A stretch of DNA of 41,505 bases, taken from the NCBI GenBank assembly GCA_945889645.1, contig CAMDCA010000013.1, forward strand, positions 1 through 41,505, given 5' to 3'. The stretch is from Rhizobium sp. Q54 (GTDB taxonomy: Bacteria; Pseudomonadota; Alphaproteobacteria; UBA2966; CAIVPW01). The notes under the pieces are model-generated. The model had not been told where the DNA came from. It saw only the letters and a program-made list of their open reading frames with translations, and did not search any database. Shown here piece by piece: positions 1-41,505 of the stretch; within the stretch, counting starts at the first letter, position 1; each line of letters starts with the position of its first letter. The position numbers and the translations under genes were made by a program.

Positions 1-147
1 AGGCTGTTGAAAAAGTCAGCGGCGGAATGTTTGCGCGCAACAATAGAATCAGGACGGCCCCAGTCTTGAATCGATCTTGCGTGAATGGTGCATCTCGCGA
101 ATCAAAGTTGCGCACGACCATGGTCCAAAAACCTATTTCAACAGCCT
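1..147. mobile_element. Short inverted-repeat element (MITE-like or IS remnant)
   Basis: The first 12 bases (AGGCTGTTGAAA) are the exact reverse complement of 136-147 (TTTCAACAGCCT), and the match continues imperfectly inward (14 of 17). The ends resemble IS5/IS1182-type termini, from memory of those families. The interior is only about 120 bp and holds no credible transposase, so this looks like a non-autonomous derivative or an internally deleted IS. CTAG follows at 149-152 and could be a 4-bp target duplication of the IS5 type, but the left flank lies outside the window and cannot be compared. The window starts exactly at the repeat edge, which may mark a contig end. Confidence 0.6.
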
Positions 148-234
148 GCTAGGGGTACTGTCGCCCCGCGCTTGCGCCGGGACGCGCACTCGTCAATTTC
201 TGAATTTTCGCTGATTTCCTGGGATTCCCCGCCG

Positions 235-263
235 TTGCGGGACTCGAGGTCGATTCCTATACT
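235..263 (+). promoter_or_regulatory. Sigma-70-type promoter of dksA
   Basis: TTGCGG (235-240) is followed after exactly 17 bases by TATACT (258-263), five of six matches to the -10 consensus. Transcription would start near 270, so both candidate dksA starts (294 and 327) lie downstream. This is a housekeeping-type promoter, unlike the sigma-54 promoter of the neighbouring flgF operon. Confidence 0.6.
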
Positions 264-326
264 CCGCGCCCAATCCGGGGTTGGCCGCGCGTCATGGCGG
301 CCGAGAATTGGGAGTACCAGGTGAAT

Positions 327-743
327 ATGACCGTACGTCTGCCGAAAGGGTACCGGCCCTCGGACGACGAGGCCTTCATGAACCGGAAGCAGCGTGAGTA
401 CTTCCGGCGCAAACTGTTGGCGTGGCGCGAAGAGCTCCTGAAGGAATCCACCGAGACCCTGCAGCACCTCCAAGAGGAGAGCGCCGCCGCCCCCGACATG
501 ACGGATCGCGCTTCCGCCGAGACGGAGCGTTCGCTCGAGCTGCGCACGCGCGACCGCGAGCGCAAACTGATCGGCAAGATCGACGCGGCGCTGCGCCGCA
601 TCGACGACGGATCCTACGGCTACTGCGAGGAAACCGGCGAGCCCATCGGCCTGCCGCGCCTTGAAGCGCGTCCGATCGCGACGCTCAGCATCGAAGCGCA
701 AGAACGCCACGAGCGCCGCGAGAAGAGCTACCGCGACGAGTGA
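327..743 (+). CDS. dksA: RNA polymerase-binding transcription factor DksA
   Basis: DksA binds the secondary channel of RNA polymerase and, with ppGpp, adjusts rRNA and amino-acid promoter activity. The protein is about 138 aa, usual for the family. The N-terminal half carries the coiled-coil core (segments around YFRRKLLAWREELL), and the C-terminal globular part has YCEETGEPIGLPRLEARP. Only one of the four zinc-finger cysteines of the E. coli type remains; the other three positions read T, S and A. As I recall, this single-Cys form occurs in alphaproteobacteria. I prefer the ATG at 327, because homologues begin MTV-LP--YRPS and GGAG lies at 311-314. An in-frame ATG at 294 would add 11 residues. 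The gene is monocistronic, converges on flgH, and has a hairpin terminator behind it. Confidence 0.93.
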   Translation: MTVRLPKGYRPSDDEAFMNRKQREYFRRKLLAWREELLKESTETLQHLQEESAAAPDMTDRASAETERSLELRTRDRERKLIGKIDAALRRIDDGSYGYCEETGEPIGLPRLEARPIATLSIEAQERHERREKSYRDE

Positions 744-770
744 GGCGGTCGCGCACTCGCCAAGAATTGG

Positions 771-796
771 AAAGGCCGGTCTCGCGACCGGCCTTT
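771..796. terminator. Bidirectional hairpin terminator between dksA and flgH
   Basis: AAAGGCCGGTC (771-781) and GACCGGCCTTT (786-796) form a perfect 11-bp stem around the tetraloop TCGC. The stem ends in A/T pairs, so the transcript in either direction finishes with a short U run. It sits 27 bases after the dksA stop and about 105 bases after the flgH stop on the other strand. Confidence 0.85.
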
Positions 797-902
797 CCGT
801 TTCGAGCCGGAGATCCGACTCAACTGTCCGATGAGGCTCCGCCTTGGAGCGGAGCAATGACGTTGTGCCTCGCCCCGCGGACGAGCCACTGCATCACGGC
901 GC

Positions 903-1670
903 CTAGAAAGGCGCGATGATGTCCAACAGCTGCTGCCCGTAGCGCGGCTGCTGCACGTCGGTGATCTGGCCGCGGCCGCCGTACGAGATGCGGGCCTCGG
1001 CGATCTGGGTGTGCTGGATGGTGTTGGTGGCGGAGATGTCCTCCGGCCGCACGATGCCGGCCACCGTCAGCTCACGTACCTCGAAATTCACGCGCACTTC
1101 CTGGCGGCCCTGGATGACCAGGTTGCCGTTCGGCAGCACTTGGAGAACCATCGCGGCGACGGTCAGGTTGATGGTTTCGTTGCGCTGCACCGCGCCATCG
1201 CCCGCGAAGTTGCCAGCACCTGTGGCGCCGAGCAGCGCGCCCGGCGCGACAGCCTCGGGCAGGACTTTGCCGAGCTGTGTCTCCAGACCGAACAGGTTCG
1301 GAATGCCGAGAGTCTCATCCGCGGTGCGTGTCCGCGTCGTGGTGTTGGCGACGTCGGCCTTGTCGTCGATCGACACGGCCACGGTCAGAATGTCGCCGAC
1401 CCGCGCCGCGCGTTGGTCGCGGAAAAATGCCTTTGCGCCCGGACGCCACAGAGAGTTGGCAAGGCGTGGCGCCTGGTCGGGCGCCGGCAGGGGCGTGGTC
1501 ACCGGACGGTAGTCAGGGCGCTCGGTCGGGTTGGCGACCGCGGCCATCACTGGCGGCTCACCGATCTGGGCAATGCGGTCGATGGTGTTGGCGCAGCCGC
1601 CAGCAGCGAGCAGCAGGGCGCCGGCCCAGGGGCGGAGGCGGCTCGGCGTCAACTTGAAAGTGCGCTTCAT
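903..1670 (-). CDS. flgH: Flagellar L-ring protein FlgH
   Basis: FlgH forms the outer-membrane L ring around the distal rod. The protein is 255 aa. The N-terminus is a lipoprotein signal with the lipobox LAAGGC, lipidated Cys at residue 26. The middle and C-terminus contain the FlgH family blocks: SLWRPGAKAFFRDQRA, a VGDILTV segment, LPNGNLVIQGRQEVRVNFE near residues 180-198 and RPEDISATNTI. It is the last gene of the minus-strand flgF-flgG-flgA-flgH operon, 23 bases after flgA. No flgI follows; the next gene is the convergent dksA, so the P-ring gene must lie outside the window. Confidence 0.96.
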   Translation of the reverse strand: MKRTFKLTPSRLRPWAGALLLAAGGCANTIDRIAQIGEPPVMAAVANPTERPDYRPVTTPLPAPDQAPRLANSLWRPGAKAFFRDQRAARVGDILTVAVSIDDKADVANTTTRTRTADETLGIPNLFGLETQLGKVLPEAVAPGALLGATGAGNFAGDGAVQRNETINLTVAAMVLQVLPNGNLVIQGRQEVRVNFEVRELTVAGIVRPEDISATNTIQHTQIAEARISYGGRGQITDVQQPRYGQQLLDIIAPF

Positions 1671-1693
1671 GGGGACCCTTCCGTCGTGCGGAA

Positions 1694-2650
1694 CTAGCGC
1701 GCGTTGGCTTGTTGGATCGGCCGGCGCGTGGTGATGCGGACGCGACCCGGCCCTTCGACGACGCCCTCGATCGTTGTGTGCGTCTGCGTGTTCATCACCT
1801 GGACGGTGTCGCCCAGGCCGCCGTTGGCCAGAGCGCGACCCATCGCGGTGAGCTGAATTCCCGGCGCTTCGACGATCATGGTGACGTTGGAACCCTTGGC
1901 GACGACGATCGGTGTCTGCACGTCGGATACGCGCACCGGCTCGTTGGGACGAATGGCGCGGCGCGGCGCGTAGCCGACCAGTTGGTCGGGCTGCAGGGCG
2001 ACGCCCTGGGTGAGGCGATCGGTGCGCATGTCGGCCCAGGCGATATCGGTGTCGCGGATGACGACGCCGATGGCGACCGTGTTGACCAGCACGGGGATCT
2101 GGACGATTTCGTTGACGCGGCCGCGCACCACCGTGCGCTGCGCGTCGGTGCCGTTTGCGGGCGCGACAATGGTGGCAGAGAACGTTGCGCGAGCGACGTC
2201 GTAGTCCAGGTTCTCGATCTTTACGGTGAGCGGCGCGTTGCGCGGCACGGTGAGCGAGAAGTTGGCGTTAGGAATCTCGGCCCGCAAGCTGCGGCCGAAG
2301 GCGCGTCGCGCCAGTTCTTCGTCGAGGGCGTTGAGCACGACGTCTCGTGGAACGACTGCGGCGGAGCGTTCCACAATGATGCCGCGCGCGCCGCGCGCAT
2401 CCCAGGTAACGCCGTTTTCCTTGGCCAGCATCATGACCTCGGCGACGTTGAGCATGGTGCGTGCACCGGGCGCAGGGGAGGCCGCGACGCGGACGGCGGC
2501 ACCCGGGCCGCGCGTGCCGGTGACATCGCCGAGCGTGATCCACGGACCGTCGACGGTGACGTTGCCGCCGGCGACCTGGGCGGCGGCCGGAACGGCAGCC
2601 CAGCTCAAAGCGACGATCGCGGCGGCTCGCAGAACGCGCAGGATGGTCAT
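1694..2650 (-). CDS. flgA: Flagellar P-ring assembly chaperone FlgA
   Basis: FlgA is a periplasmic chaperone that assists FlgI in forming the P ring. The protein is 318 aa, longer than the roughly 220 aa of E. coli FlgA but usual for alphaproteobacterial forms. It begins with a Sec signal peptide (hydrophobic core IVALSWAAVPAAAQ, cleavage near residue 25). The C-terminal half contains the SAF/ChapFlgA domain, with IRDTDIAWADMRTDR, a PNEPVRVSDV segment and GSNVTMIVEAPGIQLTAMGR. The gene starts 20 bases after flgG, with GGGAAG as ribosome-binding site. Confidence 0.95.
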   Translation of the reverse strand: MTILRVLRAAAIVALSWAAVPAAAQVAGGNVTVDGPWITLGDVTGTRGPGAAVRVAASPAPGARTMLNVAEVMMLAKENGVTWDARGARGIIVERSAAVVPRDVVLNALDEELARRAFGRSLRAEIPNANFSLTVPRNAPLTVKIENLDYDVARATFSATIVAPANGTDAQRTVVRGRVNEIVQIPVLVNTVAIGVVIRDTDIAWADMRTDRLTQGVALQPDQLVGYAPRRAIRPNEPVRVSDVQTPIVVAKGSNVTMIVEAPGIQLTAMGRALANGGLGDTVQVMNTQTHTTIEGVVEGPGRVRITTRRPIQQANAR

Positions 2651-2670
2651 GGCTGCTTCCCCTATTCGGG

Positions 2671-3456
2671 CTAACGCAGGGTGGTCACGGTGCGCATCAT
2701 TTCGTCCGATGCGGTGATGACCTTGGAGTTCATTTCGTAGGCGCGCTGGGCGGTGATCAGCGACGTGATTTCCGACACCGGGTTCACGTTCGAGGTTTCG
2801 AGGAAGCCCTGGCGGATCACGCCGAAGCCGGGATCGCCCGGGGTGCTGACGTTGGCGGCGCCGGAGGCCGGCGTTTCCAGCAGCAAGTTGTCGCCGATCG
2901 ATTCCAGGCCTGCCTCGTTGGCGAACACGGCGAGTTCGAGCTGGCCGAGGTTGGTCAGGTCGGTCTGGCCGGCCAGCTTCGCCAACACTTCACCGGTCTG
3001 GTTGATGGTGACGTCCACGGCTTCCTGCGGAATGGTGACGCCGGGCTGCACGACGAAGCCGTCGCCGGTCACCAGCTGTCCGGTGGGCGAGCGTTGGAAT
3101 GAGCCAGCGCGGGTGAACGCGTCCTGGCCGTCCGGTAGGGTGACCCGGAAGTAGCCCTTGCCTTCGACTGCGACGTCGAGCGGGTTCTCGGTCGCCGTCA
3201 GGTCGCCTTGGGTGTTGATGCGGTAGACGCCCGACACCTTGACGCCGACGCCGATCTGAATGCCCGTGGGTACGATGGTGCCGGCGTCTGACGATGGAGC
3301 GCCGACGCGCCGCAAGTCCTGGTAGAGGAGATCCTGAAACTCCGCCTTCTGGCGCTTGTGCGCCGTCGTGTTCATGTTGGCGATGTTGTTCGAGATCACC
3401 TCGACGTTGGTTTGCTGCGCGAGCATACCCGTCGCTGCGATGCTGAGGGACCGCAT
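2671..3456 (-). CDS. flgG: Flagellar distal rod protein FlgG
   Basis: FlgG polymerises into the distal rod of the basal body. The 261-aa protein has the rod/hook N-terminal motif LAQQTNVEVISNNIANMNT (residues about 13-31), the central D1 segment ENPLDVAVEGKGYFRVTLPDG, and the C-terminal helix LITAQRAYEMNSKVITASDE, which packs with the N-terminal helix. The length matches the family (about 260 aa). A purine-rich AAGGGA precedes the ATG. It follows flgF by 31 bases in the same operon. Confidence 0.97.
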   Translation of the reverse strand: MRSLSIAATGMLAQQTNVEVISNNIANMNTTAHKRQKAEFQDLLYQDLRRVGAPSSDAGTIVPTGIQIGVGVKVSGVYRINTQGDLTATENPLDVAVEGKGYFRVTLPDGQDAFTRAGSFQRSPTGQLVTGDGFVVQPGVTIPQEAVDVTINQTGEVLAKLAGQTDLTNLGQLELAVFANEAGLESIGDNLLLETPASGAANVSTPGDPGFGVIRQGFLETSNVNPVSEITSLITAQRAYEMNSKVITASDEMMRTVTTLR

Positions 3457-3487
3457 GGTCGTTTCCCTTCCTATGAATCTTCGTTGA

Positions 3488-4219
3488 TTAGCCGCGCAAC
3501 TGCGGAAGGCGTTCCGCCATCTTGCGTTGCAGTTCGTGTTCGGTCTCGATCAGTTTGTTCGACGCTTGGTAGGCGCGGCTGGTCTCGATCATTGCCGCCA
3601 GTTCGATGACCGGTTCGACATTCGAGCGTTCAAGCATGCCCTGCAGCGTGCGGGCCTTGGGCGCCACTTGCTCGGGTGAGTCGGTGGTGAAGTAGCCGCC
3701 GCCGCGTCGCCGCAGCGTCTGCAGGTTGTCGAAGGTCACCAGGGCGAGGCGCACAGGCGGACGGCCGCCGACGGTGAGGCTGCCGTCGCCGTTGACGATC
3801 AGAGGTCCGAGGGAAGGATCGGCGAGGATCGGGCGCCGGTTCTCGTCCAAGATGGCGTCGCCTTCGGCGCTCGCCAGATTTCCCTGCGCATTGATCGTCA
3901 GATGGCCGCCGCGCGTATAGGCGAGGTCGCCGGTCGCGGTCTGCGCGACCAGGAAGCCGTCGCCCTGCAGCCCGATGTCGAGCGGGTTGCCGGTGCGTTC
4001 GATGGGGCCTTCGCGGAAATTGATCAGCACGCCGAAGTCCTGGACGTAGGACAGCTCGCGCTGCGGCCCAGCCTTCATCAGGAACTGTTCGAACAGCGTC
4101 TGATTCGCCTTGTAGCCGGTGGTGCTGGTGTTGGCGATGTTGTGCGCGATGACATCCATCTGGCGTTGCAGCGCCATCTGGTGCGAAAGGGCGATATACC
4201 CGGTGTTGTCCATCGTCAT
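3488..4219 (-). CDS. flgF: Flagellar proximal rod protein FlgF
   Basis: FlgF is a proximal rod subunit. The 243-aa protein carries the flagellar rod motif MDVIAHNIANTSTTGYKA near residues 17-34, the family segment GNPLDIGLQGDGFLVAQT and the C-terminal SNVEPVIELAAMIETSRAY helix. It is shorter and more divergent than FlgG, as usual for FlgF. It is the first gene of the flgF-flgG-flgA-flgH operon, about 70 bases downstream of the inferred start of a sigma-54 promoter. ATG codons at residues 1 and 3 are both possible starts. Confidence 0.95.
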   Translation of the reverse strand: MTMDNTGYIALSHQMALQRQMDVIAHNIANTSTTGYKANQTLFEQFLMKAGPQRELSYVQDFGVLINFREGPIERTGNPLDIGLQGDGFLVAQTATGDLAYTRGGHLTINAQGNLASAEGDAILDENRRPILADPSLGPLIVNGDGSLTVGGRPPVRLALVTFDNLQTLRRRGGGYFTTDSPEQVAPKARTLQGMLERSNVEPVIELAAMIETSRAYQASNKLIETEHELQRKMAERLPQLRG

Positions 4220-4568
4220 GGCACGTCTCGCCTACTACTGCTGCTGCCCGGGCGGTCGGCTCGATCGCCGGACAGAGGAATCCTAAGAACGCCCCAGGGG
4301 TGGTGCATGGCGCGTGCCAGAGTTAATGGCGGCAGTTTTACGGGTGTCTCGGAGGACCAAGAGGGCGCCATGCCTGCCGTCCGGACGCCCGGCGCCCGGC
4401 AGAACCTGCCGGGATTTGGCCGATCAGGCCCCGCGCGCGGGGGCGACACATCCGGCAAACCTTCTCTTAACCATCCGGCGCTAGCCTCCTGATAGCTTGG
4501 AATCGGGACGCGCCCCTTGGGGGTGACGAATCGCGCCCCCGCGCGGACGTTCAGGATTGGGGCGAGCC
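4220..4568. other. Divergent flagellar intergenic region
   Basis: These 349 bases separate flgF (minus) from fliL (plus). They contain the sigma-54 promoter for flgF and several GC-rich inverted repeats such as CGCGCGGGGGCG-type runs near 4430. A TTAACCAT sequence at about 4467 resembles a CtrA half-site but lacks a properly spaced partner. I see no convincing promoter for fliL and no credible gene. Confidence 0.5.
4304..4319 (-). promoter_or_regulatory. Sigma-54 (RpoN) promoter of the flgF operon
   Basis: On the minus strand the sequence TGGCACGCGCCATGCA matches the -24/-12 consensus TGGCAC-N5-TTGCA at all specified positions except one (A for the first T of the -12 element). The invariant GG and GC doublets have the correct spacing. 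The expected start lies near 4292, about 70 bases before the flgF ATG. Rod and ring genes in alphaproteobacteria are commonly RpoN/FlbD-dependent, so the position fits. Confidence 0.75.
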
Positions 4569-5105
4569 ATGGCCGACGACGAAGAAGAGCAGAAGTCCGG
4601 CGGCGAAGCCGAAGGCGGCGACGAGGAGGGTGGAGGCGGCGGGCGGAGCTTCAGTCCGCTCAAGATCGTTTTGTTCGTCGGCTTGCCGGTGCTGTTGCTG
4701 ATTGGAGCCGGCGCGACGGCGTACTTTATGGGTTGGCTGAACTTCTTCGGCGGTGGCGCAGAGGAAGCGGCGACCGAGGAGCACGACGCGGCCCCCGTCG
4801 CCGCCGCGTTCGTCGATCTGCCGCGCATGACGGTCAACCTCGCCTCGACGGGCAACCAGCGTGCCTTGCTGCAGCTCACCATGTCGCTCGAGTTGGCCAA
4901 CGCCGCCGTGAAGCCGCAGGTCGAAGCGGCGCTGCCGCGCGTGATCGACCAATTCCAGGTCTTTCTGCGCGACCTGCGCGTCGAGGACCTTGCCGGCACC
5001 CGCGGCACCTATCGTTTGAAAGAAGAGATGCTTGCGCGCGCCAACGCCGCTCTGGCACCGATCAAGGTGTCCGACGTGCTCTTCCGCGAAATGCTGGTTC
5101 AGTAG
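4569..5105 (+). CDS. fliL: Flagellar basal body-associated protein FliL
   Basis: FliL is a single-pass inner-membrane protein that surrounds and stabilises the stator. From ATG 4569 it is 178 aa. The N-terminus is acidic and Gly-rich and cytoplasmic; a transmembrane helix follows at about residues 35-60 (IVLFVGLPVLLLIGAGATAY). The periplasmic FliL domain has FVDLPRMTVNLAS and LLQLTMSLELAN. A TTG at 4557 in frame would add 4 residues, but the ATG gives the usual MADDE start. It opens the plus-strand fliL-fliM-DUF6468-motE-TPR operon. Confidence 0.95.
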   Translation: MADDEEEQKSGGEAEGGDEEGGGGGRSFSPLKIVLFVGLPVLLLIGAGATAYFMGWLNFFGGGAEEAATEEHDAAPVAAAFVDLPRMTVNLASTGNQRALLQLTMSLELANAAVKPQVEAALPRVIDQFQVFLRDLRVEDLAGTRGTYRLKEEMLARANAALAPIKVSDVLFREMLVQ

Positions 5106-5147
5106 TTTTTTGGTTTGGCCGCGCGCGCGGCCGTAGGGGACACGACG

Positions 5148-6242
5148 ATGGCCGACGACGACAAGAAGCCCGATGCGCCCGAGGACGACAAGATGGCCCA
5201 GGAATGGGCGCAGATGGCGTCAGGTGGCGGGAGCGGAGCGGCAACGGGCGGAGGCGACTCCGCACCGTCGGACTCTTCCAGCCGGGTTCTCGACCAGGCG
5301 GAAATCGACAGCCTGCTCGGCTTCGGCGGCGCCGGCGACTCGATGCCGGAGCAGTCCGGCATCCGCGCCATCGTCAACTCGGCGCTGGTGTCCTACGAAC
5401 GTCTGCCGATGCTCGAGGTCGTGTTCGACCGCCTCGTGCGTCTGATGTCGACCTCGTTGCGCAACTTCACGTCCGACAACGTCGAAGTCTCGCTCGACAC
5501 CATTACGTCGATCCGCTTCGGCGACTATCTGAATTCGATTCCGCTGCCCGCCATCCTGAGCGTGTTCCGCGCCCTGGAGTGGGACAACTTCGGCCTGATC
5601 ACGGTCGACAGCTCGCTCATCTATTCGATCGTCGACGTGCTGCTGGGCGGCCGCCGCGGCACCGCCACGATGCGCATCGAGGGCCGGCCCTACACCACCA
5701 TCGAGCGCAATCTAGTCGAGCGCATGGTCAGCGTGGTGCTGGAAGACCTGAGCGCTGCCTTCGAGCCGCTTTCGCCGGTGACCTTCAGCTACGACCGCCT
5801 GGAGACCAATCCGCGCTTCGCCACCATCGCGCGCCCGGCTAATGCCGCCATTCTGGTCAAGCTGCGCGTCGACATGGAAGACCGCGGCGGCCGCTTCGAA
5901 ATCCTGTTGCCCTACGCGACGCTCGAGCCGGTCCGCGAACTGCTGCTGCAGCAGTTCATGGGCGAGAAGTTCGGCCGCGACACGATTTGGGAAACCCACT
6001 TGGCCAACGAGTTGTGGAGCACCGAGGTCGACCTGCATGCCATTCTCGACGAGCAGACCATGTCGCTGAAGGACGTGATGGATTTCACCGTCGGCAACAC
6101 ACTGCTGCTCAACGCGCATCCAGACTCGGTGGTGCGCCTGGCGTGCGGCGGCGTGCCGTTGATGCGCGGCAAGATGGGCCGCGTCGGCGACCACGTCGCC
6201 ATTCGCGTCGTCCAGGGTCTGCACAAGCCAAGCGAACAATAA
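5148..6242 (+). CDS. fliM: Flagellar motor switch protein FliM
   Basis: FliM forms the middle layer of the C ring and binds phosphorylated CheY to switch rotation. From ATG 5148 it is 364 aa. After a low-complexity Gly/Ser N-terminus comes the CheY-P binding motif LDQAEIDSLLGF (about residues 46-57), then the CheC-like middle domain (YERLPMLEVVFDRLVRLMS, FGDYLNSIPLPAILSVF) and a C-terminal SpoA domain (VDLHAILDEQTMSLKDVMDF, RLACGGVPLMRGKMGRVGD). The ATG is preceded by AGGGGA. An in-frame upstream start at 5115 is less likely. It lies 42 bases after fliL. Confidence 0.97.
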   Translation: MADDDKKPDAPEDDKMAQEWAQMASGGGSGAATGGGDSAPSDSSSRVLDQAEIDSLLGFGGAGDSMPEQSGIRAIVNSALVSYERLPMLEVVFDRLVRLMSTSLRNFTSDNVEVSLDTITSIRFGDYLNSIPLPAILSVFRALEWDNFGLITVDSSLIYSIVDVLLGGRRGTATMRIEGRPYTTIERNLVERMVSVVLEDLSAAFEPLSPVTFSYDRLETNPRFATIARPANAAILVKLRVDMEDRGGRFEILLPYATLEPVRELLLQQFMGEKFGRDTIWETHLANELWSTEVDLHAILDEQTMSLKDVMDFTVGNTLLLNAHPDSVVRLACGGVPLMRGKMGRVGDHVAIRVVQGLHKPSEQ

Positions 6243-6363
6243 AACGCGCGGCTGGTAACGAAGCGTTTGCGATCTGCTTGTAGGTTTGCTCGGCGCGGGA
6301 TTGCTCCGCGACAGTACGGCGAGGCCCAACAAAGGCGCGCCGGAGTTAGTAGGGGTCAGTACG

Positions 6364-7008
6364 ATGACGCTTGAGCCAGCCGTCGGTGTCTTCCTGGATG
6401 GACTGATCGCCGTGCTGCTGGTGGTGACGATCACCACCGGCTTGTTCCTCAACCGCCGTATCGAACGCCTACGCAGGTCGACGCGCGACATCAACACGCT
6501 GGTTGGCGGATTTGACAAGGCGACCGCCCGGGCGCGTTCTGGCATCGAGACGCTGCGCAAGACCCTCACCGAAAGCGGTGAGCAATTGCAGAATCAGATC
6601 GACACCGCCCGCAGCCTGCGCGACGACCTCAAGCAGATCGCCATCGCCGGTGGCCGCATCGCCAACATCGAGCCGCCGCGCCCGGCGCCCAAGGCGCCGC
6701 GGCCCAAGGCACCCATCACCGCCGAACCCAAAGGCATGCCGCGCGCCGAGCCGCCTTGGGCCGAACTGGGGCGTGACGAGGACCGCGAGCCAGCCCGCGT
6801 CGAACCCATGCGTCCCGCCACGCAGAAGGCCGAAGGCCGTCCTGGCCTCACCAAGCGCGCCGAGAAGCCCAATTTTGCAGGCCCGGCCCGCGCCGTGGTC
6901 GGCCAGACCTTGAACCGCAAGACCGCGGCCGCCATGGCCCAGGAAGCCACCAGCGAGGTGTCCGAAGTCGAACGCGAGTTGCGCGAACTGCTCCGCAACG
7001 TACGTTAA
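6364..7008 (+). CDS. DUF6468-type flagellar operon membrane protein
   Basis: A 214-aa protein between fliM and motE. It has one N-terminal membrane segment (about residues 8-28, LDGLIAVLLVVTITTGLFL), then an arginine-rich stretch and a predicted coiled coil (about 29-100, with heptad-like RSGIETLRKTLTESGEQLQ). A long Pro/Ala/Lys-rich linker leads to a short acidic C-terminal helix (SEVERELRELLRNVR). Gene order and architecture match the alphaproteobacterial family annotated as DUF6468, whose role in motility is not established as far as I know. The ATG at 6364 has AGGGGT upstream; an upstream in-frame start at 6286 is less likely. Confidence 0.8.
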   Translation: MTLEPAVGVFLDGLIAVLLVVTITTGLFLNRRIERLRRSTRDINTLVGGFDKATARARSGIETLRKTLTESGEQLQNQIDTARSLRDDLKQIAIAGGRIANIEPPRPAPKAPRPKAPITAEPKGMPRAEPPWAELGRDEDREPARVEPMRPATQKAEGRPGLTKRAEKPNFAGPARAVVGQTLNRKTAAAMAQEATSEVSEVERELRELLRNVR

Positions 7009-7064
7009 TCTAGGGCGAGGGGCGGGCCCACAGAAGCGGCGCCTGCCAGATCGGGGAAACGACC

Positions 7065-7685
7065 ATGCGCATTCGCCTGCTACCGGCTACGGTCGGACTC
7101 GCCGCAATCTTTTTCGCTGTGAAGGCCGTTGACGTCTGGCGCGGCTCTGCCGGCGTTCTCGGACCCAGCATCTTCGCGGCCGTAACGGTCTCGCCGGCCA
7201 AGGCGCAAGCGGCGCCGCCCGCCGCCCCGGCACCCGCGACCGCTGCGCCGGGCCAGATCGTCTTCACGCCGGCCGAACTCGACATGCTGCAGAACCTCAA
7301 GATGCGCCGCGAGGAACTGGACGAGCGCGAGCGTGAGATCGACGTGCGCACCAACCTGCTCGTCGTCAGCGAGCGCCGGGTCGAGGAGCGCATCGCCGAG
7401 CTCAAGAAGGTCGAAGAGACTATTCGCGGCCTCCTGGTGCAGTACGACAAGCAGCAGGAAGAGCAGCTGGCGGCGGTGGTGAAGATCTATGAGGCGATGA
7501 AGCCCAAGGACGCCGCCAATATCTTCGACCGCCTGCAGATGCCGGTGCTGCTCGAGATCGCCGAACGCATCAAGGAGCGCACCATGGCGCCGATCCTGTC
7601 AGCCATGAATCCGACGGTGGCCAACGCTCTGACCATCGAGATGGCGACCCGGCGGACCCTGCCTGCCACGGGCGCGCCGCTCTAG
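7065..7685 (+). CDS. motE: MotE-like flagellar motor chaperone
   Basis: A 206-aa protein with an N-terminal membrane anchor or signal (LLPATVGLAAIFFAVKAVD), an Ala/Pro linker, a charged coiled coil (about residues 70-140, EELDEREREIDVRTNLLVV) and a C-terminal MgtE-N-like domain (VVKIYEAMKPKDAANIFDRL, ILSAMNPTVANALT). This is the layout of MotE, a periplasmic chaperone for MotC described in rhizobia, and of related FliG/MgtE-fold proteins. GGGGAAA precedes the ATG. Its place after fliM and the DUF6468 gene supports a motor role. The specific partner in this organism is inference. Confidence 0.82.
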   Translation: MRIRLLPATVGLAAIFFAVKAVDVWRGSAGVLGPSIFAAVTVSPAKAQAAPPAAPAPATAAPGQIVFTPAELDMLQNLKMRREELDEREREIDVRTNLLVVSERRVEERIAELKKVEETIRGLLVQYDKQQEEQLAAVVKIYEAMKPKDAANIFDRLQMPVLLEIAERIKERTMAPILSAMNPTVANALTIEMATRRTLPATGAPL

Positions 7686-7779
7686 GCCCCGCAGCGGTTG
7701 CGGGTGGTTTGAAGCGACCGTCACTGCGCCCGCGATGTTCGCTTTACCACCCGGTTCAAAGAGTCTAGGTAGGTCCTTG

Positions 7780-10700
7780 ATGACGGGCAAACCCTGGCTC
7801 TCGGCATCGTGGCTGCGCGCCTGCGCGCTGGCCTGCGTGCTTGCTGGCTTTGCCTCGGCCGCGCTCGTCGGCTGGGTGCCTGCGGCGCTGGCCGACCCCG
7901 TCACCGTCCGGACCACGCCCAATGCCGGTTTTGGCCGCATCGCCTTTGGCTGGCCGGCGCCGGTCGGGCACACGGCCGACCTGCGCAACAATACCCTGAC
8001 GTTGACGTTTGACCGGCCGGTCCAGGTCGACCTGTCGCGCCTCGCCGCGGCATTCCCCGGCTACCTCGAAGCTGCCCGCTTGTCGCCCGACGGCCGCTCG
8101 GTGGTGCTGGAGCTGACCAAGCACTTCCTCTACCGCTCCTATCCAAGCGGCACCGAGGTGTTGGTGGACTTGCTGGGGCAGGGCATCGAGGTCGCCGCGG
8201 CAGCGCCGCCCGCAGCGGTTGCAGTGCCACGCGCTACGCCGACACCCGCACCCGCACAACAGGCCGCAACGCCTCCGGCCGCGACTGCGCCACGCCCGGC
8301 CGCGACGCCGGCACCCGCGCCCACGACGGCGCCAGCAACCGCCGCGCCCGCGACTGCGATCCAAGGTCCGGCGCGCGTCGGCACCGCGCCAGTGCCGTTG
8401 CGCATCGGCTCGCACGATGGCTACGACCGCATCGTCTTCGACTGGACGGTCGACGTGCAGTACACCGCCGAAGGCGGGGACGGCCGCATCACCATCGACT
8501 TCGCACGCGGCGACGGGACCGATCTGACGCCGCTGACGCGCGGCGGACTTCCCAGCGTGCAGCGCGCTACTGCCTCGGTGGCCAACGGCCACACGCTGGT
8601 CGTGCTCGACGTTCCGCCCGGCGCACGCCTGCGCCACTTCCGCAGCGACACCAAGGTTGTCGTTGACGTGCTCGACGCCGCAACCGCGGCAACGACTCCC
8701 GCCGCACCGGCGCAGACTGCTGCCCGCACGACGCCGGCACCCACCGTTACCGCTCAGGCCGCGCCGCGCGCCACGCCTGCGGCGCCAGCCACGGCCACGC
8801 CGATACCGCCGGCCGCCGCGACGCCGCGGCCCGCAACGCCGGCACCTGCCGCGACGCGCCCGGGCATCGGTGAGCCGGTTGCCGTCACCTTCTCTGCGCC
8901 TGACCGTGGCACCGGCCGCATCGCCTTCAAGTGGCCGCGCGTTGCCGGCATGGCCGCCTTCCTACGTGCCGGCTACCTGTGGGTCGTCTTCGACGGCGTC
9001 GGCAACCCGACCATGCCCGCCATCCCGGAAGAACTCAGCGGCGTCCTATCGCTGGCCGAGCGCGTGCCGGCCGACGGCGCCACGGCGTTCCGCTTCCAGG
9101 TGGGCGAGGGGTTCTTCCCGGCGATCACCCGCACCGACCAGACCTGGACCATCGACCTGCTGCCTGACCCGCCGCCGCTGGCCAGGCCGGTAGACATCCT
9201 TCGCCAGAGCAGCGCCGACGTTGGCGCGGTGGTGGTCTTGGCGCTGGCCGAATCGACCGGCGCCTTCCAGGTCCGTGATCCCGAAGTCGGCGACATACTC
9301 GACGTCATTCCGGTGCGCACGGCGCGGCACGGCATGGCCGAGACGCATTCATTCGTTCAGTTCCGCCTGTTGCAGACCTCGCAGGGCGCGGTGGTGGAGC
9401 GCCTCGACGATCGCATCAAGGTTGCCGCCTTCGCCAACGGCGCCACCATCACCGGCGGCGGCGGCCTGGTGGTCACCCCGGTCGCCAACGGAACGCGCCT
9501 GACGGCCGGTGTGCCGGTGCAGCGTGCCGATGCTGCGACCGGCCCGCCCCCGCGGCCCAAGCCCGAATTGCTCAAGCTGGCGGAGTGGCACGAAGCGCCG
9601 CAGCCGCTGTTCTACGACAACGTCAAAGCGTTGCAGTATGCCGTCGCCGTCGCCGAGCCCGAGGCGCGCACCGAGGGCCGGCTGCGGCTGGCTGGGTACT
9701 ACCTGGCGAACCAATTTTATCCCGAGGCGAGCGGCGTCCTCGCCTTCGCCGCCGAGATGGACTTGGGCCTGATGGACAATCTGCAGTTCCGGGCCATGCG
9801 CGGGTTCGCGCAGCTGCGCCAGGGCCATACCAAGGACGCCGCCGTCGATCTGCTGCTCGGCACCTTCGATGGCAATCCGGAGATCGCGGCGTGGCGCGGC
9901 GTGATGTTCGCCATGGACCGCAACTGGCCGACGGCTAAGTTCGCCTTCGGGGTCGCTGGCGATATCTACCAGGGCTACCCGCCGGTGATCGCGACCGAGG
10001 TCGCCTTGTGGAAGGGCCAGACCGCGCTCACGTCGGTCGACATGCCGATGCTGCAGTCGGTGATCGCCGGCCTGGAGACGTCGCCGCCGCCGGAGGGCCA
10101 CAAGCTCGTCGTGCAGGCGGATCTCCTGCGCGCCCAGGCCTACGCATTCATCGATGCGATCCCCGACGCCCTGCGCCTCTACAACACCGTCGTCGATTCC
10201 AGCGTGCTGCCGTACTCGGCCCAGTCCCGGCTCTACCGCTCGCAGTTGCTGGTCAAGACCAAGGGCGCGACGCCGGAAGCGGCGGCCGCCGATCTCGACA
10301 AGCTGCGCTTCGTGTGGCGCGGCGACGATTTCGAGTTCCGTCTGCTGGTGGAACTCGGCAACCTGTACCTGCAGTTCAAGGACTACCGCAACGGCCTGAC
10401 CGCGCTGCGCCAAGTGGTGTCGCTCTATCCCGACCTGTCGCGCACCGAGGGCATCGCCCAGCGCATGAATACGGTGTTCGCCGACCTGTTCCTGCGCGGC
10501 GAGTCCGAGCAGCTCGTGCCGGTATCTGCCTTGGCGCTGTACTACGATTTCCGCGAATTGACGCCGGTCGGCATCGATGGCGACGAGATGGTGCGTCGCC
10601 TGGCCGACCGCCTCTTCTCAGTCGATCTGCTGCAACAGGCGGCAGAACTTCTCGAGTATCAGGTGCAGTTTCGCCTGCGCGCCGGCTCCGAGGACAAGGC

Positions 10701-11286
10701 CACCATCGCCGCGCGCCTTGCCGCCATTTACCTGTTCGCCCGCCAGCCGCAAAAGGCGCTCGAGACCCTCACGGTGAGCCGCACGCGCTCGACCAACGAG
10801 GTGCTCAACCGCGACCGCGCCCAGCTCGAGGCGCGGGCTTTGGCCGAACTCAAGCGCTTCGACGAGGCCCTCGCCGTGCTGGCGAGCGACAATTCCCGCG
10901 ACGGCCTGCTGCTGCGCGGCGACGTCCAGTGGCGGGCGCAGAATTGGACCGCCGCAGCACGCTCGTTCGACACCTACCTCGGCGACGCTTGGCGCAACGA
11001 CACTGTCCTTACGGTGGACGACCGCCGCCAGGTGCTGCGGACCGGCGTCTCGCTGGTCCTGGCCAACGACAAAGTGGGCCTCACCCGCCTGCGCGACCGC
11101 TATCACACCAAGATGTCCACCACGCCCGACGGCGATGCGTTCGACATCATCACCGACCAGACCAACCCGGGAACCATCTCGTTCCGCGAGGTGGCCGCGA
11201 AGGTTGCCCAGATCGATACGCTGGACTCGTTCCGCCAGAGCTACCTGGGTCGCGTCAAGTCGGGCCAGGTCGCCGCGATCAACTAA
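7780..11286 (+). CDS. Large secreted protein with three AMIN-like modules and TPR repeats
   Basis: A 1168-aa protein that closes the fliL operon. From ATG 7780 (TAGGTAGG upstream) it has a signal peptide ending near WVPAALA (about residue 38). Three beta-rich modules follow, each with a similar opening: GRIAFGW (about residues 40-137), DRIVFDW (205-300) and GRIAFKW (367-465). Long Ala/Pro/Thr linkers (137-205 and 300-367) separate them. They resemble AMIN-type cell-wall or secretin-associated domains. From about residue 594 to the end the protein is helical with TPR-like units (for example RLAGYYLANQFYPEASGVL, LLVELGNLYLQFKDYRNGL). I do not know a named function. The context suggests a periplasmic scaffold that links the motor or basal body to peptidoglycan, which is inference. 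Confidence 0.85.
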   Translation: MTGKPWLSASWLRACALACVLAGFASAALVGWVPAALADPVTVRTTPNAGFGRIAFGWPAPVGHTADLRNNTLTLTFDRPVQVDLSRLAAAFPGYLEAARLSPDGRSVVLELTKHFLYRSYPSGTEVLVDLLGQGIEVAAAAPPAAVAVPRATPTPAPAQQAATPPAATAPRPAATPAPAPTTAPATAAPATAIQGPARVGTAPVPLRIGSHDGYDRIVFDWTVDVQYTAEGGDGRITIDFARGDGTDLTPLTRGGLPSVQRATASVANGHTLVVLDVPPGARLRHFRSDTKVVVDVLDAATAATTPAAPAQTAARTTPAPTVTAQAAPRATPAAPATATPIPPAAATPRPATPAPAATRPGIGEPVAVTFSAPDRGTGRIAFKWPRVAGMAAFLRAGYLWVVFDGVGNPTMPAIPEELSGVLSLAERVPADGATAFRFQVGEGFFPAITRTDQTWTIDLLPDPPPLARPVDILRQSSADVGAVVVLALAESTGAFQVRDPEVGDILDVIPVRTARHGMAETHSFVQFRLLQTSQGAVVERLDDRIKVAAFANGATITGGGGLVVTPVANGTRLTAGVPVQRADAATGPPPRPKPELLKLAEWHEAPQPLFYDNVKALQYAVAVAEPEARTEGRLRLAGYYLANQFYPEASGVLAFAAEMDLGLMDNLQFRAMRGFAQLRQGHTKDAAVDLLLGTFDGNPEIAAWRGVMFAMDRNWPTAKFAFGVAGDIYQGYPPVIATEVALWKGQTALTSVDMPMLQSVIAGLETSPPPEGHKLVVQADLLRAQAYAFIDAIPDALRLYNTVVDSSVLPYSAQSRLYRSQLLVKTKGATPEAAAADLDKLRFVWRGDDFEFRLLVELGNLYLQFKDYRNGLTALRQVVSLYPDLSRTEGIAQRMNTVFADLFLRGESEQLVPVSALALYYDFRELTPVGIDGDEMVRRLADRLFSVDLLQQAAELLEYQVQFRLRAGSEDKATIAARLAAIYLFARQPQKALETLTVSRTRSTNEVLNRDRAQLEARALAELKRFDEALAVLASDNSRDGLLLRGDVQWRAQNWTAAARSFDTYLGDAWRNDTVLTVDDRRQVLRTGVSLVLANDKVGLTRLRDRYHTKMSTTPDGDAFDIITDQTNPGTISFREVAAKVAQIDTLDSFRQSYLGRVKSGQVAAIN

Positions 11287-11347
11287 CGGTGTTCACGTCC
11301 TCGTGCGCACGGCTGGACGGGCGCGCGACTTATGACATTGTGCCGGC

Positions 11348-11927
11348 ATGTCGATAGCCGTCGTTGCCTGGTGCCCGATGATCGCGTCGCCGAGCATCCT
11401 CAGCCTGGCTGACCCCAAGTTGTGGCGTCGCCACGGGCCTTCCCTGGCGGTCGAATTCGCCCGGATCGCCAAGTCGGGCATCCTGGAACTCAGTCTGGTC
11501 GATGACGCCACTAAGTGGCCGGCCGCGGCTGATCCGCACCGCACCTATTGGGCGCTCCACGCCGGCAGCGACATCGCCGCCGCGCGCGAGAATCTGCGCA
11601 AGCGCTACCGCGTGCCGCAGGTGGATCAGATCGGCGCCTGGAGCGCAGGACAGGCGCCCGCGGGGCGCAGCGGCGCCACGATTGCCATCTGGTGCGCCGC
11701 CAAGGGCCTCGACGGCGCCGTGTGGCTGAACGCGCCGCCGCGCGAGCCGGCGTCGACATGGCGGGGGCGTTGGCGCTGCTCAAGGCCATGCACCCCACCG
11801 ACCAGCAGATGGCGCACACCTACGTGGCGCGCACGCCGTCGCAGATACAAGCCCCACTACGCAATACTTCCGCGACGCCTTCGGCCGGCTCGACGAGAAG
11901 CTGCCGCCGGAGATCTTCGCCCTCTGA
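11348..11927 (+). pseudogene. Frameshifted conserved hypothetical gene
   Basis: Three successive frames read as one protein. The first frame (11348 to about 11740) gives about 130 residues ending VWLNAPPR. A second frame continues AGVDMAGALALLKAMHPTDQ through RTPSQIQAPLR (about 11750-11850). A third ends TQYFRDAFGRLDEKLPPEIF and stops at 11925-11927. All segments keep the local high-GC3 pattern, so the gene appears to have been intact until recently, or the assembly has indel errors here. The product would be about 190 aa and is not recognised. It lies 61 bases after the TPR gene and converges on the EamA gene. Confidence 0.65.
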
Positions 11928-11936
11928 ACGCCGCTC

Positions 11937-12986
11937 CTACGAGCGCTGGCCGTGCTCGTGGCGGTGGTGCAGGTCGGGGAAATGCGGGTGCGAGTGCCAC
12001 ATCGGTGCGTGGGTGTGTGTATGCGTGTGCGGCTGGCCCGCCGGATCGTTGGTGCCGTGGTGATGGTCGTGATGGGCGTCGTGCGTGTGCCGGTGCTCGT
12101 GGGCCAACGATTCATGCCGGTGCTCGTGGGCGTGCCGCTCCGAGAGGTGAAGGTACACGCCGACCGCCATCAGCGCGCCGGCGGCCAACAGTCGCGCCGA
12201 CGCCGGTTCGTCGAGGAGCAGCACGGCGACTCCCGCCCCAAGGAACGGTGCGGCGGCGAAATATGCGCTCGTGCGCGCCACCCCAAGCTGACGCAACGAA
12301 ATGACGAACAGCGCCAGACTGACGCCGTAGCCAAGAAACCCCACGACGAGTGCCCAGAGTACGGCCGGCAATGGCGGGAGCCCGGCTGTCAGCCCAAGCG
12401 CCAGCCCACAATTCACCGTACCTGCCGCGAGGCCTTTGAACGCAGTGATCTGCAGCGGATCGGCAAACGACAGTCGGCGGGTGAGGTTGTTGTCGATGCC
12501 CCAGGCCACACAGGCCCCGGCAATTGCCGCAGCGCCCCAACTGGCCGTCGCGCTGCCCTGCCAAGACAACAAGACGGCGGCCGCGAGGATGGCCACCGCC
12601 CCGCTGAGAACGCGGCGGCTTGTGGCTTCGCGTAGCACCACCCACGCGATCGCCATAGTAGCGAGCGCTTCGAGGTTCAGCAGAAGGGCGGCGGTTGATG
12701 CCGACGTGGCCGCGAGCCCGAACACCAGCAGGACGGGAGCGACTAGTCCGCCGCTGACGATGACAGCAGCCAGTGTCGGCAGGTCGGCGATGGATAGGGT
12801 TGCTTCCGGTGGCTGCGCGCTCACTCGTCGCCGCACTGCGTACAGAAGTGCGCATCCGGCGCCCGCCCCCAGGTACAACAGGCCCGCTAACGTGAGCGGG
12901 TGGACCTCGCCGAGCAGGCCCTTGGCCAGCGGTGTGCTGGCGCCGAACAGGGCTGCGGCTATCAGGGCAGGGAGGGCGGCACGCAC
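11937..12986 (-). CDS. EamA/DMT-family transporter with His-rich C-terminal tail
   Basis: A 349-aa membrane protein. About ten hydrophobic helices form two EamA repeats (MRAALPALIAAALFGASTPL at the start; GACVAWGIDNNLTRRLS and LRQLGVARTSAYFAAAPF in the second half). This is the drug/metabolite transporter fold. The last 67 residues (about 283-349) contain 24 histidines in HxH and HHxHHH patterns, a likely cytoplasmic or periplasmic sink for Ni, Co, Zn or Cu. A role in divalent-metal export is inference from the tail. The gene starts 31 bases after fliP on the same strand, so it probably shares the fliOP transcript, an unusual partner for flagellar genes. Confidence 0.88.
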   Translation of the reverse strand: MRAALPALIAAALFGASTPLAKGLLGEVHPLTLAGLLYLGAGAGCALLYAVRRRVSAQPPEATLSIADLPTLAAVIVSGGLVAPVLLVFGLAATSASTAALLLNLEALATMAIAWVVLREATSRRVLSGAVAILAAAVLLSWQGSATASWGAAAIAGACVAWGIDNNLTRRLSFADPLQITAFKGLAAGTVNCGLALGLTAGLPPLPAVLWALVVGFLGYGVSLALFVISLRQLGVARTSAYFAAAPFLGAGVAVLLLDEPASARLLAAGALMAVGVYLHLSERHAHEHRHESLAHEHRHTHDAHHDHHHGTNDPAGQPHTHTHTHAPMWHSHPHFPDLHHRHEHGQRS

Positions 12987-13017
12987 GACGCCATCATACG
13001 CGCCGGGCGCAGAGGTG

Positions 13018-13776
13018 CTACCCGAAGCTCTGCACCAGGCTCGATGCCACCAGGCTCCAGCCGTCCACCAGCACGAAGAAGATCAGCTTGAAGGGCAGGG
13101 AGATCATGATGGGCGGCAGCATCATCATGCCCATCGACATCAGTACGGACGCGACGACCATGTCGATGACGATGAACGGCACGAAGATCAGGAAGCCGAT
13201 CTCGAACGCGCGCTTCAGCTCCGACACCATGAAGGCCGGCATCAGGGCGCGCAGCGGCGTGTCGGCGGCGGTCGCCGGCACTTCGATCTTGGCCAGATCC
13301 ATGAACAGCGCGAGATCCTTTTCGCGCACCGTGGTGAGCATGAACTCGTGCACCGGCGCGATCGAGCGCGTGAACGCCTCGGTCTCGGTGATCTCGTTGG
13401 CGAGCAGGGGCTTGATGCCCTGATCGTAGACCTTCTCGAAGGTCGGGCTCATGACATAGGCGCTGAGGAACAGCGCCAGGCCGATGATGACGACGTTGGG
13501 CGGCGTCTGCTGCACGCCGATGGCGCTGCGCATCAGGCCCAGCACAATGACGATGCGCGTGAACGACGTCATGGTGATCAGCAGCGACGGCGCCAGCGAG
13601 ATGACGGTGACAAGCGCCATCAGCTGCACAAGCCGGCCGGTGAGCGTGCCGTCCTCGCCGAGGTCGATGTTGATCGCCTGGGCCACAGCGGGGGAGGCCA
13701 TAACGAGCATCGCGGCCGTGGCCGCGACGAGCGTCAGGCCGGCGCGAACGGGGCGAAAACCTAGCGCTCGAGCCAT
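13018..13776 (-). CDS. fliP: Flagellar type III export gate protein FliP
   Basis: FliP forms, with FliQ and FliR, the export-gate complex of the flagellar secretion system. The 252-aa protein has a cleavable signal peptide (ending SPAVAQA, about residue 34), then the family blocks SLLITMTSFTRIVIVLGLMR, GVQQTPPNVVIIGLALFLS and FVPFIVIDMVVASVLMSMGM. The length and motifs are typical. It overlaps the end of fliO by 16 bases, which indicates translational coupling. Confidence 0.97.
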   Translation of the reverse strand: MARALGFRPVRAGLTLVAATAAMLVMASPAVAQAINIDLGEDGTLTGRLVQLMALVTVISLAPSLLITMTSFTRIVIVLGLMRSAIGVQQTPPNVVIIGLALFLSAYVMSPTFEKVYDQGIKPLLANEITETEAFTRSIAPVHEFMLTTVREKDLALFMDLAKIEVPATAADTPLRALMPAFMVSELKRAFEIGFLIFVPFIVIDMVVASVLMSMGMMMLPPIMISLPFKLIFFVLVDGWSLVASSLVQSFG

Positions 13777-14132
13777 GATGCTGCCTCTGCCTGTTGTTTT
13801 TCAGCGGCCTTTGGCCGCCGTTCGGTGCGCTCGGGCTTCTCGCCCGGGGCACCTTTGACGATGTTGGTTTCGACCACGACCGCGCCGGTGGGGTCGAGCA
13901 GGACGAGATGTTCGATCTGGTCGCGCTTGATGAGCACCAGGCGGTGCTTGCCGTCGATAGCAATGGTCTCGACGACGCCGATGCGCCGCGTGACGTTCTT
14001 GCGCCGCCCGAGCACCGAGCCGAGCATCGGCATGTTGTTGCCGAAGCGCCGGCCGGCCCACGCCAGAATGCCGATCAGCCCCAGCACGACGGCCAGGGCC
14101 ATGAAGAAGTTCAGAAAGGTGGCGAACGACAT
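13761..14132 (-). CDS. fliO: Flagellar biosynthetic protein FliO
   Basis: FliO is a small bitopic membrane protein that helps assemble FliP. The 123-aa product has one N-terminal transmembrane helix (about residues 5-27, FLNFFMALAVVLGLIGILAW), then a basic cytoplasmic domain with RIGVVETIAIDGKHRLVLIK and HLVLLDPTGAVVVET, the FliO family signature. It ends in a charged tail. The gene lies between a small unknown gene and fliP. Confidence 0.92.
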   Translation of the reverse strand: MSFATFLNFFMALAVVLGLIGILAWAGRRFGNNMPMLGSVLGRRKNVTRRIGVVETIAIDGKHRLVLIKRDQIEHLVLLDPTGAVVVETNIVKGAPGEKPERTERRPKAAEKQQAEAASWLER

Positions 14133-14138
14133 CGGTCG

Positions 14139-14429
14139 CTAGAGCGTCGCTGCTTGGCCGGCAAGACGCTGGGCAACCGTCGAAGCAATCGCCTCGCAGG
14201 TCTCTACCAGCACACTGAGCTCCGCGACCATTGTGCGGGCGTCGCCGGCGGGCAGGGCCTCTACCTCGTTGCATATCGCGGCGGTCGTTTCGGCCAGTCC
14301 GGCGAGGTCGATGTCGATGCCAGTGTCGACGTTGGCCTGTACCTCAGCCAGCAGCACGCCGAGAGAGACGACCGCCTGTCGCACCTCCGAAACGCGATCG
14401 ACCGGGGCGGGGTTGGGATTCGTGCTCAT
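14139..14429 (-). CDS. Small helical protein upstream of fliO, function unknown
   Basis: A 96-aa protein with no cysteine-rich or membrane segment. It is mostly helical and acidic, with regular hydrophobic spacing (REV-QAVVSLGVLLAEVQANV), so a chaperone-like or coiled-coil fold is possible. I choose ATG 14429 because GGAGG lies just upstream, overlapping the end of the preceding gene. An in-frame ATG at 14441 would place that GGAGG inside the gene. It is 6 bases before fliO, which suggests co-translation with the export-gate genes. I do not recognise a family. Confidence 0.65.
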   Translation of the reverse strand: MSTNPNPAPVDRVSEVRQAVVSLGVLLAEVQANVDTGIDIDLAGLAETTAAICNEVEALPAGDARTMVAELSVLVETCEAIASTVAQRLAGQAATL

Positions 14430-14431
14430 CG

Positions 14432-14683
14432 CTACCTCCATCGTGCACCCGACCGCGCTGGGGTGGTCTTGGGCAGGTCGTGTGGGGAACTGGTCGGAAT
14501 GTTGTGAACCAGCGCGCTGATCGCCTCGATGTCCTCACTGATCGTCGCCTCGTCGGAGGCCGCAAGATCGGCCCCGACGTCCACGCCGTGGGCGCGGGCG
14601 AAATCGAGGATCGCCGACGACACAGGATCGTCCGGTACAGGGGCCGCGGGGGTCGCGTTCGAGACGGATGCGGGCTTGCTCAT
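14432..14683 (-). CDS. Small hypothetical protein, first gene of the fliO-fliP unit
   Basis: An 83-aa protein with a Pro/Ala-rich N-terminus and an acidic middle (GVDVGADLAASDEATISED). There is no signal peptide, membrane helix or recognised motif. A GAGG sequence precedes the ATG. Its stop codon (14432-14434) is two bases from the next ATG, and the next gene's ribosome-binding site lies inside its last codons. This arrangement supports a real translated gene. Function unknown. Confidence 0.55.
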   Translation of the reverse strand: MSKPASVSNATPAAPVPDDPVSSAILDFARAHGVDVGADLAASDEATISEDIEAISALVHNIPTSSPHDLPKTTPARSGARWR

Positions 14684-14745
14684 GGGAGCAATCCTCGTCC
14701 GGCATGCTTAACAAATGCTGAAGAGGGGTGCGCCGACCGCTTGAA

Positions 14746-14770
14746 CCCTCCCCCATACCTCGGGGGAGGG
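14746..14770. terminator. Perfect hairpin in the fliO/flgB divergent region
   Basis: CCCTCCCCC (14746-14754) and GGGGGAGGG (14762-14770) form a perfect 9-bp G/C stem around a 7-base loop. No U tract follows directly. It lies between two divergent starts, so it could be an upstream terminator or a leader structure of the flgB transcript, and may insulate the two units. Confidence 0.5.
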
Positions 14771-14838
14771 CTTGCTCGGGCTTTACTCCGCCTTAACGGG
14801 TCGGCGCCACGATGGCGTCAGAACCGAGGGCGCCTTCC

Positions 14839-15243
14839 ATGGACCTGCGCAACATCCCGATCTTCGGCGCCATTTCGCGGCGCATGACGTGGCTCAACGA
14901 GCGCCAGAACGTGCTGGCGCAGAACCTCGCCAATTCGGATACGCCGGGCTATCGGCCGCGCGACCTCAAGCCGGTCAACTTCGCGGACCAGCTCGCCGGC
15001 CACCAGCGTCTCAAGCTCGCTGTCACGGCGCCGTCGCACAAGACCGAGAGCGGTGGAACCGACGGACCGCACCGCGACGAGAGGCAAAAGACCGTTTACG
15101 AAGAGTCGCCCAACGCCAACGCGGTCAACGTCGAAGAGCAGATGCTGAAGGTGGCAGAAGCCCGCATCGACTACGAGACGATGACCACCCTCTACAAGAA
15201 GCACGTCGACATGGTGAAGACGGTGCTCGGCAGCAGGAAGTAA
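14839..15243 (+). CDS. flgB: Flagellar proximal rod protein FlgB
   Basis: FlgB is a proximal rod subunit. From ATG 14839 it is 134 aa. It carries RQNVLAQNLANSDTPGYRPR (about residues 22-41), the FlgB form of the rod motif, and the C-terminal helix with LKVAEARIDYETMTTLYKKH. The alternative ATG at 14812 would add 9 residues not usual for the family. It opens the plus-strand flgB-flgC-fliE-fliQ-fliR-flhB operon, the conserved order for rod and export-gate genes. Confidence 0.95.
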   Translation: MDLRNIPIFGAISRRMTWLNERQNVLAQNLANSDTPGYRPRDLKPVNFADQLAGHQRLKLAVTAPSHKTESGGTDGPHRDERQKTVYEESPNANAVNVEEQMLKVAEARIDYETMTTLYKKHVDMVKTVLGSRK

Positions 15244-15288
15244 GTCGGCGTTCGCAGCGCGCCGCGAAGAACAACAGGGAATTCCGCC

Positions 15289-15696
15289 ATGGACCTCATC
15301 AAATCGATTCTCGTCTCGGCATCCGCCATGAAGGCTCAGGGCCAGCGCATGGAAGTGATTGCAGAAAATATCGCCAACGCCGACTCGCTTGGCCAGGTTC
15401 CCGGCTCCGATCCGTATCAGCGCAAGGTGATGACGTTCCGCAACATTCTCGACCGTGATCTCGGCGTCGCGATGGTGCGTATCGGCAAGATCGACATGGA
15501 CCGTTCGGAGTTTCCCAAGCGCTTCGAGCCGGGCAACCCGGCCGCCAACGGCGACGGCTACGTGCTGACGCCGAACGTCAACTCGCTGGTCGAAATGATG
15601 GACATGCGCGAAGCGCAGCGCAGCTACGAGGCCAACCTGACCATGATCGAGACCGCCAAGAGCATGCTGGTCCGCACCATCGACGTCATTCGGTAG
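15289..15696 (+). CDS. flgC: Flagellar proximal rod protein FlgC
   Basis: FlgC is a proximal rod subunit. The 135-aa protein shows the N-terminal motif GQRMEVIAENIANADS, the central PNGDGY-like segment (NGDGYVLTPNVNSLVEMMDM) and the C-terminal helix MREAQRSYEANLTMIETAK, all typical. It lies 45 bases after flgB. Confidence 0.96.
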   Translation: MDLIKSILVSASAMKAQGQRMEVIAENIANADSLGQVPGSDPYQRKVMTFRNILDRDLGVAMVRIGKIDMDRSEFPKRFEPGNPAANGDGYVLTPNVNSLVEMMDMREAQRSYEANLTMIETAKSMLVRTIDVIR

Positions 15697-15763
15697 TTCC
15701 CCGCTCGCGCCCAGGCGTGCAACGCCCGCCCGCGGGTCCCGCGTCACTTAGGAGATTTGATTT

Positions 15764-16066
15764 ATGGCGATCGAAAAGCTTGGAATGATGCACGTGCCGC
15801 CGGTCGCCAACGTCGGCGGTGGTGGCGCTGGCGGCAAGGTGTCGCTCGGCAACGATTTCGCCGACATGCTGCAGGACTTCACCGCCAAGAGCATCGATGC
15901 CCAGACGCAGGGCGAGACCATGAGCTTGAAGGCGGTCGACAAGAAGGCCGACCTGGTGGACATCGTCACGGCGATCTCGAACGCCGAGGTGACGTTGGAC
16001 ACGGTAGTGACCATCCGCGACCGCGCCATCCAGGCCTACCAGGAAATCATCCGGATGCCGGTCTAA
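15764..16066 (+). CDS. fliE: Flagellar hook-basal body complex protein FliE
   Basis: FliE joins the MS ring to the rod. The 100-aa protein has the usual length. A Gly-rich N-terminus is followed by the family helices (FADMLQDFTAKSIDAQTQGE, then DLVDIVTAISNAEVTLDTVV) and the conserved C-terminal AYQEIIRMPV. AGGAG lies before the ATG. The stop is two bases before a GTG that begins a small ORF similar to the start of FliQ. Confidence 0.96.
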   Translation: MAIEKLGMMHVPPVANVGGGGAGGKVSLGNDFADMLQDFTAKSIDAQTQGETMSLKAVDKKADLVDIVTAISNAEVTLDTVVTIRDRAIQAYQEIIRMPV

Positions 16067-16068
16067 CC

Positions 16069-16188
16069 GTGTCGGGAGCGGAAATTCTCGACGTCGTGCG
16101 AGCAGCGCGCATCGTCGTGCGGGTGGCGCGCATGAAGGAAGTGCGGAGCCAGGCACTGGCCACGGTGGTGAACGATGTCTGGCGCTGA
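16069..16188 (+). CDS. 39-aa ORF carrying a second copy of the FliQ N-terminus
   Basis: Starting at GTG 16069, two bases after the fliE stop, an open frame runs 39 codons and ends at 16186-16188, 14 bases inside fliQ. Its first nine residues, SGAEILDV after the start, are nearly those of FliQ (SGAEVLDV). The first 27 bases match the fliQ start in 22 positions, and three of the five changes are synonymous. The rest (ARIVVRVARMKEVRSQALAT) is basic and unlike FliQ. It may be a leader peptide that couples fliE and fliQ translation, or the scar of a partial duplication. Expression is not shown by the sequence. Confidence 0.4.
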   Translation: MSGAEILDVVRAARIVVRVARMKEVRSQALATVVNDVWR

Positions 16189-16441
16189 AGTTCTCGACGT
16201 CGCCCGCGATGCAGTCTTCGTGCTGCTGCGCGTGTCCGGCCCGCTGATGCTGATCGCGCTGGCGACCGGCATGGTGGTGGCGTTGATCCAGGCCGTCACG
16301 CAGATCCAGGAAATGACCTTGACCTTCGTGCCGAAGATCCTGGCGCTGTTTGCCGCGCTGCTGCTGCTGCTGCCGTTCATGTCACTGTCGCTGGGCGCGT
16401 TCATGGAACGCGTCGCCGATCAGATCGCTTCGCTGCCCTAG
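16175..16441 (+). CDS. fliQ: Flagellar type III export gate protein FliQ
   Basis: FliQ is a small two-helix membrane component of the export gate. The 88-aa protein has helices at about residues 15-38 and 50-73, with the family block ALIQAVTQIQEMTLTFVPKI between them. The length is typical. Its start overlaps the end of the duplicated small ORF by 14 bases. Confidence 0.97.
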   Translation: MSGAEVLDVARDAVFVLLRVSGPLMLIALATGMVVALIQAVTQIQEMTLTFVPKILALFAALLLLLPFMSLSLGAFMERVADQIASLP

Positions 16442-16460
16442 ATCTGACGCAGCGCCCGTC

Positions 16461-17225
16461 ATGCTCTCGGAACTCCTGACCACGGGCGTCTTCACGTTCA
16501 TGCTGCTGTTCGTGCGCATTGGCACGGCTATCATGGTTCTGCCGGGCTTCGGCGAGCAGTACGTCCCGACCAGCGTGCGTCTCGGCATCGCCATCGCCAT
16601 CACCCTGGCGTTGGCGCCGGTGGTCGGCCCGACCATTCCGATCGAACCGAGCCAGCCGCTGTCGCTGGCACTGCTGATCGGCGCGGAAATGGCGATCGGT
16701 TTGCTGATCGGCGGCGTGGCGCGCATCATTATGAGCGCGTTGCACGTCGCCGGCACCATCATCGCCTTCAAGTCCGGACTGGCCTACGCCCTGACCATCG
16801 ACCCGGCGCAGGGCGTGCAGGGTGCCCTGATCGCGAGCTTCCTGTCCTTCGTCGGCGTGGTGGTGATCTTCGCCACCGACATGCACTATCTGCTGCTGGC
16901 CGCGATCGCCGACTCGTACACGCTGTTCACCCCCGGCGCCTATCCGCCGCTCGGCGATTTCACCCAGTTCGCGGTCGAGGTCTCAAGCGCCGCGTTCCGC
17001 ATGGGCGTCCAGTTGTCGGCACCGTTTATCGTCTTCGCCATGGTGGTCAACATCGGCCTCGGCGTTCTGGCGCGCATCATGCCGGCACTGCCGATTTTCT
17101 TCGTCATCGTGCCGTTGCAGATCTGGGTGGGGTTCCTGCTGCTCGGCCTGACGTTGTCGGGCATCGTCGAGTTCCACACCTCGTACTTCGAGGAGCGCAT
17201 GATCGAGCTCCTCTCGCCGGTCTAG
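16461..17225 (+). CDS. fliR: Flagellar type III export gate protein FliR
   Basis: FliR completes the FliPQR export gate. From ATG 16461 the protein is 254 aa, with about six transmembrane helices. Recognisable blocks are FVRIGTAIMVLPGFGEQYVP, GAEMAIGLLIGGVARIIMSA and MPALPIFFVIVPLQIWVGF. The start is 19 bases after the fliQ stop; a frame extension back to 16350 lies inside fliQ and is rejected. Confidence 0.96.
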   Translation: MLSELLTTGVFTFMLLFVRIGTAIMVLPGFGEQYVPTSVRLGIAIAITLALAPVVGPTIPIEPSQPLSLALLIGAEMAIGLLIGGVARIIMSALHVAGTIIAFKSGLAYALTIDPAQGVQGALIASFLSFVGVVVIFATDMHYLLLAAIADSYTLFTPGAYPPLGDFTQFAVEVSSAAFRMGVQLSAPFIVFAMVVNIGLGVLARIMPALPIFFVIVPLQIWVGFLLLGLTLSGIVEFHTSYFEERMIELLSPV

Positions 17226-17240
17226 GGAGGGCATCGCCCC

Positions 17241-18431
17241 ATGGCCGACGACGATCAATCAAACAAGACAGAAGACCCTACACAACGAAAACTCGACGAC
17301 GCCCACAGTAAGGGCAATGTCGTTCGGTCTACGGAAGTCAACCACTGGGCCATGATCGGCGCCAGCACGCTGGTCGTTGCCAGCTTCGCCGGCTCGGTGA
17401 TGCACGCCGTCACGCGGGACATGATCCCGTTCCTGGAATCACCGCACCGGATTCCGCTCGACGGCGTTGCCGCCGGTCGGCTTCTGCACGTCGTCGGCCT
17501 CGAAATGGTAAAGGCGGTGGCCGCACCGATCGGCCTGTTGTTCCTCGCCGCCCTCGTCGCTGCGGCGGTGCAGCACCGTCCGGTGCTGGCATGGGACAAG
17601 CTGGCGCCGAATTTCAGCCACTTATCGCCGCTCAAGGGCCTGAAGCAGAAGTTCTCGCTGCACACTACCGTCGAGCTGGTGAAGGACTTGCTCAAGCTCG
17701 CGGTCGTCGGCGGCGTGGTGATGCTCATCATCTGGCCGGACCGCGACAAGCTGGTGCAGATCCACGCCGTCGAGCTGGGTGCGCTGCTGATCGTCATCCG
17801 CGGCATTGTGCTCAAGATGCTGGTCGCCATCGTCGCGGTGCTGACCCTAATCGCCGCCGCCGACTACCTGTACCAGTGGTGGGAGCACCAGAAGAACCTG
17901 CGCATGTCACAGCAAGACATCAGGGACGAGCACAAGGACACCGACGGCGATCCGCACGTAAAGGCACGCATCCGCCAGATTCGGCAGGAGCGGGCGCGCA
18001 AGCGCATGATGGCATCGGTGCCCCAGGCAACCGTCATCATCACCAACCCGACCCATTTCGCGGTTGCCTTGAAGTACAAGCCGGAGGAAAACATGAATGC
18101 GCCCCAGGTCGTGGCCAAGGGCGCCGACCTGCTGGCCAAGCGCATCCGCGAGATTGCGGAGGAAAACAAAGTGCCGATCATCGAGAATCCGCCGCTTGCC
18201 CGCGCGCTCTACGCCAGCGCCGAGATCGATCAGGAGATTCCGGTCGAGCACTATAAAGCGGTCGCCGAGGTCATCAGCTACGTGTTCCGCCTCAAGGGCC
18301 GGGGACGTAAGGCAGCGGCGGCATCCAAGCCCGCCGGCGCCGAGCCGCAGCCCCGCGTGAAGAGCGGCAAGGCGCCGGGCGCCCCAGGCAACGCGCCGAA
18401 GAGCACGAGGGCGAAACCGACCCTGCAATGA
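17241..18431 (+). CDS. flhB: Flagellar export substrate-specificity switch FlhB
   Basis: FlhB controls the switch from rod/hook to filament export. The 396-aa protein has a hydrophilic start (DKTEDPT-like NKTEDPTQRKLDDAHSKGNV), four membrane helices, and the cytoplasmic autocleavage site NPTH at residues 269-272, the same position as in E. coli. The C-terminal tail (after about residue 355) is Lys/Ala/Pro-rich, longer than in enterics and poorly conserved. It lies 15 bases after fliR, and its stop codon overlaps the cckA start (ATGA at 18428-18431). Confidence 0.97.
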   Translation: MADDDQSNKTEDPTQRKLDDAHSKGNVVRSTEVNHWAMIGASTLVVASFAGSVMHAVTRDMIPFLESPHRIPLDGVAAGRLLHVVGLEMVKAVAAPIGLLFLAALVAAAVQHRPVLAWDKLAPNFSHLSPLKGLKQKFSLHTTVELVKDLLKLAVVGGVVMLIIWPDRDKLVQIHAVELGALLIVIRGIVLKMLVAIVAVLTLIAAADYLYQWWEHQKNLRMSQQDIRDEHKDTDGDPHVKARIRQIRQERARKRMMASVPQATVIITNPTHFAVALKYKPEENMNAPQVVAKGADLLAKRIREIAEENKVPIIENPPLARALYASAEIDQEIPVEHYKAVAEVISYVFRLKGRGRKAAAASKPAGAEPQPRVKSGKAPGAPGNAPKSTRAKPTLQ

Positions 18432-20899
18432 GGGCGCCGGACCTCTCGGCTGGGCGCAGCCTGGCGAAGCCGCGGACCCTGACCGCCCGCCAGGCGCGCG
18501 CGCGCAGCGATCGCATTCTTCTGTATTCCATCGGCGGGTCTGTGCTGGTCATTGCCGGTCCGGCGGTGGCCCTGGGCGCGCCGACGTGGATCGTGCCGGT
18601 GCTGCTGGTCGTCGCCGCCGCGGTTGGCCTCGGCCTCAAGTTCGGCGGCCTCAAGATTCTCTCCCTGCGCCGCGCAATGCGCTCGGCCATGGTGGACGAC
18701 GTCGATGGCCGCGTCGTCACCGGCCCCGAAGGCGAGGTCCTGTTCACCAACGCGGCGTTCCAAGACCTGGCCGGCGGCGGCAGTCTTGCTACGGCCGTCG
18801 GCGGGGACGAGGAAGCCATCACCCGCCTGGCCCGCATGGCGGCGCGTGCCGCGAACTCGGCCACGTCGCGCGAAGACTTCGCCGTGCCGCTCAAGACCGG
18901 CGGCCGCCGCTGGCTGGGCATCGTCGCCTACCCCCTGCCCGGCGTGCCGGGGGCGATCGCCTGGACGGTGGCCGACGTCACCTCCCAGCGCGAGCTGGCC
19001 CACGCCGCGCGCGAAGAACTCTCGCGCCTCGCCGACTTCTTCGACCACGCTCCGGTCGGCCTGTTCTCGGTGGACCACCAGGGCCGCTTCCGCCTGGTGA
19101 ACGACGTGCTGGCGCGCTGGCTGGAGCAGGACCCCGAGACCATGGTCACCGCCGGCCGCCGCCTGGCCGAGTTTGTCGCCCCCGCCGTGGTGCCGGGATC
19201 GGCCACGCTGCCCGACACCTGGTCGGGCTCGTGGGAAGGCGAGGTCCGCCTGGTGTCGCCGAGCGGCGCTTCGCGGCCGGTCTACATCAGCCAGGAATCC
19301 GCCACTGACCGCGAAGGCGTGCCGACCTACACCCGCGGCCTGGCACGCGACCTGTCGGAGGAGCGCGCGCTGCAGGAGCGCCTGCGCCGCACCCAGGAAG
19401 CGTTGCTGCGCTTCTTCGACGTCGCTCCGGTCGGCATCGTCATGGTGGACGCCGCTGGCGACGTGGTCGAAACCAATCCCGCCTTCCGCGCCATGACCGG
19501 CGCGCCCGAAGACTCGGCGCTGACGTTGCTCGACCTCATCGCCCAGCAGGACCGGGAGCGCGTGCGCGGCCTGATGGCGCGCGCACGCACCGGCGAGTCC
19601 GATGCACTGCCGCTCGAAGTGCGCCTCGCTGGATCCAATCCGCGCATAACCCAGGTCCACGTGCGCGGTCCCGGCGAGGGCGACGAGGGCGATCTCATCG
19701 TCTACATCGTCGATCAGACCGAGCAGAAGAATCTCGAGCTGCAGTTCGCTCAGTCGCAGAAGATGCAGGCGGTCGGCCAGCTTGCCGGTGGCATCGCTCA
19801 CGACTTCAACAATCTGCTGACCGCCATCATCGGCTATTCGGACCTGCTGCTGCAGCACCACCAGCCCGGCGACCGCTCGTTCGCCGACATCATGCAGATC
19901 AAGCAGAACGCCAACCGCGCGGCCAACCTGGTGCGCCAGCTGTTGGCGTTCTCACGCCGCCAGACGTTGAACCCGTCCACCCTCGACCTCACCGACGTTC
20001 TCGCCGAGCTTGCCAACCTGGTGCGGCGCCTGATCGGCGAGAAGATCGACCTGAAGGTGGTGCATGGCCGCGACCTGTGGCCGGTGCGCGTCGATCAGGG
20101 CCAGCTCGAACAGGTGATCGTCAACCTCGCCGTCAACGCGCGCGACGCCATGCCCGAGGGTGGCAGCCTCACCGTGCGCACCGCCAACGCCGACCTGGGT
20201 CAGGAGACCCAGAAGGCCGGCTTCGAGACCATGCCGCCGGGCGAGTACGTGCTTGTCGAAGTGTCCGACTCCGGCGTCGGCATTCCTGAGGAAAATCTGG
20301 TCAAGATCTTCGAGCCGTTCTTCACCACCAAGCGGGTGGGGCAGGGCACTGGCCTCGGGCTATCCACCGTGTACGGCATCATCAAGCAGACCGGCGGCTT
20401 CGTCTTCCCGTCGAGCCAGATCGGCAAGGGCGCGACCTTCCGCATCTACCTGCCGCGCCACGACACCCCGCCCGAGGTGCATCACAAGCCCGCGGCCGAC
20501 ACCCGTTCGGCCCGCGACCTGACCGGTACCGGTGTCGTCCTGCTGGTCGAGGACGAGGCGCCCGTGCGCCGGTTCGCCGCCCGCGCGCTGGAGAACAAGG
20601 GCTACACCGTGCTACCGGCCGAATCGGCCGAAGAAGCGCTTGGCCTGTTGAAGCAGCACGTAGGCCCCATCGACCTCATCATTACCGACGTGGTGATGCC
20701 CGGCATGGACGGCCCGACGCTGGTCGCCGCGGCCCGCAAGACGCGCCCCGAAATGCGCGTCATCTTCATCTCCGGCTACGCCGAAGAAGTGTTCGCCCAC
20801 TCCCTCGACCCCAACACTAAGTTCACCTTCCTGCCCAAGCCGTTCTCGCTCAAGGAACTTGCCGGCCGCGTGAAGGAAGTGATGAGCGAGGGGGCGTAG
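18428..20899 (+). CDS. cckA: Cell-cycle hybrid histidine kinase CckA
   Basis: CckA phosphorylates ChpT, which passes phosphate to CtrA and CpdR, and so controls cell cycle and motility in alphaproteobacteria. The 823-aa protein has two N-terminal membrane helices (about residues 30-80), PAS-like regions near 85-190, 196-300 and 325-440, and a HisKA domain with phospho-acceptor His458 in GGIAHDFNNLLTAIIGYS. The ATPase domain has the N box VNLAVNARDAMPEGG (about 562-576) and DSGVGIP (about 614). A C-terminal receiver has Asp754 in ITDVVMPGMDGP. The start overlaps the flhB stop by 4 bases, so it is translationally coupled to the flagellar export operon. Confidence 0.95.
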   Translation: MRAPDLSAGRSLAKPRTLTARQARARSDRILLYSIGGSVLVIAGPAVALGAPTWIVPVLLVVAAAVGLGLKFGGLKILSLRRAMRSAMVDDVDGRVVTGPEGEVLFTNAAFQDLAGGGSLATAVGGDEEAITRLARMAARAANSATSREDFAVPLKTGGRRWLGIVAYPLPGVPGAIAWTVADVTSQRELAHAAREELSRLADFFDHAPVGLFSVDHQGRFRLVNDVLARWLEQDPETMVTAGRRLAEFVAPAVVPGSATLPDTWSGSWEGEVRLVSPSGASRPVYISQESATDREGVPTYTRGLARDLSEERALQERLRRTQEALLRFFDVAPVGIVMVDAAGDVVETNPAFRAMTGAPEDSALTLLDLIAQQDRERVRGLMARARTGESDALPLEVRLAGSNPRITQVHVRGPGEGDEGDLIVYIVDQTEQKNLELQFAQSQKMQAVGQLAGGIAHDFNNLLTAIIGYSDLLLQHHQPGDRSFADIMQIKQNANRAANLVRQLLAFSRRQTLNPSTLDLTDVLAELANLVRRLIGEKIDLKVVHGRDLWPVRVDQGQLEQVIVNLAVNARDAMPEGGSLTVRTANADLGQETQKAGFETMPPGEYVLVEVSDSGVGIPEENLVKIFEPFFTTKRVGQGTGLGLSTVYGIIKQTGGFVFPSSQIGKGATFRIYLPRHDTPPEVHHKPAADTRSARDLTGTGVVLLVEDEAPVRRFAARALENKGYTVLPAESAEEALGLLKQHVGPIDLIITDVVMPGMDGPTLVAAARKTRPEMRVIFISGYAEEVFAHSLDPNTKFTFLPKPFSLKELAGRVKEVMSEGA

Positions 20900-21300
20900 T
20901 GCCAACGGCTTTGGTCATCGACGGCGTGGTCGATGTGGACCTTGTTGAGACGTGGCCGCTGGAAAATCGATGGGCGGTTGCGGGTCGACGTCATGGCCCG
21001 GATCAATGTTCCGACCAACGAACACAAGAGCGCTCGGGACAGTGTCATTCGTGATGCGGACGGTATCCTCGCTCCACTGCGCCTCATGTGGTTTCACTGC
21101 AGTCGCCTTGTAGAGGCGGAGATCGCAGGAATCGCCCATGCCTGGAAGATGCCGGGGCCAGTCCTGAATGGGGATCGAAGTTTGATACCCGCACCCAGTC
21201 GTCCGTATGGGCGGACTTGTTGATCGATTTCGTTCGGCAGGGAGATGCGAGACTTGAGGCCCTGACCGGCGCATCTCGGTGGAAGCCTCCGCTAGCGTAG
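20899..21300 (+). pseudogene. Unassigned region with possible decayed coding remnants
   Basis: No intact gene is convincing between cckA and rlmJ. On the plus strand a frame starting at GTG 20899 reads VPTALVIDGVVDVDLVETWP with high GC3 and then loses it. A second frame (about 20950-21170) continues KIDGRLRVDVMARINVPTNE onward. The first frame resumes at about 21210 as SSVWADLLIDFVRQGDARLE to a stop at 21298-21300. Two frameshifts would join these pieces into a protein of about 130 aa. The minus strand is also open. I do not recognise the product. Confidence 0.3.
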
Positions 21301-22161
21301 TGCTCGCTTCGTCAGGTCCTTCTCCCGCACCAGCCACGTCAGCGCGCTCGATCCCTTGGTCTGGGCCAGCGTCTCGTGCAGGAAGGGAAGGACGCGGGCG
21401 ATCTGCTCGTCGAACTTCCACGGCGGGTTGACCACCAGCATGCCGCAGCCGTTGAGACGATCGTCCACCACCGCTGGGTGCACGAACAGGTCGGCCGTCA
21501 GCGCTTCGGCCGGCGCGTTTTCCTTCACCCAGTCGAGGAACTCCCGCACCGGCGCGAGCCCCTTAATCGGGTACCACAAGGCAAAGGTGCCGGTCGGCCA
21601 GCGCCGCCATGCGTCTTTCAGCCCGCGCTGTAGCAGCGCGAATTCATCCTTCACTTCGAACGGTGGGTCGATCAGCACAAGCCCGCGGCGTTCTGCCGGC
21701 GGCAATAGGGCCTTGATGGCGGTGTAGCCATCGGTGGCCTGCACGCGCACCAAGGGGTCGCCCCTGAACTGGTCGGCGAGCGTCGCGGCGTCGTCCGCGT
21801 GCAACTCGGCCAGCACCAGGCGGTCGGTGGGTCGCATCAGCGCGCGCACCAAGCGTGGCGATCCGGGGTACCAGCGCAGCGCTCCGTGCGGCTGGCCCTT
21901 GTTGAACGCCTTCACGACGCCCCAATACGGCCCAAGCTCGAACGGCACGACCTTGCCCGCCAGCCGCAGCACGCCCTCCGACGCCTCTGCCGTCTTGACG
22001 GCTTCTTCGGCGGTGAGGTCGTAACGCCCGATGCCGGCATGCGTGTCGAGCACGAAGAACGGCGTGTCCTTGCGCTTCAGCGCTTCGATCAACAGCGCGA
22101 TGATTGTGTGCTTCATCACGTCCGTGAAGCCGCCGGCGTGATACGCATGACGATAGTTCAC
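21292..22161 (-). CDS. rlmJ: 23S rRNA (adenine(2030)-N6)-methyltransferase RlmJ
   Basis: RlmJ methylates A2030 of 23S rRNA using S-adenosylmethionine. From GTG 22161 the protein is 289 aa, close to the E. coli 280 aa. It opens with the family signature VNYRHAYHAGGFTDVMKHTI. Other family blocks are DTHAGIGRYDL (SAM-binding loop) and the N6-adenine catalytic motif DPPF within GLVLIDPPFEVKDEF. The open frame extends upstream to 22389 but without family similarity, so GTG is the better start. The stop overlaps the end of the unassigned region on the other strand. Confidence 0.94.
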   Translation of the reverse strand: MNYRHAYHAGGFTDVMKHTIIALLIEALKRKDTPFFVLDTHAGIGRYDLTAEEAVKTAEASEGVLRLAGKVVPFELGPYWGVVKAFNKGQPHGALRWYPGSPRLVRALMRPTDRLVLAELHADDAATLADQFRGDPLVRVQATDGYTAIKALLPPAERRGLVLIDPPFEVKDEFALLQRGLKDAWRRWPTGTFALWYPIKGLAPVREFLDWVKENAPAEALTADLFVHPAVVDDRLNGCGMLVVNPPWKFDEQIARVLPFLHETLAQTKGSSALTWLVREKDLTKRALR

Positions 22162-22196
22162 GAGGCCCCACCGGAGGTTCTTGTTGCGCCCTCGCG

Positions 22197-22588
22197 GCGC
22201 GACGATTGTTCGCCGATCACACCGCGCTCCCGGCTCAGGTGAATCACTGCTGGTTGAGGAACACGGCACGGCCGCACACGCCGCAGGAGTACCTCTGGGT
22301 GGGCGCGCATCGGTCGATAAAGCAGCAGCATCCGAGCCTCGACGCAATCGAACTGAACACGACCCGCTTGAGCCTGTGCACGTTGGCACCGCCGGCTGCC
22401 GCCGAGGTCGCCGCCCCCATTACGCCTGCCGAGCACCGCTACATCAACTGGGATGCGTGACCCACTGCCATTCGGGCGTGGGGCATCACTGGCTGTCCAT
22501 GGGCGAACGCGGCGCCCGGCTTGGCGGCGGGTCCATCTCGCTGTACCGCGCCGAGCGGCCGGTTGGCGCGCGCACCGGACTCAACTGA
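22197..22588 (+). pseudogene. Frameshifted unknown gene before the GNAT gene
   Basis: Two frames with about 85 percent GC3 join end to end. The first (from about TTG 22206) reads through HTPQEYLWVGAHRSIKQQHP and HRYINWDA, then stops at 22458-22460. The second, shifted by one base near 22455, reads VTHCHSGVGHHWLSMGERGA and ends GARTGLN at 22586-22588. That stop shares its A with the next ATG (TGATG), a common form of translational coupling, which supports the plus strand as coding. The repaired product would be about 125 aa. Several Cys and His residues are present but no known motif. The start codon is uncertain. It may be a real frameshift or a sequencing indel. Confidence 0.5.
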
Positions 22589-23259
22589 TGCCTGTCGTCG
22601 CCCCCTTGCTGCCGAGCCACGACTTCCGCGCCGTCATGCTGCGGTCCGAGCGCATGCTGCTGCGCTCGTTCGTGCCGGGCGACGCTCCCGAAATCTTCAT
22701 GAACGCCCTGCCGGCGATCTCGCACTACATGAATTGGGCCGCATCGCCGTCGCTCGAGTCATTCGAGACAGTGTGGCGCGCCTGGCTGGCGGACCTGGCC
22801 GAGGGGCGCGAGGCGACGCTGGTGGCGCGCTGCGCCGAGTCGCTCGAGTTTCTCGGCATTGCCGGGCTGCATTTCAATGTGCGCGGCGAGGCCGAAGCCG
22901 GAGTCTGGATCAAGGATCCGGCCCGGGGCCAAGGCCATGGCGCCGAGGCCGTCGCAGCGATTGTCGCTTGGGCGTGCCAGACCCTCGGATTGGAGGCCGT
23001 ACTATTCGCCGCGGTGGAATCCAACACCGCGAGCCGCCGCATCGCCGAAGTTCTGGGCGGCGTGCCGGTCGGCCGTCCCGCCCAGCACCATCCCAGCGGG
23101 CCGAGTACGGCCATGGTCGTCTACCGCATCCCTGGGGCCCCGCGCGCGGGTGTTGCAAGCGTCGCGCCCGCGGCGCTCCAGGGCGCTCCAGCGCGCTCCA
23201 GCGCGCGTCCCGGACGACGCCGAGCGCGGGGACGAGTAGGTAGCGAAGCGTTGGGGTGA
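22588..23259 (+). CDS. GNAT-family N-acetyltransferase (RimJ/RimL-like)
   Basis: A 223-aa acetyltransferase of the Acetyltransf_3 type. It has the opening LRSERMLLRSFVPGDAPEIF, the acetyl-CoA binding loop ARGQGHGAEAV (about residues 112-122) and the helix segment ESNTASRRIAEVLGGV. The family normally ends soon after the beta strand MVVYRIPG (about residue 180). Here an Arg/Ala-rich tail of about 40 residues follows, encoded across a direct decamer repeat at 23171-23200. The substrate cannot be deduced. Its start is coupled to the preceding broken gene. Confidence 0.88.
   Translation: MPVVAPLLPSHDFRAVMLRSERMLLRSFVPGDAPEIFMNALPAISHYMNWAASPSLESFETVWRAWLADLAEGREATLVARCAESLEFLGIAGLHFNVRGEAEAGVWIKDPARGQGHGAEAVAAIVAWACQTLGLEAVLFAAVESNTASRRIAEVLGGVPVGRPAQHHPSGPSTAMVVYRIPGAPRAGVASVAPAALQGAPARSSARPGRRRARGRVGSEALG
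23171..23200 (+). repeat. Three tandem decamers in the tail of the GNAT gene
   Basis: The unit SGCGCTCCA with one variable base occurs three times: CGGCGCTCCA, GGGCGCTCCA and GCGCGCTCCA. The unit length is not a multiple of three, so any gain or loss of a copy would shift the frame of the C-terminal tail. The alternative frames end about 20 bases earlier. Confidence 0.8.
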
Positions 23260-23275
23260 CCGCTATGGTGCGGCG

Positions 23276-23830
23276 GTGCGCGGCCGGACGCCCCAATACT
23301 TGCGTGGAACCGAAATCGTCACCGAGCGCCTGACGCTGAAGGCGTTCCAGGCAGCCGACGCGGCCACAGTGTTCAGCGCCATCGACCCGACCCTGGCACG
23401 CTTTATGGTCTGGGATCCGCCCTCATCCAACGAGGCGTTCAGCACCACCGCCCAGGATTGGGAGGCGCGCATCGCTGCGGGCACCGATCTGCCGCTGACC
23501 ATCCGCGTCACTGCCACGGGCGACTTCCTCGGCATGGCAACCTTGCAGAGCATCGACACCGCTGCGCCGCGCATGGGCGTGTGGATGCGCGAGGGTGCTC
23601 AGGGCAAGGGCTATGGCCGCGAGGCCGCGCGCGCCGCGCTCGACTGGATCGGCACGACCCTCGGCGTCGAAGCCGTGCATTGCCCGGTGGTCGCGGGCGA
23701 CATTCCCAGCCGCCGCCTTGCTGAGGCGCTGGGTGGCGCCAAAGGCGAAACCACCGTCCACCGCAAGGCGACCGGCGTCGAATTGCGCGTCATGGACTTC
23801 CGCATTCCTGTCGCCGCCGCAAAGGCGTAA
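23276..23830 (+). CDS. Second GNAT-family N-acetyltransferase (RimJ/RimL-like)
   Basis: A 184-aa acetyltransferase beginning at GTG 23276. It has the typical opening IVTERLTLKAFQAADAATVF, the WxPP-like VWDPPSSNEAF, the acetyl-CoA loop AQGKGYGREAA (about residues 108-118) and IPSRRLAEALGGAK. It resembles the preceding GNAT protein in layout but is clearly divergent, so it is either an old duplication or an independent acquisition. It starts 16 bases after the first one. The substrate is unknown. Confidence 0.85.
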   Translation: MRGRTPQYLRGTEIVTERLTLKAFQAADAATVFSAIDPTLARFMVWDPPSSNEAFSTTAQDWEARIAAGTDLPLTIRVTATGDFLGMATLQSIDTAAPRMGVWMREGAQGKGYGREAARAALDWIGTTLGVEAVHCPVVAGDIPSRRLAEALGGAKGETTVHRKATGVELRVMDFRIPVAAAKA

Positions 23831-23837
23831 GTCACCC

Positions 23838-24269
23838 GTGAGCCTCGGAAGCGATCGCATCCGCGGCGTCGATCCCAAGGTGCTGCGCAGCGTGCGCATC
23901 TTCCTGGTGGTGTGGCTGGCGATGAGCGGGATCGTCGTCTACGAGATCGCCGACGGCATCGTTGCGTGGCAGGAGACAGCGGTCGGCGTTCTCGCCGGCA
24001 TTGGCGTCGGCATCGTCTCGGCGCGCATGACCAAGCTCGAGTGGGACGACAAGAACGCCCGCGTCACCGGCCGCTGGGACTGGATCGGCGTTGTCATCCT
24101 GGCCGTCTATGTCGGCCTGATCTTTGCTCGCAGTTGGATCGTCGGCCACTGGGTCGATGGTCCCGCTGTCACCGCCGTCGGCCTGGCGATCGTCGCGGGT
24201 TCGATGATCGGACGCATTCTCGGCACGGTGCACGGCATTCGCGCCGTCACCCGTGCCGCCGGGATGTAA
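23838..24269 (+). CDS. Small four-helix membrane protein, function unknown
   Basis: A 143-aa protein starting at GTG 23838, 7 bases after the GNAT stop. About four hydrophobic helices are visible: FLVVWLAMSGIVVYEIADGI, TAVGVLAGIGVGIVSARMT, WIGVVILAVYVGLIFARSWI and PAVTAVGLAIVAGSMIGRIL. A soluble strand WDDKNARVTGRWDW lies between helices 2 and 3. The layout is somewhat like CcdC-type membrane proteins, but I cannot confirm it. High GC3 and tight spacing support a real gene. Confidence 0.7.
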   Translation: MSLGSDRIRGVDPKVLRSVRIFLVVWLAMSGIVVYEIADGIVAWQETAVGVLAGIGVGIVSARMTKLEWDDKNARVTGRWDWIGVVILAVYVGLIFARSWIVGHWVDGPAVTAVGLAIVAGSMIGRILGTVHGIRAVTRAAGM

Positions 24270-24297
24270 GGGCCCGAGTTGTCCGACTGCTACCGGC

Positions 24298-24612
24298 TCA
24301 GGGCACCGGGCCTTTGAGCCCGCTCAGAATCGAACGCAGCTCCGCAGCGCGCACCGGCTTCGGGATGAGCCCTGCGACGTCGAGCCCGAGTTCGCGGCCG
24401 AGGTCTTGCGCCCACGACAGGGTGCGCACATCCAGTCCGCTGGTCACCAGGATGCGGGCGCGAACGCGCCGCTCGGCCAGCTTCTTAAGCAGCGCAATGC
24501 CGTCCATCTCGGGCATCACCAAGTCGATGGCGACGACGCCGGGCTTGGCGACGTCGAACTGGTGCAGGAAGTCTGCCGCATTCTCCGTCACTGTGACTTC
24601 GAATCCGGCCGT
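24298..24612 (-). pseudogene. 5'-truncated response-regulator receiver domain
   Basis: The frame encodes most of a CheY-like receiver: GFEVTVTENAADFLHQFDV, the phospho-acceptor Asp in VVAIDLVMPEMDGIALLKKL, the Thr/Ser of ILVTSG and the Lys of LIPKPVRAAELRSIL. The first beta strand and the acidic pair that binds magnesium (usual LVVDDE) are missing. In their place the frame runs upstream into unrelated sequence (IECRQIKGI-type residues in another frame). The 5' end was thus lost by a rearrangement near 24612. The open frame continues to 24798 but without receiver similarity. Confidence 0.7.
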
Positions 24613-24790
24613 GCCGCATATATCCCCTTGATCTGACGGCATTCGATCTGCGCGGGCGGGGCGACAAGCAGCGAATCGATATTGTCCAGATGGACGAATT
24701 TCTCGGCGTTCCAGATGGCCGGATTCTCTTTGATGAACCGTTCTAGCTGGCCCGTTGCGCGGGCTTCGCGGAGGGTTAGAACGCCTGCGG
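24613..24790 (-). pseudogene. Short gene fragment fused upstream of the receiver remnant
   Basis: A different minus frame reads VLTLREARATGQLERFIKEN, then AIWNAEKFVHLDNIDSLLV. The opening resembles small uncharacterised proteins that begin LTLREALRTGRLEEFI. The similarity stops after about 25 residues. The fragment abuts the truncated receiver in a shifted frame, so the two look like parts of separate genes joined by a deletion. No function can be given. Confidence 0.4.
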
Positions 24791-24798
24791 CCCAGCAA

Positions 24799-25123
24799 GG
24801 GCGCTCAATTCGAGCCCTCCGGCGACAACCAGCCCTTGCCACTTTTGCATTCCCATTCCCTCCGGGCGCCTAACTTAGGCCGTAGCAGGTATTCCGGAGC
24901 CGGTCCTTAGGGGAAGGGGATATGTGCGGGGCCGTGCGGCCGTGAACAGTTGGAGAACGCATGGCGGAAAGTTGCTCTCTTACAATGGCTTAGATACCAC
25001 CTTGCTAAAAAGAACAAAGCATGTACTGTATGCGCCATCCACCCAGGCGCCGCTGGTGCCGTCGCGCCCACAACGCCGCCAAGCGGGATGCAGCGCGATA
25101 TGAAATAAGAGGGGAGCGTACCG
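24799..25123. other. recA upstream region
   Basis: This stretch holds the LexA operator, a candidate -10 (TACAAT) and a leader of about 130 bases that is markedly more AT-rich than the surroundings (24960-25030). No other gene is apparent. The recA ribosome-binding site is GAGGGGAG at about 25107-25114. Confidence 0.5.
24944..24958. promoter_or_regulatory. LexA operator (SOS box) of recA
   Basis: GAAC (24944-24947), seven bases, GAAC (24955-24958). This direct repeat is the alphaproteobacterial LexA site (GTTC-N7-GTTC on the other strand). TACAAT at 24981-24986 is a candidate -10 element, and the box would cover its -35 region, which fits repression. A weaker GAAC-N7-GTAC follows at 25012-25026. 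Confidence 0.8.
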
Positions 25124-26233
<1,110 letters not shown>

Positions 26234-26243
26234 GCCGTTCGCT

Positions 26244-26264
26244 GCCAGGAGCAAAGCTCCTGGC
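26244..26264 (+). terminator. Hairpin 1 after recA
   Basis: GCCAGGAGC (26244-26252) pairs perfectly with GCTCCTGGC (26256-26264) around AAA, 10 bases after the recA stop. No U tract follows, so it may protect the 3' end or work with Rho rather than act alone as a terminator. Confidence 0.6.
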
Positions 26265-26291
26265 GCGATTCTAGGCAGCGCAGAAACGCAG

Positions 26292-26315
26292 GCGCCCGGG
26301 GGGTTCCCCGGGCGC
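26292..26315 (+). terminator. Hairpin 2 after recA
   Basis: GCGCCCGGGG (26292-26301) pairs perfectly with CCCCGGGCGC (26306-26315) around GGTT. This is a very stable 10-bp stem, again without a U tract. Confidence 0.6.
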
Positions 26316-26351
26316 GGCGACTCAAGGCATACTTAAGCCGGGGAGGGTGGT

Positions 26352-26427
26352 CCGCGGCGCGCGGGCGCGGGGTCTCATCGGTTTCGGTGGGCAGACCCGA
26401 AGCTAGCGCGCCGCGGGGCATTTTTTT
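26352..26427 (+). ncRNA. Candidate structured RNA or compound terminator between recA and alaS
   Basis: An 11-bp perfect outer stem, CCGCGGCGCGC (26352-26362) with GCGCGCCGCGG (26406-26416), encloses a second stem GGGTCT (26370-26375) with AGACCC (26393-26398). After the outer stem comes GGCA and then seven T residues (26421-26427), which are rare in this GC-rich genome. The shape suggests the 3' end of a small RNA or a compound terminator for recA. I do not recognise a known RNA family; the conserved SRP RNA loop is absent. Confidence 0.45.
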
Positions 26428-26719
26428 ACCGGCCGTTTGCGCACCACCGACGGGACTCGCGACGCGGATTTTTCTGGGCGCGCACCCTTGGCGCTGGCGC
26501 AGGCGATGCTATGTCGGATGAAATGGTCGCTGACGTCCATGCTGCAGTACCGCGCATCAGTTCCGCGCCGCCCGCGCACGTCCGCCCAGGGGCCAGGGGA
26601 CCATAAATCCTCCACAAACTTGGCGCGGCGGAGCGTTTCGATGCCGGGCTCCGGGGCCGCGCGACGAGTGTCGTCGAACGAGTTTTGTTAAACACTTTCC
26701 GTGAGTTACCGGGCGAGCC

Positions 26720-29398
26720 ATGCTGAACGCAACTGACATCCGGCGCGCGTTCCTCGACTTCTACAAGGGCCGGGGACACGAGGTCGTCGCGTCGTCCGCC
26801 CTGGTGCCGCACCAGGACCCGACCCTGTTGTTCACCAATGCGGGCATGGTGCAGTTCAAGAACGTGTTCACCGGCGTCGAGAAGCGCCCGTACACGCGCG
26901 CCACGTCGTCGCAGAAATGCGTGCGGGCCGGCGGCAAGCACAACGATCTCGAGAACGTGGGCTACACGTCACGCCACCACACGTTTTTCGAGATGCTCGG
27001 CAACTTCTCGTTCGGTGACTACTTCAAGGAAGAGGCGATCCTGTCGGCGTGGACGCTTCTCAACAAGGAGTTCGGCCTGCCCAAGGACCGCATGTTGGTC
27101 ACCGTCTACGTCGATGACGACGACGCGGCCAAGCTGTGGAAGAAGATCGCCGGCTACTCCGACGACCGCATCATTCGCATCAGCGGCTCCGACAACTTCT
27201 GGAGCATGGGCGACATCGGCCCGTGCGGTCCGTGCACCGAAATCTTCTTCGACCACGGCGACAAGATCGCTGGCGGCCCGCCGGGCTCCAAGGACGCCGA
27301 CGGCGACCGCTTCGTCGAGATTTGGAACCTCGTATTCATGCAGTACGAGCAGTTCGCCGGCGGCGAGCGCAAGCCGCTGCCCAGGCCCAGCATAGACACC
27401 GGGATGGGTCTGGAGCGTGTCTCCGCCGTGCTGCAGGGCAAGCACGACAACTACGACACGGACCTGTTGCGCGGCCTGATCGTCGCCTCGGCCGAAGTGT
27501 CGAAGCAGGCCGCCGACGGCCCGCACAGGATTTCGCATCGCGTCGTCGCCGACCACCTGCGCTCATCGTGCTTCCTGATGTCCGACGGCGTCATGCCGTC
27601 CAACGAAGGGCGCGGCTATGTGCTGCGCCGCATCATGCGCCGCGCCATGCGGCACGCGCACTTGATGGGAGTGCCCGAGCCGCTGATGCACCGCCTGGTG
27701 CCGGCGCTGGTTTCGGCGATGGGAGCGCACTACCCCGAGCTCATCCGCGCCCAGGCGCTGATGACCGAGACTCTGAAGCTCGAAGAGGTCCGCTTCCGCG
27801 AGACTCTGGCGCGCGGCCTGTCGTTTCTCGACGAGGCGCTCGGCAAGCTGCCCACGGGTGGCGCGCTGCCCGGTGAAGCCGCGTTCAAGCTCTACGACAC
27901 TTACGGCTTCCCGCTCGACCTGACCCAGGACGCGCTGCGGGCGCAGGGACTTACGGTCGATACCAAGGGATTTGACGCGGCGATGGACCGCCAGCGCGCC
28001 GCCGCGCGCGCGGCGTGGGCCGGGTCGGGCGAGCAGGCCACCGAAGCGGTGTGGTTCGACCTGCGCCAGCGCCTCGGCGCGTCCGAGTTTCTCGGCTATG
28101 AGACCGATCGCGCCGAGGGCAAGGTTCTGGCGCTGCTGTCGCAGGGCAAAGAAATCATCGCGGCGCCGGAGGGCACCGAGGTTCAGGTCCTCGTCAACCA
28201 GACACCGTTCTACGGCGAGTCGGGTGGCCAGGGCGGCGACTGCGGCCTGATGACCGGCGAGGGCTTTGAGGTGGCCGTCAAGGACACCCAGAAAAAGCTC
28301 GGCGACCTCAACATCCACGAGGGCATCGTCACCAAGGGCACCCTCAAGGTCGGCGCCACCGTCGATCTGCGCATCGACTCGACGGTCCGTGCGCGTCTGC
28401 GCGCCAACCATTCGGCGACGCACCTGCTGCACGCTGCGTTGCGCCGCACGCTGGGCGACCATGTCACCCAGAAGGGCTCGCTGGTCGCGCCTGAACGATT
28501 GCGCTTTGACTTCAGCCACTCGGTACCGATCAGCGCCGACGACCTCGTGCGCATCGAGGCCATCGTCAACGAGCAGGCGCGCCGCAACATCGAGGTGCAG
28601 ACCCTGTTGATGACGCCGACCGAGGCCGTCGCCAAAGGCGCAATGGCGCTGTTCGGGGAAAAATACGGTGACGAGGTGCGCGTCGTCTCCATGGGTGTCG
28701 CGCTCGGAGCGCGCGAACAAGACAACTCCGACGAGAAGCACTTCTCGACCGAACTGTGCGGCGGTACCCATGTGCGCCGCACCGGCGACATCGGCTTCTT
28801 CAAGATCGTGTCGGAGTCCGGCGTTGCTGCCGGGGTGCGCCGCATCGAGGCGCTGACCGGCGCCGCCGCCGCGGAGTACGCGGTCGAACAGGAGCGCACG
28901 CTGCGCGAGGCGGCGGCGGTGCTCAAGGCGCCGACCACCGACCTACCGGCGCGCGTCACGTCGCTGCTCGACGAGCGCAAGCGCCTGGAGCGCGAGATTG
29001 CCGATCTGCGCCGCAAGCTTGCCACTGGTGGTGGTGGCGGCGGCGGGCCCACTATCAAGGAGGTCGGCGGCGTGCGCTTCGCCGGTCGTAACGTCGAAGG
29101 CGCGCAGCCTGGCGAATTGAAAGCGATGGTCGACGAAATGAAAAAGTCCGGATCCGGCGTCTACGCCATGGTCGCGGTGGTGGACGGCAAGGCGTCGCTG
29201 GTCGTCGGCGTTACCCCCGACCTGGTGCCGCGCTTCAACGCGGTCGATTTGGTGAAGGTCGGCGTCGCCGCGCTCGGCGGCAAAGGCGGCGGTGGCCGTC
29301 CCGACATGGCTCAAGGCGGCGGACCAGAAGGCGCGCTGGCGTCAGCCGCGCTCGCCGCTGTCGAACAGGCCATTGCGGCGACTGCGCAGGCCGCGTGA
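26720..29398 (+). CDS. alaS: Alanine--tRNA ligase AlaS
   Basis: AlaRS charges tRNA-Ala and edits mischarged Ser and Gly. The 892-aa protein shows the class II catalytic core ([37 protein letters not shown]), the tRNA-recognition domain, the editing domain with zinc-binding HSATHLLH and [13 protein letters not shown], and the C-Ala domain with a Gly-rich linker (about residues 768-776). The length is usual. About 290 bases lie between the T7 tract and the ATG; I see nothing in them I can name beyond the leader. The stop overlaps the next gene's GTG. Confidence 0.98.
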
Positions 29399-29766
29399 AG
29401 TACGCCGATCAGTACCAGCCCGGCAAAGGGCGACTCCTGGAGACCATGCGCGACCTTCTCATTGCGCGGGCTCGCAACGGCAAGACCATCCTGTACTCGG
29501 AATTGGGCGAGCGCGTCGGCCGCCCGGCCCAGGGACCGTGGCCCGAACTCGACATCATCGCCGACGACGAGCGCGACGCGCAGCGGCCGGACGCGACCTT
29601 GTTGATCATCCAGCGCAACGGCTTTCCGCAGCGCTACCGCAAGCGTTTCTTCAATCCCAACAACGCCGAAGACGTGGCCGAGTACACCGAGGAGTTGAAG
29701 GCGCTGTTCGACTTCTACCGCCCCGCTGGACGCCCGCCGCCGAGAAAGCCACCGGAGCTAGTCTAG
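29395..29766 (+). CDS. Hypothetical protein translationally coupled to alaS
   Basis: A 123-aa protein. Its GTG start overlaps the alaS TGA (GTGA, 29395-29398), so it is probably translated by ribosomes finishing alaS. It contains [20 protein letters not shown] and [20 protein letters not shown], which look like a small helical or winged-helix-like domain, then [20 protein letters not shown] and a Pro-rich end. I do not recognise a family. A link to tRNA or translation is suggested only by the coupling. Confidence 0.75.
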
Positions 29767-30065
29767 AGAACCGCTTCGCGCTGCGCCGCCTGGCGCTGCA
29801 TGATCGGAATGGCGTGCGCGATGAACGCTTGCGCATCCATCCGCACGCTGGGCGCCTTGCCCCACGTGCGCGTGCCGCTGGGCGCCATCGCGTCCAATAC
29901 TGCGTGGTGGATTTCGTCGGGGCCGCCATGCACCGGTCCCACGGCACGCACCGAGGCGTGGACCATCACCAGCGCACCAGGCGCGAGCCCAAGCGCACGG
30001 ATGCCGGCCGTCAGCGAAGCGCGCGCGGTTGATCGATTCAGGAGCAGCCGCCGCTCATTTGCGCG
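29763..30065 (-). pseudogene. Internally deleted aminoglycoside 3-N-acetyltransferase, aac(3)-like
   Basis: The frame reads GIRALGLAPGALVMVHASVR and AVGPVHGGPDEIHHAVLDAM, the N-terminal signature of the AAC(3) family (usual LMVHASLRAVGPV-GGPD). After APSGT it jumps to RTWGKAPSVRMDAQAFIAHA, which resembles the C-terminal part of the same family. The roughly 150 central residues that carry the active site are missing; full length is about 260 aa. No start codon is present in frame near the 5' end, where an ATG lies in another frame (30058). The gene is dead as an AAC(3). It follows the DUF2934 gene directly on the same strand. Confidence 0.75.
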
Positions 30066-30314
30066 TCAGCGCACCGTCGGCGCCGGAGCCACCGGCGGCT
30101 TGCGTCCGCGCAGCAGAGAAGGGCGCTTGAGCGGCGCCGGCGGCGTCACGGGATTGGCCGTGACGGCCGGCGTCGTCTTAGCGGTCACCGGGGCGAGTTC
30201 CGCCTCGGCCATGCGCCAGTGCTCCTGATCGCGGCCGTGCGGGCGGCCTTCGCCCTCCCAGATATGATAGGCACGAGCTGCGATGCGCGATTGCAGGTCC
30301 TTCGGATCAGCCAT
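30066..30314 (-). CDS. DUF2934 domain protein
   Basis: An 82-aa protein with the DUF2934 signature RIAARAYHIWEGEGRPHGRD then QEHWRMAEAEL (about residues 10-40), followed by a Pro/Ala/Thr-rich tail with basic residues. The domain is a short helical unit common in alphaproteobacteria, of unknown function. From ATG 30314 a GGAG sequence lies upstream; the frame stays open to 30341. Confidence 0.82.
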   Translation of the reverse strand: MADPKDLQSRIAARAYHIWEGEGRPHGRDQEHWRMAEAELAPVTAKTTPAVTANPVTPPAPLKRPSLLRGRKPPVAPAPTVR

Positions 30315-30439
30315 CGTTGGATACTCCACTGAGTTGCGCACGCCGGATTTTCCGCCCGCAAGCCCCGGTCCCGCAAGGGGTGCGGCAGAGGCTACTTAGT
30401 GGCCGCTACTGCAATGGGCGCGCCAATCCTGTTGGAGGC

Positions 30440-31654
30440 TCACTTCACCGCCCGCTTTAGGTTGGTGTCAATGGCGGCCAGGAACTTCAGTGTCGTGAGC
30501 CATGGCGCCTGCGGGCCGACCAGGACGGCCAGGTCCTTGGTCATCTGTCCGCTCTGCACGGTATCGACGCACACCCGCTCCAGCGTAGTGGAGAAGTGGT
30601 CGAGCGGCACGTTGGCGTCGAGCTTGGCGCGGTGCGCGAGGCCTCGGGTCCAGGCGAAGATCGACGCGATCGGGTTGGTCGACGTCTCCTTGCCCTGCTG
30701 GTGCTGGCGGTAGTGGCGCGTGACGGTGCCGTGCGCCGCCTCAGCCTCGACCGTCGAGCCGTCCGGCGTCATCAGCACCGAGGTCATCAGGCCGAGCGAG
30801 CCGAAACCCTGCGCGACGGTGTCGGACTGCACGTCGCCGTCGTAGTTCTTGCACGCCCAGACGAAGCCGCCGGGCAGCTTCAGCGCCTGCGCCACCATGT
30901 CGTCGATGAGGCGGTGCTCATAGATAATGCCGGCCTTGGCGAAGCGGCTGGCGAACTCCTTGTCGAACACTTCCTGGAACAGATCCTTGAAGCGCCCGTC
31001 GTAGGCCTTGAGGATGGTGTTCTTGGTCGACAGGTAGACCGGCCATTTGCGCGTCAGGCCGTAGTTGAGGCACGCATGCGCGAAGCCGCGGATCGATTCG
31101 TCGAGGTTGTACATCGACAGCGCGACGCCCGGCCCCGGGAACTGGAACACTTCGCGGGTCGTTGCGGCTGAGCCGTCCGACGGCTGGAACGTCACCGTCA
31201 GTCGTCCGGCGCTGGGCACGACGAAGTCGGTCGCCTTGTACTGGTCGCCGAATGCATGGCGGCCGATGACGATCGGTTGGGTCCAGCCCGGCACCAAGCG
31301 TGGCACGTTGCTGCACACGATTGGCTCGCGAAACACGGTACCGCCGAGAATGTTGCGGATGGTGCCGTTGGGCGAAGCGTACATGCGCTTCAAGCCGAAC
31401 TCTTTCACGCGCGCTTCGTCGGGCGTGATAGTGGCGCACTTCACCCCGACCCCGATGCGCCGGATGGCGTGCGCTGCCTCGACCGTCACGCGGTCGTCGG
31501 TGGCATCGCGATGTTCGATGCCGAGATCGAAGTACTCGAGCTTTATGTCGAGGTACGGAAGGATCAGCTTCTCGCGGATCATCCGCCAGATGATGCGAGT
31601 CATCTCGTCGCCGTCGATCTCGACGACCGGCTTGTCGACCTTGATGCGTGCCAT
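30440..31654 (-). CDS. icd: NADP-dependent isocitrate dehydrogenase
   Basis: This enzyme converts isocitrate to 2-oxoglutarate and CO2 with NADP in the TCA cycle. The 404-aa length and motifs match the homodimeric type found in alphaproteobacteria and eukaryotes (type II), not the E. coli type. Blocks include [20 protein letters not shown] at the start, [20 protein letters not shown] (substrate-binding Ser in SPNGT), [20 protein letters not shown] with the metal-binding Asp, and [20 protein letters not shown]. It stands alone on the minus strand. Confidence 0.97.
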
Positions 31655-31705
31655 GGCGATGGGGCCCCCGGTTGCGGTGCGCGTCCCTCCCAGGCGCGGC
31701 GCGGG

Positions 31706-31734
31706 ACTTTAGTCGTCCTGGGCGCCGACAGCAA
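31706..31734 (-). promoter_or_regulatory. Candidate promoter of icd
   Basis: On the minus strand TTGCTG (31734-31729) is followed after 17 bases by TAAAGT (31711-31706). Each hexamer matches consensus in four of six positions. It is about 50 bases upstream of the icd ATG. Confidence 0.4.
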
Positions 31735-31940
31735 TTTGGCCAACCAAAACTCGGCGGCCCCGATGAGGAGCCGCCGGGTCTGCAGAGTGTCGCCTGCTCG
31801 ACTTCGAGAGCGGCCAGGCGCGCGCCGGCGGCGCGTGCACTGGTCGATATCGCGAGGCGCTTGTTGCCCGGCGGCGTCACGATGTTGAAGGACTGCGACG
31901 GGATGGTGGTGTTGCCGAACTCGAGGATGCCATCGCCGTG
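31730..31940 (-). pseudogene. Decayed coding fragment between icd and fbpA
   Basis: On the minus strand a frame with about 90 percent GC3 reads GILEFGNTTIPSQSFNIVTP, PGNKRLAISTSARAAGARLA and ALEVEQ (about 31930 to 31795). A one-base shift then gives TLQTRRLLIGAAEFWLAKLL (to about 31735). No start codon or stop fits a complete gene. The strong codon bias shows that this was real coding sequence. The protein is not recognised. It overlaps the inferred icd promoter. Confidence 0.5.
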
Positions 31941-32042
31941 GTGGCCTTGTTGGGGCGTTCGCTCTGGACGACGGCCTGCACACCTCTTGTTACCGCAGTT
32001 TAGGTCGAGGGCGTTGCCGAGGGCGGCGCCCCTTGTGCTGTT

Positions 32043-32061
32043 GCGAATGAGTTGCATATTC
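32043..32061 (+). promoter_or_regulatory. Fur-like iron box upstream of fbpA
   Basis: GCGAATGAGTTGCATATTC matches the 19-base Fur consensus GATAATGATAATCATTATC in 11 positions and includes the ATGA/CAT half-site pattern. It lies about 70 bases before the fbpA start, in an AT-rich patch. In alphaproteobacteria Irr or RirA could act here instead. Confidence 0.35.
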
Positions 32062-32129
32062 ATCGGATATCCGTATTCTCCCCAGTCGCGCCGGCCCCTC
32101 CGCCGGAGCAATGAAGGAGACGGCCGAGA

Positions 32130-33125
32130 ATGATGCGTTTGTTCAGCTTTGCTGCGGGTGTTGCCATGCTGGCCGGTCTTCTGGCCGACCCGGCGTACGC
32201 CGAAATCACCGTCTACAACGCACAGCACGAAACCCTGACGAAGGCTTGGATCGAGGCCTTCACCATGGAGACGGGGATCAAGGCCAACTACCGCCAGGGC
32301 TCCGACCTCGACCTCGCCAACGCCATCGTGTTGGAAGGCCGCAACTCGCCGGCCGACGTGTTCCTGACCGAGAACTCCCCTGCCATGGTGCTGGTGGACA
32401 ACGCCGGCCTGTTCGCCCCGGTCGATGCGGCCACGCTGGCGATGGTGCCGGCCAACTATCGTGCCGCCAACGGCCGCTGGACCGGGATCGCCGCGCGCAG
32501 CACGGTGCTCGTCTACAACAAGGCGAAGGTGCCCGTCGCCAACCTGCCTAAATCGATGCTCGACCTCGCTGCGCCGTCGTGGAAGGGCCGTTGGGCCGGG
32601 TCTCCGTCCGGCGCCGACTTCCAGGCCGTCGTCGGTGCGCTGCTCGAACTCAGGGGCGAACAGGCGACGGGCGACTGGCTCAAGGCGATGAAGGCGAACG
32701 CGACCATCTATCGCGGCAACGGCGCGGTGCTGCGTGCGGTCAACGCCGGCGAGATCGAGACCGGGCTGATCTACCACTACTATTACTTCCAGGACCAAGC
32801 GAAGACCGGCGAGGCCAGCAACAACGTCGGCCTACACTTCTTCAAGAATCGGGATCCGGGCGCGTTCGTCAGCGTCTCGGGCGGCGGCGTGCTGGCGACC
32901 AGCAAGAACGTGGCCGAAGCCCAGGCCTTCCTGAAGTTCGTGGTCGGCAAGACGGGCCAAGATATCTTGCGGACTGGTGACGCGATGGAGTACGCGGTGG
33001 CGACCACCGCCGAATCGCACCCGAAGCTGCCGGCGCTCGGCACCCTCGACGCGCCCAAGCTCGATCCGGGCCAGCTCAACAGCAAGAAGGTGACCGAGCT
33101 GATGATGGCAGCTGGACTGCTCTAA
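32130..33125 (+). CDS. fbpA: Ferric-iron ABC transporter substrate-binding protein FbpA
   Basis: A periplasmic binding protein that delivers Fe3+ to the FbpB permease. The 331-aa protein begins with a signal peptide (cleavage after ADPAYA, about residue 24) and then ITVYNAQHETLTKAWIEAF, typical of FbpA. The family Fe ligands include paired tyrosines; here YHYYYF occurs at residues 215-220. FVSVSGGGVLATSKN follows near residue 247. AAGGAGA lies before the ATG. It opens the fbpABC operon. Confidence 0.95.
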   Translation: MMRLFSFAAGVAMLAGLLADPAYAEITVYNAQHETLTKAWIEAFTMETGIKANYRQGSDLDLANAIVLEGRNSPADVFLTENSPAMVLVDNAGLFAPVDAATLAMVPANYRAANGRWTGIAARSTVLVYNKAKVPVANLPKSMLDLAAPSWKGRWAGSPSGADFQAVVGALLELRGEQATGDWLKAMKANATIYRGNGAVLRAVNAGEIETGLIYHYYYFQDQAKTGEASNNVGLHFFKNRDPGAFVSVSGGGVLATSKNVAEAQAFLKFVVGKTGQDILRTGDAMEYAVATTAESHPKLPALGTLDAPKLDPGQLNSKKVTELMMAAGLL

Positions 33126-33152
33126 GGCGCACCCGATGACGCAAGTCCGCTA

Positions 33153-34700
33153 GTGCAGGAATACGCACGTCGTTTGCCGTTCGCGGCGCCGCGCTGGATG
33201 CTGCCGGCGGCGGTCCTGGTGTCGGCAGTCACGTTGATCCCGATCGGCTTCGTGATCTGGATCGCGTTTCAGACCGGCTGGGAAACCAGCATCGCGTTGC
33301 TCATCCGCCCGCGCATCGGCGAACTCCTCATCAATACCGTGCTGCTCATCGTGGTCGCCGTGCCCGTGAGTGTTGTGTTGGGCGTGGCGGTCGGCTGGCT
33401 CACCGAGCGCAGCGACCTGCCGGGCCGCCGCGTGTGGTCCGTGCTGGGTGCTGCGCCTCTGGCGGTCCCGGCCTTCGTGCACGGCTTTGCCTGGGTCGGC
33501 GCGATTCCATCACTGCATGGGTTCTTCGCCGGCGCGTTGGTGGCTGTGCTGGCGTACTTTCCCTTTGTTTACCTGCCAACCGCGGCGGCGCTGCGTCGGC
33601 TCGATCCGGCGCAAGAAGACGTGGCAGGGTCGCTCGGGCTGACTCCCACGCAGGTCTTCGGCCGCGTCGTGCTGCCGCAACTGCGCCTGCCGATCCTGGG
33701 CGGCGCGCTGCTCATCGCGCTCCACCTATTGGCCGAGTACGGGTTGTTCGCGCTGCTTCGCTTCGACACGTTCACGACCGCGATCTTCGACGTCTTTCAA
33801 TCGTCCTTCATCGCACCTGCCGCCAACATGATGGCCGGCGTCCTGGTGCTGCTGTGCCTCGGCCTGCTGACGATCGAATCGGCGACTCGCGGCAACGCAC
33901 GCTATGCGCGGCTCGGTTCCGGGACCGCGCGCGAGACGCGCCTGTTTCGTCTCGGGCCGTTGGGAGAACTGGCGGGATTGTCGCTGCTGGTCGTGTTGAC
34001 GGCCTTAGCGCTGGGCGTGCCGTTTGCGACGCTGTTGCGGTGGACCGTCCTGGGCGGCATCGCCAATTGGCGATTCAACGAGATCGTTCCGGTGTTCTTG
34101 CAGACCCTCGGCCTTGCCGCAGCCGGCGCCATACTGACGACACTCGCCGCGCTGCCGGTTGCATGGCTCGCCGTGCGTGGCCGCGGCAAGCTCGGCCGCG
34201 TCTTGGAGGGCTGCAACTACATCACCGGAGCGATGCCGGGCATCGTCATCGCGCTTGCGTTGGTGACCGTCACCATCCGCGTGGTGCAGCCGCTGTACCA
34301 GACGTTGTTCACCGTTCTGCTCGCCTATGTCGTGCTGTTCCTACCGCGCGCCCTCATCAGCTTGCGTGCCAGCATCGCCCAGGCGCCGCCCGAACTTGAG
34401 GATGTGGCACAGAGCCTCGGTCGCACGCCAACCCGCGCGCTATGGGAGATCACGATGCGCTTGGCGGCCCCTGGCGCCGCCGCCGGCGCGGCGCTGGTGT
34501 TCCTGGCCGTCACCACCGAGCTTACGGCGACGCTGATCCTGGCGCCGACTGGCACGCGCACGCTCGCGACGACGTTCTGGTCGTTGACCAGCGAGATCGA
34601 CTTTGTTCGGGCGGCGCCGTATGCCGTCATCATGGTGTTGTTGTCAGTGCCCCTGACCTGGGTGCTCTATGTCCAGTCGCGCCGCGTGGCGGGGCGATGA
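33153..34700 (+). CDS. fbpB: Ferric-iron ABC transporter permease FbpB
   Basis: A 515-aa inner-membrane permease with about 12 helices, in two homologous halves. Each half has an EAA loop that contacts the ATPase: [20 protein letters not shown] (about residues 151-170) and [20 protein letters not shown] (about 415-434). The fused two-domain form is usual for FbpB. The start is GTG 33153, 27 bases after fbpA. The stop overlaps the fbpC ATG (ATGA). Confidence 0.95.
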
Positions 34701-35737
34701 GCGGGCTCGAAATTCAAGCGGTGTCGAAGTCGTATGGCGCGGTGCGCGCCGTTGCCGGCGTCGATCTGTCGATACCGGCGGGGCAGCACACGGCCATCGT
34801 CGGCGCGTCAGGTTCGGGCAAGACGACTCTGCTGCGGCTCATCGCCGGCTTCGAGGCGCCGGATGCCGGGCGCATCGTGCTCAACGGAGTAGTCCTTGCG
34901 GATGCCGCCGGCACCATGGTCCCGGCACACAAGCGGCGGGTCGGCTATCTGCCCCAGGACGGCGCACTCTTTCCGCATCTCAGCGTGGCGGCGAACATCG
35001 GGTTCGGGTTGGAGAAAGGCGCCGATCGTGCGTCGCGCGTCGGCGAACTCGCCGAGATGGTGGCGCTCGATCGCGCCATGCTGGCGCGCTGGCCGCACGA
35101 ACTGTCCGGCGGACAACAGCAGCGCGTCGCCTTGGCGCGTGCGCTGGCGCAGCGCCCCAAGCTGATCCTGCTCGACGAACCGTTCTCCGCCCTCGACACG
35201 GGGCTGCGCGCAGCGACGCGCAAGGCAACCATCGCGCTGCTCGATGCCGCCGGCGTCACTGCGCTACTGGTGACGCACGACCAAGCAGAGGCGTTGTCAT
35301 TCTCCGAACAAATCGCCGTCATGCGCGACGGTCGCGTGGCCCAGGCGGGTGCGCCGATCGACCTTTACCTGCGGCCGCGCGACAGTGCGACCGCGACGTT
35401 CCTGGGCGACGCCATCATCCTTCCGGCAATGGTCAACGGTGGATGGGCGACGTGTGCGTTGGGCAGTCTTGCGGTCGATGACGCGCAACGCACCGGTTCA
35501 GCCCGCATCATGCTGCGGCCCGAGCAGGTGCAGATCGCCGAATCGGACTCCGCCCGCGTGGCGGGCAAGGTCGTCGACGTCGAATTCGTCGGGCACAGCT
35601 GCGTGCTGACCGTCGATCTGGCGTCGAGCAATGGCGGCCAGACCGTACAGGTGCGCAGTCCAGTCGGCCCTGCGCCGATGGTCGCCAGTCCGGTGCGCCT
35701 GCGCGTGGCCGGCCCGGCTCACGTCCTGCAGGACTAG
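34697..35737 (+). CDS. fbpC: Ferric-iron ABC transporter ATP-binding protein FbpC
   Basis: A 346-aa ATPase that powers FbpB. Motifs: Walker [10 protein letters not shown] (about residues 35-43), Q-loop [14 protein letters not shown], signature [16 protein letters not shown], Walker [13 protein letters not shown] and switch [12 protein letters not shown]-terminal TOBE-type domain (about residues 240-346, [12 protein letters not shown]) is present, as in iron and spermidine importers. The ATG overlaps the fbpB stop by 4 bases. It converges on the LOG-family gene 7 bases away. Confidence 0.95.
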
Positions 35738-35744
35738 GCAGGCT

Positions 35745-36332
35745 TCACAGCACCTGGGCGGGTGCGGCGGCGGTCGCTGCCTTGCCCTCGGCGGCGAGCG
35801 CCGGCAGCACGTCGCGCACGGTGTTCACTACGCCGAACAGGCGGCGCGTGTTCTCGCCGGCGAAGCCCTCGGTCACCGTGTGGTCCAAGAGGGCCACCAA
35901 CGGATCCCAATATCCCTCGTGGTTGACCAGCAGGATCGGCTTGTCGTGTAGGCCGAGCTGGCGCCAGGTGATGATCTCGATGGTCTCGTCCAGGGTGCCG
36001 AGGCCGCCGGGCAGCACGACGAAGGCACCCGACTGCTCGAACATCACCGCCTTGCGCTCGTGCATGCTGCCGACTACGGCTAAGTCGGTCAGGGTGCGGT
36101 GGCCGACCTCAATGCGGTCGAGAAAGTCCGGAATCACGCCCGTGACCTGCCCGCCGGCGGCCAAGACGGCGTCCGCCAGAACGCCCATCAGGCCGATGCT
36201 GCCGCCGCCGTAGACCAAGCGGACCTTGGCGTTGGCAAGGATTTCACCGAAGTGCCGGGCAAGTGCCCGATGGCCTGAGTCGCGGCCCACGCGCGAGCCG
36301 CAGAACACGCATACGGAACGAATAGAACCCAT
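35745..36332 (-). CDS. LOG-family nucleotide 5'-monophosphate phosphoribohydrolase (TIGR00730)
   Basis: A 195-aa Rossmann-fold protein of the LOG/YvdD family, which cleaves N6-modified AMP to a free base (cytokinin activation) or, in some members, acts on AMP or related nucleotides. Motifs: [10 protein letters not shown] at the start, [15 protein letters not shown] and the catalytic PGGLGTLDE with the Arg/Lys of MHERKAVM nearby. I prefer ATG 36332 because the family begins there; the frame extends upstream to 36473 without similarity. The C-terminus is Ala-rich. Confidence 0.9.
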
Positions 36333-36384
36333 GGAGCCTATGTAGCGCACCAGGACCGAGTGTGTCGTCGTCACAACCGTTCTA

Positions 36385-36401
36385 TTGCGGCTGCGCCGCA
36401 A
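36385..36401. repeat. Short perfect inverted repeat between the LOG and LysM genes
   Basis: TTGCGGC (36385-36391) and GCCGCAA (36395-36401) form a 7-bp stem with a 3-base loop in the divergent region. It could be an operator or an RNA hairpin in the LOG leader; nothing identifies which. Confidence 0.4.
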
Positions 36402-36500
36402 CGCTTCCGCCTCCACCACGAAATCGAGTAGAGTCTGGGCGTACCGCCCCCAAGATGCTGCGCTTTTTGGCATGGGGATAGGTCGGGGGCTGAGGACCGC

Positions 36501-37838
<1,338 letters not shown>

Positions 37839-37859
37839 GTCCGGCTACCCTTTCGGTCA

Positions 37860-37896
37860 GGGCTGAAAAGCCCAGAATCCGCTAAATTTTTGGGCT
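37860..37896 (+). promoter_or_regulatory. Two mutually exclusive hairpins in the leader of the Atm1-type gene
   Basis: GGGCT (37860-37864) can pair with AGCCC (37869-37873) around a GAAA loop. The same AGCCCA (37869-37874) can pair instead with TGGGCT (37891-37896), the loop of which contains five T residues (37887-37891). The shared arm makes the two structures exclusive. They lie 22-57 bases after the LysM stop and before the ribosome-binding site at 37921. The first may also serve as a weak terminator of the LysM gene. Confidence 0.35.
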
Positions 37897-37932
37897 GGCG
37901 GCCGGTCAGGCGAGCGGCGTAAGGAGAAGCAT

Positions 37933-39777
37933 TTGCCCCGCCGCGCCAACCGAGCATCGTTCGATCCGTCGGCTCCGACCGAGGGCAAGAATCAGCTGCG
38001 CACCCTGCGCTCGCTGCTGCCGTACCTGTGGCCCCCCGGCCGCCGGGGACTGAAGGTCCGCGTCGTCGCGGCGATGCTCGCGCTGCTGGCGGCAAAGGGA
38101 CTCACCCTCTACGCGCCCATCGCCTATGGGCACATCGTCGATTCGCTGGACGGCACCGCCCAGGTCATTGCCGTGCCGGCGATGTTCATCCTGGCCTACT
38201 CGCTGGCGCGCGCGTTGAGCTCGGTGCTCAACGAAGTCCGCGACGGACTGTTCGCCAGCGTCGCCCAGCACGCCATTCGCCGCGTTGCGCTTCAGACCTT
38301 CCAGCACCTGCACAGCCTGTCGATGCGCTTCCATCTGGAGCGGCGTATGGGCGGCCTATCGCGCGTCATCGAGCGCGGCACCAAGGGCATCCAGTTCCTG
38401 CTGAACTTCTCCCTGTTCAACATCGCGCCGACCATCATCGAGGTCATCGGCGTGTCGATCATCCTGCACCTGTCGTTCGGCATCGCGTTCTCCAGCATCA
38501 CCCTGACGTCTGTGGTGGGCTATATTGCCTTCACGGTGGCAATCACCGAATGGCGCACCAAGTACCGGCGCGCCATGAACGCCGCCGATTCGGACGCCAA
38601 TACCAAGGCGGTCGATAGCCTGCTGAACTACGAGACGGTCAAGTATTTCGGCAACGAGCCGCACGAGGCGCGGCGCTTCGACGAATCGCTCGGGCGCTAC
38701 GAGAAGGCTGCCGTCCGCAGCCAAGTGACGCTGTCGATGCTGAACATCGGCCAGCAGGTGGTCGTCAACATCGCCTTATTCGTGCTGCTGCTCATGTGCG
38801 GCATGCATGTGGCCGATGGCACCATGACGCTGGGCCAGCTGGTGATGATCAACACCTACCTGATCCAGCTCTACATCCCGCTCAACGTGCTGGGCTTCGT
38901 CTACCGCGAGATCAAGCAATCGCTGGTGGACATGGAGGTCATGTTCGAGCTGCTCGTGGTCGAAAAGGAAGTCGCCGACAAGCCCGGCGCGCCGCCGCTC
39001 GCCGTCGGTCGCGGCGCCATCGAGTTCGACCACGTCACGTTCGGCTACAACCCAGACCGCCTGATCCTGCGCGACGTGTCGTTCACCGTTCCGGCCGGCA
39101 AAACGGTGGCCATCGTCGGATCCTCGGGTGCGGGCAAGTCCACCATCTCGCGGCTGCTGTTCCGCTTCTACGACGTGAACCTCGGCGCCGTCCGCATCGA
39201 CGGTCAGGACATCCGCGAGGTCACCCAGGGCAGCGTGCGGTCTGTGCTCGGCGTCGTGCCCCAGGACACCGTTCTGTTCGACGACTCGATCGGCTACAAC
39301 ATCCGCTACGGCAAGCCGGACGCGACCCAGGCTGAAATTGAGGGGGCGGCAGGGCTGGCCAGTATCCACGACTTTATCGCCTCGCTGACGGAGGGCTATG
39401 CTACCCGGGTCGGCGAGCGGGGCCTGAAGCTGTCGGGTGGCGAGAAGCAGCGGGTCGCCATCGCCCGCACCATGCTGAAGAACCCGCCGATACTGCTGTT
39501 CGACGAGGCGACTTCGGCCCTAGATTCCCATACCGAGAAGGACATCCAGGCGAGCTTGCGCAAGGTTTCGGCCAACCGCACGACCCTGGTGATCGCCCAT
39601 CGCCTATCGACGGTGGTGGACGCCGACGAGATCATTGTGCTTGAAAAGGGCTCCATCGTGGAGCGCGGCACCCACCGGGACCTCCTGGCGCGGCACGGCC
39701 GCTACGCCTCAATGTGGAACAAGCAGCAAGAAGCCGCCTTGTACGAGGCGCGTCTGGCCGAGGCCGTAGGAGCCTAA
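37933..39777 (+). CDS. Atm1/ABCB7-type ABC exporter
   Basis: A 614-aa fused permease-ATPase of the Atm1 group. In mitochondria and alphaproteobacteria this group exports glutathione-linked sulfur or metal species for Fe-S and heavy-metal homeostasis. Six membrane helices occupy about residues 35-330. The group signature LLNYETVKYFGNEPHEARRF is at about 233-252. ATPase motifs: Walker A GSSGAGKST (about 397-405), Q-loop VVPQDTVLFDDSI, signature LSGGEKQR and Walker B ILLFDEATSALDS. The start is TTG 37933 with AAGGAG six bases before it. The exact substrate is unknown. Confidence 0.9.
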   Translation: MPRRANRASFDPSAPTEGKNQLRTLRSLLPYLWPPGRRGLKVRVVAAMLALLAAKGLTLYAPIAYGHIVDSLDGTAQVIAVPAMFILAYSLARALSSVLNEVRDGLFASVAQHAIRRVALQTFQHLHSLSMRFHLERRMGGLSRVIERGTKGIQFLLNFSLFNIAPTIIEVIGVSIILHLSFGIAFSSITLTSVVGYIAFTVAITEWRTKYRRAMNAADSDANTKAVDSLLNYETVKYFGNEPHEARRFDESLGRYEKAAVRSQVTLSMLNIGQQVVVNIALFVLLLMCGMHVADGTMTLGQLVMINTYLIQLYIPLNVLGFVYREIKQSLVDMEVMFELLVVEKEVADKPGAPPLAVGRGAIEFDHVTFGYNPDRLILRDVSFTVPAGKTVAIVGSSGAGKSTISRLLFRFYDVNLGAVRIDGQDIREVTQGSVRSVLGVVPQDTVLFDDSIGYNIRYGKPDATQAEIEGAAGLASIHDFIASLTEGYATRVGERGLKLSGGEKQRVAIARTMLKNPPILLFDEATSALDSHTEKDIQASLRKVSANRTTLVIAHRLSTVVDADEIIVLEKGSIVERGTHRDLLARHGRYASMWNKQQEAALYEARLAEAVGA

Positions 39778-39780
39778 CCG

Positions 39781-40452
39781 TTGCGTTCATCCAATTCGCA
39801 GGCGATGAGCCTGCCGCCGATCCACCCCGAAGGACGCGTGTTCGTGGCGATTGCCGCCATCCTCACGTTCGGACTGTTCTGGTTTTCCGCAGTTGCTGGC
39901 ACCATCGGCATCTTTGCCGCGTTGTGCGTCGCGGCGTTCTTCCGCGACCCGGCCCGGGTGCCGCCGCCGGACACAAGTGCCGTGGTGGCGGGCGGTGACG
40001 GCCGCATCGAGGCCATCGTCCATGTGCCGCCGCCTCCAGAGCTGGGTCTCGGCGAGACGGCGCGCCTGCGCATCAGCACCTTCCTGTCGCTGTTCAACGT
40101 GCACGTGAACCGCGTGCCCGTCAGCGGCACGGTGCGCCAGGTGCGCTACACGCCCGGCAAGTTCTTCAACGCCAGCCTGGACAAGGCCAGCACCGACAAC
40201 GAGCGCAACGCGGTGCTCATTGTCACGCCGGACGGGGCCGAGGTCGTCGTGGTGCAAATCGCCGGCCTGGTAGCGCGCCGCATCCTGTGTACCCTCAAGG
40301 AGGGTCAGTTGGTGCGGGCTGGGGACCGCATGGGCCTCATTCGCTTTGGCAGCCGGGTGGACATATATCTACCGGCGGGCACCAAGACGCCGGTGCGCGT
40401 CGGCCAGACCGCGGTCGGTGCCGAGACCGTGCTGGCGAACCTCACGGAGTAG
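39781..40452 (+). CDS. psd: Phosphatidylserine decarboxylase (short, archaeal-type)
   Basis: This pyruvoyl enzyme turns phosphatidylserine into phosphatidylethanolamine. The 223-aa product is the short form typical of alphaproteobacteria. It has an N-terminal hydrophobic region (about residues 20-55), FFRDPARVPPPD, a conserved LSLFNVHVNRVPVSGTV block with His, and the self-cleavage GS pair in IRFGSRVDIYLP; Ser191 becomes the pyruvoyl group. It starts at TTG 39781, 3 bases after the ABC exporter; ATG 39805 in frame is a possible alternative start. It forms a pair with pssA. Confidence 0.94.
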   Translation: MRSSNSQAMSLPPIHPEGRVFVAIAAILTFGLFWFSAVAGTIGIFAALCVAAFFRDPARVPPPDTSAVVAGGDGRIEAIVHVPPPPELGLGETARLRISTFLSLFNVHVNRVPVSGTVRQVRYTPGKFFNASLDKASTDNERNAVLIVTPDGAEVVVVQIAGLVARRILCTLKEGQLVRAGDRMGLIRFGSRVDIYLPAGTKTPVRVGQTAVGAETVLANLTE

Positions 40453-40467
40453 GCCCGGAGCAACCGT

Positions 40468-41361
40468 ATGTCGATGAATCAGATGTGCCGTCCGAGACTG
40501 CGCCCGCGCCTGCGGTCGCTGCCGGTCAACAGCCTGATCCCCAACATGCTGACGGTGATCTCGCTGTGCGCCGGATTGACGGCGATCCGCTTCTCGCTAA
40601 CCGGGCATTGGGAGATGGCGGTGCTGGCGATTGTGTTCGCTGGCGTCATGGACGGTCTCGATGGCCGTCTGGCGCGGCTGCTCAAGGGTGTCACCCGCTT
40701 CGGCGCCGAACTCGACTCGCTCGCCGACTTCCTCAGCTTCGGCGTCGCCCCGGTGTTCGTGCTGTACGAATGGAGCCTGTCCGACCTGTCCGGAATGGCC
40801 GGCATGGGGTGGATCGCCGTGCTCGCCTACACCGTGTGCTGCGCCCTGCGCCTGGCGCGCTTCAACACCATGCAGGACCACACCCAACAGCAGCCCGGAT
40901 GGACGTTGAATTTCTTTACCGGTGTTCCGGCTCCGGCCGCCGCCGGCCTGGCCCTTCTGCCGATGTTCGGGTCTTTCCAGGCGCCGGTGATGGAGACGGT
41001 CCTGCGCTCGCCGTACCTGCTGGCGCCGTGGGTCATGCTGATTGCCGCGCTGATGGTCAGCCGCGTGCCGACCTTGTCGTTCAAGCGCATGCGCATTCAG
41101 CGCGATTACGTGTTGCCGCTATTGTTGGTGGTTGGCGTCGGCGTCGCGGCGCTCACGAGCTACCCGTGGGTCACGCTGATGGTCGCGGCTGCTGCGTACG
41201 CCGTGTCTGTGCCGATGACCGCGGTGCGGTACATGCAGCTGAAGGATCGGCACGAGGCACAAGCAGTACCAGCGGCCCAGCCAGCCGTGCCGGCCATGGA
41301 GCCGGCGGCGGCAACGCCCGCATTCCCTCCAGGGGAGGGGCATCCCACGCAGTTGCACTAG
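40468..41361 (+). CDS. pssA: CDP-diacylglycerol--serine O-phosphatidyltransferase
   Basis: It makes phosphatidylserine from CDP-diacylglycerol and serine, the step before Psd. The 297-aa membrane protein carries the complete CDP-alcohol phosphotransferase motif D65-G66-x2-A69-R70-x8-G79-x3-D83-x3-D87, then ADFLSFGVAPVFVLYEW, and about seven helices. An Ala/Pro-rich tail begins near residue 260. It lies 15 bases after psd. The stop codon TAG (41359-41361) coincides with the junction of an IS630-type element, so the original C-terminus may have differed. Confidence 0.94.
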   Translation: MSMNQMCRPRLRPRLRSLPVNSLIPNMLTVISLCAGLTAIRFSLTGHWEMAVLAIVFAGVMDGLDGRLARLLKGVTRFGAELDSLADFLSFGVAPVFVLYEWSLSDLSGMAGMGWIAVLAYTVCCALRLARFNTMQDHTQQQPGWTLNFFTGVPAPAAAGLALLPMFGSFQAPVMETVLRSPYLLAPWVMLIAALMVSRVPTLSFKRMRIQRDYVLPLLLVVGVGVAALTSYPWVTLMVAAAAYAVSVPMTAVRYMQLKDRHEAQAVPAAQPAVPAMEPAAATPAFPPGEGHPTQLH

Positions 41362-41422
41362 AGCACTTTGAGATCGGGTTGAATCGCGGGGGATTCACGT
41401 GAGGGCGCAGGTGTGATTCAAG

Positions 41423-41450
41423 ATGCTGGCTGGGAGATGGAGGCCAGCAT
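41423..41450 (+). promoter_or_regulatory. Hairpin that holds the ribosome-binding site of the transposase
   Basis: ATGCTGGC (41423-41430) pairs perfectly with GCCAGCAT (41443-41450). The GGAG/GGAGG-like bases of the transposase ribosome-binding site lie in the 12-base loop, and the start codon follows at 41453. Such a stem can block translation from transcripts that read into the IS from outside. Confidence 0.5.
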
Positions 41451-41452
41451 GA

Positions 41453-41505
41453 ATGCCGAAACCTTACTCTGGTGATTTGCGCGGACGAGTGATCGCGGTC
41501 GTGGA
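41453..41505 (+). CDS. IS630-type transposase, 5' part only
   Basis: ATG 41453 opens a frame reading MPKPYSGDLRGRVIAVV up to the window edge. IS630 transposases commonly begin MAKPYS-DLR-RV-A-VE, which is the start of the N-terminal helix-turn-helix. The catalytic DDE part is not in the window. Confidence 0.7.
   Translation, partial: MPKPYSGDLRGRVIAVV

Follow-up and report, generated by a model that had tools for sequence, protein, structure and literature searches.

MotK of Cereibacter sphaeroides is a periplasmic AMIN/TPR protein encoded beside motE, and its mutants have paralysed flagella; it binds MotE and MotB2, a MotK-sfGFP fusion is found at the flagellated pole and needs MotA/MotB for this localisation, and MotE is unstable when MotK is absent (PMC10954123). 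In Caulobacter, loss of FssB (CC_2058) gives a motB-like, stator-related paralysis (PMC7885107), and the flagella paralysed by loss of either protein are otherwise intact (PMC10954123, PMC7885107). MotK and CC_2058 have been listed by structure as homologues of the PflA type, PflA being a spoke composed of AMIN and TPR regions, and PflA-type proteins were reported to lack sequence-level conservation between phyla (PMC11870540). MotE, in turn, has been identified with the E-ring protein FlgY/FlbB (PMC11870540, PMC13023049). In two-hybrid tests the AMIN domain of PflA bound FliL and FcpO (PMC11870540), which indicates that peptidoglycan need not be the ligand of such a domain.

Gene organization of the locus

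We analyzed a window of 41,505 nucleotides from Rhizobium sp. Q54 (contig CAMDCA010000013.1), in which fliL, fliM, a DUF6468 gene, motE and the gene of an AMIN-TPR protein follow one another in this order on the same strand. The features of this locus and of the AMIN-TPR protein are:

4557..5105, + strand: fliL
5148..6242, + strand: fliM, likely ATG start (ORF open from 5115)
6364..7008, + strand: DUF6468 gene, in the place of pflI in related operons
7065..7685, + strand: motE, encoding a FlgY/FlbB-group E-ring protein (MgtE_N and FlbB matched weakly)
7780..11286, + strand: putative MotK/FssB-type AMIN-TPR protein, 1168 aa, stop included (ORF and homologues)
7780..7893, + strand: signal-peptide-like N-terminus, residues 1-38, ...AALA/DPVT (sequence reading)
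7894..8181, + strand: AMIN-like module M1, residues 39-134 (hhalign, AlphaFold2, Foldseek)
8182..8385, + strand: Ala/Pro/Thr-rich linker of 68 aa, predicted disordered (AlphaFold2)
8386..8673, + strand: AMIN-like module M2, residues 203-298 (Pfam, hhalign, AlphaFold2, Foldseek)
8674..8868, + strand: second Ala/Pro/Thr-rich linker, predicted disordered (AlphaFold2)
8869..9168, + strand: AMIN-like module M3, residues 364-463 (hhalign, AlphaFold2)
9184..9489, + strand: M4, a fourth beta domain that is not related to M1-M3, residues 469-570 (hhalign, AlphaFold2)
9553..11283, + strand: TPR-like alpha solenoid, residues 592-1168 (AlphaFold2, Foldseek, alignment)

The longest ORF starts at 7735, and the ATG chosen here, at 7780, has AGGTAGG just before it. 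A preliminary description of this DNA had reported a secreted 1168-aa protein encoded in the flagellar operon; the ORF and its translation bear out the product, and the gene does lie directly after fliM, the DUF6468 gene and motE. The protein also looks secreted, judging by eye from an N-terminus in which a hydrophobic segment is followed by small-x-Ala, ending at about residue 38, and may be exported to the periplasm.

This gene order recurs among the homologous loci that were fetched. In all 96 that hold motE, this gene lies upstream of the AMIN-TPR gene on the same strand, with FliM upstream in 91 of them and FliL in 89. In 57 fetched loci, motB-like genes stand in front of the AMIN-TPR gene; the order in Terasakiella brassicae, for example, is fliL-fliM-DUF6468-motE-cheZ-motB-like-motB-AMIN-TPR gene. 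Published operons have pflI upstream of motE (PMC10954123), and since the DUF6468 gene sits in this very position, DUF6468, a Pfam family of unknown function that is present in Caulobacter too, probably corresponds to the flagellar positioning family PflI.

AMIN-like modules, an additional beta domain and a TPR solenoid

Family alignments of the beta region (A1), the TPR region (A2) and MotE (A3) were built with homologues from related genomes and GTDB contigs, and slices covering residues 38-140, 200-301 and 364-468 were compared using hhalign, with slices of the TPR region as controls. The homology probabilities were 99.7% for M1-M2, 98.3% for M1-M3 and 96.0% for M2-M3 (99.85, 98.25 and 98.27%, respectively, in larger family alignments), against less than 0.2% for each module with the TPR control slices, showing that M1, M2 and M3 are homologous to one another beyond chance. 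In the AlphaFold2 model of the beta region, pLDDT exceeds 90 across M1-M3 and falls below 50 in the linkers, which sum to about 140 residues. A Foldseek search of the PDB with the modules ranked the AMIN domain of PilQ first (3jc8, E = 1.6e-5) and that of AmiC second (4bin, E = 0.016), and of these matches only PilQ 3jc8 falls below E = 0.001. The predicted fold of M1-M3 is thus the AMIN beta-sandwich, shared with the AMIN domains of PilQ and AmiC, although the host proteins differ, being a secretin and an amidase.

Against the Pfam AMIN models, the window protein scored 17-20 bits, below the curated cut-off of 27. Among 30 homologues, 28 had AMIN-like matches and 16 had AMIN matches at E <= 0.1, with a best E-value of 9e-9. 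PF24837 was tried as a marker of the family, and its matches were too weak for use. M4 was considered as a further AMIN copy and ruled out, as hhalign gave a homology probability below 1%.

The TPR region was modeled by AlphaFold2 at a pLDDT of 88.6 as a solenoid of about 30 long helices, or roughly 15 hairpins. It is well conserved in alignment A2, with a mean column identity of 52% and the near-invariant motifs WRGDDFEF and FRELTPxGxxGDEM. A Foldseek search with this model placed chain 9hmf_K, from the Campylobacter jejuni flagellar periplasmic scaffold, at rank 12 (E = 8.7e-6, TM-score 0.26), and unrelated TPR proteins score alike, the matches including many unrelated TPR structures with TM-scores of about 0.3. 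The 9hmf_K match is compatible with a relationship to PflA without proving it. Searching PDB sequences with the TPR profile returned designed and generic TPRs only.

The domain plan given in the preliminary description, three AMIN-like modules followed by a TPR array, therefore stands: the modules are supported by hhalign, by the AlphaFold2 fold, by the PilQ and AmiC matches and by Pfam matches in homologues, and the array was recovered as a solenoid. The module bounds it had proposed (40-137, 205-300 and 367-465) are refined to about 39-134, 203-298 and 364-463, and it had overlooked M4.

Distribution among flagellated Alphaproteobacteria

Profile searches of 192 alphaproteobacterial genomes gave matches to the TPR profile in 108, to MotE in 106 and to FliM in 112, all three being present in 100 genomes and none in 73. 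Co-occurrence of the TPR family with MotE (phi = 0.895) and with FliM (phi = 0.852) is strong, with the proviso that these values overstate independence because the sampled genomes are related. Most carriers matched the TPR profile at E < 1e-100, and FliM was found in 103 of the 108 carriers; three homologues (G051, G120 and G198) come from draft genomes in which no FliM was detected. Conversely, FliM matched clearly (E < 1e-30) in 105 genomes, of which 103 encode the AMIN-TPR protein, and the FliM match is weak (E > 1e-30) in seven of the nine FliM genomes that do not carry it.

At closer range, 21 nearer genomes were compared, and the AMIN-TPR protein and FliM were present in the same 12 and absent from the other nine, two of which belong to the window's own genus. 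The spread into non-flagellated relatives that would have spoken against a motor role was hence not seen, since presence tracks FliM (12/12 versus 0/9 in these genomes). A search of 249 genomes of Pseudomonadota gave 34 matches at E <= 1e-10, every one of them in Alphaproteobacteria.

Its recovery in 103 of the 105 genomes where FliM matches clearly marks this protein as a core part of the motor among the Alphaproteobacteria sampled, and not as a peculiarity of Cereibacter or Caulobacter. Where no sequence conservation had been seen for the PflA type (PMC11870540), the profile used here recovers its alphaproteobacterial representatives across the class, at E-values which imply that in Alphaproteobacteria sequence alone suffices to identify this spoke component.

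Number of AMIN-like modules across the class

We counted modules in 114 non-redundant homologues with complete N-termini. Three AMIN-like modules were found in 81 of these, which makes the three-AMIN version the commonest form in the Alphaproteobacteria sampled, and two were found in 25, one in 5, none in 2 and four in 1; some of the low counts perhaps reflect diverged modules below the threshold. M3 is present in 112 of the 114, as is M4, and this nearly constant pair is adjacent, with a median gap of 6 residues. The M1-M2 and M2-M3 linkers, by comparison, are long, Pro/Ala-rich and variable across homologues. On a tree of the TPR region, built by a quick method and with many open forks, the number of modules clusters yet changes many times. 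As far as we found, neither the additional beta domain nor the prevalence of a multi-AMIN architecture in the class has been described in the literature.

The N-termini of short forms of 655 and 696 aa gave no AMIN profile support, these being single sequences in which a diverged module is possible. Short relatives from other alphaproteobacterial flagellar clusters match the TPR profile, and in sphingomonad relatives located beside flagellar genes an AMIN module was undetectable, suggesting that AMIN modules are not indispensable everywhere. A search of annotated plasmids matched only sphingomonad short forms and, weakly, Azospirillum.

Comparison with MotK, FssB, PflA and MotC

The window protein has the layout of the MotK/FssB type, with an N-terminal AMIN-like part followed by a TPR-like solenoid and a gene downstream of motE in a fliL operon. 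MotK (Fla2) is periplasmic and, like the window protein, is AMIN-like at the N-terminus and TPR-like at the C-terminus and is encoded downstream of motE in a fliL operon; compared by description, it differs in its length of about 650 aa and its one reported AMIN-like domain, whereas the window protein has three such modules plus M4 and no motA between. FssB has a Sec signal, where the window protein has a signal-like N-terminus, and shares a TPR region and an AMIN-like N-terminal part (PMC7885107, PMC10954123), as well as its position beside CC_2059, the MotE/FlgY homologue (PMC11870540); published accounts mention only a single AMIN-like domain, and this likeness, too, is drawn from description. 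PflA of Campylobacter and Helicobacter combines an AMIN-like beta sandwich, a flexible loop and a long TPR solenoid (17 repeats reported) into a spoke that meets the E-ring (PMC11870540, PMC13023049), elements that also appear in the predicted structures of the window protein; in contrast to the latter, it has one AMIN domain, and its partners are PflB and a cage found only in Campylobacterota. Finally, rotation in Sinorhizobium meliloti requires MotC, a TPR protein of the periplasm that partners with MotE (PMC13023049), as the window protein would; MotC lacks an AMIN domain, in contrast to the three AMIN-like modules of the window protein.

From this shared place and layout, with MotK and CC_2058 known by description, we infer that the window protein is of the MotK/FssB type. 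The idea of an undescribed periplasmic scaffold of the motor, put forward in the preliminary description, was therefore right in kind as to the scaffold but not as to its novelty, as MotK (PMC10954123) and FssB (PMC7885107) have been published and equated with PflA spokes (PMC11870540). The gene is real, conserved and linked to the motor, its kind is known, and the multi-AMIN layout is the fresh detail.

A candidate periplasmic spoke of the flagellar motor

Taken together, we consider it probable that the AMIN-TPR protein is a MotK/FssB-type periplasmic scaffold, or spoke, of this alphaproteobacterial motor, which bridges the E-ring and the stators and is anchored by its AMIN modules. The protein would be exported through Sec to the periplasm, where its TPR solenoid would connect the E-ring, which MotE forms around the MS-ring, with the part of the MotA/MotB stator units that lies in the periplasm, while its three AMIN modules, carried on flexible linkers of Pro and Ala, would attach it to peptidoglycan, to a neighbouring protein such as FliL, or to both. 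The stators would thus stay docked and active, and loss of the protein should paralyse the flagella with their assembly unaffected. The contact of the TPR region with MotE and MotB is modeled on the published interactions of MotK, and that of the AMIN modules with peptidoglycan or FliL on the AMIN fold, the FliL option coming from the PflA two-hybrid data; the same partners, a spoke geometry and these AMIN ligands are what we infer for the window protein.

The Caulobacter motor offers another possible location, as it shows, besides the E ring, a 30 nm outer-membrane ring and a 40/55 nm cogwheel of 13-fold symmetry, and the composition of the outer-membrane ring and cogwheel was unknown when they were described (PMC7534056). 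The AMIN-TPR protein might build this cogwheel or an outer-membrane ring near the P/L rings rather than a spoke at stator level, with its AMIN modules level with the peptidoglycan and the teeth formed by the solenoid; these structures had no assigned composition (PMC7534056), and a long solenoid with AMIN modules on some 140 residues of linker could span the planes. We regard this as unlikely, since loss of FssB or MotK causes the same kind of paralysis as a motB mutation and MotK requires MotA/MotB for its localisation (PMC7885107, PMC10954123), both of which point to the stator level. The instability of MotE in the absence of MotK (PMC10954123), together with the designation of MotE as a chaperone of MotC in S. 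meliloti (as cited in PMC13023049), could also be read to mean that the protein serves chiefly to chaperone or stabilise MotE or the stator and is no lasting structural part. The stator-dependent presence of MotK-sfGFP at the flagellated pole (PMC10954123) argues against such a role, for which several AMIN modules would moreover be costly, suggesting anchoring instead, and we find this reading very improbable.

Weak NCBIfam matches to generic envelope TPR families could suggest that a general envelope protein of the BamD, CpoB/YbgF, PorW/SprE or pilus type came to lie in the operon by chance. These scores of the window protein are far below the curated cut-offs, and we rejected the families as candidates; the protein is present almost exactly where FliM and MotE are, the gene comes after motE on the same strand in every one of the 96 testable loci, and the class and phylum searches indicate a family confined to flagellated genomes, so that chance placement is hardly credible.

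With the spoke as the preferred reading, the repeated modules allow a tentative extension, which we put forward with considerable doubt. In most flagellated Alphaproteobacteria, each spoke protein may touch the wall or FliL at several points through its two or three AMIN modules, which are strung on disordered linkers (81 of the 114 complete homologues have three; range 0-4). How far the scaffold reaches and how firmly the stators are anchored would then depend on the number of modules and the length of the linkers, and one of the unassigned periplasmic rings of the Caulobacter motor may be explained by this protein. The AMIN-TPR protein is accordingly a defined candidate for these rings, and its family offers a way to ask whether AMIN copy number tunes stator anchoring.

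Additional observations

A flagellar cluster with the same gene order was identified on the Erythrobacter aureus plasmid NZ_CP031358.1 (379306-395030, locus L148), where it encodes a 549-residue relative annotated as "hypothetical protein". In the window, genes of the flgF, flgG, flgA and flgH type lie divergently in front of fliL (903-4219), and the layout in L148 is the same.

Two MotB-like genes in tandem immediately precede the AMIN-TPR gene in 46 loci, as in Terasakiella brassicae (L028:7310-8952). The second MotB-like protein has the channel aspartate in all 46; the first never has Asp at this position, where 44 loci show Ser, Gly or Ala. From these residues, the Asp-less paralogue could be unable to carry protons, perhaps serving an asymmetric stator or acting as a spoke adaptor; we found no description of this Asp-less/Asp tandem in the literature. 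One MotB was detected in the window's genome, on another contig (G000:C4:16142-16294, locus L150); it has the aspartate and stands without an adjacent Asp-less partner. Just past the flagellar operon, positions 12000-12140 of the window form a stretch rich in CAC/GTG repeats, which would be His-rich if the reverse strand were read.
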